Source: Bacteroidia bacterium (GTDB lineage: Bacteria; Bacteroidota; Bacteroidia; 2-12-FULL-35-15). Taken from it: a DNA stretch of 64,000 bases. Of this stretch, positions 1-64,000 are shown piece after piece; the first letter of the stretch is position 1, and the number at the start of each line of letters is the position of its first letter. Under the pieces are notes generated by a model. The model did not search any database and was not told where the DNA came from. It worked only from the letters and a program-made list of their open reading frames with translations. The stretch covers positions 62,001 to 126,000 of the forward strand of contig JAURXZ010000035.1 of assembly GCA_030654175.1 (NCBI GenBank), in the 5' to 3' direction. A program made the translations under genes and the position numbers.

Positions 1-1
1 T

Positions 2-856
2 ATCAATGGTAATACAACAGGGCAGTTTCGTCCAAATGAATTTGCAATTGATGTAGCTTATGCAACCAAATTAGGTAAAAACTTTTCGGCAGGTGGGGCT
101 GCACGTTATATCAATTCAAATTTAACAGGTGGCACCTTTGTAGATGGTTCTGCAACACGCCCTGGGCGTTCTTTTGCTGTGGATATTTCCGGCTTGTATA
201 AAGTGGATAAAATTAAGCTTGGCGATAAAAAAGCGATTGCAGCAGTAGGTTTGAATATTTCGAATATTGGAGCTAAAATGTCGTATTCCGATAGAGGCGG
301 GAAAAATAATTCTGATTTCATTCCAATCAATATGCGTTTAGGAGGTTCCCTATCTATCAATATTGATGATTTTAACAGTATAGTTTTTGTTGCTGATGTT
401 AATAAATTATTGGTACCAACCCCTCCAATCTATAAACAAAAAATAAATTCAATCACAGGAAAACCCGATGGTGTAGAGTACGATGCAAATGGTGATCCCA
501 TCATCCTTAAAGGCAAAGATCCAAGAAGAGGGGTTGCAGAAGGTATTTTAGGATCCTTTAGCGATGCACCTGGTGGAGGCAAAGAAGAGTTAAGAGAACT
601 TAATTATTCAGCAGGAATGGAGTATTGGTATAATAAATTATTCGCCATCCGTTTAGGATATTTTTATGAGCATCCTACAAAAGGAAACCGTCAATATTTT
701 ACATTGGGGGCAGGAGTTAAATACAATGTGTTCGGTTTGGATTTTGCTTACCTTATTCCAACGCAACAGCGAAACCCACTTGAGAACACCTTAAGATTTT
801 CACTTACTTTTGATTTTGATGCATTTAAAGCTCAAAATGATGCACCTGCGGAATAA
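2..856 (+). CDS. porV: PorV, T9SS outer-membrane protein (5' truncated)
   Basis: The frame is open from base 2, so the N-terminus lies outside the window; 284 residues are visible. PorV (LptO) is an outer-membrane beta-barrel of the FadL type that shuttles type IX secretion substrates from the translocon to the cell-surface attachment complex. The visible part shows alternating strand pattern, the family-typical stretch with NISNIGAKMSYSD, an FIPINMRLGGS segment, and the terminal strand pattern ending in LTFDFDAF followed by a short hydrophilic tail. The in-frame ATG/GTG near base 179 is internal, since the upstream frame reads through with matching barrel sequence. The many T9SS sorting-domain proteins in the window agree with this call. 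PorQ or another PorV-like paralogue is the main alternative. Confidence 0.88.
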   Translation: MNGNTTGQFRPNEFAIDVAYATKLGKNFSAGGAARYINSNLTGGTFVDGSATRPGRSFAVDISGLYKVDKIKLGDKKAIAAVGLNISNIGAKMSYSDRGGKNNSDFIPINMRLGGSLSINIDDFNSIVFVADVNKLLVPTPPIYKQKINSITGKPDGVEYDANGDPIILKGKDPRRGVAEGILGSFSDAPGGGKEELRELNYSAGMEYWYNKLFAIRLGYFYEHPTKGNRQYFTLGAGVKYNVFGLDFAYLIPTQQRNPLENTLRFSLTFDFDAFKAQNDAPAE

Positions 857-986
857 AGTTTAAAGTTGGAAAGTATAAAGTTGGAAAGTTCAAAGTTTAA
901 AGTTGATATATTCTATTTTAAAATTTCATGCGTAATCTGGAATCTTAACTTTCTAACTTTAAATTTTTAAACACTAAAACTAGATT
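857..986. repeat. AAAGTT-type inverted repeat between porV and ispF
   Basis: The spacer begins with several degenerate copies of AAAGTT(T/G/C) spaced 6-7 bases apart. It ends with the complementary pattern TTAACTTTCTAACTTTAAA near 946-963. The two arms can pair around a roughly 40-base loop that contains TCTGGAATC. Similar arm pairs lie after ispF (1459-1562) and between rpsF and dnaX (17668-17795). It may act as a terminator or mRNA-stabilising hairpin; function is inferred. Confidence 0.55.
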
Positions 987-1478
987 ATGAAAATACGCGT
1001 TGGATTCGGTTTTGATGTTCACCAGTTACAAGAAGGAAAAGAATTTTGGCTTGGGGGCATTAAAATTGCAAATGCAAAAAAAGGTGCGGTTGGCCATTCT
1101 GATGCAGACGTTCTGATCCATGCTATTTGTGATGCTTTACTTGGCGCTGCAGGAAAGCGTGATATCGGATTTAATTTTCCTGACACCTCATCAGAATTCA
1201 AAGGAATAGACAGTAAAATATTACTTGCCCGAGTAATGGACCTGTTGAAAAAAGAAAACTATACCATTGGAAATATTGACTGCACACTGGTTTTAGAAAA
1301 CCCCAAAATAAATCCACACATTGATACGATGAAATTAACGCTTGCACCAATTATGGATATAGAAGTGAGCGATCTGGGTATTAAGGCCACCACCAACGAA
1401 AAAATGGGGTTTATAGGCAGAGAGGAAGGCGTTTGTGCTTATGCTGTTGCATTAATAAGTTCAAAAGTTCAAAGTTGA
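987..1478 (+). CDS. ispF: 2-C-methyl-D-erythritol 2,4-cyclodiphosphate synthase IspF
   Basis: IspF converts 4-diphosphocytidyl-2-C-methyl-D-erythritol 2-phosphate into the cyclic diphosphate with loss of CMP, the fifth step of the cytosolic MEP route to isoprenoids. At 163 residues it has the normal family length. Visible signatures are FDVH (metal ligands D10 and H12), GHSDADVLIH (H45 is the third zinc ligand), RDIGFNFPD around 58-66, and the CDP-binding ATTNEKMGFIGREEG around 134-148. FNFPD replaces the commoner FHFPD. The last residues (SSKVQS) are encoded by an intergenic AAAGTT-type repeat that runs into the gene, so the C-terminus looks repeat-derived. It lies 130 bases after porV on the same strand and is possibly cotranscribed. 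Confidence 0.97.
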   Translation: MKIRVGFGFDVHQLQEGKEFWLGGIKIANAKKGAVGHSDADVLIHAICDALLGAAGKRDIGFNFPDTSSEFKGIDSKILLARVMDLLKKENYTIGNIDCTLVLENPKINPHIDTMKLTLAPIMDIEVSDLGIKATTNEKMGFIGREEGVCAYAVALISSKVQS

Positions 1479-1562
1479 AAGTTCAAAAGTTGAAAAATAA
1501 AAATTTAAATTTCTTCTTTTGAATTTTAATTAATTCTCTATTTCTTTAACTTTTGAATCTTA
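1459..1562. repeat. AAAGTT-type inverted repeat overlapping the ispF 3' end
   Basis: The left arm AAGTTCAAAAGTTGAAA-like sequence starts inside the ispF coding region and the right arm (TTTAACTTTTGAATCTT) lies near 1547-1563. The arms pair with few mismatches around an AT-rich loop. The element sits between ispF and the convergent DUF2490 gene and could terminate both. It is the second member of the family seen at 857-986 and 17668-17795. Confidence 0.5.
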
Positions 1563-1583
1563 AATTTATCTCTTTTAACTTAT

Positions 1584-2336
1584 CTACAAAGTGAGTGTAT
1601 ATTCCAGTCCAACAATGTATATATTCTCCGGGGCAGAAACATTAAATTCATTTTGAATTAAGTAGTAAAATCCAAACGTATCCCTATCATTTTTTTTATA
1701 ATCTAAACCAACAATATAACGCTGGCGGTGTAATGTCTTGTCGGATTCAACATTTCTCGGGTCATTGATCTGATACCGAAACTCAGCAGCAATGTATGGT
1801 CTAATAGGTTTATCTATATCATATTTCAATTCAAACTTGTTTCTTGAATACCATTCAGGTACACTTCCATCAGCACTGGAATAAATATTTCTTACTTCGG
1901 ACTGAAGGCGATGACGGTATGATAAAGAAAACTGCCCTGCCTTTTTTTTAACTGTAATATCTAACATTAAACGATGACGATAACTAAAAGTATTATCCAG
2001 TAAAAACTTATCGATCATGCGATACGCCAATGAAATTTTCAGAAATTTAAGTGGGCGGACAGCCACACCTAAGTCGGTGTAAAATAAATTAAGTCGCGAA
2101 AAATTTTCTCTCAACCGACATTCTTCTGTTAAGAAAACAGAAACATTTTTTTTAAGGTCTTTTTGAATATTGAATGTTGTCCATAAACCTGCATCATTGG
2201 TTGATTGGGCAAAAGCAGAACCTCCCCTCCCCCCATTCCCAAGGGCGAAGGAGAATAAAAGAAGAAAAAAGCCTACCCTGCCCGCCCTAAATTGGTGCAG
2301 ATGAGAGTTCTTTAATTTATCTTTTATGTTTTCCAT
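1584..2336 (-). CDS. DUF2490 outer-membrane beta-barrel protein
   Basis: This 250-residue protein matches the DUF2490 pattern: after residue 50 it reads LWTTFNIQKDLKKNVSVFL, then RLRENFSRLNLFYTDLG, alternating amphipathic strands, and a final strand ending in an aromatic-rich IYIVGLEYTLTL. It is expected to be an outer-membrane barrel of unknown transport role. The N-terminus is odd. A charged lead (to about residue 20) precedes a hydrophobic stretch that is interrupted by GNGGRGGS before AFAQ, where signal peptidase would cut. The DNA coding for this part resembles a GC-rich intergenic repeat, so the signal peptide may have been altered by repeat insertion. It lies last in a leftward run after the DUF4956 and VTC genes and may share their transcript. 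Confidence 0.75.
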   Translation of the reverse strand: MENIKDKLKNSHLHQFRAGRVGFFLLLFSFALGNGGRGGSAFAQSTNDAGLWTTFNIQKDLKKNVSVFLTEECRLRENFSRLNLFYTDLGVAVRPLKFLKISLAYRMIDKFLLDNTFSYRHRLMLDITVKKKAGQFSLSYRHRLQSEVRNIYSSADGSVPEWYSRNKFELKYDIDKPIRPYIAAEFRYQINDPRNVESDKTLHRQRYIVGLDYKKNDRDTFGFYYLIQNEFNVSAPENIYIVGLEYTLTL

Positions 2337-2385
2337 TTTTTTCTATTTAAATGTTTTTATTTTTCACTTCTTTAATATCCAACAT

Positions 2386-2415
2386 ACCCCCCTCTCGCCT
2401 TTTAGGGAGAGGGGT
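2386..2415. repeat. GC-rich hairpin between DUF4956 and DUF2490 genes
   Basis: A C-rich arm (ACCCCCCTCTC, 2386-2396) and a G-rich arm (GAGAGGGGT, 2407-2415) pair around a short loop containing GCCTTTTAGG. It stands out in very AT-rich surroundings and resembles the palindromic intergenic repeats common in Bacteroidota. It may attenuate transcription before the DUF2490 gene. Confidence 0.5.
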
Positions 2416-2431
2416 AAGGAGAAGATTTTTT

Positions 2432-3058
2432 TTATTTCGTTTCGTTATAATAAATTCTAATTACAGCAGTATCTTTTAAAAAATCAACTTTACCAATTGC
2501 AAGACGGTTGATCTTAATTCCCATTCGTTTTTCCAAATCTGCTTGTAATTCCTCTCTAAATTCGGGTTGAATCATTTCGATGTTCTCGTATTGTATCGTT
2601 TTTGATACTTCTTTTTTCATAAGAAGACTACTTTCAAGCAAATAAGTAAAGAGAATAATGATCAGATTAATAAATAATAATTCGAACCAGGTTCCTTTAC
2701 TTAAGGCCGTAATTAAGCCCATGGCAATAACCAAAAACAGGTAGGTCATATCTTTTGTAGAAATACCTTCTGTGCGGTAACGAAGCATGGAAAAAACAGC
2801 GAACAAACCAAATGCAGCTCCCATGCTCATATCCGATTTATTGAGGATGAAGGTGATGAGAAAAATAATCAGGTTAAAGATAAAAAAGGTGAAAAAGTTT
2901 TCGCTGCTTTTATATCTTCGAAAATAAATAAACCGAATGAGTAAGAATACGGATGCAAAATTGATCCCTAAACGAATAAAAAATTTCGGACCTAATTTAT
3001 CAAATAATTCAAATCCTGAATTAATGACTTCTTCGTTAACATCTTGTAATAGTATCAT
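2432..3058 (-). CDS. DUF4956 domain membrane protein
   Basis: The 208-residue product has about five membrane segments (roughly residues 29-46, 56-73, 77-92, 103-118 and 124-142), followed by a cytosolic tail of about 65 residues with an alpha/beta pattern ending in AVIRIYYNET. The central GAAFGLFAVFSMLRYRTEGISTKDMTYLF block (97-117) is the hallmark of DUF4956. The family is often adjacent to VTC-domain genes, as here, where it overlaps the upstream VTC gene by four bases (ATGA), indicating translational coupling. A joint role in polyphosphate or surface polymer handling is inferred from that pairing; the biochemical function is not established from sequence. Confidence 0.85.
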   Translation of the reverse strand: MILLQDVNEEVINSGFELFDKLGPKFFIRLGINFASVFLLIRFIYFRRYKSSENFFTFFIFNLIIFLITFILNKSDMSMGAAFGLFAVFSMLRYRTEGISTKDMTYLFLVIAMGLITALSKGTWFELLFINLIIILFTYLLESSLLMKKEVSKTIQYENIEMIQPEFREELQADLEKRMGIKINRLAIGKVDFLKDTAVIRIYYNETK

Positions 3059-3816
3059 AATAAGAATTTAGTGTTAATTATTTTTTTTAGTAAATTTAAA
3101 TTGGGCTTAAAATTATTGTGCTTTATTTTGTCAAACAAGCTTATTACTCCATAACAATATTTACTGATAGAGCCTTCGCGAACATGATATTTTTTCATTA
3201 ATTTGATAAATGCAGAACTCACCGCTTTGTCCTGTTTTACTTCTGCAATTACTAAATTGTGAATGGTTTTGCTCTGCTCATCATTTTTAAAAGTTAACTC
3301 TATATCAATTGTCACACGTTCCGGTGAAAATTTATTTACAAATGTAATTCTGGAATAATTAACCCAAATTTTGGCTTCTAAATTTGAAGATTCAAGAGGT
3401 GTTTTATCATTTAACAATAACTCAGCTGCATCCTTAATTGAACCATCTATCCCCTTCTGCTTAACACGACTTTTTATAGTTCTACCTTTGTTGTTTTTAA
3501 ATTTCACTTCAAAAAAGTGAAGGTTCGATTCAACATATTTTCTGAATCTGATTTTAAATCTGCTTGGTTTCCTTCGGTGATGACAATGGTAGAGATCGAA
3601 ATTCTTCGTGTCGAAATAAAGAGACTCATAACGGCTAATTCTATTACCTTCCACCGCCAATATACGGTAATCATTTTTTAACTGTTCCAGGAATGACGGT
3701 AATTGTTGAAATGTAAAAACATATTTTGTATCTGTTCTGTCCATCAACTTTACACTATCCATTTCCTTTAAAGTAATGGGAGAAAATTCTGCTAATATTG
3801 AATTAAGATTTTCCAA
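3055..3816 (-). CDS. VTC domain protein (polyphosphate polymerase-like)
   Basis: This 253-residue cytosolic protein belongs to the triphosphate tunnel metalloenzyme fold represented by the VTC domain. The strands carry alternating basic and acidic residues typical of the tunnel: MDRTDTKYVF (26-35), YESLYFDT, RKPSRFKIRFRKY, FFEVKFKNNKGRTIKSR, VTIDIELTF and LVIAEVKQD. In yeast VTC complexes this fold makes polyphosphate from nucleoside triphosphate. In bacteria it is typically coupled to DUF4956, whose gene overlaps its 3' end by four bases. Whether this copy is a polymerase or a triphosphatase cannot be told here. No signal peptide is present. Confidence 0.85.
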   Translation of the reverse strand: MENLNSILAEFSPITLKEMDSVKLMDRTDTKYVFTFQQLPSFLEQLKNDYRILAVEGNRISRYESLYFDTKNFDLYHCHHRRKPSRFKIRFRKYVESNLHFFEVKFKNNKGRTIKSRVKQKGIDGSIKDAAELLLNDKTPLESSNLEAKIWVNYSRITFVNKFSPERVTIDIELTFKNDEQSKTIHNLVIAEVKQDKAVSSAFIKLMKKYHVREGSISKYCYGVISLFDKIKHNNFKPNLNLLKKIINTKFLL

Positions 3817-3818
3817 TT

Positions 3819-4388
3819 TTAATATTCGTAAGTGTATTTTTTTGTTGAGATAATATTGCCGCTTGCATCAGATGTTTTCTTCTCAACTTTAAGGCTATTC
3901 TTATCATAAGTGTAGATTGACTTCTTTGAAACTTTCCCTTTGTCATCAGTGGTTTGCTCCACTATTTTATCACCTTTGGGGTTATAGAGATATACTGTTT
4001 TTTCAATTAATTTGTCTTTGTTATCAAAAATGCTTTCTGCAGTTTTGTCTTTGTTTACATTATATTCAGTAATGGTTTTCTTTTTAAAATTTCCTTTCTC
4101 ATCATAAACAATCTCCTCTATCGGATCCTCGTTCTTGTTGAATTTTCTTAATTCTTTTTTCTTAAAAGACCCGTCCTTATTATATTCAACATCTTCAACC
4201 ACAAGACCTGAATTATCGTATTTCTGGTAAGAATCAGTTCGGCTTTTTTCTTTACCATCAGCTAAATCAAAAACAGTAACTGTTGATGATTTTATCTTAA
4301 ACTTTTTAATTGTTTTTTTACTTTGAGCCAAACCGGAAAAATTAAAACAAATCATCAAAAAAATGAATGTTATTGCTTTTGTTATCAT
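3819..4388 (-). CDS. Secreted protein with YD-type repeats, function unknown
   Basis: The start is placed at 4388 because the protein then opens with a clean signal peptide (MITKAITFIFLMICFNFSGLAQ); a longer frame to 4466 adds a poorly conserved-looking lead. The mature 167-residue part consists of five or six repeats of about 25 residues of the type (Y/F)DxxGxxxKKTxxxYN, which resemble the YD/MORN-like repeats of Rhs or YwqK-type proteins. It is lysine-rich and has no catalytic motif. It ends two bases from the VTC gene, which is downstream in the same direction, so it may be the first gene of that transcript. I cannot assign a function. Confidence 0.65.
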   Translation of the reverse strand: MITKAITFIFLMICFNFSGLAQSKKTIKKFKIKSSTVTVFDLADGKEKSRTDSYQKYDNSGLVVEDVEYNKDGSFKKKELRKFNKNEDPIEEIVYDEKGNFKKKTITEYNVNKDKTAESIFDNKDKLIEKTVYLYNPKGDKIVEQTTDDKGKVSKKSIYTYDKNSLKVEKKTSDASGNIISTKKYTYEY

Positions 4389-4523
4389 ATTGTTTAATTC
4401 TTTACTATTATTAAAATGAATTATCAAAAAAAACAGGGCCATACAATATACTGTCCATACACCCAAGGGGGGCTATGTTCTAAAATTGCTTATTGCAAAA
4501 TTGTTTGATTGTTTTATTGCCTG

Positions 4524-4931
4524 TTAAATGTTAACAGTAATTCGCCCTATATCAACTGTTTGTTTTTTCTTGGTAATTTCAACGTCAACAGAAACAGCAA
4601 CTTTGCCATTAGGATTTGTTGAAGTTGATGTTTTTGAATAAACATATACTTTATATGATCCGGGACGAAGGTATCTGAATTCAAAATTCCCCTCAGGGGT
4701 TGTAGAAATTTTATCACCATAACTTGTTTCGTTTCCATAAATAATAAAAACATCAACGTTTGCTGCAGGCCCTTCACCAGTTAAAATTGTAAATGTACTA
4801 TTCCAATTTTCTCCCCAAACATTTCCTTTAATGGATGAGTTGCCTCCTTCACCAGCAGGCTTTTTACATGAAATTATGGTAAAGGTCAGGGCTATTGCAA
4901 GAATTGTTAATAATTGTTTCATGGTCTGCAT
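4524..4931 (-). CDS. Lipoprotein with carboxypeptidase-regulatory-like domain
   Basis: This 135-residue protein has a lipoprotein signal (MKQLLTILAIALTFTIISC, with cysteine near residue 22 as the lipid site). One Ig-like domain follows: SIKGNVWGENWN, DVFIIYGNE, GNFEFRYLRPGSYKVYVYS and VDVEITKKKQTVDIGRITV. This is the CarboxypepD_reg-like or CNA-B-like beta-sandwich that is common in Bacteroidota surface lipoproteins. No catalytic residues are visible. It lies upstream of the YD-repeat gene in the same direction with a 135-base gap. Confidence 0.7.
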   Translation of the reverse strand: MQTMKQLLTILAIALTFTIISCKKPAGEGGNSSIKGNVWGENWNSTFTILTGEGPAANVDVFIIYGNETSYGDKISTTPEGNFEFRYLRPGSYKVYVYSKTSTSTNPNGKVAVSVDVEITKKKQTVDIGRITVNI

Positions 4932-4994
4932 TTTACTTATTATGTTAATTTAATGTTAAAAAAAATATTTGTTATTGTTAATACAAGGTAAGGA

Positions 4995-7919
4995 TTAATC
5001 GGCAATAATAAAATTCCCACTGCCCAATATTTTTGTTTTATCAATAGCCTGGAAGAAATAAAGTCCATTAGGTAAATTATTCTTTGTTATAATTGTTTGA
5101 TTTGTATTTTCTATATTTTGAGAAATAACTTTTTCTCCCAAAACATCATAAACATCCAAGGTCCATCCCGGGAGGGTGTGTTCCATAGCAATACTTATAA
5201 TAGCCTGAGAGCTGAATGGGTTAGGATATACCACTACTTTTGGCTGATCCTTTAATTTTTCCTCAATACCAACCGGAAAGCTATATTTAATAGTAACAAT
5301 ATCTTTTTGTCCTATAGCGGAAAAACTACTCCCTGTTACATAAACATTTCCCGCATTATCAATCACCATCGCATTTGCCCCATCCGTCCCGTTATCTATA
5401 CCATTGTATATTGAAGATGATTGCAGGTTTCCTGCATTGTCATATTTTATTGTTGCGCAATCCTTTTTCGGAAATGTTGATGTACCATTTTCAGATTGGC
5501 CGGTTACAAAAATATTGCCTAAACCATCCAAGGCTATTGCAACGGCTATATCATCTGTATTGGCTTGGCCATTATATATTTTCGCCCATTGCTGCACTCC
5601 GGTGGGACTGTATTTTATAGTTACATAATCATAATTTTTTTCCAAGGTAGAAATGGTGCTGTCACTTTCTCCTGCAACATATACATTTCCCACACCATCA
5701 ATGGCTATAGCGTAAGCCCGGTCATTTTTATTTCCGGTTCCGTTAAATGTCTGTGCCCAGGTTTGTGTTAATGAAGAATTATATTTTAAGGTTATGCAAT
5801 CGTCAAATAAATTTGTTGCAACAGTTTGTCCGGTTAAATAAATATTAGAATTTGCATCAATTGCAATTGCATTGGGGCTATCATCACCATACCCCCCACT
5901 ATAGGTGGCACTATTTTGCTGAACACCGGTAGAGTTGTATTTTAAAGTTACCAAATCATAATCTGTTCCGTTAAAACTTTTGCCGGTAACAAAAACATTT
6001 CCAATTGCATCAACAACCATTGCGGAGGCACGATCTACACCATTTGCTGTGCCGTTAAAAGAACTTGCCCATAATTGCACTCCGGCTGAACTATATTTTA
6101 TGGTCACATAATTATCATTAGATGCAAGGGATGGATCGCTGTCGCTATAGCCTGATATATAAACGTTTCCTGCACCATCCACAAAAAGGGCGTTTGCTTT
6201 ATCTGTTCCATTTCCTAAGCCATTATACAACTTTGTCCAAAGAGTATCACCGATAGAATTATACTTAATTGTAATATAATCATAACCAGATGCAGTGTTT
6301 TTTGAATATCCTGTTATGTAAACAGCTCCCGATGCGTCCACTGCTATTGCCGTTGCTTGATCCGTTTTGCCAGCGCTTCCATCAAATTTCCTTACCCAAG
6401 TGGTATCCCCAATAGCGTTTATTTTCATAACACAGATGTCGCGATCCGTACCATTTCCAAAAGTATATCCGGCAACATAAACATTTCCGGAAGCATCAGC
6501 AGCAATAGCGCTACCATTGTCGGAGTTATCACCAATAGCATTATAGTTTTTAATCCATTGCTGAGTTCCGGCTGCGTTATATTTTATAGTTGTAGCGTTT
6601 TTTTGAGAACTATTCTCAACACTACCTCCGGTAATAACACTATTCCCTAATCCATCAACTGCAATGGCATTTGCACCATCACTCAAATTTGCTGCGCCAT
6701 TATATATTTTCACCCATTGTTGTACCCCGGCAGAATTGTATTGAACGGTTGCATAATCATTATTTGTAATGACGCTTGCATCATTATCTGATTTCCCTGT
6801 TACATACACATTCCCATTTACATCAACTGTTACATCACTTGGAATATCATTGTTATTGCCAATTCCATTGTAATTTTTTGCCCAGAGTTGGTTTCCGGTC
6901 ATATCATATTTTATAGTAAGGTAATCGTAATTTATACTGCTGGGTGTTACTATAACGGCACTCTGGCCTGTAACATAAACGTTTCCGTTTGAATCATAGG
7001 TTAATGCAACAGGTCTGTCATGTCCAGCTGCTGCACCTGCATAAGTTGCAGTCCATAGAATTGAACCACTTGAATTATATGCGATAGTATAATAATCATC
7101 GTTGGCGGTTTTGCTTCTTCCTGTTATATAGCAAGTTCCAAGAGCATCGGTTTGCATTGCAGCTGGTCGGTCATTTCCTCCGCCATTAAAAGCTTGCAGC
7201 CATGTTTGGATTCCAAGCGAATTGTATTTTATAGTTACATAATCATCATCTCCACCATTAAAACTTTTCCCCGAAACATACACATTACCATTATTGTCGA
7301 TTCCCACACCTACAGGTATGTCGCCTAAATTTCCGGTCCCATCAAACGTTTGAAACCATTGTTGAACACCATTGGAATTATACATGATCGTAACATAATC
7401 ATCATTTACACCGGCAGTATTGTCGCCATCGCTATTGCCTGTTACATAAACATTTCCTGAAGCATCAATGGCAAGAGCTACCCCTGTTTCATCCTGATTA
7501 ACAATTGAGTTGTTGTAAGTTCTTGTCCAAAGTGTATCTCCCAAACTGTTGTATTTTATTGTAATGATATCGTCTTCGGTATTACTGCGATTAATTGTTC
7601 CTACCACATAAACATTTCCTAAAGCATCCACTTTTACAGCGCTTCCTTTGTCACCGCTATTATTGCCTCCATCCAACGTTCTCACCCAAAGTGTATCACC
7701 ATTTGAATTTGTTTTAGCAGTAATAACATCTGTATTATTTCCGGTAATCATTGCCGAACCGGTAAGATAAATATTCCCCGTATTATCAAGTTCTACTGCA
7801 TTCCATTTATCAGAGAAATCACCTACCCCATTGTAGATATTTGTCCAAACAGGATTGATCTGTGAAAAAACAGAATTAGAAAGCAACACAACTGTAAGAA
7901 ATGTTAATTTATTTTTCAT
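4995..7919 (-). CDS. SBBP-repeat protein with T9SS type A sorting domain
   Basis: The 974-residue product has a signal peptide (MKNKLTFLTVVLLSNSVFSQ). About sixteen repeats of roughly 50 residues follow, with the pattern W...YNG.GN..D, AIAVDxxGNVYVTG, D(Y/F)xTIKYNSxG. These match SBBP (seven-bladed beta-propeller-related) repeats. The last 75 residues are a type A T9SS sorting domain: VVYPNPFSSQAIISI, LDVYDVLGEKV, LPNGLYFFQ and a final basic strand. The protein is therefore expected to be exported by the type IX system and anchored or released at the cell surface. The number of blades suggests two or more propellers. Ligand and role are unknown; adhesion or matrix binding is a guess. Confidence 0.9.
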   Translation of the reverse strand: MKNKLTFLTVVLLSNSVFSQINPVWTNIYNGVGDFSDKWNAVELDNTGNIYLTGSAMITGNNTDVITAKTNSNGDTLWVRTLDGGNNSGDKGSAVKVDALGNVYVVGTINRSNTEDDIITIKYNSLGDTLWTRTYNNSIVNQDETGVALAIDASGNVYVTGNSDGDNTAGVNDDYVTIMYNSNGVQQWFQTFDGTGNLGDIPVGVGIDNNGNVYVSGKSFNGGDDDYVTIKYNSLGIQTWLQAFNGGGNDRPAAMQTDALGTCYITGRSKTANDDYYTIAYNSSGSILWTATYAGAAAGHDRPVALTYDSNGNVYVTGQSAVIVTPSSINYDYLTIKYDMTGNQLWAKNYNGIGNNNDIPSDVTVDVNGNVYVTGKSDNDASVITNNDYATVQYNSAGVQQWVKIYNGAANLSDGANAIAVDGLGNSVITGGSVENSSQKNATTIKYNAAGTQQWIKNYNAIGDNSDNGSAIAADASGNVYVAGYTFGNGTDRDICVMKINAIGDTTWVRKFDGSAGKTDQATAIAVDASGAVYITGYSKNTASGYDYITIKYNSIGDTLWTKLYNGLGNGTDKANALFVDGAGNVYISGYSDSDPSLASNDNYVTIKYSSAGVQLWASSFNGTANGVDRASAMVVDAIGNVFVTGKSFNGTDYDLVTLKYNSTGVQQNSATYSGGYGDDSPNAIAIDANSNIYLTGQTVATNLFDDCITLKYNSSLTQTWAQTFNGTGNKNDRAYAIAIDGVGNVYVAGESDSTISTLEKNYDYVTIKYSPTGVQQWAKIYNGQANTDDIAVAIALDGLGNIFVTGQSENGTSTFPKKDCATIKYDNAGNLQSSSIYNGIDNGTDGANAMVIDNAGNVYVTGSSFSAIGQKDIVTIKYSFPVGIEEKLKDQPKVVVYPNPFSSQAIISIAMEHTLPGWTLDVYDVLGEKVISQNIENTNQTIITKNNLPNGLYFFQAIDKTKILGSGNFIIAD

Positions 7920-7992
7920 ACTATCAAGTTTTCAGTTCCCATAAATTTCATTAATCATAATTCTCATGATTGAATGAGTTAGGAATGGTCAT

Positions 7993-8211
7993 TTATTTTT
8001 CTTTATTAATTTTTTGTATCTCGTTTTGAGCGGCAATTATTATTTCGATTAACTGGTCTTTCAGTTTATCTCCAATATATTTTCTATTTTTTGTAATATT
8101 CAATTGCAGTTTATCTATCAGATGCTCGCAGTATTCCAATCTGCTTTGTTTAGGGAGTTTACATATTGTATCATCGTAAACAGAATCTATTTGGTGTAAT
8201 TCCTTTTTCAT
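7993..8211 (-). CDS. Small hypothetical protein, helical
   Basis: I start this at 8211 (MKKELHQID), dropping four residues (MFIF) of a possible longer form that begins at 8223. The 72-residue product is charged and predicted helical (KQSRLEYCEHLIDKLQLNI, KDQLIEIIIAAQNEIQKINKEK) without signal peptide or membrane segment. Codon use is AT-rich like its neighbours. It stands alone between the SBBP protein gene and the sigma/anti-sigma operon. I do not recognise the family, and it could be spurious. Confidence 0.45.
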   Translation of the reverse strand: MKKELHQIDSVYDDTICKLPKQSRLEYCEHLIDKLQLNITKNRKYIGDKLKDQLIEIIIAAQNEIQKINKEK

Positions 8212-8362
8212 AAATATAAACAAAATATTTTAATATCCAAATTCAAAAAAACTAATCACAGATCATATAATATAAACAGCAAAAACCTCTTCTGATCTCA
8301 AGCAATACTTATAAGACGAATAATAAGTTAAAATGGTTGGAATGAAAAATAAAAAAATTTAA

Positions 8363-9754
8363 TTATTTTCTTTTTTTCATTGGAATGCAGTAATTAATTC
8401 CAATATTCAATCCAATTGAAGAATTATATGTACGATTGAAAGATGCAGGAATAATACCATTTCCGGCATAAATATTACGTAAACCAATATCGGTTCTCAA
8501 ACCGGTAGAAATGACAAACAACTGCTTTACTGAAAATTGATATTCAACCCCTAACACCAGGCTATAATTATTTTTCCTGTAACGATCGGTTATTAACCGT
8601 GTTTTATCATTAAATGTTCTAAAAACGGATTTAATATGCCCATATTGTATTCCGGCAATGTAATTCAATGAAACCGGCATCCTATTGGAAAATAAAAATC
8701 TCGTTTCCTTTTTCTTTACCAATAAATTAAATTGAGTATAATTAATTTCAATGTTTTTTTGTATTTGTTTGCCTTCGTTATAGCGCACATAATTCTGCTC
8801 TTGCTTATTGTTTATTGACCATTCGGTTTGGAGTGAATATTTATTTGACAAATCATAACCAAGCAATACGGCATATGCATTACCGAATGATAAACTTGTT
8901 TGATTCAGATTGTTTTTAGTGAAACCATCATAGGTATCATTGTTTAACAGCCATGAATTGGCATAGGTAAATGAGGAACCAATAACCAGATACTTTAAAG
9001 GAGCATTATCTGGTAAATAAGCCAATTCTATAAAACTAACAGCAGAATCTTTTTTTTCCGGAAGAAAAACTTGCACAGGAACAATTGCAGATACCGGAAA
9101 AGAAAGGTAGTTTGGAATGGCAATGGAATCGGAAATATTTTGTTTAATTATTCCATAGGTTGACAAAGCAGTATTTTCTGAGGGAATCAAATCAGGATTA
9201 GTAGTTTTTAAAAATTGCCTGTTATTTTCCTTTTGTTTGGAATTTAAATGCTTATGGGCCGCTTTGACAAAATCTTCAGCCAATAATTTCTCTTTTTGAG
9301 AAGGATCACTTGAAGCTAAACTATTGTGATGATGAACTGTTTCTTTATCATTATTATTATTCACTTCTAAATGAGAAGTAATTTTATTTTTTTGACCTAC
9401 CGTAGTTTTATCGACATTATCGACTTCTAAATGAGAAGAATGATTTATTTTATTAAAAACAGTTTGATTGGAATAGCTGTCCGGATACTGAGTAATTGAA
9501 GGATGTTCTATTAAATCGGTTTGATAATAAAAAAACAAAGTTCCTGTTCCAACCAAAAGGAGAACGATTATCAAATAGGATACATTGGTTAATATTAATT
9601 TCCTGCGGGATTTTTTTCTCAGTTCTAAATTTACTTTTCCCCATACCTCTTCAATATCTAATTCGTTGGAAATATTCTCCCAAATTTCCTTCGGGGGATT
9701 AGCTTCCAATTGATTAAACTTGGTTCGATACCATTCTGACAACTCGCTTTTCAT
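8363..9754 (-). CDS. Anti-sigma-like membrane protein with barrel-like C-terminus
   Basis: The 463-residue protein begins with a charged, probably cytosolic segment of about 50 residues (MKSELSEWYRTKFNQLEANPP, IWENISNELDIEEVWGKV). One membrane helix follows (about 56-78, VSYLIIVLLLVGTGTLFFYY), then a low-complexity linker (80-215) with a duplicated SHLEVxN unit. The C-terminal half (about 235-460) has alternating strands resembling an outer-membrane barrel (LKYLVIGSSFTYANSW, YAVLLGYDLSNKYSLQTEW, YSLVLGVEYQF, SSIGLNIGINY). Its start overlaps the end of the ECF sigma gene by four bases, the usual arrangement for a cognate anti-sigma factor. How one protein could span inner membrane and outer-membrane-like domain is unresolved; the C-terminal part may be periplasmic or envelope-spanning. 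Confidence 0.7.
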   Translation of the reverse strand: MKSELSEWYRTKFNQLEANPPKEIWENISNELDIEEVWGKVNLELRKKSRRKLILTNVSYLIIVLLLVGTGTLFFYYQTDLIEHPSITQYPDSYSNQTVFNKINHSSHLEVDNVDKTTVGQKNKITSHLEVNNNNDKETVHHHNSLASSDPSQKEKLLAEDFVKAAHKHLNSKQKENNRQFLKTTNPDLIPSENTALSTYGIIKQNISDSIAIPNYLSFPVSAIVPVQVFLPEKKDSAVSFIELAYLPDNAPLKYLVIGSSFTYANSWLLNNDTYDGFTKNNLNQTSLSFGNAYAVLLGYDLSNKYSLQTEWSINNKQEQNYVRYNEGKQIQKNIEINYTQFNLLVKKKETRFLFSNRMPVSLNYIAGIQYGHIKSVFRTFNDKTRLITDRYRKNNYSLVLGVEYQFSVKQLFVISTGLRTDIGLRNIYAGNGIIPASFNRTYNSSIGLNIGINYCIPMKKRK

Positions 9755-10311
9755 TTCAATGTTTCGATTATAGGATTGGTAAAATATATCTTACTTAACC
9801 ACCCCTGCAATAATTGTTTTCCTCTTGAAAGTTGTGATTTAGACGTTCCTTCAGAGATATCCATTATCTCAGCAATCTCTTTATGCGTGTATCCTTCAAC
9901 AACATAAAGGTTAAAGATTATCCGGGCACCTTCCGGAAGTTTATGGATTAATACTATTAGCTCCTTTGCTCCCATTGCTTCAAGGATAGAACAATCTGTT
10001 TCGATATCCGGAACGTTTTCAATATTCACCGAATGATGTTCATTTATGCTTTTTCTATAATGGTCAATTGCAGTATTAACAATGATTCTTCTTATCCAAC
10101 CTTCGAAGCTGCCGTCTGTCGTATATTTTTTCAGATTTGTAAAAACCTTAATAAAACCTTCCTGTAAAATATCTTTTGCTTCATCCCTGTCTTTTGCATA
10201 TCCCAGGCAAACGCCATACATTTTTTTTGAAAATTTATGATAAAGTAACTCTTGAGCCTTTCTGTCTTGTTGTATACAATTTCGGATCAACTCCTCGTAT
10301 GAATTTTCCAT
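9751..10311 (-). CDS. ECF-type RNA polymerase sigma factor
   Basis: The 186-residue protein has a sigma-70 region 2 (about residues 10-80: LIRNCIQQDRKAQELLYHKF, YAKDRDEAKDILQEGFIKVF, FEGWIRRIIVNTAIDHYR) and region 4 (about 115-170: LPEGARIIFNLYVVEGYTHKEIAEIMDISEGTSKSQLSRGKQLL, a helix-turn-helix that reads the -35 element). Regions 1 and 3 are missing, which defines the extracytoplasmic-function group. It is coupled by a four-base overlap to the downstream anti-sigma-like gene and lies one base after the upstream lipoprotein gene. The three genes form one operon, which suggests control of an envelope-stress or surface regulon. Confidence 0.93.
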   Translation of the reverse strand: MENSYEELIRNCIQQDRKAQELLYHKFSKKMYGVCLGYAKDRDEAKDILQEGFIKVFTNLKKYTTDGSFEGWIRRIIVNTAIDHYRKSINEHHSVNIENVPDIETDCSILEAMGAKELIVLIHKLPEGARIIFNLYVVEGYTHKEIAEIMDISEGTSKSQLSRGKQLLQGWLSKIYFTNPIIETLK

Positions 10312-10312
10312 G

Positions 10313-11017
10313 TTATTGAAATACAGCTTTTGTGGCTTCCGATATTCTGCTCGAAATAAGATTATAAATTATTGTATTATTAGTTTCGTTGATTACTATA
10401 GTTGATTCACCATCAATAATAGTTTCATCAGCATCATCCAATAAATTTTCTGTTACTGTATCAAACCAATAATTGGGATCAAAAGTAATTTTGCAGGTAG
10501 CAGGTTTATCTTCAATCAAGACTATTTGATCCTGTCCTTCATTTGTTTTCCCGGATACATTAAAATTTTGCCCGGAATGAAATTCAAAAATTATCGGTAT
10601 AGTTTCTGAACTATCTTCCATATAGAAACCGTAAAGTGAAATACTTGGGGATGGATCTTCATCTAATGCCTTAATAGTAAGATTTATTTTATTATAGGTC
10701 CCTTGAGGTATATCATAACTAATTAAAGGTGTAGTTATTCCGTTATTTAAGTTTAAAATCGCCCCGTTTGAAATACTATTAGTAAAATTAACCCCCCCCC
10801 CTTTTTTACGATCACCCGAAAAATCAATCTCTCGGATTTTCATTTCACCTGCAGTGAACTGCAAAAAGTCAGACGATTCACCTGGAGTAATGTAAAATTG
10901 AAAATCAACAGTGGTAGTTTGTTTCCATTTTTTACCACAAGAGTTGAAAACAAGAATAATGATAAGAAATAGAATCTGTAATGTAAAAATCGAAAATCGT
11001 AAAGTTTTATTTTTCAT
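10313..11017 (-). CDS. Lipoprotein with ten-G coding tract
   Basis: The 234-residue product has a lipoprotein signal peptide (FSIFTLQILFLIIILVFNSC, lipid cysteine near residue 27). A soluble beta-rich domain with VDFQFYITPGES, GEMKIREIDFSG, TYNKINLTIKA and a C-terminal TTI/EATKAVF stretch follows. It resembles DUF4382-like lipoproteins, but I cannot assign it firmly. Residues 71-77 (KKGGGVN) are encoded by six A followed by ten G, a homopolymer that could slip and switch the frame. The gene is the first of the sigma/anti-sigma operon, ending one base before the sigma start, so slippage could also affect translation of the regulator. Confidence 0.7.
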   Translation of the reverse strand: MKNKTLRFSIFTLQILFLIIILVFNSCGKKWKQTTTVDFQFYITPGESSDFLQFTAGEMKIREIDFSGDRKKGGGVNFTNSISNGAILNLNNGITTPLISYDIPQGTYNKINLTIKALDEDPSPSISLYGFYMEDSSETIPIIFEFHSGQNFNVSGKTNEGQDQIVLIEDKPATCKITFDPNYWFDTVTENLLDDADETIIDGESTIVINETNNTIIYNLISSRISEATKAVFQ

Positions 11018-11236
11018 TTAAATAGTGCCTTATAACAAAAATTAAATTATCCATATATTCTCTTAGACGAAAAAAATCTACAAAAGGTTGGAAATATCTT
11101 ATTAATTTATTTTTCTGATCTTAATTTTCAGGAATTCGAGGGAGGAAAACTTAAAACCACTTTCTTTAATAACTATGGCAAAATCACGTCAACGGTAATG
11201 TAAACTATTTCACCGTTTTGATTTACATATTTTATC

Positions 11237-11518
11237 TTAATTCGCCTGTTTGGCAGGAAAGTGTTTATCACGCCAAACTTTAATTCTGGCATCTATTGGT
11301 TTTTTAAAAAAGAAATAGGCCCCTACCATTAAAATAACATAAGGGATCGCCATTAAATAAAGTATTCCGGTGTTTAATCCTTCGCCAATAGAACCACCTG
11401 CTGCTAAATCGCTTTCAACCGATGATTTACACATAGCGCACTGAGCAAATATGCTTGTATTGTTAAATAACAACAATAATAACATGGCAAAAAATGAATG
11501 GATTCCTTTGTTTTTCAT
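11237..11518 (-). CDS. Small membrane protein of the oxidase cluster
   Basis: This 93-residue protein has a signal peptide (to about FNNTSIFAQ) and then a CAMCKSSVESD segment, whose CxxC may bind metal or be redox-active in the periplasm. One membrane helix follows (about 50-70, TGILYLMAIPYVILMVGAYFFF), then a basic tail. Short proteins of this form sit at the end of cytochrome oxidase clusters in many Bacteroidota. It lies 13 bases after the DUF420 gene. The role is unknown; help in copper delivery or assembly is inferred only from position and CxxC. Confidence 0.7.
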   Translation of the reverse strand: MKNKGIHSFFAMLLLLLFNNTSIFAQCAMCKSSVESDLAAGGSIGEGLNTGILYLMAIPYVILMVGAYFFFKKPIDARIKVWRDKHFPAKQAN

Positions 11519-11531
11519 TGGGTAAAAAAAA

Positions 11532-12083
11532 TTAAAATATATAGTAAGGTGAAATCATTAAATAAACAACAACACCTGTAATGGTCACATATAACCAGAT
11601 CGGAAAACTCCAACGGGTTAATTTTTTATGTTTATGCAAATATACTTGTCCGCCCGGAAGTTGGGTTTTCAATCCGTAATAAAAAGATAAAAGAATCAGG
11701 GGCAAAACAAAAGCAGCCAATATAATATGGCTGATAAGTATTACCAGATAAGGAGTTCGCAATGGGCTATCTGCTGGAAAAGTCGCCTCTTTTGCTAACC
11801 AGTGATAGGTAATGTATGACAAAAGAAATACGGCTGATAAACAAAAAGAAATAATGTTTAACTTTTTATGAACCGCAATATTTTTTTGCTTGATCATATA
11901 CAACGACAATAAAAGCAAAAGGCTACAAGTGCCGTTTATCATCGCGTTAAGCTTTGGTAACTTGTAAACAAAAGCCGGAATAGTTTCCGGTACAGGCAGT
12001 ATTTTTTTGTTAAGGATGATCACTGCTACGAAAACTATAATGGAGATAACCATTACCAATCTAAATACTAATTTATCATTCAT
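11532..12083 (-). CDS. DUF420 membrane protein, oxidase assembly (CtaM-like)
   Basis: I choose the start at 12083 (MNDKLVFRLVMVISIIVFV) rather than 12131, because the longer version adds a charged lead before the first helix. The 183-residue protein has five predicted membrane segments, with HKKLNIISFCLSAVFLLSYITYHW and LVILISHIILAAFVLPLILLSF carrying conserved-type histidines, and HKKLTRWSFPIWLYVTITGVVVYLM at the end. DUF420 proteins such as Bacillus CtaM are needed for assembly of heme-copper oxidases. It lies between the SCO gene and the small CxxC membrane protein. Confidence 0.88.
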   Translation of the reverse strand: MNDKLVFRLVMVISIIVFVAVIILNKKILPVPETIPAFVYKLPKLNAMINGTCSLLLLLSLYMIKQKNIAVHKKLNIISFCLSAVFLLSYITYHWLAKEATFPADSPLRTPYLVILISHIILAAFVLPLILLSFYYGLKTQLPGGQVYLHKHKKLTRWSFPIWLYVTITGVVVYLMISPYYIF

Positions 12084-12145
12084 TTTTTTGTTCTTTTCCA
12101 GATATTGGATGTTAATTGTGTCCATTATCAATTTCCAATTATCAA

Positions 12146-12823
12146 TTACCCCTTCGGCCTTTTCTTAGCTTCTTCTTTTATCAGGTATTCTGCCATCAAC
12201 ACTTTTATTCCATCAATTAATTTACTTACTTCGGTAATTTTAGTTCCATCGTAAATACCACGAATATGTTTTTCTTTGTCCACCAAAATAAATAACTCAC
12301 TGTGTATAAAATCATCCGGGCCGCCATCACCTTCCAATGCATTTAACAAATATCCGTTTCGTGCTACATCATACAACTGCTTTTTATCTCCTGTAACAAA
12401 ATTCCACATTTTTTGATCTGCATGCACCATATTCGCGTATGCTTTTAATACCGGAACTGAATCATTTTCGGGGTTTACGGTATGCGAGAGTATTTGAACC
12501 ATACCATTTGTATAAGCAAATTTTTCCTGCACGCGAATTAATTCACTCGTCATTTTCGGACAAATAGTTTTACAGGTAGTAAAAAAATAATCGGCCACGT
12601 AAATTTTCCCATCATACGTTTTATCAGAAACAGTATCTCCATTTTGGTTTACAAATTTGAATGAAGGGATGGAATGATAAATAGTGTCTTTTCCGTTATC
12701 AGCAAGTATCTTTTCACCATAGTATGGTAAATGAACAAAACGATGTTTCCCCGTTGTAAGAACTACATAAAGTACAGATGGGAATGTTAACAGAAAAAGC
12801 AGAATGATTAATTTCTTTTTCAC
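12146..12823 (-). CDS. SCO family copper chaperone
   Basis: SCO proteins insert copper into the CuA site of cytochrome c oxidase subunit II or keep its cysteines reduced. I use the GTG start at 12823, giving a signal anchor (KKKLIILLFLLTFPSVLYVVL), because the longer frame to 12865 abuts a terminator hairpin. The thioredoxin-like domain shows DKTYDGKIYVADYFFTTC, then CKTICPKM (CxxxCP copper ligands), LSHTVNPENDS (the conserved histidine region), and FIHSELFILVDKEKHIRGIYDG. The 225-residue length fits the family. It is followed downstream by the DUF420 gene at a 62-base gap. Confidence 0.93.
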   Translation of the reverse strand: MKKKLIILLFLLTFPSVLYVVLTTGKHRFVHLPYYGEKILADNGKDTIYHSIPSFKFVNQNGDTVSDKTYDGKIYVADYFFTTCKTICPKMTSELIRVQEKFAYTNGMVQILSHTVNPENDSVPVLKAYANMVHADQKMWNFVTGDKKQLYDVARNGYLLNALEGDGGPDDFIHSELFILVDKEKHIRGIYDGTKITEVSKLIDGIKVLMAEYLIKEEAKKRPKG

Positions 12824-12866
12824 TATAAGTATTATTAGAGAATTGGTATACAAAAATACAAACAAA

Positions 12867-12895
12867 AATGGCTCTGCAGGAATTGCAGAGCCATT
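12867..12895 (-). terminator. Rho-independent terminator after subunit IV gene
   Basis: A perfect 12-base stem (AATGGCTCTGCA with TGCAGAGCCATT) closes a five-base loop. On the minus strand it lies 24 bases after the subunit IV stop and is followed by TTTTTGTTTGTATTTTTG. It separates the subunit genes from SCO-DUF420 and argues for the internal GTG start of SCO. Confidence 0.8.
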
Positions 12896-12918
12896 AATTA
12901 TTTAATACAAAAACAATT

Positions 12919-13422
12919 TTAATGTTGTGGTTCTGTCCCTTCATGGGCAGGACTTTCATGTTTCTCTCCACCGGCTGAATGATGTCCAGCAGCTGCTGCA
13001 GCATTCAATTCAATTTTCTGCTTCACAATAAGATCGTCCATTTTTTCTTTATTAACGCCACAATAAACAGCTTCCGCAATAATAATATATATTAAATATA
13101 ATATAAATATCAAATAAGGGGCAAGAATACTGTATTTCAATGCCTTTTTTTCATGCCCAAGGTGCATGAAACTAAAAACAATATAAAATGCTTTACCAAT
13201 TGTTAAACCAATAAAAATAACTTTAAGTAAAACAGTTGATGTTCTATCTGCTTCTAAAAGCCCTAATTGGTTTGCGAATGAGCCTATGATAAGCTCCAGG
13301 ATAGTAATGGCTAACATGATCCAAAAAACATTCCATAGTTTTCTGCGTTTAACTTTACCTTCCTCTTCGCTGTGATGAGCCATTAACTCATACTGAGGAT
13401 AATCATCGTGAAATTCTGACAT
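12919..13422 (-). CDS. Cytochrome c oxidase subunit IV-type protein
   Basis: The 167-residue protein has three membrane segments (about 30-50 LWNVFWIMLAITILELIIGSF, 64-88 LLKVIFIGLTIGKAFYIVFSF, 95-115 YSILAPYLIFILYLIYIIIAEAVY) with the FMHLGHEKK motif after the second. This is the prokaryotic subunit IV (CtaF/COX4_pro) pattern, an accessory subunit of the inner-membrane terminal oxidase. The N-terminus is acidic and His-rich and the C-terminus is Ala/His/Glu-rich. The gene follows the larger subunit III gene by 58 bases, and a strong hairpin lies after it. Confidence 0.88.
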   Translation of the reverse strand: MSEFHDDYPQYELMAHHSEEEGKVKRRKLWNVFWIMLAITILELIIGSFANQLGLLEADRTSTVLLKVIFIGLTIGKAFYIVFSFMHLGHEKKALKYSILAPYLIFILYLIYIIIAEAVYCGVNKEKMDDLIVKQKIELNAAAAAGHHSAGGEKHESPAHEGTEPQH

Positions 13423-13480
13423 AATAAATGATATTAAAAATTATAAATCCTAAACTCTAAATCCTAAAACTATCCTTCTA

Positions 13481-14212
13481 TTACAATAAATAAAAGAAAG
13501 TAAATACGAATACCCAAACCAAATCCACAAAATGCCAGTACAAGCCTGTTTTTTCAATCATTTCATAGTGTCCTCGTTTTTCGTAAGTTCCTTTTATTAC
13601 ATTAATAAAAATAATAATATTAATAATTACACCGCTAAATACGTGAAAACCATGGAAGCCTGTAATAAAGAAAAAGAAATTGGCGAACACAGGTAAACCA
13701 TATTCATTTACGGTCATGTTAGCACCGTATATCGTTTTTTCCACCCATTGTCCGTTCTCAAATACGCTGCGTATTGCACCATGATCAGTACCAACAATAA
13801 AATGATACCACTCCCATGCTTGAGAACCTACGAACATTGCCCCACCAATAATGGTCAACAACATCCACATAGTTACTTTCTTTTTATCATTGCGATGCCC
13901 TGCCTCAACAGCTAAAACCATTGTAACAGAACTCATGATGAGAATAAGGGTCATCAAACCCACATAAGCCAAAGGAATATGCCCTTCATAAAAAGGGAAA
14001 TGTGTAAATACGTCACCCGGATTAGGCCATACTTCAGGGTGTTTGTGGCGCATAAAACCATATGCACATAATAATCCTGAAAAGGTTAAAGCATCAGAAA
14101 CAAGGAAAAACCACATAAATATTTTTCCGTAACTAACGCCAAAGGGTGATTTACCACCGCTCCAAGCTGATTCTGAATCTGTTTCTGTTTCTGCAACTGC
14201 GTGATTTGACAT
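13481..14212 (-). CDS. Cytochrome c oxidase subunit III (243 aa)
   Basis: This is a heme-copper oxidase subunit III with about six membrane helices. Typical features are FGVSYGKIFMWFFLVSDALTF (25-45), the long AVEAGHRNDKK loop, and GSQAWEWYHFIVG. The C-terminal motif is FFFITGFHGFHVFSG, ending YWHFVDLVWVFVFTFFYLL. Subunit III stabilises subunit I and supports proton uptake. A 68-base gap separates it from the smaller subunit III paralogue upstream. Subunits I and II are not in the window. Confidence 0.93.
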   Translation of the reverse strand: MSNHAVAETETDSESAWSGGKSPFGVSYGKIFMWFFLVSDALTFSGLLCAYGFMRHKHPEVWPNPGDVFTHFPFYEGHIPLAYVGLMTLILIMSSVTMVLAVEAGHRNDKKKVTMWMLLTIIGGAMFVGSQAWEWYHFIVGTDHGAIRSVFENGQWVEKTIYGANMTVNEYGLPVFANFFFFITGFHGFHVFSGVIINIIIFINVIKGTYEKRGHYEMIEKTGLYWHFVDLVWVFVFTFFYLL

Positions 14213-14280
14213 ACTTTTTTACTGATTATAATTATAACTATTTTTTTTCGGGCACTAATATGCGAAAATTCATTGAAATT

Positions 14281-14865
14281 TTAACGAACAAACAATAAAA
14301 ATAAAAATAAAAATATCCACAGGACATCTAAAAAGTGCCAAAAAATGGCACATAGTCTTATTCCTATTATATCTTCTGAATTATATTTTTGTCTCAGAGC
14401 CTTCACCCATACTACCAATAAAGCAGAAAGGCCGAAAACCAAATGCGCCAAATGCAAGCCTGTTAAAACATATAAATAAGAACCCGAAACGCTACTGCCT
14501 TTACCGGTAAAGAATATATTCTGATCTACTAATTGTCCCCAAGCCTTGTACTGACATATTACAAAGGCTGTTCCTAACAACAAGGTTAATAATGCTCCTG
14601 TCTTAATACTTTTAAAATCATTTTTTTTTGCAGATAACAACGTCCAGTTCATTGTTACACTACTAATAAGAATAATAGCAGTACTGATATAAAATAACTG
14701 TGGTAATTCAAAATGCAGCCAGCCTTGTTTTCCACGACTAACAATATAACCACTTGTTAAGGATCCGAAGATCATGATCATTGCTACAATAGACACCCAT
14801 AGCAATGGAAATGATGACTTTTCGCGGATGATACGTTTTTCTTCTATAAATGATACTGCTTCCAT
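14281..14865 (-). CDS. Second cytochrome c oxidase subunit III (194 aa)
   Basis: A shorter subunit III paralogue with five predicted membrane segments: PLLWVSIVAMIMIFGSLTSGYIVSR, LFYISTAIILISSVTMNW, LLTLLLGTAFVICQYKAWGQL, LYVLTGLHLAHLVFGLSALLVVW and LCAIFWHFLDVLWIFLFLFLLF. The last two carry the family histidine motifs (GLHLAH, FWHFLDVLW). Tandem short and long subunit III genes after ctaB are a common Bacteroidota arrangement. Whether both enter one complex is not known from sequence. Confidence 0.9.
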   Translation of the reverse strand: MEAVSFIEEKRIIREKSSFPLLWVSIVAMIMIFGSLTSGYIVSRGKQGWLHFELPQLFYISTAIILISSVTMNWTLLSAKKNDFKSIKTGALLTLLLGTAFVICQYKAWGQLVDQNIFFTGKGSSVSGSYLYVLTGLHLAHLVFGLSALLVVWVKALRQKYNSEDIIGIRLCAIFWHFLDVLWIFLFLFLLFVR

Positions 14866-14959
14866 GTTTTTTCTAAATCCTTTCTAAAGGATAAGACCTT
14901 TTTAATTAATTGTATTGCCATAAACCCTTCACTTTGAAAGGCCACATAAACCGCTCGTT

Positions 14960-15862
14960 CTATTTACCAATCATCACAGCTAACTGCACAACCGGTAAAT
15001 AAATAAAAGACCCAAACATTAATTTACGTGCTGCTTCTACCGTGCATTCTTTATATAAAGTATATGCCTGGTATGTAAAAAACGCTCCGCAAATAGCTAT
15101 AATAACTGCTGAAATAATTCCCGACATGCCAAATAAAACGGGGAACAAACTAATTGGCAATAAAAACAAGGTATATACCAGTACTTGAAAAGCACTGCTT
15201 TTATCCCTGCCACCCAATGAAGGTAACATGCGAAATCCCGCTTTTTTATAATCTTCGTCCAGTACCCAAGCGATCGCCCAAAAGTGAGGAAACTGCCACA
15301 TAAACTGTACAGCAAATAATATCCAGGCTTGAAAGGTAATTTCACCAAAACCAGAAGTGGTAGCTACATAGCCTAACAATGGCGGAATAGCCCCAGGAAA
15401 GGCACCTACAAAAACAGCAAATGGTGTAACTTGTTTTAAAGGGGTATAAACAACGGTGTATAATATCAAGGCCAACATCCCAAGAACTCCGCTTAGAGGG
15501 TTCATAAACACCCAAAGTATAACAATTCCAGCGCCCCCCATTATAGTTGCTAGTACAAATGCTTCATTTACACTCATCCGATCCTGAGGTAATGGCCTGT
15601 TTTTAGTACGATCCATTAACTTATCAAGATTCCTTTCTATGATCTGATTAAAACCATTGGAAGAGCAGGTAACCAAAAATCCACCTAAAATAAGCAGAAG
15701 TAATTTCCCTACATTCACTTCCTGAGAACCAATAACAAATCCAAAGGCTGCTGATAGCACCACCAAAGAAGCTAAACGCAACTTTATGAATTGTGCATAA
15801 TCGCGTATTTTACTCATTACAGTAATTGGATTTTCAATAGTATTTATGTTTTCGGCAAGCAA
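14960..15862 (-). CDS. ctaB: Heme o synthase (protoheme IX farnesyltransferase)
   Basis: CtaB/CyoE transfers a farnesyl group to heme b to make heme o, a precursor of the oxidase cofactor, in the inner membrane. The 300-residue protein has about eight to nine helices and the two aspartate-rich prenyltransferase regions: NGFNQIIERNLDKLMDRTKNRPLP (about 70-92) and WVLDEDYKKAGFRMLP (about 200-215). It is the first gene of the oxidase cluster. Nothing upstream (15863-16056) encodes subunit I or II. The N-terminal 15 residues before the first hydrophobic stretch are cytosolic, and a start at the internal methionine near residue 16 is possible. Confidence 0.95.
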   Translation of the reverse strand: MLAENINTIENPITVMSKIRDYAQFIKLRLASLVVLSAAFGFVIGSQEVNVGKLLLLILGGFLVTCSSNGFNQIIERNLDKLMDRTKNRPLPQDRMSVNEAFVLATIMGGAGIVILWVFMNPLSGVLGMLALILYTVVYTPLKQVTPFAVFVGAFPGAIPPLLGYVATTSGFGEITFQAWILFAVQFMWQFPHFWAIAWVLDEDYKKAGFRMLPSLGGRDKSSAFQVLVYTLFLLPISLFPVLFGMSGIISAVIIAICGAFFTYQAYTLYKECTVEAARKLMFGSFIYLPVVQLAVMIGK

Positions 15863-16056
15863 ATTTTTAAGCTTTTTATAAGCGGGTACAATTTTACCAA
15901 TTATTATGATAACTTGGAAGCTAAAATTGAAAATTTAGACCATTTCTAAATTATGTAAGATGAATTCCAAAAATAATCTTGACTTGCAAAGGCAATATTA
16001 AAAAAACGGGGACTTTTGTTAAACCGGTTTAGAGGCATTTTTTAACCGAAACAGAT

Positions 16057-16407
16057 CTATTTTTCGCTCTTTAACTTCTTATTTTCCTTGTGTCTTTTAT
16101 TGTCCCGTTTCGTTTTTTTCTCCATGTTTTTTTCAAAGGCTTTTGTAAGATCAACACCTGTTTGGTTGGCCAGGCAAATAACTACAAATAAAACATCGGC
16201 TAATTCATCAGAAAGCTGTTTATCCTTTTCTTTATTTTTAAAAGATTGCTCACCGTATTGGCGGGAAATAATACGGGCTACCTCTCCCACTTCTTCTGTA
16301 AGTATTGCCATATTAGTTAATTCACTGAAATAACGCACACCATGGGTGCTTATCCATTCGTCAACTTTTTTTTGGGCTTCTTTAATTGTTATTTGCTGAT
16401 TGGGCAT
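16057..16407 (-). CDS. MazG-like nucleotide pyrophosphohydrolase
   Basis: The 116-residue protein shows the all-alpha NTP pyrophosphatase motifs: EEVGEVARIISR (about 33-44, EExxE metal ligands) and SDELADVLFVVICLANQ (about 65-81, ExxD). These enzymes hydrolyse non-canonical or damaged nucleoside triphosphates to monophosphates in the cytosol. It is a single-domain form of the RS21-C6/YpjD group rather than full-length MazG. The C-terminal 25 residues are almost entirely lysine, asparagine, arginine and glutamate, unlike the domain itself. It lies downstream of the rplI terminator with a 36-base gap and probably has its own promoter. Confidence 0.9.
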   Translation of the reverse strand: MPNQQITIKEAQKKVDEWISTHGVRYFSELTNMAILTEEVGEVARIISRQYGEQSFKNKEKDKQLSDELADVLFVVICLANQTGVDLTKAFEKNMEKKTKRDNKRHKENKKLKSEK

Positions 16408-16443
16408 TAGTTGTTGGTTGTTGGTTGTTAATTCCTGACAACA

Positions 16444-16477
16444 AAAAAGGCAACTCAGTTTATTGAGTTGCCTTTTT
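16444..16477 (-). terminator. Terminator of the rpsF-rpsR-rplI operon
   Basis: A 14-base perfect stem (AAAAAGGCAACTCA with TGAGTTGCCTTTTT) closes a six-base loop. It lies about 20 bases after the rplI stop on the minus strand and has the T-run expected for intrinsic termination. The A-run on the other side would let it work from both directions. Confidence 0.88.
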
Positions 16478-16497
16478 GTAATCAGTTAAAAGAATAA

Positions 16498-16944
16498 TTA
16501 TTCCTGAACTACTTCAAAAGTAATTGTTCCTGTTACATCTTTATGGAAACGGATATCAGCAGTATAAGTTCCAACGGCTTTAACACCTTCTTCACTCATA
16601 GTGATATTTTTTCTATCCACATCGTAACCTAATTTTTTAATTGCATCAGCCAACTGAACTGAAGTAACTGAACCGAAAATTTTACCGGATTCACCAACTT
16701 TAGCACCAACTTTTACAACCATTTCTTTAAGTTTAGCGGCAGTATTTTCTGCTGCTGCTCTAACTTTTTGTTCTTTAAAAGCGCGTTGTTTAACCGTTTC
16801 AGTCAACATTTTTTTTGATGAAAGGGTTGCCATTTCAGCCAGGCTTTTCGGAATTAAAAAATTTCTTCCGTAACCGGCTTTTACATTTACTACGTCATCC
16901 TTGTATCCAAGGTTTTTAACGTCTTGTTTTAGTATTACTTCCAT
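16498..16944 (-). CDS. rplI: 50S ribosomal protein L9
   Basis: This 148-residue protein matches L9: the N-terminal domain has MEVILKQDVKNLGYKDDVVNVKAGYGRNFLIPK, followed by the long connecting helix (about 40-75) and the C-terminal domain with GKIFGSVTSVQLADAI, a family signature. L9 binds 23S rRNA near the L1 stalk and helps maintain frame. It follows rpsR by nine bases and is the last gene of the operon, ahead of a clear terminator. Confidence 0.98.
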   Translation of the reverse strand: MEVILKQDVKNLGYKDDVVNVKAGYGRNFLIPKSLAEMATLSSKKMLTETVKQRAFKEQKVRAAAENTAAKLKEMVVKVGAKVGESGKIFGSVTSVQLADAIKKLGYDVDRKNITMSEEGVKAVGTYTADIRFHKDVTGTITFEVVQE

Positions 16945-16953
16945 TTCTTTATT

Positions 16954-17220
16954 TTATTTTAACATGTCAGCAACATAAGGCAATAAGGCTAAGTGACGAG
17001 CACGTTTTACTGCTTTAGAAACTTTACGTTGATATTTTATTGATGTACCAGTTAATCTACGAGGTAAAATTTTACCTTGCTCATTCACAAATTTCAATAA
17101 AAATTGTGGGTCTTTGTAATCAATATATTTAATTCCGCTTTTTAAGAAGCGACAGTATTTCTTTTTTTTCACATCCACTGTGGGAGGTGCAAGATATCTG
17201 ATTTCTGATTTGTCTGCCAT
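16954..17220 (-). CDS. rpsR: 30S ribosomal protein S18
   Basis: The 88-residue protein has the S18 core [52 protein letters not shown], which binds 16S rRNA in the platform as a dimer with S6. Order rpsF-rpsR-rplI is conserved across bacteria. It lies 31 bases after rpsF and nine before rplI. Confidence 0.98.
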
Positions 17221-17251
17221 TGTTTTCGTTTTTGAAAATTAATACATTTAA

Positions 17252-17599
17252 TTAAGCTGTTGCAACTGCCTTAGCTTTGTTTCTGCTTTTTTCGCTGTAA
17301 GCTATTGCGTGTTTGTCTAGCGCAACAGTTAAGAAACGTAATAAGCGCTCATCGCGTTTGTAAGTTACTTCTAGCTCTGCAACAAATGTAGGCGGAGCTT
17401 TGAATTCAAACAGGTGGTAAAACCCAGTTGTTTTCTTTTGAATCGGATACTGCAACTTGCGTAAGCCCCAAGCTTTTTCTGTAACAATTTTGCAGCCATT
17501 GTCTGTAAGCATCTTTTTGTACTTACTTACCGTCTCCTTTGCCTGTTCTTCAGACAAAACGGGAGTCATAATGAAGACGGTTTCATAATGTTTTTGCAT
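17252..17599 (-). CDS. rpsF: 30S ribosomal protein S6
   Basis: The 115-residue protein shows YETVFIMTPVLSEEQAKETV, WGLRKLQYPIQKKTTGFYHLFEFKA and ELEVTYKRDERLLRFLTVALDKHA, the ferredoxin-like S6 fold that pairs with S18 in the 30S platform. It is the first gene of the operon. A TATCTTTG element lies on the minus strand about 60 bases upstream and a small hairpin (CCTCT/AGAGG, 17634-17651) sits in the presumed leader. That hairpin might serve S6:S18 autoregulation, but I cannot confirm the motif. Confidence 0.98.
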   Translation of the reverse strand: MQKHYETVFIMTPVLSEEQAKETVSKYKKMLTDNGCKIVTEKAWGLRKLQYPIQKKTTGFYHLFEFKAPPTFVAELEVTYKRDERLLRFLTVALDKHAIAYSEKSRNKAKAVATA

Positions 17600-17655
17600 T
17601 GTTTTGATGTTTTTGGTTAATAATGAATTTAATCCTCTTTTTATTTAGAGGGTGA

Positions 17656-17663
17656 CAAAGATA
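17656..17663 (-). promoter_or_regulatory. Candidate -7 element of the rpsF operon
   Basis: On the minus strand the sequence reads TATCTTTG, matching the Bacteroidota -7 consensus TAnnTTTG, about 57 bases ahead of the rpsF ATG. No good TTTG element is seen at the -33 position. Confidence 0.45.
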
Positions 17664-17667
17664 GTAA

Positions 17668-17795
17668 AATTAGTTTAAAGTTAGAAAGTTAAAGGTTAAA
17701 AAGTTTACTACCCCTATTTTTAGGGGCATTAGAATCTTTGATTCCCTCTTTTCCAGCCTTCGAACGTTAAACTTTTTAACTTTGAACTAAAATTC
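17668..17795. repeat. AAAGTT-type inverted repeat between rpsF and dnaX
   Basis: The left arm (TTAGTTTAAAGTTAGAAAGTT, read here only in part) and right arm (TTTTTAACTTTGAACTAA) pair imperfectly around a loop of about 70 bases. The loop contains its own hairpin CCCCTATTTTTAGGGG (17711-17726). This is the third member of the family seen at 857-986 and 1459-1562. Its right arm lies directly before the dnaX -7 element. Confidence 0.55.
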
Positions 17796-17807
17796 AATAT
17801 TAATATC

Positions 17808-17815
17808 TAAATTTG
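17808..17815 (+). promoter_or_regulatory. Candidate -7 element of dnaX
   Basis: TAAATTTG matches TAnnTTTG and lies 24 bases before the dnaX ATG. A TTTG at 17781-17784 is 23 bases upstream, slightly farther than the usual spacing of about 19-21. Confidence 0.55.
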
Positions 17816-17839
17816 TAGTCCCTTTTACAAAACAAAAAA

Positions 17840-19687
17840 ATGGATAGTTTTATAGTATCGGCTCGTAAGTACCGCCCGGCAACGTTTAATACCGTTGTTG
17901 GCCAGGGGCATATTACCAATACGTTGAAAAATGCTATAAAAACAGGTCATTTAGCTCAAGCATTTTTATTTTGTGGTCCGCGTGGAGTTGGAAAAACTAC
18001 TTGTGCACGTATTCTGGCAAAAACCATTAATTGTACTAATCGGACTGAAGCAATTGAAGCCTGCGATCAGTGCGAATCCTGTAAATCGTTTAATGAGGGA
18101 GCTTCACTTAATATCTCTGAATTAGATGCTGCCTCCAATAATTCTGTGGATGATATCCGGAATCTGGTGGACCAGGTACGTTATGCCCCTCAGTTAGGAA
18201 CCCATAAGGTATATATTATTGATGAGGTTCACATGCTTTCTCAAAGCGCGTTCAATGCATTTTTGAAAACGCTTGAAGAACCACCGAAACATGCTATTTT
18301 TATATTAGCAACAACAGAAAAACACAAGATAATCCCTACTATTCTTTCCCGTTGTCAGATCTTTGATTTTAATAGAATTCAAATTGAAGATATTGCTAAT
18401 CATTTAGGGTATATTGCTAAATGTGAGAACGTAACTGCCGAAACGGATGCCTTGCATATTATAGCACAAAAGGCTGATGGTGCTTTGCGCGATGCATGTT
18501 CTATTTTTGATCAGATCGTGAGTTTTGCAGGCAATAGTATCACTTACAAAGCGGTAATTGAAAATCTGAACATTCTTGATTACGATTATTATTTCAAGGT
18601 TACCGATGGTATATTAGGCCTAAATATATCTTCCACCTTACTTTTATTTAATGAGATCTTAAACAATGGTTTTGACGGGCATAATTTTGTTGCCGGTATG
18701 GGCGACCATTTCAGGAATCTTTTAGTTAGTAAAGATCAGGAAACGCTTCAGTTGCTTGAAGTAGGAAATAATATAAAGGATAAGTACAAAGAACAATCCA
18801 CTAAATGCTCTGTATCCTTTCTGATAAAAGGGTTAACCATTCTTAATAAAACTGACATTCAGTATAAATCCAGCAAAAACCAACGACTCCAGGTGGAGCT
18901 GGCCTTAATGCAGCTTTGTTCGATCAATGCCTCCGGAATCAGTGCTACTGATACCGAAAAAAAAAATGACCTGATAAAATCTGACACAAATCTAAAAAAC
19001 AACACAAGCAATACAACCACAAGCAGTGCCCCGCAAATAAGCGCAAACAATACCCCTCAAGCGCCTATAGCAACAACGGTACCTGCAATAATTGAAAAAA
19101 CTCCCGAAATAAGTCCCGCCCCCCCTGTTACAAACAGTGTTACAGAAGCCGTTCCTGTAAAAACAGCCAACGTAACAACTTCTTTTAAAAAGCCCTTGCT
19201 AAAAACCTCCACTCCTTCTATAACTCAGCATTTGAATATTGAAAAAAAAGCGGAACAGACGAAGGATAGCGCAATTGAACAAAGCGATTCTGCACTATTA
19301 CAGAACAACTTACTAAAAACTTCTTTTACACAGCAGTCTTTAGAAACCACCTGGGATAAGTATGCTAACGATTTAAAAGCAAAAGGAAGAGCTAATTTAG
19401 CTTCTGCATTATTGAGCAAACGCCCTGTTCTGACAGATCAATCGATAATTGAATTCAGTGTTAATAATAAAGCCCTTGAAGAATCTATTAACGAGGATAA
19501 ATTGAATTTTTTGGGCTTTTTACGAAAGGAGTTAAATAATTTCAGTATTCAACTTAATCTTGTAATGACTGTAGCAGAAGATAAAACCAACCTTTATACC
19601 GCCACGGATAAATATAAACACCTTGCTGAAAAAAACCCCAATATTAACAAACTACGTCAGGCTTTCGATTTAGATATCGAATTTTAA
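17840..19687 (+). CDS. dnaX: DNA polymerase III subunit gamma/tau
   Basis: DnaX is the ATPase of the replication clamp loader and, as tau, links polymerase cores. The 615-residue protein has Walker A GPRGVGKT (46-53), a zinc cluster from C65, C75, C78 and C81, Walker B IIDEVHMLS (126-134), and sensor SRC (170-172). Domain III and a hydrophilic linker (about 365-480, rich in Thr, Ala, Pro, Asn) follow, then a C-terminal domain (about 495-615) containing the LETTWDKYANDLKAKGR motif seen in Bacteroidota. I see no clear slippery A-run for producing a short gamma form in the usual place, though an A-run codes for EKKND near residue 374. Confidence 0.96.
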   Translation: MDSFIVSARKYRPATFNTVVGQGHITNTLKNAIKTGHLAQAFLFCGPRGVGKTTCARILAKTINCTNRTEAIEACDQCESCKSFNEGASLNISELDAASNNSVDDIRNLVDQVRYAPQLGTHKVYIIDEVHMLSQSAFNAFLKTLEEPPKHAIFILATTEKHKIIPTILSRCQIFDFNRIQIEDIANHLGYIAKCENVTAETDALHIIAQKADGALRDACSIFDQIVSFAGNSITYKAVIENLNILDYDYYFKVTDGILGLNISSTLLLFNEILNNGFDGHNFVAGMGDHFRNLLVSKDQETLQLLEVGNNIKDKYKEQSTKCSVSFLIKGLTILNKTDIQYKSSKNQRLQVELALMQLCSINASGISATDTEKKNDLIKSDTNLKNNTSNTTTSSAPQISANNTPQAPIATTVPAIIEKTPEISPAPPVTNSVTEAVPVKTANVTTSFKKPLLKTSTPSITQHLNIEKKAEQTKDSAIEQSDSALLQNNLLKTSFTQQSLETTWDKYANDLKAKGRANLASALLSKRPVLTDQSIIEFSVNNKALEESINEDKLNFLGFLRKELNNFSIQLNLVMTVAEDKTNLYTATDKYKHLAEKNPNINKLRQAFDLDIEF

Positions 19688-19888
19688 TATCGATTTTTTA
19701 TATCTGAAAAAACGAGTCGATAGCTCCCCTTATTTGATTTAATCTTTTCTAATTGAATACAATCACTTGAATGGCCTAAATTCGGTAATATTTCAACGAT
19801 TTCAGTGAAAGTCAGTTCAATTATTTAAACAGGAAAAATATTTTATTTTTGATAACTGATTAAAATCATATGATATCAGCAAAAAAGG

Positions 19889-19896
19889 TACTTTTG
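19889..19896 (+). promoter_or_regulatory. Candidate -7 element of the giant collagen-like gene
   Basis: TACTTTTG fits TAnnTTTG and lies 80 bases before the chosen ATG at 19977. No convincing -33 TTTG is at the right distance, so this is tentative. Confidence 0.35.
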
Positions 19897-19976
19897 TTTC
19901 ACGAATACAGAAACCATTTCCAATCAATTTCCGTTAACATGATGAATTGCCGATTAGTTTTACTTATTCGAAATCC

Positions 19977-25862
<5,886 letters not shown>

Positions 25863-25933
25863 TATTCTGCTCAACTCGTTTATTTTAAAGAATAGACACC
25901 TTTGAAATAAAAACGAAAAGAAATCACCGCAAT

Positions 25934-26614
25934 TTAAACTGTCTTTGAATCAATAATTTTCCCGTTTTCACATTTAATAGTCCGTGAAGGAAACTTATTA
26001 AACATCATTATATCATGTGTTGCAATAAGCACAGCTCTACCGCTTTTGCTTATTTCAAGCAATACATTCATAATTTCTTCCGAAGTTTCAGGATCGAGAT
26101 TGCCGGTAGGCTCATCAGCAAGTATGAGCTCGGGGTCGTTCAGTAAAGCACGTGCAATGGAGATACGTTGTTGTTCACCACCCGAAAGTTCGTGTGGCAT
26201 TTTAAAACCTTTGGTGGATAGATGCACTTTTTCCAACACGTCCTGAATACGCTTTTGCATTTCAAATTTATTTTTCCAGCCGGTAGCTTTAAGAACAAAT
26301 AATAAATTCTCATTTACATTTCTATCCGTTAGGAGTTGAAAATCCTGAAATACGATACCTAATTTTCTTCTTAAAAAAGGGATCTCTTTTCGTTTAATAG
26401 TTTTTAAATCAAATCCCGCAACAGTTCCTTCTCCCTGAACCAGTTCTAATTCGGCATACAAGGTTTTTAGTAAACTACTTTTCCCGCTACCCGTTTTCCC
26501 CAGCAGATACACAAATTCGCCTTTATCAATATTTAATGCAACATTGGTAAGCACCAAATTATGTTTTTGGAATATGGAAACTTTATCTAAATGAATTATA
26601 GTGTCGAGTGCCAT
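25934..26614 (-). CDS. ftsE: FtsE-like ABC transporter ATP-binding protein
   Basis: The 226-residue ATPase has Walker A GKTGSGKSS (37-45), a Q-loop with FQDFQLL, the signature LSGGEQQRISIARALL, Walker B LILADEPTGNLD, and the switch histidine in ATHD. The length and the DEPTGNLDPETSEEIMNVL pattern match FtsE, which with FtsX couples the divisome to cell-wall hydrolases in the inner membrane. LolD/MacB-type ATPases are similar, and no ftsX is adjacent, so the specific assignment is moderate. It stands alone and is read toward the giant surface-protein gene. Confidence 0.78.
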   Translation of the reverse strand: MALDTIIHLDKVSIFQKHNLVLTNVALNIDKGEFVYLLGKTGSGKSSLLKTLYAELELVQGEGTVAGFDLKTIKRKEIPFLRRKLGIVFQDFQLLTDRNVNENLLFVLKATGWKNKFEMQKRIQDVLEKVHLSTKGFKMPHELSGGEQQRISIARALLNDPELILADEPTGNLDPETSEEIMNVLLEISKSGRAVLIATHDIMMFNKFPSRTIKCENGKIIDSKTV

Positions 26615-26680
26615 CTAGAATTTTTTGATTGTTAATTTTTTGAATTTTTGAATTAAAGGGCTCCGCAAAAAACTATTTTT

Positions 26681-26772
26681 TCACCCCCCAAGGCGCTAAG
26701 ACGCTATGAAACAATAAAAATGAGAAACATTGTAAAACAAGAACTTTGCGCCTTTGCGTCCTGGCGGTAAAA
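26681..26772. repeat. Imperfect inverted repeat with GCGCTAAGACGC motif
   Basis: In the 308-base gap between ftsE and the TPR gene, the left arm (TCACCCCCCAAGGCGCTAAG, continuing ACGCTATGA, 26681-26709) is similar to the reverse complement of the right arm (26741-26772, containing TTTGCGCCTTTGCGTC and CTGGCGGTAAAA). The arms are separated by about 30 AT-rich bases. This resembles a widespread class of intergenic repeats built on GGCGCnAAGACGC. No gene is seen in the gap. Confidence 0.6.
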
Positions 26773-26921
26773 TCTTTCCGAAAAGTACTTTTTAAGTAAA
26801 TTAACATTTGCTATTTAATTGCAATAGTTTCAACAAAGCAGCGTTAATAACTTTCAAATATCATAAATATAAATGATTCTATCCTTACTAATTTTACACC
26901 TTTCATATATTACATTGCCCA

Positions 26922-29900
26922 ATGAACAAACTGAAAGCAATAGGATTAGTACTCACATTTATTCTTTCCATTACAGGAACAACTTCGGTTTTTGCACAAA
27001 AAACGGTAATAGTTGTTCATCAGGATGCCGAATTTAAAACCGCTATAGAACTGTATCAGAAAGAGAAATATGGTGCCGCACAAAAAAGTTTTATCAAAGT
27101 AATTGAATCTCACCAAGACGTGAACTCTCTTATTCGTATTGATGCGGAGTTTTATAAAGCTGTTTGCGCTATTGAATTATTCAACAAGGATGGGGAATGG
27201 TTTTTAAAACAATTTGTAAAAAACCATCCCGAAAGTCCCAAAGTAAAAACAGCATACTTCTACCTTGGAAAATATAATTATACTAAAAAGAAATACCGTG
27301 ATGCCAATGCCTGGTTTGAAATGGTTGACATTTATGATCTTACAACCGAGGAACTATCCGAATTTTATTTCAAACGCGGATACAGCTCTTTTTCATTAGA
27401 AAACTATCCTGAAGCTAAAAAAGATTTCTATGAAATAAAAGATGTGGATAATAAATATGCTGCGTCTGCGAAGTATTATTATGCCCACATTTCTTACACT
27501 GAAAAAAATTATGAAACGGCTTTGAAAGATTTTTTAAAGCTTCAATACAATGAAACCTTTAAACCGGTGGTTCCTTATTATATTGCTCAGGTATACTACC
27601 TGCAAGGGAAATACGATGATGTAATTGTTTATGCTCCAAAATTACTCGACTCGGCAACTACGGTACGCGCACCGGAAATAGCACGTATTATTGGCGAATC
27701 CTATTACCTTACTTCCCGTTATGCTGAAGCCATTCCATATTTAAAAAAATATGAAGAAGCTGTTAAGGCTTTGCCACGTAAGGATAATTATCAAATGGGG
27801 TTCGCTTATTACAGAGTAAAAGATTATAATAAAGCACTCGATTATTTTATATTGGTTACTCATATTGATAACGATTCCCTGGCTCAGAACGCGTATTATC
27901 ATATTGGAGATTGTTATTTAAAAATGAATAACAAACAAAATGCACGAAATGCTTTTGGGCAGTCGTCCAAACTTGCTTTTGATGAAACTATACAGGAAGA
28001 CGCTTTATACACCTATGCAAAATTGTGCTACGAATTGGCCTACAACCCTTACAACGAAGCCATCAGGGCGTTTCAAAAATATATTAAGACTTACCCGAAT
28101 TCATCACGTGTTGACGAAGCGTATACCTATCTGGTAAATGTGTTTACTACTTCTAAAAATTACAAAGACGCTCTTGAATCGATCGAGAGTATAAAAATGT
28201 TGACCCCCGAATTAAAACAGGCACATCAAAAAATTGCCTATTACCGCGGTATTGATCTGTTCAACAATTCTGAATTTATTCCGGCCATAGCATTATTTGA
28301 TAAAGCCAGGAAGTATACGTTTGACAAAGAGATCACAGCTTCAGCGGTTTATTGGATCGGTGAATCTTACTATCGTGATAAACAATATCAAAATGCAATT
28401 GAAAGTTACCTGGTATACATTGCAGAACCGGGTGCGATCGGCAAATCCGAATTAAGCGATGCCAATTATAATGTTGGTTACTCTTACTACAAATTAAAAG
28501 ATTACACAAATAGCAATTTATGGTTCCGGAGATTTGTGACATTTCAACCACAAGCTGATGCAAAAAAAATCAATGACGCCTACAATCGCATTGGTGACGG
28601 CTATTTCATGACCCGCGATTTTGATAATGCTACCGAGTATTATGAACAATCTTACAAAATGAAATTGGTGGATGCTGATTATGCTTTATTTCAAAAGGCT
28701 CTATCAAATGGTGTTCAGAAAAAGTTTTCTGCAAAAATTTCGGATCTTCAAACATTTATCAGCGTTTATCCTAATTCAACATACATTCAGAAAGCCAAGT
28801 TTGAGCTGGCGCAAACATTTTTGTCTGACAACCAAAACGATTTAGCTTTAACACATTTTAAAAACTTTATTGATGTTTACCCAAACAGTGTTTATGTGAA
28901 TGCCTGTTTGAGTAAAATTGGGTTGATCTATTACAACAAAAAAGAAGACGATAATGCGTTGTCCTATTTTGATAAATTGATAAAACGAGATCGCAAATCC
29001 GCTGAGGCTAATGAAGCAATAAATGTGGTGAAGTCCATTTACACTGCAAAAGGCAATGTAATGACAATGGCAGACTATTTAGAATCCATTGGAGCTGCCA
29101 TTCCTAAGGTGAGCCTTGATTCAATTTCGTATAGTATTGGAAAAAACCATTATATGGAGCAGGATTGCAAAACCGCTATAACTGATTTTGAGAACTACAT
29201 TCAGAACTTCCCTGATGGTATTTTTATTTTAGATGCTAGTTTTTATAAAGCAGAATGTGATCATAAATCGGGAAATACTGATGCTTCTTTAACAGGGTAT
29301 ACTTTTGTAATTGGTAAAAACAAAAATCAGTTTACAGAGCAATCGCTTTATCGTGCTTCTGATATTGTATTCAAAAAACAAAATTACACGCAAGCATTAG
29401 AATATTTCAAACAATTAGAGTTACAAGCAGAGAACCCAAAAAACAGTGCAAGTGCTAAAATAGGTTTAATGCGTTGCAATTATCAATTGAAAAATTATCC
29501 GGAAGCAATTCTTTATTCAAGCCAGGTATTAGCGCTTGACAAGGTGAGCAACGAACTGAAACATGAATCGCATTTTACTATTGCCCAAGCTATGCTGGCC
29601 ACTCAAAAATATGATGATGCAATAGCAGAGTTCAGGGCAGTTGCTAATTCTGCGAAGAATGAGCTTGGAGCCGAGGCGTCTTATAATATCGCATTTATTC
29701 AAAATCTAAAACTGGAATATAAACAATCAGAAAAAACAATCTTTGATTTCATTAATGGTGATGGTGATTACCCATATTGGGTAACCAAAGCATTGATTTT
29801 ATTGGCTGATAACTATTCGGCTCAGAATGACAATTTCCAGGCAAAGACCACTTTAAAATCAATTATCAGCGATTCGGATATTCCGGAATTGATAAAAACC

Positions 29901-30059
29901 GCTCAAGAAAAATTAGATAAAATAAACGCTGCTGAAGAAGCGGCAAAACAAATTAAAACAGTAAGCGAACCAATTGAAATAAAATTCGAAGGTGATACCA
30001 CGGAGCTAAAAAAGCTTTTTAATGAACCAGTACCCGAAGAAATAAAAAAACCGGAATAA
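26922..30059 (+). CDS. Secreted TPR-repeat protein (1,045 aa)
   Basis: The protein has a signal peptide (about 1-26, LTFILSITGTTSVFAQ). Tetratricopeptide repeats fill the rest from about residue 35 to 1000, with units such as VKTAYFYLGKYNYTKKKYRDANAWFEMV and AYYHIGDCYLKMNNKQNARNAF. The C-terminus is acidic and Pro/Glu-rich. TPR solenoids bind other proteins, and a periplasmic scaffold role is likely. The next gene begins 82 bases downstream on the same strand and codes for an outer-membrane barrel, so the two probably form a complex. The pair is widespread in Bacteroidota, but no function is known to me. Confidence 0.87.
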   Translation: MNKLKAIGLVLTFILSITGTTSVFAQKTVIVVHQDAEFKTAIELYQKEKYGAAQKSFIKVIESHQDVNSLIRIDAEFYKAVCAIELFNKDGEWFLKQFVKNHPESPKVKTAYFYLGKYNYTKKKYRDANAWFEMVDIYDLTTEELSEFYFKRGYSSFSLENYPEAKKDFYEIKDVDNKYAASAKYYYAHISYTEKNYETALKDFLKLQYNETFKPVVPYYIAQVYYLQGKYDDVIVYAPKLLDSATTVRAPEIARIIGESYYLTSRYAEAIPYLKKYEEAVKALPRKDNYQMGFAYYRVKDYNKALDYFILVTHIDNDSLAQNAYYHIGDCYLKMNNKQNARNAFGQSSKLAFDETIQEDALYTYAKLCYELAYNPYNEAIRAFQKYIKTYPNSSRVDEAYTYLVNVFTTSKNYKDALESIESIKMLTPELKQAHQKIAYYRGIDLFNNSEFIPAIALFDKARKYTFDKEITASAVYWIGESYYRDKQYQNAIESYLVYIAEPGAIGKSELSDANYNVGYSYYKLKDYTNSNLWFRRFVTFQPQADAKKINDAYNRIGDGYFMTRDFDNATEYYEQSYKMKLVDADYALFQKALSNGVQKKFSAKISDLQTFISVYPNSTYIQKAKFELAQTFLSDNQNDLALTHFKNFIDVYPNSVYVNACLSKIGLIYYNKKEDDNALSYFDKLIKRDRKSAEANEAINVVKSIYTAKGNVMTMADYLESIGAAIPKVSLDSISYSIGKNHYMEQDCKTAITDFENYIQNFPDGIFILDASFYKAECDHKSGNTDASLTGYTFVIGKNKNQFTEQSLYRASDIVFKKQNYTQALEYFKQLELQAENPKNSASAKIGLMRCNYQLKNYPEAILYSSQVLALDKVSNELKHESHFTIAQAMLATQKYDDAIAEFRAVANSAKNELGAEASYNIAFIQNLKLEYKQSEKTIFDFINGDGDYPYWVTKALILLADNYSAQNDNFQAKTTLKSIISDSDIPELIKTAQEKLDKINAAEEAAKQIKTVSEPIEIKFEGDTTELKKLFNEPVPEEIKKPE

Positions 30060-30141
30060 AGAATTGATAATTGACAATGGATAATGTACCATCAGGTATA
30101 ATTCAACATTCATAATTTAAAATTCAACATTTCTATAACAG

Positions 30142-31815
30142 ATGAAAAAAAGCATTAATATAAAAACAATCATTATTTTCCTTTTGTTTTCAATGCCTAT
30201 AAGCGCTTTGATGGCACAACGAAATTTAGATTCTATGATCATCATAAGTGTTGGTGAATATAAGCCAACAATTACAGATGCAAATAAGATCAATGACAAT
30301 CCTACGATCAAAGATTCTACTAAAAAGATCCCAGTTTCAGGTTATGGAATAAATTCAAAAAAAATAAATACAGGCTTTGATGTGGATCCTATTAAACCGG
30401 CACAAATGGTAGGTGAGCCACTTACCAAGCTATATAATGCTTTGGTGAAACTAGGAATGGGCACATACACCACACCTTATGGCGAATTGTGGTTTAATAA
30501 TTTACGTTCAAAAGAAGGCGCATACGGTTTACGATTAAAACATTTATCATCTTCTGCCACTCTTAAAGATTATGGATATGCTGGTTTCAGCGATAATGAA
30601 ATAAATCTATACGGAAAGAAATTCTTGAAAGAACACTCGCTCATTGGCAACTTTGACTATGCACGAAATGTAGTTCACTTTTATGGTTATGATAAAAGTG
30701 TGAATTTTATCCAGGAGGAAGATACTCACCAGCGATTTAATTTAATTGCAGGAAACGCGCAATTAGTGAGCCATTACACAGATCCAAAACGTTACAACCA
30801 TGACATAAAATTAAGTTATTATAATTTAGCTGATGATTATAAAGCTTCCGAAAACAATATAAAAGCGGCAGGATTCCTGCAAACAGTCATTAATAAAGAA
30901 GTGCTTAAAGTAAATGCTACTGTTGACTATTTTAATTACAAAAACAAATTAGATACTGTTAACAATACAATTGTTGCATTAAATCCAAATTTTATTTCGA
31001 CAGGCGAAAAATACCGTGCAAGCCTTGGTTTTACTGCCACAATGGACAATTTTGTTCAATCCAAATTTTATTTCTACCCCAATGTTGATCTGAGTTATAA
31101 TGTAATTGACGATATAATTATTCCTTATGCAGGGTTAACAGGTGGATTGCAAAAAAACAGTTATAGAACTTTTACTACTAATAACCCTTTTGTTTTATCA
31201 GAACTTAAAATGATGAATTCGAATAAAAAGTATGAATTGTATGGAGGTATTAAAGGAACCTTATCTTCCACAACTTCCTTTAATGCACGTGCTTCCTATT
31301 CAAACATCAGTAATATGGCCTTGTTTGTAAATGATACAAAAGAAGTTTTGAAAAATAAATTTGATGTCATTTATGATGACACTAAATTGTTAAATATCCG
31401 TGGAGAAGTTTCCTATCAGCAACAGGAAAAATTACGCATCAGTTTGCGTGGTGAATATTTTAATTACAAAATGAAAACCGAATTAAGGGCTTGGTATAAG
31501 CCACAAGTGGAGCTTACTGTTTCGGCAAATTATAATTTAAGAGAAAAAATAGTAGTTAGAGTTGATCTGTTTTATATCGATAACCAATTTGCTAAAACAT
31601 TCGTATCCGATACAACATCCATCACAGGAACAAAGGTGGTTGCTAAAGAGCTGAAAGGGGTGTTTGATGCAAATATAGGGCTAGAATATCGCTATAATAA
31701 AAAGCTGGGCTTCTTCCTGAACTTTAACAATATCGCTAATTACCGTTATTACAGATGGAGTAACTATCCTAGCCAGAGGTTCAGCCTGATGGGAGGCCTA
31801 TCTTATTCGTTTTAA
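30142..31815 (+). CDS. Outer-membrane beta-barrel protein, TonB-receptor-like
   Basis: The 557-residue protein has a signal peptide (MKKSINIKTIIIFLLFSMPISALMAQ) and a polar stretch of about 80 residues. A long series of amphipathic strands follows with aromatic girdles (GELWFNNLRSK, EHSLIGNFDYARNVVHFYGYD, HDIKLSYYNLADDYK, LRISLRGEYFNYKMK). It ends LMGGLSYSF, with the terminal aromatic typical of barrel proteins. The C-terminal FFLNFNNIANYRYYRWSNYPSQRF matches the last strands of TonB-dependent receptors, but no plug domain is visible. It lies after the TPR gene in one apparent operon. Confidence 0.78.
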   Translation: MKKSINIKTIIIFLLFSMPISALMAQRNLDSMIIISVGEYKPTITDANKINDNPTIKDSTKKIPVSGYGINSKKINTGFDVDPIKPAQMVGEPLTKLYNALVKLGMGTYTTPYGELWFNNLRSKEGAYGLRLKHLSSSATLKDYGYAGFSDNEINLYGKKFLKEHSLIGNFDYARNVVHFYGYDKSVNFIQEEDTHQRFNLIAGNAQLVSHYTDPKRYNHDIKLSYYNLADDYKASENNIKAAGFLQTVINKEVLKVNATVDYFNYKNKLDTVNNTIVALNPNFISTGEKYRASLGFTATMDNFVQSKFYFYPNVDLSYNVIDDIIIPYAGLTGGLQKNSYRTFTTNNPFVLSELKMMNSNKKYELYGGIKGTLSSTTSFNARASYSNISNMALFVNDTKEVLKNKFDVIYDDTKLLNIRGEVSYQQQEKLRISLRGEYFNYKMKTELRAWYKPQVELTVSANYNLREKIVVRVDLFYIDNQFAKTFVSDTTSITGTKVVAKELKGVFDANIGLEYRYNKKLGFFLNFNNIANYRYYRWSNYPSQRFSLMGGLSYSF

Positions 31816-31973
31816 TGCAGTAATGGTAGGGATCATATGGTTTTGCCCTTCCCTACTTGTTTCAGAATTTTGCGGATGGGAACCACCGATAGTCATCCGG
31901 GCAGGCAAGTTCATCATGATTTAATGAAATTTTAATTTTAAATAAACAATTCAAATCTTAAAAATCTGTAACT

Positions 31974-32219
31974 ATGAAAAAATTATTTTTGTTTTGGGTA
32001 ATAACATTCGGTTTGCTAAGTATTGTTATGGCAGGTTGTAATAACTCCACTCATACAGGATCAGAACAAACGGATGAAAAAGCAATGTATCAATGTCCGA
32101 TGGATTGTGAGAAAGGCAAGACCCATGATAAAGCAGGACAATGCGCTGTATGCGGTATGGACCTGGAAAAGGTGGAAGCAGCACACGATGCTGACAGCAC
32201 GCATCAGCATGTGAACTAA
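31974..32219 (+). CDS. Heavy-metal-binding-domain lipoprotein
   Basis: The 81-residue protein has a lipoprotein signal (LLSIVMAGC, lipid cysteine near residue 22). A single small domain follows, with YQCPMDCEKGKTHDKAGQC and AVCGMDLEK (residues about 39-65), the CxM...CxVCxMxL pattern of the heavy-metal-binding domain found in CusB-type adaptors. It ends in a His-rich tail (HDADSTHQHVN). It is expected to bind copper or related metals in the periplasm or at the outer membrane. Similar domains occur here at 49740-50945, 50947-52242 and 63006-63221. Confidence 0.85.
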   Translation: MKKLFLFWVITFGLLSIVMAGCNNSTHTGSEQTDEKAMYQCPMDCEKGKTHDKAGQCAVCGMDLEKVEAAHDADSTHQHVN

Positions 32220-32250
32220 TTTCACATCTTGCCATTGTTATTTTATTGAC

Positions 32251-32640
32251 TTAATGATTTTTTTCTGCGAAAGCAATAATATGCCCATCAGGGTCGCTGA
32301 TATAAGCAACGGAATCGCCCCAGTCACGTATAGAAAATTCACTTATTATTTTCCCACCGGCCGCAACTGCGCGAGAAAAATAGCATTCAACGTTATCTGT
32401 TCTCAAATAGATTTCGCAACGGGGAATACCATTTCCTGTTGCAGGATGGGGTGTTTTATTCGTTAAAATTTTTGCTATTCCATTTTCAGGCATTAAACCC
32501 AATTTACAATTATGACCGAGCATAAATTCTGTCATCCCCTCCACATCCAAGGATGGTTTCAGATCTAATACAAAACTGTAAAAAAGCTTGCTCCTTTTTT
32601 GATCAGCAACATAAAGTATAAATTCAATTTCCTGTACCAT
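32251..32640 (-). CDS. VOC (glyoxalase/dioxygenase fold) family protein
   Basis: The 129-residue protein has one vicinal-oxygen-chelate domain: VQEIEFILYVADQKRSKLFYSFVLDLKPSL at the start, RCEIYLRTDNVECYFSRAVAAGGKII in the middle, and DWGDSVAYISDPDGHIIAFAE at the end. This DPDGHxxxFAE ending is the common signature, with the glutamate as a possible metal ligand. Substrate cannot be predicted; members range from glyoxalases to antibiotic-binding proteins. It is convergent with the metal-binding lipoprotein gene and stands alone. Confidence 0.85.
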   Translation of the reverse strand: MVQEIEFILYVADQKRSKLFYSFVLDLKPSLDVEGMTEFMLGHNCKLGLMPENGIAKILTNKTPHPATGNGIPRCEIYLRTDNVECYFSRAVAAGGKIISEFSIRDWGDSVAYISDPDGHIIAFAEKNH

Positions 32641-32684
32641 ACTTTCACAAAAATAAATAAAAAAAATTCTAAGAATTAGAATAA

Positions 32685-32804
32685 AAACACGCGAATTTGC
32701 TAATTACCAAAGTGTTCGAGCGATTAAAACGCACAAAAAAACTGAAAGCGAAATTAGAAGTATTTAATGAGAAATTACAGAAACTAAAAAAACCGCAAGT
32801 CTAA
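32685..32804 (+). other. Possible small ORF or remnant without ATG
   Basis: An open frame reads KHANLLITKVFERLKRTKK and continues to LKAKLEVFNEKLQKLKKPQV before TAA at 32802. The only starts are TTG (32697) or GTG (32712). The residue pattern is helical and amphipathic with ordinary lysine-rich composition, so it may be a short basic peptide or the end of a decayed gene. Support is weak. Confidence 0.25.
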
Positions 32805-32819
32805 CGCACTATTTTTTTT

Positions 32820-32977
32820 ACAGGTCGCACCTATGGTGCTTATTTTCAGAATAATATCATTTCTATAAACAGGTCAATCCTAAGGATTTCCCATTTTGTT
32901 ATGAAGTCAAGATAAGGACGATCTGTTTGTAAAGGCATTTGCACCCCTTATCAGTAAAGCCTCATAGAGGCGACCTG
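32820..32977. repeat. Three hairpin repeats with conserved CAGGTC flank
   Basis: Three units share CAGGTC followed by a 13-base hairpin with five-base arms and three-base loop. Unit 1 at 32820-32841 has arms GCACC/GGTGC, loop TAT. Unit 2 at 32869-32889 has AATCC/GGATT, loop TAA. Unit 3 at 32957-32977, on the opposite strand, has GCCTC/GAGGC, loop TAT. The arms differ between units but stay complementary. The rest of the 460-base gap (32641-33100) shows only the possible small ORF at 32685-32804 and AT-rich sequence. Confidence 0.75.
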
Positions 32978-33051
32978 AACCGATCATTTTTTTATAGATG
33001 CGTTTACCCTGAAAAAACACGACATTTATATGAAATATTCTTGATTTTAGG

Positions 33052-33059
33052 TACATTTG
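33052..33059 (+). promoter_or_regulatory. Candidate -7 element of the thioredoxin-like T9SS gene
   Basis: TACATTTG fits TAnnTTTG and lies 41 bases before the ATG at 33101. The -33 region has TTTA rather than TTTG at a slightly long distance. Confidence 0.45.
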
Positions 33060-33100
33060 ATACGATCAACCCTTAAAAAAGAACCTAAAATTTTTAAAAA

Positions 33101-33883
33101 ATGAAAAAATCACTACTTTTTGGTTTTACACTTTTTTTAATACAAGTTGTGGCTTTCGGACAAACCACAGCAACTGATTTTACATTAACTGACTGTGCCG
33201 GAAATTCACATCACCTTTTTGCGGACCTTGATGCAGGAAAAGTAATTGTTATTTCTTTTGTGATGCCTTGCGCTTCCTGCATAGCTCCATCCGTTTCCGC
33301 TTATGATGTTGTACAAAATTATGCGATCTCTAATCCGGGGCGTGTGATCTTTTATTTATCCGATGACAATGGAACTACCTCCTGTTCGTCATTAAACACC
33401 TGGGCTTCTCAAAATGGCATGCCTAATGCCACAATTGTTTCCACAACAGCACTTACAATGAGCCAATACAATGGAAATGGCGTTGGAATGCCTAAAATTG
33501 TAGTTCTTGGAGGCAACAGTCATACTGTATATTATAATGAAAACGATGGCGACAATTCACATAATTTAGATGCTGCAATTCTTCAAGCCCTCGGAGCTAC
33601 GGGTATAGGCGAAGGTAAAAATGCCGTTATAAACTTAAATGTATTTCCAAGTCCTGTGAAAAACAGCGCAACCATTACTTACAGTTTAAATCAATCAAAA
33701 GAAGTAAGCATTGAACTATTTAACGTGCTTGGAGAAAAGGTAAAAACAATAGCTTCAGAAAAACAAACTGCTGGTAAGCATACAACACAAATTGATTTTG
33801 AAACATTTAGTAATGGATTATATTTTATTAAATTAAATGCTTCTACAGCTTCTAAAATAGTTAAATTCAGTGTAGCACATTAA
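33101..33883 (+). CDS. Thioredoxin-like protein with T9SS type A sorting domain
   Basis: The 260-residue protein has a signal peptide (MKKSLLFGFTLFLIQVVAFGQ) and a thioredoxin-fold region (about 24-170: DFTLTDCAGNSHHLFADLDAGK, VIVISFVMPCASCIAPSV, GRVIFYLSDDNG, GVGMPKIVVLGG). It ends with a T9SS type A domain (about 185-260: VFPSPVKNSATITYSL, IELFNVLGEKV, FSNGLYFIKLNA). PCASC is a CxxC in the active-site position and MPK resembles the cis-proline loop, so a surface-exposed disulfide-active or redoxin-like role is inferred. The family is otherwise unassigned. It has its own candidate promoter. Confidence 0.85.
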   Translation: MKKSLLFGFTLFLIQVVAFGQTTATDFTLTDCAGNSHHLFADLDAGKVIVISFVMPCASCIAPSVSAYDVVQNYAISNPGRVIFYLSDDNGTTSCSSLNTWASQNGMPNATIVSTTALTMSQYNGNGVGMPKIVVLGGNSHTVYYNENDGDNSHNLDAAILQALGATGIGEGKNAVINLNVFPSPVKNSATITYSLNQSKEVSIELFNVLGEKVKTIASEKQTAGKHTTQIDFETFSNGLYFIKLNASTASKIVKFSVAH

Positions 33884-34012
33884 TTTAGTGATTTAACGAA
33901 TTGGAGATTTGACAATTTAGTATTTTTTAAACACTTAATTCTCCATTTCTCTAACTCTCTAATTCTATAAATATCTAACTCTTTAATTTTATTATTCTCT
34001 AATTTTTATATA

Positions 34013-35002
34013 ATGCGTTCGCTATTCATTATTCTTTTTTCTGTAGTGTTTTCGAATGTTGTTATTGCACAAGGCTGTTGTTCAGGAGGAAGTGGCAGCC
34101 CTATTGCCGGTGGTGCTTCACAAGGTGTTTTACTGGACAGGCAAATGGAAATTGCAGGTAATTACCAATACATCAGCACCAACAAATTTTATGCAAAAGA
34201 CCATGATACAGCGGCTCAGTTCGACAAATTAACCAGCAACTATTTATACCTGCGATGGGCTTATGGAGTTACTAAAGACCTTACCATGTCGGTAGAATCC
34301 GGTTATTTTACCAATAAAACCCTAGTAGGACTTGATAAACGTGATACTACAACTTCATCCGGAATTGGAGACCTGATCTTGTTTCCGCGCTATGATATTT
34401 TTAACCGCACCACAGAAACCACCCGTTCGGAGATCACTATCGGTTTGGGCTACAAGATCCCCTTAGGAAAACATGATGATTCAACGCTGATATATACTAA
34501 TCCAACCACAGGTAAAAAACTGTATACCACTTCGGCACCCACTGTTCAACCAACAAATGGGTCGCATGACTTTATTTTTTATGCTTTTCTATTCAGAGGA
34601 TATCCAATAAAAAGATTTCAAATTTTCGCCAATGGCCTGTATGTAAAAAAAGGTTGGAATTCATTGGGTGAAAAATTTGGCGACTACGCGAGTGTTGGTC
34701 TGTTTGCGGGCAAAACTTTTTTCAGGAAATTAGGTGTGACCTTGCAGGTAAAAGGGGAATGGGTAGGAAAGATGCAGGGTGCTAAAGATGTGGATCTGCT
34801 TGCCTTCTATAACATCGACATCACGTCAACAGGCGGAAGAAAAGTATTGTTTGTTCCACAGATCAGTTATAGCCGCAAAGATTTTATTATTTATGCCACC
34901 ACAGAGATCCCTCTTTATCAGTATTTGAATGGAACTCAGGTAGGTTCACAATACCAGTTCACAGCCGGGATATCCTATCGTTTTTTTACTGCAAAAAGCT
35001 AA
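34013..35002 (+). CDS. Outer-membrane beta-barrel protein, transporter-like
   Basis: The 329-residue protein has a signal peptide (MRSLFIILFSVVFSNVVIAQ), then GCCSGGSGSPIAGGASQG, a Cys/Gly-rich stretch that could bind metal. Barrel strands follow (RQMEIAGNYQYIST, YLYLRWAYGVTKDLTMSVESGYF, SGIGDLILFPRYDIF, EITIGLGYKIPLGKH, QFTAGISYRFF). The pattern is that of the phenol-pathway MetA or generic transporter-type barrels. It follows the thioredoxin-like T9SS gene by 130 AT-rich bases on the same strand and could be cotranscribed. The ligand is unknown. Confidence 0.7.
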   Translation: MRSLFIILFSVVFSNVVIAQGCCSGGSGSPIAGGASQGVLLDRQMEIAGNYQYISTNKFYAKDHDTAAQFDKLTSNYLYLRWAYGVTKDLTMSVESGYFTNKTLVGLDKRDTTTSSGIGDLILFPRYDIFNRTTETTRSEITIGLGYKIPLGKHDDSTLIYTNPTTGKKLYTTSAPTVQPTNGSHDFIFYAFLFRGYPIKRFQIFANGLYVKKGWNSLGEKFGDYASVGLFAGKTFFRKLGVTLQVKGEWVGKMQGAKDVDLLAFYNIDITSTGGRKVLFVPQISYSRKDFIIYATTEIPLYQYLNGTQVGSQYQFTAGISYRFFTAKS

Positions 35003-35226
35003 AAGCATTCGTTCAAAACGGAGTGAAAATGTTTTTAATGCTCAATTATACTGTTGGAATTTTCAAATCAGTAAATTCTTCAATTTATACATCCTTTTCA
35101 CCCTTTATTTTAATACAAAAAAGAGTTCAGATTTCCAAACTTAACTCCAATAAAATTGTTAACTAAATGTTAGTAATTAAAGCTCATTTAAGCTCCTTAA
35201 ATGTCGCTATTCTCGAGGTAAATGGT

Positions 35227-35234
35227 TATATTTG
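35227..35234 (+). promoter_or_regulatory. Candidate -7 element of gyrB
   Basis: TATATTTG fits TAnnTTTG and lies 37 bases before the gyrB ATG at 35272. No clear -33 TTTG is visible. The preceding spacer (35003-35226) shows no gene. Confidence 0.5.
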
Positions 35235-35265
35235 TTAGCGTTAAAAAAAGCAGGAAAAATTATAA

Positions 35266-37266
<2,001 letters not shown>

Positions 37267-37393
37267 GAATGAGTTTAAAGTTTGAAAGTTTAAAGTTTAT
37301 ATATTGTATTAAAAAACAGGCAATATACTTTAATCAAACACAAAGCTTTGCTCAGGAACAAGTATTAACAATATAATTATCTCTGGAATACAG

Positions 37394-37420
37394 GAAAGCC
37401 GCTCAAATTGAGCGGCTTTC
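37394..37420 (+). terminator. Rho-independent terminator after gyrB
   Basis: GAAAGCCGCTCAA pairs perfectly with TTGAGCGGCTTTC. It lies 128 bases after the gyrB stop and is followed by TTATTTATT. This is a strong intrinsic terminator, possibly working from both sides. Confidence 0.85.
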
Positions 37421-37500
37421 TTATTTATTCTATTCGGGGCTGAGGATATCTCATAATACCATTACCTAATTTATTTTATACCAATAGTTTAATGGATAAG

Positions 37501-37533
37501 AAACCTGACAGGTTTTCAAAACCTGTTAGGTTT
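37501..37533. repeat. AACCTGACAGG-type palindrome
   Basis: AAACCTGACAGGTTTT and AAAACCTGTTAGGTTT pair across a single central C with one G-T pair. It lies in the 580-base spacer between gyrB and the T9SS type B gene and matches a palindromic repeat type common in Bacteroidota intergenic regions. Confidence 0.65.
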
Positions 37534-37678
37534 AAGTGACTTTAAAAATAAAATTATTGGATTAATTTGTAACAAGTGTTGGTATAACTTGAATAGGCGA
37601 ATCGAAAAAAGTTTAGTCGGTATTTAATTTTGGATAAAGTCCACTAAAAGCAACAAATCTCTTTTTAACGTAAAGGCT

Positions 37679-37785
37679 GCGTTAGGGATTGAGGCGCAAA
37701 TCCTTCCCTACCGCCTTTTAACGGCAGGGAAGATTGAAGCTGAAAGCCCGCCCCTTTTCCCTTTTCGGAAAAGGGGAACGCCCAA
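37679..37785 (+). repeat. Structured repeat, copy 1 (two hairpins)
   Basis: The element starts GCGTTAGGGATTG and ends GAACGCCCAA. Inside it are two hairpins: a CTTCCCT.../...AGGGAAG stem near 37703-37732 and a CCCCTTTTCC.../...GGAAAAGGGG stem near 37751-37776. A GATTGAAGC and AAAGCCCGCC core lies between them. A second copy in opposite orientation lies at 41827-41927. Conserved core and flanks with changed but complementary stems point to a structured RNA or palindromic mobile repeat. Confidence 0.75.
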
Positions 37786-37847
37786 ATGAAGAAATTTTAA
37801 TAAATTATTCTATTTTAATTATCGAATGTAGGTCACGACTTCGCTCT

Positions 37848-39683
37848 TTATTTTTTTCTCACCAATGAAATAAATCCTTTAGAATCATACTCTTTGCCCG
37901 GCAACAAAGAAACGGCTTTAAGCATATAGAAGTATGTACCATCACTTGCCTCAACACCTGATTTGGTGCGGCCATCCCAACCACCGGAAGAGATCTCAAC
38001 TACTTTCATTCCCCAGCGATTGAAAATTTCCAGAGTGTATTCTTTTAAACAGGAGTTATTAATAAAAAACAAATCGTTACTACCATCGCCATCCGGTGAG
38101 AAAATATTAGGAATATCCAGTAAATCGCTAAGTTCAATATCAGAGCAAACCGTATCAATACAATTATTCTTTGTAGCAATTAAACAGATTGTTTTGGGGC
38201 CACATGCCGAATAGGAGTGTGACGGATTCTGATCAGTTGATACAGTACCATCACCAAAATCCCAGGCCCATTGATCTACACCTCCTGTGCTTAAATCAGT
38301 AAAGTTATAAGTAAGCCCTGTGGAGGCACTAGTGAATTCGGCCACAGTAGAGGTTGATGGATTCACCAGGCAGGATGCAGCATCAGATGTACAGCCAAAA
38401 GGATTTGTGGTAGTAACTGTAACAGGCCCTGAAAGTGAGTTCCAATCAATAGTTACGGAGGACGTATTTTGTCCCGATGAAATGGTTGTTCCGGTTGGGG
38501 ATGCCCATGTATACGTTGAACCTGTGCCAATGGCTGTAAAAACATTTCCGACAGAATTCATACAAACGGATGAGCAGGTAAGACCCGGAGCTTCTGGTTT
38601 TTTACGTGATAAAATATAAGGAGAGTTAGAAAAATCAGCCCAGTTAACTTTTAAAACGCTGGCTAATGGAATATTAGCATTTGCAGTAACTGTTCCCATA
38701 TTGTTCCAAATATTGGGAGTAATTGAATTCCATTTTGCAATTCCTTCCCAGGCGCCATCGGCAGTTTGGTTATAGAAGATCTCAATAGTAGCATTATCAT
38801 TACCTGCGTTATGCTTAATTTCATGATAAAACAAAGGGTTTACCATACACATGGCCGTATCCAGGGCTGTTATAGCAAAACCGTCACTGGTGGCATCGTT
38901 GTAACCTAATCGGGCAGTATATGTATTTGCAGCACCTGAAGCAGGTGTTAGCATTACCGGACGATACCTTGTTCCACTTGCACTTGATCCCGTAGGAAAT
39001 AAATATCCTAAAGAAGAATTAGTAACTCTGGATAAATACCCACTGCCTCCGCTAACAAAACTGCTGCTAACAAAGCCTTCGCTGCCTAGTATAATATTAT
39101 TGGTCACACATGTGGAAGAGGGATTAAGCACAAAAACCGTATTTGCTAATGTCTCCAGCTCACGGTCGTTAAGGGCGAGGGTTCCGTTTGGGCCTATAAT
39201 AGCATCAACTAGTTGTAATGTTTTTTTACGATTATTACCAAAGCCGGTTCCAGTAAGTATTAAATTATTAAAGGTGGTAACTGTAGCATTGGTGCTTGTT
39301 ATATACTCCTGCTGTGTTCCATTAAAATTAACAGTGCTGGTGCCGGCTGTAAAAGTTGCATCATTGGTCCAGTCTTGCTCTACTATATAGGTTCCACTGC
39401 CCTGCAGGATGGAATTATTTGTTAAAAACACACTTCCGGGTGTGCCGCTATTACCAATGGTCATGGTTCCATTGTTCTCAAAAACATTAGCCGTTCCAAC
39501 GGCATTATCATTTTTGAAAGTTCCGTTCAAATGTAAAATGGCGGTTGGCCCGGTATATACCTGAGCACCATTATTAAAAAAAATAGTGGTTTGTGCAGAT
39601 AAAGTGCCTGTCAAATAACCTGTTAAAATAAACATTGCAAATGACCGGAGAAGTTTATTTTTTAAAAAAGTGTCGCTATCCAT
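37848..39683 (-). CDS. Surface protein with PKD domain and T9SS type B domain
   Basis: The 611-residue protein has a signal peptide (to about residue 30, FILTGYLTGTLSAQ). A beta-helix-like N-terminal half follows (TGPTAILHLNGTFKND, VFENNGTMTIGNSG, TVNFNGTQ). A PKD domain comes next (about 445-515, YNFTDLSTGGVDQWAWDFGDG and NPSHSYSACG). It ends with a gliding-motility-associated type B sorting domain (about 520-611: IPNIFSPDGDGSNDLFFI, LEIFNRWGMKVVE, GTYFYMLKA). It is expected to be exported by the T9SS to the surface or medium, probably as an adhesin. It is enclosed, together with the next gene, by inverted copies of a structured repeat. Confidence 0.9.
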   Translation of the reverse strand: MDSDTFLKNKLLRSFAMFILTGYLTGTLSAQTTIFFNNGAQVYTGPTAILHLNGTFKNDNAVGTANVFENNGTMTIGNSGTPGSVFLTNNSILQGSGTYIVEQDWTNDATFTAGTSTVNFNGTQQEYITSTNATVTTFNNLILTGTGFGNNRKKTLQLVDAIIGPNGTLALNDRELETLANTVFVLNPSSTCVTNNIILGSEGFVSSSFVSGGSGYLSRVTNSSLGYLFPTGSSASGTRYRPVMLTPASGAANTYTARLGYNDATSDGFAITALDTAMCMVNPLFYHEIKHNAGNDNATIEIFYNQTADGAWEGIAKWNSITPNIWNNMGTVTANANIPLASVLKVNWADFSNSPYILSRKKPEAPGLTCSSVCMNSVGNVFTAIGTGSTYTWASPTGTTISSGQNTSSVTIDWNSLSGPVTVTTTNPFGCTSDAASCLVNPSTSTVAEFTSASTGLTYNFTDLSTGGVDQWAWDFGDGTVSTDQNPSHSYSACGPKTICLIATKNNCIDTVCSDIELSDLLDIPNIFSPDGDGSNDLFFINNSCLKEYTLEIFNRWGMKVVEISSGGWDGRTKSGVEASDGTYFYMLKAVSLLPGKEYDSKGFISLVRKK

Positions 39684-39754
39684 TGAATTCAGGTATGTTC
39701 CGGGTTCGTAAAATAATTTATTAAAATATTATCATAAATACAAAAAACTGTGTG

Positions 39755-39860
39755 TTTTTCTTTTTTCTTAAAAAAAAAGAAACAAAAATTCAAGAACAAA
39801 CGATTTCTCCACACAGGCCACACGGCATCGCGTTTGTTCACTCCTCACGCACCGTTTCAT
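39755..39860 (+). repeat. Structured repeat family 2, copy 1
   Basis: A pyrimidine-rich arm (TTTTTTCTTAAA) faces AAAAAGAAACAAAAATTCAA, followed by GAACAAACG (39794-39802), a loop with CACACAGGCCACACGGC, and the complementary CGTTTGTTC (39831-39839). A related copy at 48893-48996 has the same order of parts but a different, still complementary, stem. It lies in the 290-base spacer between two surface-protein genes, in which no gene is seen. Confidence 0.65.
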
Positions 39861-39971
39861 AAATTTATTTTTGCACACCAAAAATCTTTATTAATTTAAT
39901 CGGTTTCCAAAAGGAAAATATGCCGTCCACCAATTTTGCTATCAACAGGTTCTGTTTTTTGATACTAATTA

Positions 39972-41615
39972 TTAGTTCTTAGATTTTTTAGGTTCTATAC
40001 CGGTTGGCTGCTGTATACGTGTTTTTGTTTCTTCAGGCAGAGGAGCCGGTTCAAATCTTATGTCCGCATTCTTAGAAATTTTTCCGGGAGCAACCTCCTG
40101 ATCTGCAGCATTACAAACAACATTCCACTGAAAATGGGTATTTGAGGCGCCACCTTTAAGTTCTATTACATCAAAACCTGAAGTTGTTTTATTTGTGATG
40201 TAAACTCCGTTGCAATCCCCCTCGAGCTGGGTATAGATACGAAGCGGGTGCTTGGAATTTACAGTAACATTTTTTGCAAAAGTAGGGTCCAGTTCAATAT
40301 GCGCCTTACCATTAACAAGCTGCCCTTCGCCATAATCCGAAAAATAGATTTCCGGACTTTCCGGACAATGCATTACCACATTATTGCCATTAACATCTTT
40401 CACAGTTGTTGAAACAGTACCTGTACCATTTATTTTATATTGAGTTCCATTATAAAAATTGTAACGGTTGATCACTCCTCCATTGTCGGTATATATAGCA
40501 CCACTTGTTAAAATTGAAGTGTTTATAATATAAGCACCCCAATCCAAACCGGTAAATGCGCCTCCACTGCCCGCTGTTAAAATATTACCTGGAAGGTTAT
40601 TTCCTATCCCAACCACTCCTGTTCCTGAAGCATTGGAATTAAATCCGGTTACTCCATACCCGGTTGCTGAGGCGGCTCTTCCATATACCCCATCAGTAGG
40701 CCCCGTAGTTGACACCGAACTCCCCAAAACACCCACTGAATATGCTGATACACCGGGAACAGAATTGTTGTATCCAAATACCCCCATACTTGTTCCTGCT
40801 GATATTGATTGAGGTATAATGTTGAAAACATCACCTTCAACCCCAACCTTAATAGCAGTATTCAATCCGTAAACACCGGTTCCTGTTCCTGTATTGAGTC
40901 CGAAAATTCCGTTACCTGCTCCTGAGCTATACCCATTAATTGCAGAACTCCCTATAGTGCTTGTGTTTGTTGTACTTCCATTGGTGGTACCATTACTGTA
41001 AACAGAGAACACATCACCGGTATTTACGCCAAGAGTAGTATTATTTACAATCACATTACCAGCCGATAAAACCCGCATACGTTCGTTTGCGGGTAAAGAA
41101 CCATTTGTTTTGGTAACAAAATCAGCAGCATCAGTGGTACCAATAAAATTTGTACCGGCTACTGTTCCGGCATTACCTGTGATTGTCCAGTGAGTGCCTA
41201 AATCAGAACCTGCTGCTCCGGTACTTCCTGTTGAACCGGTACTTCCTGTTGAACCGGCAACACCTGTAGGGCCGGTACTTCCTGTTGCACCATTAGTGCC
41301 GGAACCACCCGATCCAGAATTACATAAAGATACCCAGGTAAGACTTGGTAACCGATAAAAGAAGTAACACATAGAATCAGTGTTATATACTAACAATGAA
41401 TTTGCCGGGCTCGGAATAGAAGTCATTCCTATAGTGTTCATTCGTGGCACTAACATTCCTTTATTGGTGGAGAGCAATTCTAAAATTGCACTGGCATTAG
41501 GCGTATTAGTACCAATACCAACGTTGTCCTGTGCCTTTACAGACGTTGCAAACTGTAGTGAGCAGCAAACAAAACTTAACAATAAAATTCTTTTTGAGGA
41601 AGTAAAATGCTTCAT
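39972..41615 (-). CDS. Collagen-like surface protein, shorter paralogue
   Basis: The 547-residue protein has a signal peptide (MKHFTSSKRILLLSFVCCSL, cleavage near SVKAQ). Its N-terminal module (DNVGIGTNTPNASAILELLSTNKGMLVPRM) is closely similar to that of the 1,961-residue protein at 19977. It has only about ten Gly-X-X triplets ([19 protein letters not shown], about 107-137), then the shared [27 protein letters not shown] block and a Gly/Ser/Thr-rich beta region (185-390). The C-terminus (about 410-540) lacks an S74 domain; instead it has YFSDYGEGQLVNGKAHIELD and HPLRIYTQLEGDCNGVYI, which resemble a fibre head. I infer a surface fibre. There is no T9SS domain. Confidence 0.8.
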   Translation of the reverse strand: MKHFTSSKRILLLSFVCCSLQFATSVKAQDNVGIGTNTPNASAILELLSTNKGMLVPRMNTIGMTSIPSPANSLLVYNTDSMCYFFYRLPSLTWVSLCNSGSGGSGTNGATGSTGPTGVAGSTGSTGSTGSTGAAGSDLGTHWTITGNAGTVAGTNFIGTTDAADFVTKTNGSLPANERMRVLSAGNVIVNNTTLGVNTGDVFSVYSNGTTNGSTTNTSTIGSSAINGYSSGAGNGIFGLNTGTGTGVYGLNTAIKVGVEGDVFNIIPQSISAGTSMGVFGYNNSVPGVSAYSVGVLGSSVSTTGPTDGVYGRAASATGYGVTGFNSNASGTGVVGIGNNLPGNILTAGSGGAFTGLDWGAYIINTSILTSGAIYTDNGGVINRYNFYNGTQYKINGTGTVSTTVKDVNGNNVVMHCPESPEIYFSDYGEGQLVNGKAHIELDPTFAKNVTVNSKHPLRIYTQLEGDCNGVYITNKTTSGFDVIELKGGASNTHFQWNVVCNAADQEVAPGKISKNADIRFEPAPLPEETKTRIQQPTGIEPKKSKN

Positions 41616-41826
41616 GGTCCTGATTTTAGAAGTATTTGGAATTTATTTAAAACTTTATCTTCAATAGGTTAAACCCTATTTATGAGATAAAATCTAGTAA
41701 TAAAGATAAAACTTTATTTTTTAACATCAAAAGATATCTTTTTTCAATAATCATAATATCTGTTTAACATGGTATAAGCAGAGTTGGGTGAAAAAAATTT
41801 AAAAACTGGACTAAAAGCATTTTTAG

Positions 41827-41927
41827 TTGGGCGTTCCCCTTTCTTAAACAAGAAAGGGGCGGGCTTTCCGCTTCAATCTTCCCCCGCTAAAAAGCGGGGG
41901 AAGGATTTCCGCTGCAATCCCTAACGC
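41827..41927 (-). repeat. Structured repeat, copy 2 (inverted)
   Basis: Read on the minus strand it starts GCGTTAGGGATTG and ends GAACGCCCAA like copy 1 (37679-37785). Its hairpin stems differ: CTTCCCCCGC with GCGGGGGAAG, and CCCCTTTCTT with AAGAAAGGGG. The rest of the spacer 41616-42180 is AT-rich without a recognisable gene. Confidence 0.75.
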
Positions 41928-42180
41928 GGCATTTTCCTGAAAGAGAATTTGTCATTGTTTAGAGACTATAGCCAAAATTTACAATCGAACTCAGGTTTGT
42001 ATCATCAATAACAATTTTAATATTCAAGGCTCCCCACATATTGGGATAAATCGACAAACACTCACCACAGGCTCACTCAATATAACCGCGCACAGACTAT
42101 GGTGGAATTTTATGGGAAAATTACCTTGGCCAAAAATTCTGGCATATATTTTTATCAGGTTCAATTTTAAACCTAAAAAT

Positions 42181-43782
42181 ATGAACAGGAAAGAAAATAT
42201 TTCTGAAGATGGGAACATTACTTCAGGAAAAAACATCAGTAACTGGACAGATTCTGTTTCTCCAATTGTATTTAAACCCTTAACAGAAGATCTGGAAACA
42301 GATATTGTGATAATAGGCGGAGGGCTTGCGGGAATAAGCATCGCTTATTGTCTTACACAGGAAGGTAGAAAGGTTATACTTGTGGAAGATGGTTATATAG
42401 GAAGTGGCGAAACAGGGCGTACCACAGCGCATATTGTGACGGCCCTGGACAACAGATATTATACCTTAGAAAATATTTTCGGGGAAGAAGATACACAGCT
42501 GATAGCAGAGAGCCACATAGCAGCCATTGATTTTATAGAAAATACAATAAAAAAAGAAAAAATAAATTGTGAATTTGAACGATTGAACGGTTATCTTTTT
42601 TTACACCCTTCTGATGAAAAAGTTTCTCTCGATAAAGAATTGGAAGCAGCCTCCCGTGCCGGAATTAAAGTCATTGATACAGCTAAAGTTCCGGGCTTAA
42701 TTAGCAATGAAGAAAGGTGTATCTGTTTTCCTGAACAAGCCCAGTTTCATCCCTTAAAATATCTGAAAGGATTATGTGCTATAATTGAACAAAAAGGCGG
42801 TAAAATATTCACTGAAACTCATGCTGCAAAAATTGATCACAAAGGTTTAACTACAAAGACAGGTTATACAATAAAAGCAAATCATATTGTGGTTGCAACA
42901 AACAGCCCGGTAAATGATAAATATGCCGTTCATTTAAAACAAACAGCATTCCGCACTTACGTGATTGGTGCACTTATTAAAAAAGACAGTTTACCAAAAG
43001 CTTTGTGGTGGGACACAGGCGATCAAAAAGAAAATCCAACATTTCCTCCATACCATTATGTGCGTGTACAAACTTATAATGATCAATATGATCTTTTGAT
43101 AAGTGGAGGAGAAGATCACCAAACTGGTGATGAAAATGAAACTTCACATGCCGCAGATAAAATTTATTCCTCACTTGAAAAGTGGACACGAGAGTATTTC
43201 CCCATCGAGGAAATAAAATACCGGTGGTCGGGACAGGTAATGGAACCAATGGATAGCATAGCATACATTGGCCGCAACCCTTTGGACAGAGATAATGTTT
43301 ACATAGTAACAGGTGATTCCGGCAATGGCATGACGCATTGTACAATTGCAGGTATGTTGATCACCGACCTTATAACAGGGAAAGAAAATAAGTGGAAACA
43401 AATTTATGCACCTTCACGATTTACTCTTAAAACGAGCAGCCACTTTTTCAAAGAAGCCATGTATACTTTAAAGGACTTTTTGAAAACTTCTCCTGATCAC
43501 AAAGATGCTGCAGAGCTATCATCAGTAAAAACAGGTGAAGGGAAAATTGTAAATCTTCAGCAAAAAAAATACGGAGTTTTTCGTGATAAAGAAAATCTGC
43601 TGCACATTGTTTCAGCAAAGTGTGCTCATCTTGGCTGCACCGTTGCATGGAACAAAGATGAACAAACATGGGACTGCCCCTGCCATGGAAGCCGATATAC
43701 GTATAAAGGAAAAGTGATCAACGGGCCTGCAAATAATGACTTAGCGGCCTATAGCGAGATGTACGCTTTGGAAACAAAATAA
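42181..43782 (+). CDS. FAD-dependent oxidoreductase with Rieske domain
   Basis: The start at 42181 (MNRKENISED) fits the family better than an upstream in-frame ATG at 42112. The 533-residue protein has an N-terminal DAO-type FAD domain with DIVIIGGGLAGISIAYCL (about 40-57) and GSGETGRTTAHI. It includes a GDSGNGMTHCTIAG motif near 380-393. A C-terminal Rieske [2Fe-2S] domain has CAHLGC and CPCHGS (about 480-501; Cys-X-His, Cys-X-X-His ligands). Related proteins appear in bacterial stress islands. No signal peptide is present, so it is cytosolic. The substrate is unknown. It lies upstream of the general stress protein gene. Confidence 0.92.
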   Translation: MNRKENISEDGNITSGKNISNWTDSVSPIVFKPLTEDLETDIVIIGGGLAGISIAYCLTQEGRKVILVEDGYIGSGETGRTTAHIVTALDNRYYTLENIFGEEDTQLIAESHIAAIDFIENTIKKEKINCEFERLNGYLFLHPSDEKVSLDKELEAASRAGIKVIDTAKVPGLISNEERCICFPEQAQFHPLKYLKGLCAIIEQKGGKIFTETHAAKIDHKGLTTKTGYTIKANHIVVATNSPVNDKYAVHLKQTAFRTYVIGALIKKDSLPKALWWDTGDQKENPTFPPYHYVRVQTYNDQYDLLISGGEDHQTGDENETSHAADKIYSSLEKWTREYFPIEEIKYRWSGQVMEPMDSIAYIGRNPLDRDNVYIVTGDSGNGMTHCTIAGMLITDLITGKENKWKQIYAPSRFTLKTSSHFFKEAMYTLKDFLKTSPDHKDAAELSSVKTGEGKIVNLQQKKYGVFRDKENLLHIVSAKCAHLGCTVAWNKDEQTWDCPCHGSRYTYKGKVINGPANNDLAAYSEMYALETK

Positions 43783-43861
43783 ATTATTTGTTGTGAAAGG
43801 AATTATCATAAATAGTATCTCAAATTTTTGCATCTCAATCAGGTATTTTTTTGCAATGCCT

Positions 43862-43932
43862 ACTCACCTTCTCGACTCCGCTTAAAGCGGCTGTAAACGT
43901 TGTCATTCAAGGGGAGTCGAGAAAGTGTGGGG
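43862..43932. repeat. CTCGA-type palindromic repeat, copy 1
   Basis: ACTCACCTTCTCGACTCC and GGAGTCGAGAAAGTGTGGGG form an inverted pair around a central part with GCTTAAAGC and GTCATTC. A related copy at 44668-44743 lies on the other side of the general stress protein gene. This is a frequent Bacteroidota intergenic type. Confidence 0.65.
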
Positions 43933-44068
43933 ACAGAAATCAACTTATTTTGATGTGTGTAACCGGAATAAAATTAAAAATAATTCAAGCAATAAAAAAT
44001 GCTGGCATATTTTTTTAACTAAACAAAACGAGTTTAATAAATTATAAATTATTCAAAAAATAAAAAAC

Positions 44069-44611
44069 ATGGACAACAATCAGGTGAGTCAAAAAAAGAG
44101 TACCGATCACGCAATGCTCTTTGAAATTTTCAAAGACAAAGATAGCGCTGATAAAGCGATTAAAGCCTTGGAAACACGTGGTTATACAAAAGATGAAATA
44201 AATATTATTACATCGGATGTTACCCGGGACAAATATTTTAAAGATGAAAAACCAGTAGAGGTTGAAAATAAAGCATTAAAAGGTGCGGGAGCAGGCTCTG
44301 CCATTGGGCTTACACTTGGCGCACTCATTGGCGGCATACTTGCTGTAGGTAGCGTTGTTGTCCCCGGTGTAGGTTTAATAGTAGCAGGCCCGCTTGCCGC
44401 TGCACTTGCCGGAGCTGGTGCCGGAAGTCTTGCAGGTGGATTGGTTGGAGCATTAACAGGTTGGGGCGTTTCTGAGGTGAAGGCAAAAAGATATGAAAAA
44501 GCAATCAAGGAAGGTAAAATTGTTGTTGGTGTTCGTCCGCATTCGGATGAGGATGTTAAGATGATAGAAAAGGAATGGTCCGTATACAAAGAAGAGCCGG
44601 TTTATATTTAA
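44069..44611 (+). CDS. General stress protein 17M-like, glycine-zipper protein
   Basis: The 180-residue protein starts with a domain like that of Bacillus general stress protein 17M (about 15-55: AMLFEIFKDKDSADKAIKAL, YTKDEINIITSD). A Gly/Ala-rich hydrophobic region follows (about 73-140, GAGAGSAIGLTLGALIGG and repeats of GAGAGSLAGG) that could form membrane-inserting glycine-zipper helices. It ends with VKAKRYEKAIKEGKIVVGVRPHSDEDVKMIEKEW. Such proteins accumulate under stress, but the mechanism is unclear. The gene is flanked on both sides by copies of a palindromic repeat (43862-43932, 44668-44743). Confidence 0.82.
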   Translation: MDNNQVSQKKSTDHAMLFEIFKDKDSADKAIKALETRGYTKDEINIITSDVTRDKYFKDEKPVEVENKALKGAGAGSAIGLTLGALIGGILAVGSVVVPGVGLIVAGPLAAALAGAGAGSLAGGLVGALTGWGVSEVKAKRYEKAIKEGKIVVGVRPHSDEDVKMIEKEWSVYKEEPVYI

Positions 44612-44667
44612 AATTAAGAGCCGTTTAAATTTTGTTTAAAGAATAACATTAGTACTTAATAATGCTA

Positions 44668-44743
44668 ACTCACCTTTTCTCGATTCCGCTCGAAATGATC
44701 ATGTGCGGGGTCATTTCGAGCGGAATCGAGAAAGTGCGAGGGG
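44668..44743. repeat. CTCGA-type palindromic repeat, copy 2
   Basis: ACTCACCTTTTCTCGATTCC and AGCGGAATCGAGAAAGTGCG form a long inverted repeat with TCATTTCGAGCGGAA pairing to TTCCGCTCGAAATGA. The outer parts match copy 1 at 43862-43932 in the same order. Confidence 0.7.
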
Positions 44744-44824
44744 CAATTTCCCTTAACTTAGTGACATTGACATAGCGATAGGTCGGTAGCTCAAAAGAGA
44801 TATTAAATGAAACGCTACCAGCCT

Positions 44825-45370
44825 TTAAAAGTTTGATCCAACTTCAGATAATTTATTTTTCAAATAATAAATAAGTTCATTTGCTTCACTCGCGCCCTCA
44901 TATTTTACCCCATTAATAAAAAAGGAAGGTGTTCGATTTACTCCACTTCTAACCCCGCTTTCGAAGTCGGCTTCCACCTTGGCACGTAGGGCATTGTTTT
45001 GCATGTCGTTTTCAAATTGATTTGGATCCAGGCCAATTTTTATTGCATACAATAACAAATCCTCGGATTCCAAATGTTTCTGATTTTGCAAAATCATATC
45101 ATGCATTTCCCAAAATTTATTTTGCAAGGCCGCAGCTTCCGCTGCCACGGCTGCATTTACAGCATGTGGATGAATTTGAGTTAATGGGAAATTTCGGAAA
45201 ACAAATTTTAAATCATCACCAAGGGCCTGCTGAATTGTTTTAATAATTGGATAAGCATGACCACAATCACTGCATTCAAAATCACCATATTCAACCAATT
45301 CCAGAGGGGCATTGCTGTTACCACGGATATGGTCAGTGCTGTTTACGGGAGGTTTTAATAGTGTGCTCAT
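44825..45370 (-). CDS. DsbA/thioredoxin-4 family protein, probably cytosolic
   Basis: The 181-residue protein has the DsbA-type thioredoxin fold with helical insert: LELVEYGDFECSDCGHAYPI (about 24-43; CSDC active site) and KFVFRNFPLTQIHPHA. Helices follow to about 135, then GVNRTPSFFINGVKYEG (about 143-159; the TP cis-proline loop). No signal peptide is present, so despite the fold it is expected in the cytosol, possibly reducing partners. It overlaps the upstream peroxiredoxin gene by four bases. The pair probably works together, with this protein regenerating the peroxidase; that is inference from coupling. Confidence 0.88.
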   Translation of the reverse strand: MSTLLKPPVNSTDHIRGNSNAPLELVEYGDFECSDCGHAYPIIKTIQQALGDDLKFVFRNFPLTQIHPHAVNAAVAAEAAALQNKFWEMHDMILQNQKHLESEDLLLYAIKIGLDPNQFENDMQNNALRAKVEADFESGVRSGVNRTPSFFINGVKYEGASEANELIYYLKNKLSEVGSNF

Positions 45371-45843
45371 TTTTGTAAAACCGGTACTTTATCCAGACTT
45401 TCAAGAGCTTCCAGAATACCATCAGCTCCCGGATTTATTCCTACAGGTGATAAATAATTCCAGCGTATTATTCCTTTTTCATCCACAACAAATAATGCCC
45501 TCTCCGCTATTCCTTCTCTTTCATCATATACACCATACATTTTAGCGACTTGCCCTTTGGGCTCAAAATCGGCAAGTAAAGGGAAATGCAATCTACGACT
45601 CTGACTAAAGGCTAAATGAGACCATTTGCTATCTACTGAAATCCCAATTAATTGTGCATTGTGTTTAGAAAACAGTTTAAGTGTTTCATTATAAAGCGCC
45701 ATTTGATCGGTGCATACGGGACTCCAATCGGCAGGATAAAAAGCCAGAATAACTTTTTTTCCAAGCAATTCTTTCAATTTTAATTTTTGATCGGGCGTAG
45801 AATAAAGTTCAAAATCCGGTGCAGGGGTTCCTATTACTAACAT
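45367..45843 (-). CDS. Peroxiredoxin with a single cysteine
   Basis: The 158-residue protein is an AhpC/TSA-type redoxin: GTPAPDFELYSTPDQKLKLKELLGKKVIL, then FYPADWSPVCTDQMALYN, with the peroxidatic cysteine at about residue 47 and Thr48 after it. SVDSKWSHLAFSQ and GIAERALFVVDEKGIIRWNY follow, the latter with a conserved-type arginine. It reduces hydroperoxides. No other cysteine is present, so it is a 1-Cys enzyme that must use an external thiol partner. The downstream CSDC protein, overlapping by four bases, is the obvious candidate. A perfect AT-rich palindrome lies upstream (45879-45899). Confidence 0.92.
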   Translation of the reverse strand: MLVIGTPAPDFELYSTPDQKLKLKELLGKKVILAFYPADWSPVCTDQMALYNETLKLFSKHNAQLIGISVDSKWSHLAFSQSRRLHFPLLADFEPKGQVAKMYGVYDEREGIAERALFVVDEKGIIRWNYLSPVGINPGADGILEALESLDKVPVLQK

Positions 45844-46164
45844 AATTTCTGATGATTTGGTTTACCAATTTTTGAACTATTATTTTTCGGAAAAATAATT
45901 TCATTCGCTTCAAAAATAATATTGCTTAGTACTTTTGATTTGATATTTCGGTAGGATGGGTTTTTGGATAGCTAAAATATTTTTTTTTTGAGTTGCAGGA
46001 ACTCTCCTGAAATAATGGAATAGTAAGGTTTTATGAAATATTTAAAAAAGGAATGTAATGGAAATATATTTAATTTGTAGTTAAATAAGCAGACCGAAAA
46101 TAGAGAGAGTTACACAGGTGGCAAACCTCATTTAGCTTAAAAGAAAGGATGGGATTAACCACTG
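45844..46164. other. Spacer without recognisable gene
   Basis: This 321-base gap between the peroxiredoxin and SUMF1 genes holds the palindrome at 45879-45899 and AT-rich sequence. I see no coding region, RNA gene or clear terminator for the SUMF1 gene. Confidence 0.5.
45879..45899. promoter_or_regulatory. Perfect AT-rich palindrome upstream of peroxiredoxin
   Basis: ATTATTTTTC and GAAAAATAAT flank a central G (10+1+10 bases, no mismatch), 36-56 bases upstream of the peroxiredoxin start. Position and symmetry suit an operator for a dimeric regulator. An AT-rich hairpin for mRNA ends is possible too, as the SUMF1 gene upstream reads toward it. Confidence 0.45.
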
Positions 46165-46977
46165 CTATTTGCTGGAAACAAGGCGGATGCCTATATAGTC
46201 ATAGTTGTAGACCGGGCTTTCGCAGTATCGGCAAGCACTCCGGCAGTTGAACGCAAAGTTGTACCAACTGCCGCCACGGAGTCCACGGGCCGGCCCCAAT
46301 GGAGCACCTTTAGGCTTAGTTTGCACCCCGCTTGAATTATCATCATACCAGTCGCTGCACCACTCCGACACATTGCCATGCATATCGAACAAACCATAAG
46401 CGTTTGCTGCAAAACTGCCAATGGGCATTGTTTTTCGCCTGTATTCAGCCTTCGCATTGTTGCCATTATAATTTGCCTGTGAAGTAGTTAGCTTGTTTCC
46501 TGTGCTAAATGGTGCAGTTGTTCCTGCACGGCACGCATATTCCCATTCAGCTTCGGTTGGTAAGCGGCAGCCCATCCATGTTGCAAAGGCTGTGGCATCG
46601 TCCCAGCTTACGTTTATTACAGGGCGTTCGCCTCGCCCCCAGCCTCCATCACTTGGTTTTTCCCTGCCAGTTGTAACGCAAAACAAATCATATTGCTCAA
46701 AGGTTACCTCGTATTTGCTCATCTTAAAAGCACTTAATGTTACTCGATGTTGGGTTTCATTATCGTCTCTATAAACTTCACTCGCAGGACTGCCCATTGT
46801 AAAGATGCCGGCAGGAATGCTTGCCCATGCTATGGTTGGTTTGGTGAAGTCAGGAATAACAGTAGGTGAATTGTTACTTATTGTTTGCTCAGTCGTTTCA
46901 GCGTTTTTATTTTCGCTTGAACCAAAAGAAGAAATTAATGTGGTCGTTAAAATAGCGATGGTTAATATATTTTTCAT
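46165..46977 (-). CDS. SUMF1/EgtB-type FGE-sulfatase domain protein
   Basis: The start at 46977 (MKNILTIAILTTTLISSFGS) gives a clear signal peptide. The 270-residue protein carries an FGE-sulfatase domain: WASIPAGIFTMGSPASEVYR, HRVTLSAFKMSKYEVTFEQYDLF, RPVINVSWDDATAFATWMG, RLPTEAEWEYACRAG, GLFDMHGNVSEWCSDWYDD, and GLRGGSWYNFAFNCRSACR at the end. Family members include formylglycine-generating enzymes and ergothioneine synthases, but many exported Bacteroidota members have no known catalytic role. The RxxCRY-type region has CRSACRYCE; the cysteine pair needed by true FGE cannot be confirmed. It is preceded by an attC-like inverted repeat (47003-47185) and may be a cassette gene. Confidence 0.88.
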   Translation of the reverse strand: MKNILTIAILTTTLISSFGSSENKNAETTEQTISNNSPTVIPDFTKPTIAWASIPAGIFTMGSPASEVYRDDNETQHRVTLSAFKMSKYEVTFEQYDLFCVTTGREKPSDGGWGRGERPVINVSWDDATAFATWMGCRLPTEAEWEYACRAGTTAPFSTGNKLTTSQANYNGNNAKAEYRRKTMPIGSFAANAYGLFDMHGNVSEWCSDWYDDNSSGVQTKPKGAPLGPARGLRGGSWYNFAFNCRSACRYCESPVYNYDYIGIRLVSSK

Positions 46978-47002
46978 TTTCTTTTTTTGTTCTGCGCTTG
47001 CA

Positions 47003-47185
47003 GCCAACGATTAGCTAAGTGATGTGGCCGATTTCGTAAACGAAATTATAAAATTACAAGTGGCAAAAACAAATAAAAAATAATTTTCTTCCGCTGTGAA
47101 ATGTTTTTGCCACGCCCTATTTTCATTGCGAACTAAAATGATGAAACTGGCTGTTACCGGCCATATAACTTAGGTGATGTTATGC
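47003..47185. repeat. attC-like long inverted repeat A
   Basis: The left end has GCCAACG (47003-47009) and TTAGCTAAGTGATGTGGCCG (47011-47030). The right end has CGGCCATATAACTTAGGTGA (47158-47177) and GTTATGC (47179-47185). The arms align as imperfect inverted repeats with CTAAGT and TGGCCG conserved. An inner perfect pair GTGGCAAAAACA (47060-47071) and TGTTTTTGCCAC (47102-47113) lies inside. The layout of paired outer boxes, paired inner boxes and variable centre resembles integron attC sites, though 183 bases is long for that. The rest of the 292-base gap has only a diverged copy of the tandem repeat (47226-47264). Confidence 0.5.
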
Positions 47186-47269
47186 GTATTTATCTCTTCT
47201 GTCCACCCCCAAAATTCAAATAATGGTCGTCACGTTTTTTTCTGCGCAATTGTCTACAAGTTAGATTTT

Positions 47270-47896
47270 TTATTTTATTTCTATTACTATTTCATTGCTT
47301 ACTATGTCTAACTTTGGCACTTTACTGAATAGCTTAAGAAGTTTACTGTATTCGATTTCCCTTTCTGGCACGGCTTCTCCTGTCTTCCGGTCAATCCAAT
47401 TTCTTACTTGCCCGGCATATGCATCTCCCATCCATTTTTTGAAATTTGTTTCATTGGTCGAGTAATAGAAGTTGATTTTATATTTACCTTTTTTTGCAAA
47501 ATTTCTCTTATCCTTCATTTTAAAGTCAGAATATACAGGTGTTTGGTTGCTGAATGGATCAAATGTCTCGCCCTTTTTAACTTCAACAAAGTCCGCGCTG
47601 TCAATGCCATCATAATTTCCGCATTCTCTTTCATAAGTAATAATTTTATAAGAGGTGTCCGCTATCTTTTCAATTTTAAAATAAGCAGGAGGAAATCTGA
47701 CTTTAAAAGCAGAATAATCAAGTGTCTTCACAAGTTGGATTGTGCTGTCCGTGTTATTTTTGATTTCGACTTTAATTATTGGCAATTCCCCTTTTTTATA
47801 AGTTGCTTTGTCTGATTTGATAAAACACACAACTCCTTGTCCATTAAGCAACACTGTTATAAAGAGTAAAGCTATAACCAAAGAAATACTTTTCAT
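47270..47896 (-). CDS. Secreted hypothetical protein
   Basis: The start at 47896 (MKSISLVIALLFITVLLNGQ) gives a clean signal peptide; a longer frame to 47947 runs into a tandem repeat and is unlikely. The 208-residue protein begins its mature part with VVCFIKSDKATYKKGELPIIKVEIKNNTD, which looks like an Ig-like beta-sandwich of the kind found in BsuPI-type or DUF4625-type domains. A lysine-rich remainder follows, with KGKYKINFYYSTNE and ending VSNEIVIEIK. I do not recognise a named family. It lies between repeat blocks and may be a cassette gene. Confidence 0.65.
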   Translation of the reverse strand: MKSISLVIALLFITVLLNGQGVVCFIKSDKATYKKGELPIIKVEIKNNTDSTIQLVKTLDYSAFKVRFPPAYFKIEKIADTSYKIITYERECGNYDGIDSADFVEVKKGETFDPFSNQTPVYSDFKMKDKRNFAKKGKYKINFYYSTNETNFKKWMGDAYAGQVRNWIDRKTGEAVPEREIEYSKLLKLFSKVPKLDIVSNEIVIEIK

Positions 47897-47916
47897 AATA
47901 AAATGGTGTATTAATT

Positions 47917-48060
47917 TCTGCGTAATTGTCCACAAGTCAGCAAACACAGGTCGTACAGTTTTGTATTTGTTTTTTTTCTGCGTAACGGTCTACAAGTCCG
48001 CAAACACAGGTCGTACCGTTTTGTATTTATTTTTTTTATGCGTAACGGTCTACAGGTCAG
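47917..48060. repeat. Tandem repeat, 60-base period, 2.4 copies
   Basis: Two full units (47941-48000 and 48001-48060) match at about 55 of 60 positions; both start CAAACACAGGTCGTAC and contain TGCGTAACGGTCTACA. A partial unit (TCTGCGTAATTGTCCACAAG) lies at 47917-47940, and a more diverged piece (TCTGCGCAATTGTCTACAAG) at 47241-47260. The block fills the space between two minus-strand genes. Confidence 0.85.
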
Positions 48061-48065
48061 CAATG

Positions 48066-48635
48066 CTATCTTATTTTGTAATACTTGTCTTTATATTTCA
48101 TTACTCCATGATGAAAGGTCTTTTTATTCGGTATTTTTATAATTAATTCTCCAATTGTCGATGTGGCACAAGCAAGAAAATTATACACTGTGTCATTGTT
48201 TTTAATTTCTATTTCGGTGTGCCTTTGTTCCGGATTATAAATATGTATAGTGTCTTTTGTTTCTAATAAAAATGGGTAATAATTCCAACATTTACCTGTA
48301 CTTTGGAACCAATGATTAATTTTTATTGTGTCATTTGTTAACGAAAAAAATATAGTGTCTCTATTCCACACCCATTTTTTTGTTGAATCATTTACCCAAT
48401 TTCCTTGATTTATTATTTGATAGTTTAATTTTGGATAATTTGCTAATACGCTATCGTAAGTTTTTGTTCCGACAATTATATTATTTACGTCATTTTCTTT
48501 GTCGAGAAGAGCTAATTGTGATGGTTTCTTTACATCAATGAAATTTTTGGTAGCAGCATTTTCTTTCAAGTTTGAATTCTGATTGCATGAAAAATTAAAA
48601 ATAAGTATTGTCAGTAAGTACAAAATCTTTCTCAT
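48066..48635 (-). CDS. Hypothetical lipoprotein
   Basis: The start at 48635 (MRKILYLLTILIFNFSC) gives a lipoprotein signal with the lipid cysteine at residue 17; the longer frame to 48812 crosses an inverted repeat and is unlikely. The 189-residue product has a mature part rich in Asn, Lys and Thr, with NWVNDSTKKWVWNRDTIFFS, KCWNYYPFLLETKDTIHIYN and TFHHGVMKYKDKYYKI. No domain is recognised. It lies between the attC-like repeat at 48696-48762 and the tandem repeat at 47917-48060. Confidence 0.65.
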   Translation of the reverse strand: MRKILYLLTILIFNFSCNQNSNLKENAATKNFIDVKKPSQLALLDKENDVNNIIVGTKTYDSVLANYPKLNYQIINQGNWVNDSTKKWVWNRDTIFFSLTNDTIKINHWFQSTGKCWNYYPFLLETKDTIHIYNPEQRHTEIEIKNNDTVYNFLACATSTIGELIIKIPNKKTFHHGVMKYKDKYYKIR

Positions 48636-48695
48636 AATAATTTTATAAAAATAGACGTGTCGATTTACTACTCTCTTTTTTTGTTTTATAATTAC

Positions 48696-48762
48696 GCATA
48701 ACGGCAAACTAAGCGCAGATTTTGCCTTTTGGCAAAATTTGAGTTTAGTTAATGTTATAAGC
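48696..48762. repeat. attC-like inverted repeat C
   Basis: The 67-base element begins GCATAACGGCAAACTAAG and ends GAGTTTAGTTAATGTTATAAGC (shown in part here as GTTTAGTTAATGTTATAAGC). Outer ATAAC pairs with GTTAT and inner AACTAA with TTAGTT, with unpaired bases between. The centre is a perfect hairpin ATTTTGCC-TTTT-GGCAAAAT (48719-48738). Length, box layout and GTTAT ends resemble integron attC sites. It lies upstream of the lipoprotein gene on the minus strand. Confidence 0.55.
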
Positions 48763-48892
48763 TGGGCAATTTTTATTTCGTTCGTTACATTTAGAATTAG
48801 TTTCTCACACACAGTTCGTCACTCTTTCCGATGAATTGATCCCAATTACATTCGTCTAAGATACTGAATTCCCAGTCCTTTTAAGCATTCTT

Positions 48893-48996
48893 ACTTTTTG
48901 TCTTGAAACAAAAAGTAACAAAAAATTCAAGAAAAGGCCATCGGCTCGCGCACAGGCCGACTCAGCCCCCGCAGCCTTTTCCGGCTCACGCGCTTT
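48893..48996 (+). repeat. Structured repeat family 2, copy 2
   Basis: ACTTTTTGTCTTGAAA faces CAAAAAGTAACAAAAAATTC, followed by GAAAAGGC (48931-48938), a loop with CGCACAGGCCGACTCAGC, and the complementary GCCTTTTC (48974-48981). Order of parts matches the copy at 39755-39860, with a changed but complementary stem. A 68-residue open frame on the other strand across it is not credible as a gene. Confidence 0.65.
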
Positions 48997-49113
48997 TCTG
49001 ATAAGATTTTTAGCAAATTGAAAATAAAATAGGAAATGTCCTTTTTTATTGGGAACTTTCAAAACTTAATTGAACGTCTTTAAATACAAAAATGTCTTTA
49101 ATGCCTTTCTCAC

Positions 49114-49439
49114 TTATGTTTTGAAAGGTATTCTATAAAAATTCCCCGTTTTTTTATTTTTCGTCTGCTTATTTGCATTGCCATGTAAATACTGCCTAAC
49201 TCTTGGATGAAATACCGTACTATTTGATTTAGCTCCGAAACGAATTACTGTGCCACTGAACTGAAAAGGCCTTTCTTTGCCACACTGGTAAAATTTAGCA
49301 GTCCATTTTTCTGGCTAAATACTAAATCTCAATACACACAGTATTATTAGCTCACACACTGAAATCTGATTACATACAGTTCCTAAAACAAAGTTCGTTT
49401 CCGATACGATTTTTCGCCTTTGCTTGCCTTGCTTATAAC
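49114..49439 (-). pseudogene. Possible broken ORF
   Basis: On the minus strand one frame reads PEKWTAKFYQCGKERPFQF, continues through RFGAKSNSTVFHPRVRQYLH to IPFKT and stops at 49114-49116 (66 codons from 49314). It has no ATG, GTG or TTG. In the same frame, just before an in-frame TAG at 49315-49317, an ATG-led stretch reads MRLWNCYKQGKQRRKIVSE. The composition looks protein-like, so a coding region interrupted by a stop is possible. Homology was not recognised. The remainder of the 1.1-kb gap (48636-49739) holds repeats C and family 2 copy 2 and the terminator at 49570-49604. Confidence 0.3.
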
Positions 49440-49569
49440 AATTCCATAAACGCATGTTTTGCAATTCTAAGCAATTGTAAATGCTTGTAATTATTTATTG
49501 TCGTTCCGAAGTATGTTTCCTCAAATATAAGCTATTCTAATCACGATATTGGTAATAAGTATAAAAACA

Positions 49570-49604
49570 AAAATGCCCTCCTGCAATAAGCAGAAGGGCA
49601 TTTT
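49570..49604 (-). terminator. Terminator of the metal-resistance operon
   Basis: AAAATGCCCT pairs with AGGGCATTTT, and CTGC/GCAG extends the stem around an AATAA loop. It lies about 135 bases after the last adaptor gene on the minus strand and is followed by a T-rich stretch. The symmetrical A and T runs would allow action in both directions. Confidence 0.85.
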
Positions 49605-49739
49605 AACATTTAGTAAATCAAAAATTAATCTACATTATCATGTAAAAAAGAATTGTTTGGTTTGATCAATTCGTCTGTCTATTGTTGCTGTTGGGCAAAG
49701 CAATGATTAACTTTGAAATATTCCACTAATTTTTCTTTC

Positions 49740-50945
49740 TTAATGCTCATGCCTCTGTCCTGCACCACTTTTGAGAATAAACTCGCTACTGATCAGGTAG
49801 GCGCCTTCGGTTACTAAAATATCTCCTTGTTTTAATCCAGACAAAATTTCTATCCAATGTTTATTTTGAGTTCCTGTTTCTATCATCCGCTGCTCAAAAG
49901 TATTTTCGTTTGTTTTAACCCAGGCAGTTTTCATTTTTTCAAGAAGAATAGATGATTTAGGAGCTGCCAAAACAGGTTGAGTATTTTTTTGCGGACTCAC
50001 GGAAACCATCATACCGGGAATGAATTTGCCTTTTGTATTATCTACACGTATCCGTAATATTAGGACCCGTCTCCCATCTTCAATTAAAGGACTGTTGTAA
50101 ACAAGTGTGCCCTTGTAAACATCATTTGGATTACTTTCGGAATAAACCTGAAACGATTTGATGTCCATTGTTTTTGAAATTTCATTAGAATACAATTGAG
50201 CTTCTATCCATACCTGATCTAATGATATGATTTTAATAAGTGGGCTTCCTTCTTCCACATACATTCCTTCGGTAATGTTTACCTCAGTCACATAACCAGA
50301 TTCTTGAGAATAGAAGGTAATCAAGGGGTTTGTTTTGAGCGATTTTTCCAATTCAGAAATTTGTTTTTCCTTTAATCCCCATAACAACAGTTTGTTTTTT
50401 GAAGCACTCTTCATTTCATCGGTAAGTTTTGATGTACTGCTTGCGATATTTGTTTTTTCATAGAATGCCAAATACTCTTTTTCATCGGCAAGCAATTGTT
50501 CGCTGTAAATACTATACAAGGGGTTGCCGCTTTGTATGTAACCGCCTGTTGCTTTTACAAACAATTTATCGATCCTTCCTTTTGCCCTGCTACTGATTAT
50601 TTTCACCCGCTCTTCGTCAACAGCAACTGTTCCAATAATGGCTGAAGCAGAAAAAATATTTCTGAATTTAACTGTATCAGTTTTTATTCCCGCCAATTCC
50701 TGCTTATACTTATCAATGGTAATAAAATTGCCCTGCTGCCCTTCGGGTACACTTTTCTTTTTCTCCACTTTTATCAATGACATATTGCAAACGGGACATG
50801 AACCAGGTGTACTACTCACAACACTCGGGTGCATTGGACAAGTGTAATAACTAACGGATTCAGGATTATGATCTGTATGTTGACTCTTGCATCCAAAAAT
50901 GAAAAGGATCGAACATACTATAATAAATACACTAAACTGTTTCAT
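49740..50945 (-). CDS. RND efflux periplasmic adaptor, CusB-like (second)
   Basis: The start at 50945 (MKQFSVFIIVCSILFIFGC) gives a lipoprotein signal and no overlap with the upstream gene, whose stop is one base away. The 401-residue protein carries a heavy-metal-binding domain (about 34-60: YTCPMHPSVVSSTPGSCPVC, NMSLIKVE). The adaptor body follows: GIIGTVAVDEERVKIISSRAKGRIDKLFVKATGGYIQSG (a barrel-sandwich hybrid half), a helical hairpin to about 200, then GYVTEVNITEGMYVEEGSPLIKI. The membrane-proximal beta domain is near LILRIRVDNTKGKFIPGMMVSV. It would link the RND pump to TolC in copper/silver export. It is the last gene of the operon. Confidence 0.9.
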   Translation of the reverse strand: MKQFSVFIIVCSILFIFGCKSQHTDHNPESVSYYTCPMHPSVVSSTPGSCPVCNMSLIKVEKKKSVPEGQQGNFITIDKYKQELAGIKTDTVKFRNIFSASAIIGTVAVDEERVKIISSRAKGRIDKLFVKATGGYIQSGNPLYSIYSEQLLADEKEYLAFYEKTNIASSTSKLTDEMKSASKNKLLLWGLKEKQISELEKSLKTNPLITFYSQESGYVTEVNITEGMYVEEGSPLIKIISLDQVWIEAQLYSNEISKTMDIKSFQVYSESNPNDVYKGTLVYNSPLIEDGRRVLILRIRVDNTKGKFIPGMMVSVSPQKNTQPVLAAPKSSILLEKMKTAWVKTNENTFEQRMIETGTQNKHWIEILSGLKQGDILVTEGAYLISSEFILKSGAGQRHEH

Positions 50946-50946
50946 A

Positions 50947-52242
50947 TCAATCCGCATTTAAAAAAGTTTCGCTATCTGTCATAAATCCAGCTTCTTTTGC
51001 AATTTCTTCATCAGGTGAAAGACCATTTAGGATAAATGCCATTCCATTATTGCTTTCACGTGCAATCACTTTCCGCAACTGAAAAATGCCTGTTCCATTT
51101 TTAGTCTTTCCTGTTTTTACCCACACATAACTGTTCAGTCCTGTTCTATAAACTGCGGAGGCAGGAACCTGCAAATTTTTGTTGTTGCTTAAAGAAAAGC
51201 GTGCATTTATAAGTGAATTTATTTTTAATGACTTGTCTGCATTGGGCAATTCAATTCTAACTCTTGCAAAACGCTGGTTATTTTCTTCAAAGGTTTGTTC
51301 TATTAAAGAAATTTTCCCTTTCAAAATTTTTGAAGAATTGTTTTCAGAAATTATTTCCACTGATTGCTTTTCATTGATTTGAGAGAGCTGTGGGGCAGGA
51401 AGAGAAACCAATACCCAAACCTGTTGCAAATCATTTACGCTAAAAAGCGTTTGCCCTGCATTTACATATGTGCCTTCACGTATTTGGGAAGAGGTTGAAC
51501 TGAATATATTTTTTTTCTTAATTTTTGTTTTCGTTCCCATACCATCCATAGCTGAAGTGCTTTCTGATGGCTCCATTCCATCTGGTGATTGTTCGTTAAA
51601 AAAAACATAACCATCGGAAGGGCTGAAAATTGAAACAGTGAAAGCGACCGTACCTTTTTCTTCCAATTGCTTAATTTGGTTTTCTGTAATACCTAACAGA
51701 CGAAGTCTTTCCCGTGATTTTTCAAACAAAGAATTTTCTGCTTTTGACCTGATCAGGAAAAGATGTTCTTCCTGAATAGTTTGTAATTCGGGGCTGTATA
51801 AGTCCATTATCTTCTCCCCTTTTTTTACATATTGTAAATTGAACTTTAGATAAAGCTTTTCAATTCGTCCGCCAAAGCGAGAAGATACAGAATGATTGCG
51901 ATTTGGATCAATGTCAATAAATCCCTGTGCTTTGATTGATTTCTCATTACTTCCCGACTGCAATTTCAGGGTTGCTTGTCTTGACAAAACCTGTTTGTTT
52001 GGCGAAGCGGTTTGCACTAATGTTTCTTCCGCCATAGGTTCAAGATTCATTTTACATATCGGGCACTTACCGGGTTGATCGCTCTGCACTTGGGGATGCA
52101 TAGGACATGTGTAAGTCACACTTTCTTGCTGCGTATGCTCTTTATGATCATCCCTCTCTTTGTTTTTACAAGAAGAGAAAACGGTTATGATCAGAGATAA
52201 TACAACAAACAGTATATTATTTAATTTCCATTTCGTATTCAT
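50947..52242 (-). CDS. RND efflux periplasmic adaptor, CusB-like (first)
   Basis: The 431-residue protein has a lipoprotein signal (SLIITVFSSC, lipid cysteine near 25). A heavy-metal-binding domain follows (about 44-70: YTCPMHPQVQSDQPGKCPIC, KMNLEPM), then the adaptor fold (FIDIDPNRNHSVSSRFGGRIEKLYLKFNLQYVKKGEKIM, coiled hairpin, YVNAGQTLFSVNDLQQVWVLV, ARVRIELPNADKSLKINSLINARF). It has a Ser/Met/Lys-rich insert around 215-245 (MEPSESTSAMDGMGTKTK), which may bind metal through methionines. Its start overlaps the TolC gene by 26 bases. Two different adaptors in a row suggest a hetero-oligomeric adaptor ring or two alternative pumps. Confidence 0.9.
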   Translation of the reverse strand: MNTKWKLNNILFVVLSLIITVFSSCKNKERDDHKEHTQQESVTYTCPMHPQVQSDQPGKCPICKMNLEPMAEETLVQTASPNKQVLSRQATLKLQSGSNEKSIKAQGFIDIDPNRNHSVSSRFGGRIEKLYLKFNLQYVKKGEKIMDLYSPELQTIQEEHLFLIRSKAENSLFEKSRERLRLLGITENQIKQLEEKGTVAFTVSIFSPSDGYVFFNEQSPDGMEPSESTSAMDGMGTKTKIKKKNIFSSTSSQIREGTYVNAGQTLFSVNDLQQVWVLVSLPAPQLSQINEKQSVEIISENNSSKILKGKISLIEQTFEENNQRFARVRIELPNADKSLKINSLINARFSLSNNKNLQVPASAVYRTGLNSYVWVKTGKTKNGTGIFQLRKVIARESNNGMAFILNGLSPDEEIAKEAGFMTDSETFLNAD

Positions 52243-53470
52243 ACTCGGCTTCTAATTTTAAAATAGTAAACAGCTTATCATTCATCTCCATTTTTTTCAT
52301 CAGTAACATTTCCCATGCATCTAAAAGCACAAAAAAGTCACCTGTATTTTGTTTGTAAGCAAGTAAATTGGCTTGCAGGTTATTTTCAAAGGCAGGAACT
52401 ATATCTTTTATATAATTTTCGTACTGAGCATATTCATAACTAAGCATTGTTAACTTTTCTGCCAACATTCTTTTTGCCATCAGTTCCATTGTTTGCTTTC
52501 CCTGTTCCATTGCCTGAATTTGATAGCCCATTGAATTGGTTTCCGCCTTATACATTTTAGAAGACCAAGGAACAATGGGTATCGTGATCATACCCATGAC
52601 TGACCATTGGTTGGGCATTCCAAACATTTGCATGTGCTCCGCTCGAATTCCAAAATCAGATCTGTTTCCAACTTTCATCAGGTTTTGTTCCAGTTGCATG
52701 GAGCGAATATTTTTTGACATTGCCATAATATCACTGCGATTTGAAATGTTGCCGGTGTCGGCAACAATAATAGAATAGTGGTGGACTTCAATCAGCGTAT
52801 CAATTTCAAAAGAGGTATTTACATCACGTAACATAAGAATATTCAATCCGATATTGCTTTCAGCAATCATTCCAAGCAGCATCAATTGCATATTTTTCAA
52901 TTCGGCCAATCTTGCTTTTGCCTTGTAAATGTTTTGTAGTTGTGATTGGTTGTTACTAAAGTTGGTTTCCGCTGCTGTTAGCAGCAGGTTCAATAATTCT
53001 TGACTTTCCCTTAGGATGTTTTGTTTTTTCTCATTGATCAATCTGTAATAAAATAAAATTTTCGCTTCCCTGCTTAATTCATTTTTAGTCCAGTCACTTT
53101 TACTTTTTTCAATGTCTGCAAGTGAATTGAGGTAATCCATCTTCGCATTTAATTTGCTTCGGTTTGGTATCATTTGTTCTATTGAAAAAGCTAATCCTGC
53201 CTGGTTCATGGGATCATTTTTTTCATTCAGCATCATCAGGTTATATGGAAAGCGCATTATTCCTGCTGAAAAAGTTGGTGGCATCCAGGATTTAGCTCCC
53301 TCTGTTTTAGCTTGCAGGGCCTGAATACTGTATTGATACTGAATGATGGAAGGGTAATTTGTTTCTACCTGTTTCAAGAGTTTATTCAATGAAATGTAAG
53401 CGCTGTCCTGTGCCTGAATATCCACCAGGGACAAGCGCATTATCAGTATAGCTATTAGTTTCTTTTTCAT
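52217..53470 (-). CDS. TolC family outer-membrane channel protein
   Basis: The 417-residue protein has a signal peptide (about 1-20, ending DIQAQ). The repeated outer-membrane efflux domain follows, with long helices typical of TolC: YISLNKLLKQVETNYPSIIQYQYSIQALQAK, RLINEKKQNILRESQELLNLLLTAAETNFSNNQ and LANLLAYKQNTGDFFVLLDAWEMLL, the last being the usual second-repeat end. TolC proteins form the outer-membrane tunnel of the RND pump. The gene lies four bases downstream of the second part of the pump gene and overlaps the next adaptor gene by 26 bases. Confidence 0.9.
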   Translation of the reverse strand: MKKKLIAILIMRLSLVDIQAQDSAYISLNKLLKQVETNYPSIIQYQYSIQALQAKTEGAKSWMPPTFSAGIMRFPYNLMMLNEKNDPMNQAGLAFSIEQMIPNRSKLNAKMDYLNSLADIEKSKSDWTKNELSREAKILFYYRLINEKKQNILRESQELLNLLLTAAETNFSNNQSQLQNIYKAKARLAELKNMQLMLLGMIAESNIGLNILMLRDVNTSFEIDTLIEVHHYSIIVADTGNISNRSDIMAMSKNIRSMQLEQNLMKVGNRSDFGIRAEHMQMFGMPNQWSVMGMITIPIVPWSSKMYKAETNSMGYQIQAMEQGKQTMELMAKRMLAEKLTMLSYEYAQYENYIKDIVPAFENNLQANLLAYKQNTGDFFVLLDAWEMLLMKKMEMNDKLFTILKLEAEYEYEMEIK

Positions 53471-53474
53471 GCTC

Positions 53475-55394
53475 TTAATCTTTAATTTCCAAGTATTCTA
53501 CTTTGCCATGCTTTTTTATCTCCTGCTCTTTCACCAATTGATAAACAACGGGCAAAACGATCAATACAAAAAGGGTGGAAGTAATCAAACCGAAAACAAA
53601 AGGTATAGTTATAGGTTTCATTACATCGCTACCCACACCTGTTGCCAATAGAATAGGCGTAAGTCCAATCATGTCTGCCATAACAGTCATTAGTTTGGGG
53701 CGAACACGCATCACCGCTCCGGAAAAAACAGCAACTTGAATTTCTTCCTTTGAAAGTTCTGCACTGTTCTTTTTTTCTACTGCATCATGTATTGCTTCAT
53801 TCATATAAACAAGCATCAACACACCTGTTTCTACTGCAATACCGAACAAGGCAATAAAACCAACGGCAACAGCAACGGAAAAATTCACTTCAAAGAAATA
53901 CATGGAATACACGCCCCCGATAAGTGCAATAGGAATGCTTGACAGCACAATAAGCATTTCTTTGGCTGAATGGAAAGTGAAATACAATACAAACGCAATG
54001 ATGAGCAACGTAATCGGTATAATGATCTTCAATCTTTTTTCAGCACGAACTTTATTTTCATATTGTCCGCTCCAGTTGATAAAATATCCTTTCGGAAGAT
54101 TTTTAAAATCAGTATCAATTTTTGCTTTGGCATCTTTTACAACACTTCCCATGTCCCTGCCTCGCACATTAAACAAAACTGTTCCGCGAAGCATTGCATT
54201 TTCAGAACTGATCATAGGCGGACCTTCTGAGATCTCTAAATCTGCAACTGCCGATAATGGAATAACACCGTAGCCGGTTGTTTGAACAGGAGTTCGTTTA
54301 ATCTCTTCAATATCGCTTCTGAAATCCTGCGCCAAGCGCATTGAAACGCTGAAACGCTGACGGCCTTCAACAGTGCTTGTTAAGGGCATTCCACCCAAAG
54401 CCATTTCAATAAGCATATTCACTTCTTCAACGGAAAGATTGTAACGTGCAATTTCTTCACGCTTAATTTTTATATCTAAATATTTTCCTCCGGTAAGTTG
54501 CTCTACATATAAATCGGCAAGTCCTTCAATGCCTTGTAAAGATTTTTCAATTTGCTGGGCGATGTTGTAAATAGTGTCAATTTTTTGACCATAAATTTTT
54601 ATGCCAATGTCGGTGCGCACACCGGTGGAAAGCATGTTGATACGATTGATGATGGGTTGTGTCCAACCACTTGTAACACCTGGTATCTGCACTTTTTCAT
54701 TCAGTTCAGAAATAAGTTTTTCGGTGGTCATTCCTTTGCGCCATTGTGTTTTTGGCTTTAATAAAATGATACTTTCGATCATGCTAATCGGTGCATTATC
54801 AGTAGCTGTATATGCCCTTCCTGCTTTACCGAGCACGTTCTCTACTTCAGGAAAACTACTGATTATTTTATCCTGTACCTGTAAAATACGTTTTACTTCA
54901 TTGTTGGAAACATCCGGTAAAGTAACAGGCATAAACAGAAGTGTGCCTTCATCTAATGGAGGCATGAACTCCGAGCCTAAGAGTAACACAAAAGGAATAC
55001 TGCCCAACACAATAAGAACTGAAATTGCAATTACTGTTTTTTTCCAACGCTGACAGAGGTGTAAAACGGGACTATATATTTTGATAAAAAAATTAGAAAT
55101 GGGATTTCTGCTTTCAGGAACAAGTTTACCTTGCATCAAAGAGCGCAACAACATGGGCACAATGAATAGTGCAACGATAACAGAGCCAATCATTGTAAAT
55201 GTTTTGGTCCAGACCAAGGGAGAGAATAATTTCTTTTCCTGACCTTCCAAAAATAGAATAGGTGCAAAAGAAATGAGTGTAACGAGTATAGAGAAAAACA
55301 CTGCCCTTCCCACCGTGCGTGATGAACGCTCAATGATCTTGATGCGTTCCGCTTCGGTTAATTCTTTTGTATTTCCTATTCTTTGCTTTTCCAT
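53475..55394 (-). CDS. CusA/CzcA-type RND pump, C-terminal part (split gene)
   Basis: These 639 residues correspond to the C-terminal 60% of a heavy-metal RND pump: after a polar lead comes SSRTVGRAVFFSILVTLISFAPILFLEGQE (TM5 area), a second large periplasmic loop (MPPLDEGTLLFMPVTLPDVS), and helices to VVYQLVKEQEIKKHG. The upstream frame (55394-56668) holds the N-terminal part. The two meet at TAATG (stop and start share one base) with a change of frame, exactly at the cytosolic loop after TM4. Together they would make about 1,063 residues, close to the usual 1,040-1,050. Either a natural two-piece pump translated by reinitiation or a recent or sequencing frameshift fits. Confidence 0.9.
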   Translation of the reverse strand: MEKQRIGNTKELTEAERIKIIERSSRTVGRAVFFSILVTLISFAPILFLEGQEKKLFSPLVWTKTFTMIGSVIVALFIVPMLLRSLMQGKLVPESRNPISNFFIKIYSPVLHLCQRWKKTVIAISVLIVLGSIPFVLLLGSEFMPPLDEGTLLFMPVTLPDVSNNEVKRILQVQDKIISSFPEVENVLGKAGRAYTATDNAPISMIESIILLKPKTQWRKGMTTEKLISELNEKVQIPGVTSGWTQPIINRINMLSTGVRTDIGIKIYGQKIDTIYNIAQQIEKSLQGIEGLADLYVEQLTGGKYLDIKIKREEIARYNLSVEEVNMLIEMALGGMPLTSTVEGRQRFSVSMRLAQDFRSDIEEIKRTPVQTTGYGVIPLSAVADLEISEGPPMISSENAMLRGTVLFNVRGRDMGSVVKDAKAKIDTDFKNLPKGYFINWSGQYENKVRAEKRLKIIIPITLLIIAFVLYFTFHSAKEMLIVLSSIPIALIGGVYSMYFFEVNFSVAVAVGFIALFGIAVETGVLMLVYMNEAIHDAVEKKNSAELSKEEIQVAVFSGAVMRVRPKLMTVMADMIGLTPILLATGVGSDVMKPITIPFVFGLITSTLFVLIVLPVVYQLVKEQEIKKHGKVEYLEIKD

Positions 55395-56668
55395 TATTCT
55401 TCTGTTTTAATAACAGCTTTAACCAAACTTTTATAGGCATTTTCGGTCATTACAATTCCGGCATCTACTAAATCACCTATGGCCAGCGCGATTCCACCCA
55501 AGGACATGATGTTGAGTGAAATGCCAAATAGTTTAATAATAATAAAACCAATCAAAACAGAAAGTGGGATTGTTATAATAGCCACAACTGCGCTGCGCAC
55601 ATGAAAAAGAAACAACAGTACGATCAGTGAAACTGCAGCGATTTCTTCCCACAATGCTTCTTTAAGGGTGGCAATGGCCGCTTCAATCAGGTTGCTGCGG
55701 TCGTAAGCGATCTTTATTTTTACTCCGGGCGGTAATCCTTTTTCAACATCATCTAATCGCTCTTTCACACGGTCAATTACTTCTTTAGCATTTTCACCGT
55801 ATCGTGCAACTACCACTCCACCTACCACTTCACCTTCACCATTTTCTTCCACTATTCCCAAGCGAATGTCGCTGCTCATTTGCACATCGGCAACATCTTT
55901 TAGTTTAACAGGAATGGATCTATTGGAGCCAACGGAAATTTCCTCTATGTCCTTTATGTCCTTTATGTAACCCAAGCCTCTGATCATATATCCCATACGG
56001 TTCATTTCATAAATGCTACCGCCCACATCGCGATTGTTGGCTTTCAAAGCATTTGCCACATCCATTGCCGAAATATTATAGTAAATAAGTTTATTAGGAT
56101 TAATACTAACCTGATATTGTTTTTGGAAACCTCCGAAAGAAGCTACTTCGCTCACGCCTTGCACATTCTGCAATGCGAACTTCACATACCAGTCCTGAAC
56201 AGCCCTCAGTTCGCCTAAATCGTAACCATCGCCCTGGAGCGTGTACCAAAACACATGACCTACACCGGTTCCATCGGGCCCCAATGAAGGAGTTACCCCT
56301 TGCGGCAATGCTTGTTGTGCAAAATTCAACCTCTCCAGCACACGCGTTCTTGCCCAGTAAATTTCTGCATCATCATTAAAAATGACAAAGATGAAACTCA
56401 TGCCAAACATGGAAGCGGCACGAATGGATTTAACGTTGGGAATACCTTGTAAATTGGAAACCAAAGGATAAGTAATCTGGTCTTCCATGATTTGTGGATT
56501 CCGCCCCATCCATTCTGTGTAAACGATCACCTGGTTCTCGGAAAGGTCAGGGATGGCATCAACAGGTGTAGTCATTACTGACCAAATACCTCCTACTATA
56601 ATCAGCACAATGCCAATCCATACAAAAAAGCGATTATGTGTTGACCACGAAATTATTTTTTCTATCAT
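55394..56668 (-). CDS. CusA/CzcA-type RND pump, N-terminal part (split gene)
   Basis: The 424 residues begin with MIEKIISWSTHNRFFVWIGI (TM1) and include VDAIPDLSENQVIVYTEWMGRNPQIMEDQITYPL and the first periplasmic loop with RNPQ, DGTGVGHVFWYTLQGD. TM2-TM4 follow, including SLIVLLFLFHVRSAVVAIITIPLSVL and GGIALAIGDLVDAGIVMTENAYK, the HME-RND signature with Asp residues used for proton transfer. It ends at VIKTEE before the TAATG junction to the C-terminal part. Its start overlaps the P-type ATPase gene by four bases. Metal is probably copper/silver, from the neighbours. Confidence 0.93.
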   Translation of the reverse strand: MIEKIISWSTHNRFFVWIGIVLIIVGGIWSVMTTPVDAIPDLSENQVIVYTEWMGRNPQIMEDQITYPLVSNLQGIPNVKSIRAASMFGMSFIFVIFNDDAEIYWARTRVLERLNFAQQALPQGVTPSLGPDGTGVGHVFWYTLQGDGYDLGELRAVQDWYVKFALQNVQGVSEVASFGGFQKQYQVSINPNKLIYYNISAMDVANALKANNRDVGGSIYEMNRMGYMIRGLGYIKDIKDIEEISVGSNRSIPVKLKDVADVQMSSDIRLGIVEENGEGEVVGGVVVARYGENAKEVIDRVKERLDDVEKGLPPGVKIKIAYDRSNLIEAAIATLKEALWEEIAAVSLIVLLFLFHVRSAVVAIITIPLSVLIGFIIIKLFGISLNIMSLGGIALAIGDLVDAGIVMTENAYKSLVKAVIKTEE

Positions 56669-58677
56669 GCTAATTTCGTTTTTAGAAGTTGGGCATTAAT
56701 AGCAACAACAATTGTGCTTAAACTCATTAATACAGCACCAATTGCCGGACTTAACATTATACCCCATTGATACAGCACACCTGCTGCCAAAGGAATAGCA
56801 AGGATGTTGTAACCCGCTGCCCACCATAAGTTTTGTATCATTTTATTGTAAGTAGCTCTCCCAAATAAAATCAAGTTGGCAATATCTTTCGGATCAGAGT
56901 TTACCAAAATGATGTCAGCTGTTTCTGCAGCCACATCGGTTCCTGAGCCAACGGCAATACCAACATCAGCTTGAGCGAGAGCAGGTGCATCATTCACCCC
57001 ATCACCTGTCATGGCAACAAATTCGCCTTTCTCCTGAAGCTCTTTTACTTTCTCTAATTTATTGTGCGGTAATACATTTGCTAAAAAGCCGTCCATATTT
57101 AATTCATCGCTCACTTTTTTTGCTACTTTTTCATTGTCTCCTGTAAGCAACAAATTTTTAATTCCCGCTGCTTTGAGCAATTGAATAGTTTCAAAAGAAT
57201 TTTCTCTTAGTTGGTCTGAAAATGTAAAATATCCTGCTACAGCCTTATCTATTAACACATACACTACGGTTCCTGTAAATTCATCTTTTGTTTCAGTAAT
57301 GCTGATGTATTGTTCTTTCAGATAATTCGGTCCAACCACTTTGATATTTTTGCCTTCAACAATTCCTTCCAACCCCTTTCCGGGCAGGTAGTTGAATTTT
57401 TCTGATTTAGGGATTGGGATGTTTAATTCTTTGACTTTTTTTAGTAAACCGGTTGCGATATAATGTTCCGAATGCTGCTCAATGCCCGATGCAAGACGAA
57501 GCAATTCCTTTTCATTAAAATCAGGAGTCAAAGCTTTAATTTCCTGCATTTGATGCGTGCCTTTTGTAAGGGTTCCAGTCTTGTCAAAAATGATTGTTGT
57601 AATTAATCGAGCATTTTCAAAAGCGGTTCTGTTGCGGATAAGTAGCCCCTTTTGTGCAGATACAGAAGTTGAAATAGCAACCACCAATGGCACAGCCAAG
57701 CCCAGTGCATGAGGGCAGGAGATAACCATTACCGTAACCATTCGCTCCAAAGCAAACACAAAAGGAAAGCCCAATAACAACCATGCGGTAAGAGTGATCA
57801 AACCACCACCCAAAGCAACAAACGTTAATACTTTTGCAGCACGATCAGCAAAATTTTGAGTTTTGGATTTCACCTTTTGCGCATCTTCTACCAATTTTAC
57901 AACTTTGTTGAGATAGCTGTCTTTGCCAGTACTCACTACTTTTATCGTTAAAGAACCGTTGCCGTTTACAGCCCCACCAATTACTTTACTATCCTTTTCT
58001 TTTTTCACGGGTTTGCTCTCACCGGTAAGCATACTCTCATCAAGGTAACTTTCACCTTCCAGCACTATTCCATCAACCGGAACTTTTTCACCCGGTTTCA
58101 GCATTATTAAATCATCTTTTTGCAATTGACTTACATTCACTTCTTCAATTGAATTGTGCTGCATCAAATGGGCTGTTGATGGCATCATTTTAACCAAGAG
58201 TTCCAGGGAACGTGAAGCGCCCATTACTGATTTCATTTCAAAGTAATGTCCAATGAGCATAATGTCTATCAGTGTCGCCATTTCCCAATAAAAGTCCATT
58301 CCTTGCAAACCGAAAGTTACTGCTACACTATATGCCCATGCAACTGAAATAGCAACGCCAATAAGGGTCATCATGCCTATTGCCTTATCTTTTACTTCAT
58401 CGTACAAACCTTTTAGAAATGGGTATCCACCATACACAAAAATGAAAGTGGAAAGAAGAGCTAAAATATATTTATCGCCAGGAAAAATCAATTCAAACCC
58501 TAACCATAATTGTAACATGTGCGATAAAGCAAGCACCGGGGTAGAAACAAGGGTACATATAATGAAACGCTTCCGGAAATCGGAAACATTATGTCCGGCA
58601 TGTTTATCGTGACCGCCTCCCACATGTTCAGCTTGGTGATCATTGTGGTTATCAGGGTGGTGATGATTATGTTCCAT
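56665..58677 (-). CDS. Copper-type P1B ATPase with CPH motif (CopB-like)
   Basis: The 670-residue ATPase has a His-rich N-terminus (MEHNHHHPDNHNDHQAEHVG and on) and lacks an HMA domain. It shows the actuator TGES near residue 217, the transmembrane metal motif CPHALG near 320, and the phosphorylation site DKTGTLTKG near 363. It also has the HP-type EQHSEHYIA segment and TGDGVNDAPALAQADVGIAVGSGTDVA. CPH instead of CPC marks the P1B-3 group (CopB), reported for Cu(II)/Cu(I) export across the inner membrane. It overlaps the next pump gene by four bases and its start overlaps the 123-residue membrane protein gene by eleven bases. Confidence 0.93.
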   Translation of the reverse strand: MEHNHHHPDNHNDHQAEHVGGGHDKHAGHNVSDFRKRFIICTLVSTPVLALSHMLQLWLGFELIFPGDKYILALLSTFIFVYGGYPFLKGLYDEVKDKAIGMMTLIGVAISVAWAYSVAVTFGLQGMDFYWEMATLIDIMLIGHYFEMKSVMGASRSLELLVKMMPSTAHLMQHNSIEEVNVSQLQKDDLIMLKPGEKVPVDGIVLEGESYLDESMLTGESKPVKKEKDSKVIGGAVNGNGSLTIKVVSTGKDSYLNKVVKLVEDAQKVKSKTQNFADRAAKVLTFVALGGGLITLTAWLLLGFPFVFALERMVTVMVISCPHALGLAVPLVVAISTSVSAQKGLLIRNRTAFENARLITTIIFDKTGTLTKGTHQMQEIKALTPDFNEKELLRLASGIEQHSEHYIATGLLKKVKELNIPIPKSEKFNYLPGKGLEGIVEGKNIKVVGPNYLKEQYISITETKDEFTGTVVYVLIDKAVAGYFTFSDQLRENSFETIQLLKAAGIKNLLLTGDNEKVAKKVSDELNMDGFLANVLPHNKLEKVKELQEKGEFVAMTGDGVNDAPALAQADVGIAVGSGTDVAAETADIILVNSDPKDIANLILFGRATYNKMIQNLWWAAGYNILAIPLAAGVLYQWGIMLSPAIGAVLMSLSTIVVAINAQLLKTKLA

Positions 58678-59038
58678 GCTTTAATTTACTTCTTTTTAAT
58701 TCGCGCCATGTCCACAATCCTCCTAAACCATCTACTATTCCGAACGATAAAAAATGCCAATCTGCTTTGCCTGTTGATATAAGATAAACCACAACCAAAG
58801 GTGCAGCGAATCGTGTGTGTATTGTGTATAAAGCAAATTCCATATTACCCGATATAGCCGATCGGATATAATAATAGGAAGAACACATCAGTACGAAGCC
58901 AAGTAAATTTAACCACGGTTCGCCCAAAAGAGGAAGGTTAAATAATGGTAAAAACAGATTTGGCAAAAACAACAATACTATGCCCATTAGCAGGGAGTAT
59001 AAACCAAAAATAAAAATGCTTTTACTTATTCTGTTCAT
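58667..59038 (-). CDS. Small membrane protein of the metal operon
   Basis: The 123-residue protein has about four membrane helices (SIFIFGLYSLLMGIVLLFLP, WLNLLGFVLMCSSYYYIRS, FAAPLVVVYLISTGK, WHFLSFGIVDGLGGLWTW). No metal-binding motif or named domain is recognised. It overlaps the ATPase gene by eleven bases, so it is translated with it. The function is unknown; it could be a small accessory to transport. Confidence 0.7.
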   Translation of the reverse strand: MNRISKSIFIFGLYSLLMGIVLLFLPNLFLPLFNLPLLGEPWLNLLGFVLMCSSYYYIRSAISGNMEFALYTIHTRFAAPLVVVYLISTGKADWHFLSFGIVDGLGGLWTWRELKRSKLKHGT

Positions 59039-59186
59039 TTTAAAATTTCATTCCTTGTATGTTATTATTGATAACATTATTTCTGTGCTAAATTTCTTAA
59101 TATCTATGCTTTAATAAACTGATACCTATCAAAACAATTAGTGATTTTAGTCATATTACATTAACCATTGTATTAAACGTTCGCTA

Positions 59187-59369
59187 TTAGCAACAGTTTT
59201 CTCCTGATTGTATTGGTGGACATTTAACAGTTCCGTAACTACAATACACGCAGCAGTCCCCTTGCAATGGTTTCAGTCGGGTTTTACATTGCTCGCATTC
59301 GTAAAAATATACACAAGCGTCAGTTGGCATAATTTCATCTTTTTTGTGTCCGCAGTTTGGGCAGATCAA
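59187..59369 (-). CDS. GDCCVxC domain protein, start uncertain
   Basis: The product contains ICPNCGHKKDEIMPTDACVYF, then YECEQCKTRLKPLQGDCCVY and CSYGTVKCPPIQ, which is the GDCCVxC-domain family of small cysteine-rich (in part seleno-) proteins linked to mercury/metal genes. I show the TTG at 59369, whose TTGA overlaps the merC stop. However, homologues usually have about eight residues before the first CPxC, and here the frame continues upstream with TVELQST, open to an ATG at 59504 that lies inside merC (139-base overlap). No ATG, GTG or TTG lies in between. The true start may thus be non-standard, or the protein may be made by a frameshift from merC. Confidence 0.75.
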   Translation of the reverse strand: MICPNCGHKKDEIMPTDACVYFYECEQCKTRLKPLQGDCCVYCSYGTVKCPPIQSGENCC

Positions 59370-59794
59370 AGTCGATTGAAGTTCAACAGTTTTGCCGTTG
59401 TAAGTTGTGCAGGTTTTACAATTATTAGATTTTTTGTTGATATAATAATTAAATACGTTGCCAATAAAAGTCCAAACATACCAGAATATAGTAAGGTTGT
59501 CCAATTGTCATTGTCGTAAAAGTTGTAAGCGTAAATAATTAGTCCGCTTGAAACAACTGCAATAATAATTGGTGAAATGTTTTTGTGTTTTCGATAACTA
59601 ATAAAAAGTCCAATGGTTGATATTACAGCCATTGCCTGAAAAACCCACATTGTCCAACCACCAAAAAGTTCAAAACTACCGAGTCCAAGTGCCGAAGCTC
59701 CAAAAGCAAAAATTGGAAAACAGCAAGTTGAAAATAGTGCAGTCAAGAAAAGTCCAACCGTTCCAAATTTATCTATGTTACTAAATAATTTCAT
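59366..59794 (-). CDS. MerC family mercury/metal transport membrane protein
   Basis: The 142-residue protein has about four membrane helices. The first carries the paired cysteines FSTCCFPIFAF (residues 21-31), as in MerC, which moves Hg(II) across the inner membrane using a membrane thiol pair. MWVFQAMAVISTIGLFISYRKHKN, PIIIAVVSSGLIIYAY and LLYSGMFGLLLATYLIII follow. The last 20 residues (VKPAQLTTAKLLNFNRL) are polar and overlap the upstream part of the GDCCVxC frame. It is the first gene of the metal operon. In place of mercury another soft metal is possible, as no merA is in the window. Confidence 0.82.
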   Translation of the reverse strand: MKLFSNIDKFGTVGLFLTALFSTCCFPIFAFGASALGLGSFELFGGWTMWVFQAMAVISTIGLFISYRKHKNISPIIIAVVSSGLIIYAYNFYDNDNWTTLLYSGMFGLLLATYLIIISTKNLIIVKPAQLTTAKLLNFNRL

Positions 59795-59877
59795 TGTCTG
59801 CTTACTAATACAATTGTTGGTGTATAAAGCCCTTAATTCATTTTATATTGATTTTAACTGAGTCGAAATTGGCTTCG

Positions 59878-59885
59878 CAAATTTA
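59878..59885 (-). promoter_or_regulatory. Candidate -7 element of the merC operon
   Basis: On the minus strand TAAATTTG matches TAnnTTTG, 84 bases upstream of the merC ATG. No clear -33 element or operator is visible in the 221-base spacer. Confidence 0.35.
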
Positions 59886-60015
59886 GGTGATGCGATATTG
59901 ATTCAGCATTACACAATTAAAACTAAGGTTTACATCATTCACACATTTTATTCAGTTACTTTTTCTAAATAGGGTATAACGGAGCAAAAAAATTATAACG
60001 ATTGCGTTTAAAATT

Positions 60016-62070
60016 TTATTTATTTATGAAAAACTTTTGAGTTGTAAACTCATTACCAACTTTCATTTTCACATAATACATCCCACTTGAAAATTTGTTT
60101 GTTTGAATAGCAACCGAATGAAGACCAGATGATTGCTTTCCTGCTTCTGATACAATAATTTCCCTTCCGGTCATATCCATTATTTCATATGAAACGTTAT
60201 CGGATTTAGAAAGCAGGTACTCAATAGTGAAAGAAGAACCTGCTGGATTAGGATATATCAATAAAGAATAACCTGTGGCATCCATATTTTCTACTCCTGC
60301 CGAAATGCTGCCCAGATTAATATTATCAATGTATAGATTATTTCCACCATCAGTTACATTAACAATTTTGATAAGTACATTACTATTGTTAGAATAGGTG
60401 CTTAAATTAATGTTGGCTGTTTTCCAAACTGTATTACTATCAGGTAGGTATGGTGCGGTTTGCGTTGCGCCAGTGGTCATAGGTGTTCCTGTTTTATAAA
60501 ATTTTTGTGCCCAGGTTACTCCGCAATCACTGGATACCAAAACAATTAATTCATCCGAATAATTATTATCCGATTTTGCATATGCCCATTTAAAATTCAA
60601 GTAGGGTGTACCTGTGAAAGTTGTAAAATCGAAACGGGGCAACATAATAGCATCGGACTGTCCGTAATTAATATTTATTAAATTATTGATTTTTGCAGAT
60701 ACAATTCCTGCGTAAGCAGTGGCAATTGTATCACGTTCCCAGGTGATGCCCACATCAGGATTATCAATTGTAATTCCATTTGATGGAAATAAAAAAGTTT
60801 CAAAGTCTTCAAAAAAGGGCAAAGCCTGGCCAACAGGGGCGGTTGATACGTTAATATAAGTTGACTGTATTACACTATCGCTTCCACTGCTTCCTGTTGC
60901 AACTAGTTTAACAGCATAAGTACCTATTGCAGCATAAGCAACTGTTGGGTTTAAAGCAATAGATGTTGCCGGTGTTCCTCCTGTGAAGTACCACTGGAAG
61001 GTCAAAGGATCGTTCAACGTTTTATTTGTAAAAAGAACTGAATTTCCAATGCAAATATTCTGAGCATTTGATGTAAAGTCCGCAATCACATTACAAGCAG
61101 GGGAAACAAAACCACTATCACAGCCGGTTTCGACCATATTTGATTGTTGCCATATATCATAACGCAAAGTTGTGAGGGAGGCTTGCATCCTTGCTTTTTG
61201 TCCCGCTGTTAACATACTTTTGCAACCATCATCAGAATAATCCATGTAGTTTTGAATCTGATCACTAACATCCGGAAAATCATTTGAGCAGCTATTTATT
61301 ACCGGGCAGCCAAAATTAGGGTTGAATGCAGGAGGCGTGTCACAAACGTAATCTCCATCGGAACAAGTATCAATTCCACATCCTCCGTTAAAGGTGTGGT
61401 ATAGGCCCAACCAGTGCCCAATTTCATGTGTGGTAGTTCTGCCAAGTGAGGCTGCTGCTGTTCCTATACGTCCAAAATAATCATGTCTTACAACAATTCC
61501 ATCTTCATCAGGAGGGCCTCCGGGATAAGATGAATAGCCTAAAGTTCCGCTACTGCCATTGATGGTTTTAACGATATACATATTGAGGTATCGGGTGTTA
61601 TCCCAATAGCTTAGGTTTTTCAATTGCGAACGTTGATAAGTAAGGTGATTCGCAAGAGATGACTGTATCCGAACTATTCCATTGGTGCATCTGTCATCAG
61701 GAGTTTTCTTCGCTAAACAAAATTCTATTTCAGTATCAACTCCGTTTCCATCTCCACTAGTTCCTGCTATTTTTCTGAAATCTTCATTCAATACTGTTAT
61801 CTGACCTTGTATTTGTGCATCGGAAATATTTTCCGTTCCTCCGTTATGAATAACATGAACAACTACAGGAATAATTTTTACAGCTGTGGAAGAGTGATTT
61901 TTATTTACGATTGTTTTTAGGATTACATTGGAAATAATTTTATCAGTTTTTTCTAACTGAGTTTTATGATGGCGTTTGTAATTATCGAAAAAGCAAGGCT
62001 CGGTAGCCTTTTGTGCATAGTTACTATAAAATAAAGTAGCAAAAGTAAAAGTTGTTAAAATAAGTTTCAT
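60016..62070 (-). CDS. Secreted M43 (pappalysin-like) metalloprotease, T9SS type A
   Basis: The 684-residue protein has a signal peptide (MKLILTTFTFATLFYSNYAQ) and a propeptide-like stretch. A metalloprotease domain (about 65-310) carries the zinc motif HEIGHWLGLYHTF (near 215-227; HExxHxxGLxH), plus cysteines in GGCGIDTCSDGDYVCDTPP and NYMDYSDDGC (the Met-turn region). A PKD domain follows (about 325-405, FQWYFTGGTPATS), a further beta domain with RFDFTTFTGTPYLNFKWAYAKSD, and a T9SS type A sorting domain (about 605-684, LLIYPNPAGSSFTIEYLL, SSGMYYVKMKVG). It is expected to be a secreted protease. It starts two bases before the end of the next gene upstream. Confidence 0.92.
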   Translation of the reverse strand: MKLILTTFTFATLFYSNYAQKATEPCFFDNYKRHHKTQLEKTDKIISNVILKTIVNKNHSSTAVKIIPVVVHVIHNGGTENISDAQIQGQITVLNEDFRKIAGTSGDGNGVDTEIEFCLAKKTPDDRCTNGIVRIQSSLANHLTYQRSQLKNLSYWDNTRYLNMYIVKTINGSSGTLGYSSYPGGPPDEDGIVVRHDYFGRIGTAAASLGRTTTHEIGHWLGLYHTFNGGCGIDTCSDGDYVCDTPPAFNPNFGCPVINSCSNDFPDVSDQIQNYMDYSDDGCKSMLTAGQKARMQASLTTLRYDIWQQSNMVETGCDSGFVSPACNVIADFTSNAQNICIGNSVLFTNKTLNDPLTFQWYFTGGTPATSIALNPTVAYAAIGTYAVKLVATGSSGSDSVIQSTYINVSTAPVGQALPFFEDFETFLFPSNGITIDNPDVGITWERDTIATAYAGIVSAKINNLININYGQSDAIMLPRFDFTTFTGTPYLNFKWAYAKSDNNYSDELIVLVSSDCGVTWAQKFYKTGTPMTTGATQTAPYLPDSNTVWKTANINLSTYSNNSNVLIKIVNVTDGGNNLYIDNINLGSISAGVENMDATGYSLLIYPNPAGSSFTIEYLLSKSDNVSYEIMDMTGREIIVSEAGKQSSGLHSVAIQTNKFSSGMYYVKMKVGNEFTTQKFFINK

Positions 62071-62071
62071 C

Positions 62072-62956
62072 CTAATTAATTATTAATTTTTTATTTAATA
62101 TGTTTTTTTTACTTCTTATTTGCATAATATATATTCCTTTCCTCCAATTGGATATATTGAGAACATTGCTTTGGCTTAAAAATGAATTTCTGCTGATTAA
62201 TGCGCCAAGGCAATCGTAAAAAACAACTTCAACAGGAAAGGTTAATTCACTATTGAGTTTAATAGTTATAACTTCACTTGATGGATTAGGGGAAATGGAA
62301 ACGGAATTAGAATTTAGAAATTTTTCATCAATCCCAGTGGCGATTCCATTAAATTGTAAGTCATCTATGTAAATGTAACTTCCGTCTTTTGGAATACTAC
62401 TACTTGAAGAAATCACAATGATAGCACTATCAGGAGTATCTTCGCTAACGTAATTTAAATACGTACTGTTATAAAACCAATTGTGTTCCATTGAATTAAA
62501 ATAACTTGCACCAAAAGCGATTGTATCTCTTTTAAATTGAGTTTGATTCCACTTAGTCAATAGTATTTTTACGCTTGATGAATCGCTTGGGTCATAGGGC
62601 ATATATTGAATATAATAACTGAGGTATTGTGGCCGATTGGAATATGGGAATCCTGATTTAGGTTTATAGGTTATTGTATCAATTTTACCACAGACAGCAA
62701 TTCCCGGAACAATTCCTTTCCCCGGTATAGCTTTTGAGATTAGATACAAATATGAAGCGCCCGAATAGCCCGGGCTTCCTTTAACACAAGTATAAATACC
62801 GTTATTAAAAGTTATTTGATTCAAGTTATCCCAGTTGTCGGAGGTTTGATAGCCATTAGTAGATGTCCAAAATTCAAAGCTACCGTTTGGTATTTGAGCC
62901 TTGGTAAATACTGATATCATTAAAAAGCATAGTATAGTTTCAATACGTTTATTCAT
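62072..62956 (-). CDS. Secreted protein with T9SS type A sorting domain
   Basis: The start at 62956 (MNKRIETILCFLMISVFTKAQ) gives a signal peptide; an in-frame start at 62989 adds a poor lead. The 294-residue protein begins its mature part with IPNGSFEFWTSTNGYQTSDNW, the NGSFE opening typical of PCMD or carbohydrate-binding-like jelly-roll domains, with YIYIDDLQFNG near its end (about 190-210). A T9SS type A domain follows (about 222-294: SVSISPNPSSEVITIKL, VEVVFYDCLGALISR, WRKGIYIMQI). It lies two bases from the M43 protease gene and is probably coexpressed. Its ligand is unknown. Confidence 0.82.
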   Translation of the reverse strand: MNKRIETILCFLMISVFTKAQIPNGSFEFWTSTNGYQTSDNWDNLNQITFNNGIYTCVKGSPGYSGASYLYLISKAIPGKGIVPGIAVCGKIDTITYKPKSGFPYSNRPQYLSYYIQYMPYDPSDSSSVKILLTKWNQTQFKRDTIAFGASYFNSMEHNWFYNSTYLNYVSEDTPDSAIIVISSSSSIPKDGSYIYIDDLQFNGIATGIDEKFLNSNSVSISPNPSSEVITIKLNSELTFPVEVVFYDCLGALISRNSFLSQSNVLNISNWRKGIYIMQIRSKKNILNKKLIIN

Positions 62957-63005
62957 ATTCTTAAATATTAAAGAAAAGAGTTCCATCATTAAACTTATTA
63001 TACTA

Positions 63006-63221
63006 CTATTTTTTTTCTAAATCCATTTCACACACGCGACATTGCCCTGCTGTTGTGTAAGCAGTATCACCTTGGCATTGCATAGGGCATTGGTATTTTA
63101 TTGTTGCGGTGTCCGCTGCAACAACTAAAGCTTTACCAACGTTGTTTTGTGAAGTATTGCTATTGTTGCACGATGCAAAAATTGCGGCTGCAATAATTAC
63201 GATAAAAGTTATTTTTCTCAT
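63006..63221 (-). CDS. Heavy-metal-binding-domain lipoprotein (71 aa)
   Basis: The protein has a lipoprotein signal (MRKITFIVIIAAAIFASC, lipid cysteine at residue 18). A single domain with YQCPMQCQGDTAYTTAGQCR and VCEMDLEKK follows (about 43-71), the same CPM...CxVCxMxL pattern as at 31974-32219. It overlaps the multicopper oxidase gene by four bases, so it is likely to pass or sequester copper for that enzyme; the pairing is the evidence, the transfer is inferred. Confidence 0.87.
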   Translation of the reverse strand: MRKITFIVIIAAAIFASCNNSNTSQNNVGKALVVAADTATIKYQCPMQCQGDTAYTTAGQCRVCEMDLEKK

Positions 63222-64000
63222 TGTATAATGATTTTTTGAGTGAATAATTTGTATTTGGTTTTTAATTGGATGAAGTAAATGCCACTTGCAAAGTTTGAAG
63301 TTTCAACCCGCATGTTTTTATTGACTTGTTCCGAATAAATTTGCTCACCTAAGGAATTGAAAATACTAACTGAATATTTTTCGTTGTGGGATGAAATGAT
63401 GTTTAAAAAATGGGATGTTGGGTTTGGGAAAAAAGAAAAATTATTTTCAAAATTGATGTCATTGATCCCTGTTGAAGTGGTGTCCAATACTAGAAAACTT
63501 CCCATCATTCCATCATCTTCGTGATGAAGCAAATGGCAATGATACATATATGGAACACTGTCATCTGCAAAATCCTCAAACTTTGTAATGAACTCTACAT
63601 ATTGCTGTGGCATGACTAACACCACATCTTTTTTGCCTTGCTCGTAATTAGGAACTGCTCCACCATTTACATTCAACAAATAAAAGTGCATGTCGTGAAT
63701 ATGAAACGGATGCGCAATACCAGTGTTGTTCGTTATTCTCCACTTCTCGGTGTTGTTGAGGTAAGTGGTTACATTAATGGTGTTCATATCAAAATGAACC
63801 CCGTTAATATTGAAGGGGCCTGCCACTTGACCAACCGGACTCATCATAGTGTCAGGTTGCAGATTAAAATTCCTTGAAACAGTATAAGTAGTCCACTGAG
63901 TATTGGTTGAAAGTGCGGTTGGTATTGTTGTAACAGGGCTTCCGGTTTGTGACACCACATTTATTTGCAGTATACCAAAGTCAGTACCGTTTAAAGGATT
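63218..64000 (-). CDS. Multicopper oxidase with T9SS type A domain (5' truncated)
   Basis: The frame is open to the window edge (NPLNGTDFGILQINVV... at 64000), so about 260 C-terminal residues are visible. They include the final cupredoxin domain with HPFHIHDMHFYLL (type 2/3 ligands) and YMYHCHLLHHEDDGMMGSF (HCHxxxH...M, type 1 and type 3 copper ligands). A T9SS type A domain follows (FFPNPTSHFLNIIS, VSIFNSLGEQIYSEQ, FASGIYFIQLKTK). Multicopper oxidases of the CueO type oxidise Cu(I) to less toxic Cu(II). The sorting domain implies export beyond the outer membrane. It is coupled to the metal-binding lipoprotein by a four-base overlap. Confidence 0.93.
   Translation of the reverse strand, partial: NPLNGTDFGILQINVVSQTGSPVTTIPTALSTNTQWTTYTVSRNFNLQPDTMMSPVGQVAGPFNINGVHFDMNTINVTTYLNNTEKWRITNNTGIAHPFHIHDMHFYLLNVNGGAVPNYEQGKKDVVLVMPQQYVEFITKFEDFADDSVPYMYHCHLLHHEDDGMMGSFLVLDTTSTGINDINFENNFSFFPNPTSHFLNIISSHNEKYSVSIFNSLGEQIYSEQVNKNMRVETSNFASGIYFIQLKTKYKLFTQKIIIQ

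Follow-up and report, generated by a model that had tools for sequence, protein, structure and literature searches.

The window analyzed here, a stretch of 64 kb on contig C6, carries on its minus strand a few genes separated by repeats. The question raised by this locus is whether these repeats are the attC sites of an integron-like array and, if so, which recombinase acts on them. The original prediction proposed a possible cluster of gene cassettes without an integrase. The array itself stood up to analysis (end complementarity, covariation of the hairpins, and model matches with exact boundaries), and the system is not that of a canonical IntI. The window probably contains a short array of gene cassettes that lacks an integrase and belongs to an integron-like system, whose recombinase would not be of the IntI type.

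Organization of the array

Site A (47000-47185), site C (48696-48762), and a third GCTTATAAC (49431-49439) were all found where they had been predicted (Table 1). The ends of cassette 1, GTTATAAGC (49439-49431) and GCTTATAAC (48762-48754), are perfectly complementary, and those of cassette 2, GTTATGCGTA at the end of site C and TACGCATAAC at the start of site A, form a perfect 10-bp complement over a distance of 1.5 kb. Such complementarity is expected if each cassette was once closed into a circle. For cassette 3, no closing attC and no GCAGCCAAC partner were found downstream of the SUMF1 gene.

Table 1. Features of the array on contig C6 (window coordinates)
Feature	Position	Strand	Remarks
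attI-like leader upstream of cassette 1	49440-49640	minus	Terminator-like hairpin inside
Cassette 1	48754-49438	minus	Opens with GTTATAAGC at 49439; closes with site C
attC-like site C	48700-48756	minus	R boxes extend to 48696-48762; fold and model R2
Cassette 2	47179 to ~48701	minus	Opens with GTTATGCGTA; closes with TACGCATAAC at site A; two genes and 60-bp tandem repeats
Gene 3 (189 aa)	48066-48635	minus	No Pfam family over cut-off
60-bp tandem repeats in cassette 2	47915-48060	minus	Not attC-like
Gene 2 (209 aa)	47270-47899	minus	Only a weak Ig-like match (DUF5001, E = 0.012)
attC-like site A	47006-47181	minus	Confirmed at 47000-47185; belongs to a large repeat family
Cassette 3	46165-47007	minus	Opens with GTTGGCTGC; SUMF1/FGE-like gene at 46165-46977

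Cassette 1 is geneless, with no ORF of at least 80 aa in the ORF list. The gene of cassette 3 was confirmed as SUMF1 type (PF03781, E = 1.7e-55), and the best Pfam matches of the two other minus-strand genes (E = 0.012 and 0.034) were not above the family cut-offs. The predicted rule of one gene per repeat does not hold strictly, since genes 2 and 3 share cassette 2. Gene order in relatives, proposed as a check on the prediction, did not speak against it: blastn of 59 relatives returned no genome with all three genes together.

The leader of the window has no adjoining recombinase gene. Two other copies occur in the same genome, one at C44:102357-102527 (79% identical), which heads a different first cassette, and one at C5:1606-1754. 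Homology among the copies ends at |GTT.

Other repeats were observed at the locus. A dispersed repeat (~48891-49160) lies inside the geneless cassette 1; blastn detected copies in relatives, the repeat is found in many genomes of the class, and in one of them (G010) it adjoins an array-heading recombinase. The 60-bp tandem repeats of cassette 2, which contain GCGTAACGGTCTACAAGT, also occur at C19 (~177.0-177.3 kb) and at L044:5006-5158; the genome has only a handful of such repeats, each within or close to a cassette array. Elsewhere, the window contains two matches to the Flavo-1 RNA (RF01705), at 41853-41935 (minus strand) and 37670-37757 (plus strand), and an intergenic 30-nt inverted repeat (44669-44740; 90% complementary), which is terminator-like or a mobile repeat.

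Structure and covariation of the sites

Site C folded better than its own shuffles, with z scores of -4.0 on the plus strand and -2.2 on the minus strand, and in its L stem an (A/T).C and an A.C mismatch lie at a distance of 3 bp. Copies of site A were found by blastn (3.4-kb query) on C19 (three times), on C44, and in relatives, and, searched with a covariance model of the site, this genome yielded 10 copies and one relative 33. The aligned copies share a conserved stretch that starts at AAC and ends at GTT, with no relatedness beyond either end. Their inner stem contains 60 double-changed cells versus 17.8 in shuffles, with a covariation score of 0.189 versus 0.062 for shuffled and at most 0.048 for slid alignments; kinship among the copies can inflate covariation, and the slid control retains that kinship. 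The sites used for model A4 were selected for having a stem, which inflates pairing, and those used for model A3 were not so selected. Covariation shows, at the level of sequence, that the hairpin matters.

For neighboring A-type sites less than 3.2 kb apart, the right end was complementary to the next left end over at least 10 bp in 7 of 9 pairs, compared with 1 of 28 for the two ends of the same site and an all-against-all background of 2.3%. Unmatched cassette ends, when followed, led to other hairpin families within the same arrays.

A search with an attC-type covariance model, suggested along with the prediction, was performed with a model (R2) trained outside the window on 38 aligned sites from recombinase-linked arrays, including four from C32 of this genome. 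This alignment contains 202 double-changed cells versus 63.6, with a score of 0.621 versus 0.149 (at most 0.087 when slid), pairing being inflated by the selection of the 38 sites for having a stem. R2 matched site A with 40.9 bits (E = 2.8e-7; 46999-47188) and, with filters off, site C with 29.3 bits (E = 5.9e-6; 48693-48763), with exact ends in both cases; in a filtered search of the 64-kb window, site A was the sole match below an E value of 0.3. The prediction of attC-like repeats was upheld for sites A and C. The 60-bp tandem repeats were considered as short attC sites and showed no such fold (z about 0).

At pair 26-115, flanked by covarying pairs, 35 of the 38 sites have an A.C mismatch. 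The window's own sites A and C share this mismatch at the corresponding pair, which is unpaired in 27 of 28 copies of site A. The sites carry the inverse core AAC ... GTT with an imperfect inner stem. Searches of viral contigs revealed none of these sites. In genome G015, ~25 weak matches to the site A model, mostly 0.5 to 3 kb apart, were observed on contigs C23, C80, and C84, which are probably parts of one large array split by assembly.

The recombinase heading related arrays

The sub-threshold match that scores best against the IntI model in this genome lies on C32 and is a tyrosine recombinase of 359 aa. This recombinase points away from an array that begins 150 bp from its start codon and consists of chained cassettes, each closed by a ~124-nt hairpin, with a cargo that includes a SIR2/pAgo-like defense protein. 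In G008, a relative of the C32 recombinase is followed by an array in the same direction, starting ~100 bp past the stop codon, and similar arrays adjoin the recombinase in six additional genomes (G002, G010, G025, G026, G033, and G034). Because loose cassette scans gave ~5 chance matches per 20 kb of strand, only strict chained matches with controls were counted. In a blind test, 11 of the 20 loci examined in other families had chained cassettes near the recombinase versus 0 of 20 control regions, taken mostly from the same genomes as the test loci; at one of the 11 loci (L168), the chain lies ~7 kb from the recombinase and not beside it. The longest ORF was on the cassette strand in 40 of 43 chained cassettes, at a median distance of 58 nt after the cassette start and 21 nt before attC.

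Arrays start ~95 to 110 bp after the recombinase stop codon or ~150 to 170 bp upstream of the gene, and the junction with the first cassette has a conserved sequence (ATATAArnAA|GTT or GCGTATAATAAAGA|GTT). Recombinase-linked arrays therefore have an attI next to the recombinase. A recombinase-attI unit is common to G033 (L130), from this genus, and G620 (L171), from another family, with 98.8% identity over 6.4 kb; identity ends within ~11 bp of attI|GTT, and the cassettes beyond differ. The same pattern was found in two Chryseobacterium plasmids, with identical attI sequences just before |GTT. Cassette ends, hairpins, the recombinase-attI-array layout, and a replacement of cassettes at |GTT between two genomes can all be read from the sequences.

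Side observations were made at several of these loci. The 550-aa members of the recombinase family, which have three HARP-like repeats, had no adjacent array and were left out as array heads. An ORF of 273 to 274 aa is located just downstream of the divergent-type recombinase (L003:501-1325 in G000 and L171:10647-11468 in G620); the G000 copy had no Pfam match, and the ORF is possibly an accessory gene. The Chryseobacterium cassette array contains a group II intron (L223:15744-17060).

The array-heading recombinases keep the catalytic residues. They have 58 to 59 residues in the stretch where IntI has 100 and Xer recombinases 60 to 66, indicating that the I2 region is absent. Among solved structures, those closest to them are IntI4 and archaeal XerA; IntI4 (2a3v) was the first match, and in comparison to it the recombinase is ~41 residues shorter (I2 region). 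In a quick tree with long branches, IntI formed a separate clade. The N-terminal 68 residues have a confident predicted fold (pLDDT 93), whose best structural match is the HARP domain of SMARCAL1 (4o66; probability 0.96, E = 0.03, a moderate match). Pfam matches of this domain are weak (HARP [PF07443] in 3 of 25 members, best E = 6.5e-4; DUF5710 in 13 of 25), and a sequence search of the PDB returned no homologue, HARP or other; within the PDB, the likeness to HARP showed up in the fold comparison alone.

Of 395 genomes sampled from the class, 197 encode a member of the recombinase family, which also occurs outside the class; R2 sites were detected in 266 of the sampled class genomes. On many Acinetobacter plasmids (including L225:6001-8305 of NZ_CP041297, and L226), the "xerD"/TnpF recombinase upstream of tet(X3) is a 5′-truncated member of the family (46% over residues 104 to 370). 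tet(X3) starts 190 bp after the truncated recombinase and is followed by the apparent left half of an attC-type site (R2, 14.5 bits, E = 0.25; 7 of 10 matches between the cassette ends), an observation that is suggestive at most.

The array could instead be an ordinary CALIN, its cassettes and attC sites belonging to a canonical IntI integron that has lost its integrase or is served by one in other cells. Such elements are common (PMC9024848, PMC9668308), and the layout and end complementarity match those of integrons. The prediction that the window contains no integrase was correct, and an integrase elsewhere in the genome, proposed as a further check, was not found in its canonical form: TIGR02249 gave nothing over the cut-off in this genome or in any of the 36 genomes of the genus, and thus no IntI with the additional I2 domain. 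With the same search, 105 of the 395 phylum genomes had IntI, which provides a working positive control and shows that the enzyme is frequent elsewhere in the phylum, but among the IntI-positive genomes listed only one belongs to the class of the window. In many families, arrays of the same kind have the other recombinase at their head, separated by a conserved distance, and the neighborhoods of 20 true IntI genes gave only two weak matches to R2 (best E = 0.0048). We therefore regard an ordinary CALIN as unlikely. Against the favored reading, some array-bearing genomes of the genus (G017, G022, and G029), two of them incomplete, gave no clear member of the recombinase family beyond XerC/D-like matches; most genomes appear to be fragmented MAGs.

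It is still less likely, and in our opinion improbable, that the neighboring recombinase is incidental and that the cassettes are moved by host XerC/XerD or some other enzyme. This explanation would account for R2 sites in 85 of 198 family-negative genomes, and XerC/D-like proteins are present, but the association at the genome level is strong, with R2 sites in 181 of 197 recombinase-positive genomes (odds ratio of 15, P = 6e-27, computed with shared ancestry left in). The recombinase also keeps a constant place at the array start in both orientations, and a single recombinase-attI unit is common to different families with different cassettes. One could also take the repeats for MITE-, REP-, or terminator-like hairpins dispersed among unrelated genes, which would fit their high copy number and palindromic structure but is scarcely credible, since complementarity ties each site to the end of the previous site and not to its own other end, genes are consistently oriented, and chains were absent from the 20 control regions.

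Proposed mechanism and relation to known integrons

According to our best reading of the sequences, the array of the window would be a satellite that lacks its own integrase, belongs to an integron variant whose recombinase has no I2, and is served in trans, as the recombinase is on C32 and the window on C6. Each cassette would extend from its G|TT...GC start to the closing attC-like hairpin, and its complementary ends would pair in the excised circle. The tyrosine recombinase, presumably a member of the non-IntI family found at the head of other arrays in this genome (C32) and in the class, would cleave at G|TT, and circles would be inserted at the attI-like leader (here, 49440-49640) or at attC sites. 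Recombination would involve single strands, and we infer that the N-terminal HARP/DUF5710-like domain takes the role of I2 in recognizing the folded site.

The I2 helix defines integron integrases; it is said to be needed for cassette capture and to be absent from all other proteins (PMC7790495). Integrons are reported to be rare in Bacteroidetes (PMC9024848). An I2-less family that heads cassette arrays and is itself present in about half of the sampled Bacteroidia genomes would challenge both views, would explain why IntI-keyed searches miss these arrays, and would add a second natural solution to recombining folded DNA. On balance, we favor a second kind of integron widespread in Bacteroidia, in which recognition of folded sites would have evolved separately from IntI, with a HARP/DUF5710-like N-terminal domain and no I2 helix, and with a conserved A.C mismatch replacing the extrahelical bases. 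No description of such a system was found in the literature searched, which comprised sources other than subscription papers and preprints, and this may be a large, apparently undescribed gene-shuffling system widespread in Bacteroidia.

Like chromosomal (sedentary) IntI integrons, including the Vibrio cholerae superintegron (VchIntIA, i.e., IntI4, PDB 2a3v), the arrays consist of cassettes of one or few genes in one orientation, with attC-like hairpins forming large homogeneous families, a G|TTRRRY cleavage point, complementary cassette ends, and an attI beside a tyrosine recombinase. Unlike in these integrons, the recombinase lacks the I2 insert, belongs to a separate clade, and has an extra N-terminal HARP/DUF5710-like domain, whereas the sites have a conserved A.C mismatch, often with a second one 3 bp outward, and end complementarity reaching ~10 bp. 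The window resembles a CALIN, a software category defined by at least two attC sites without a nearby intI, in having two attC-like sites, as judged by models built in this study, and no integrase; it differs in that its sites belong to the I2-less system of the class. Finally, the recombinase is similar to XerA-like or integron-like simple tyrosine recombinases (NF040815; a subgroup in PMC8138268) in its core-binding and catalytic domains and kept catalytic residues, but known XerA works as a Xer recombinase, outside cassette arrays.
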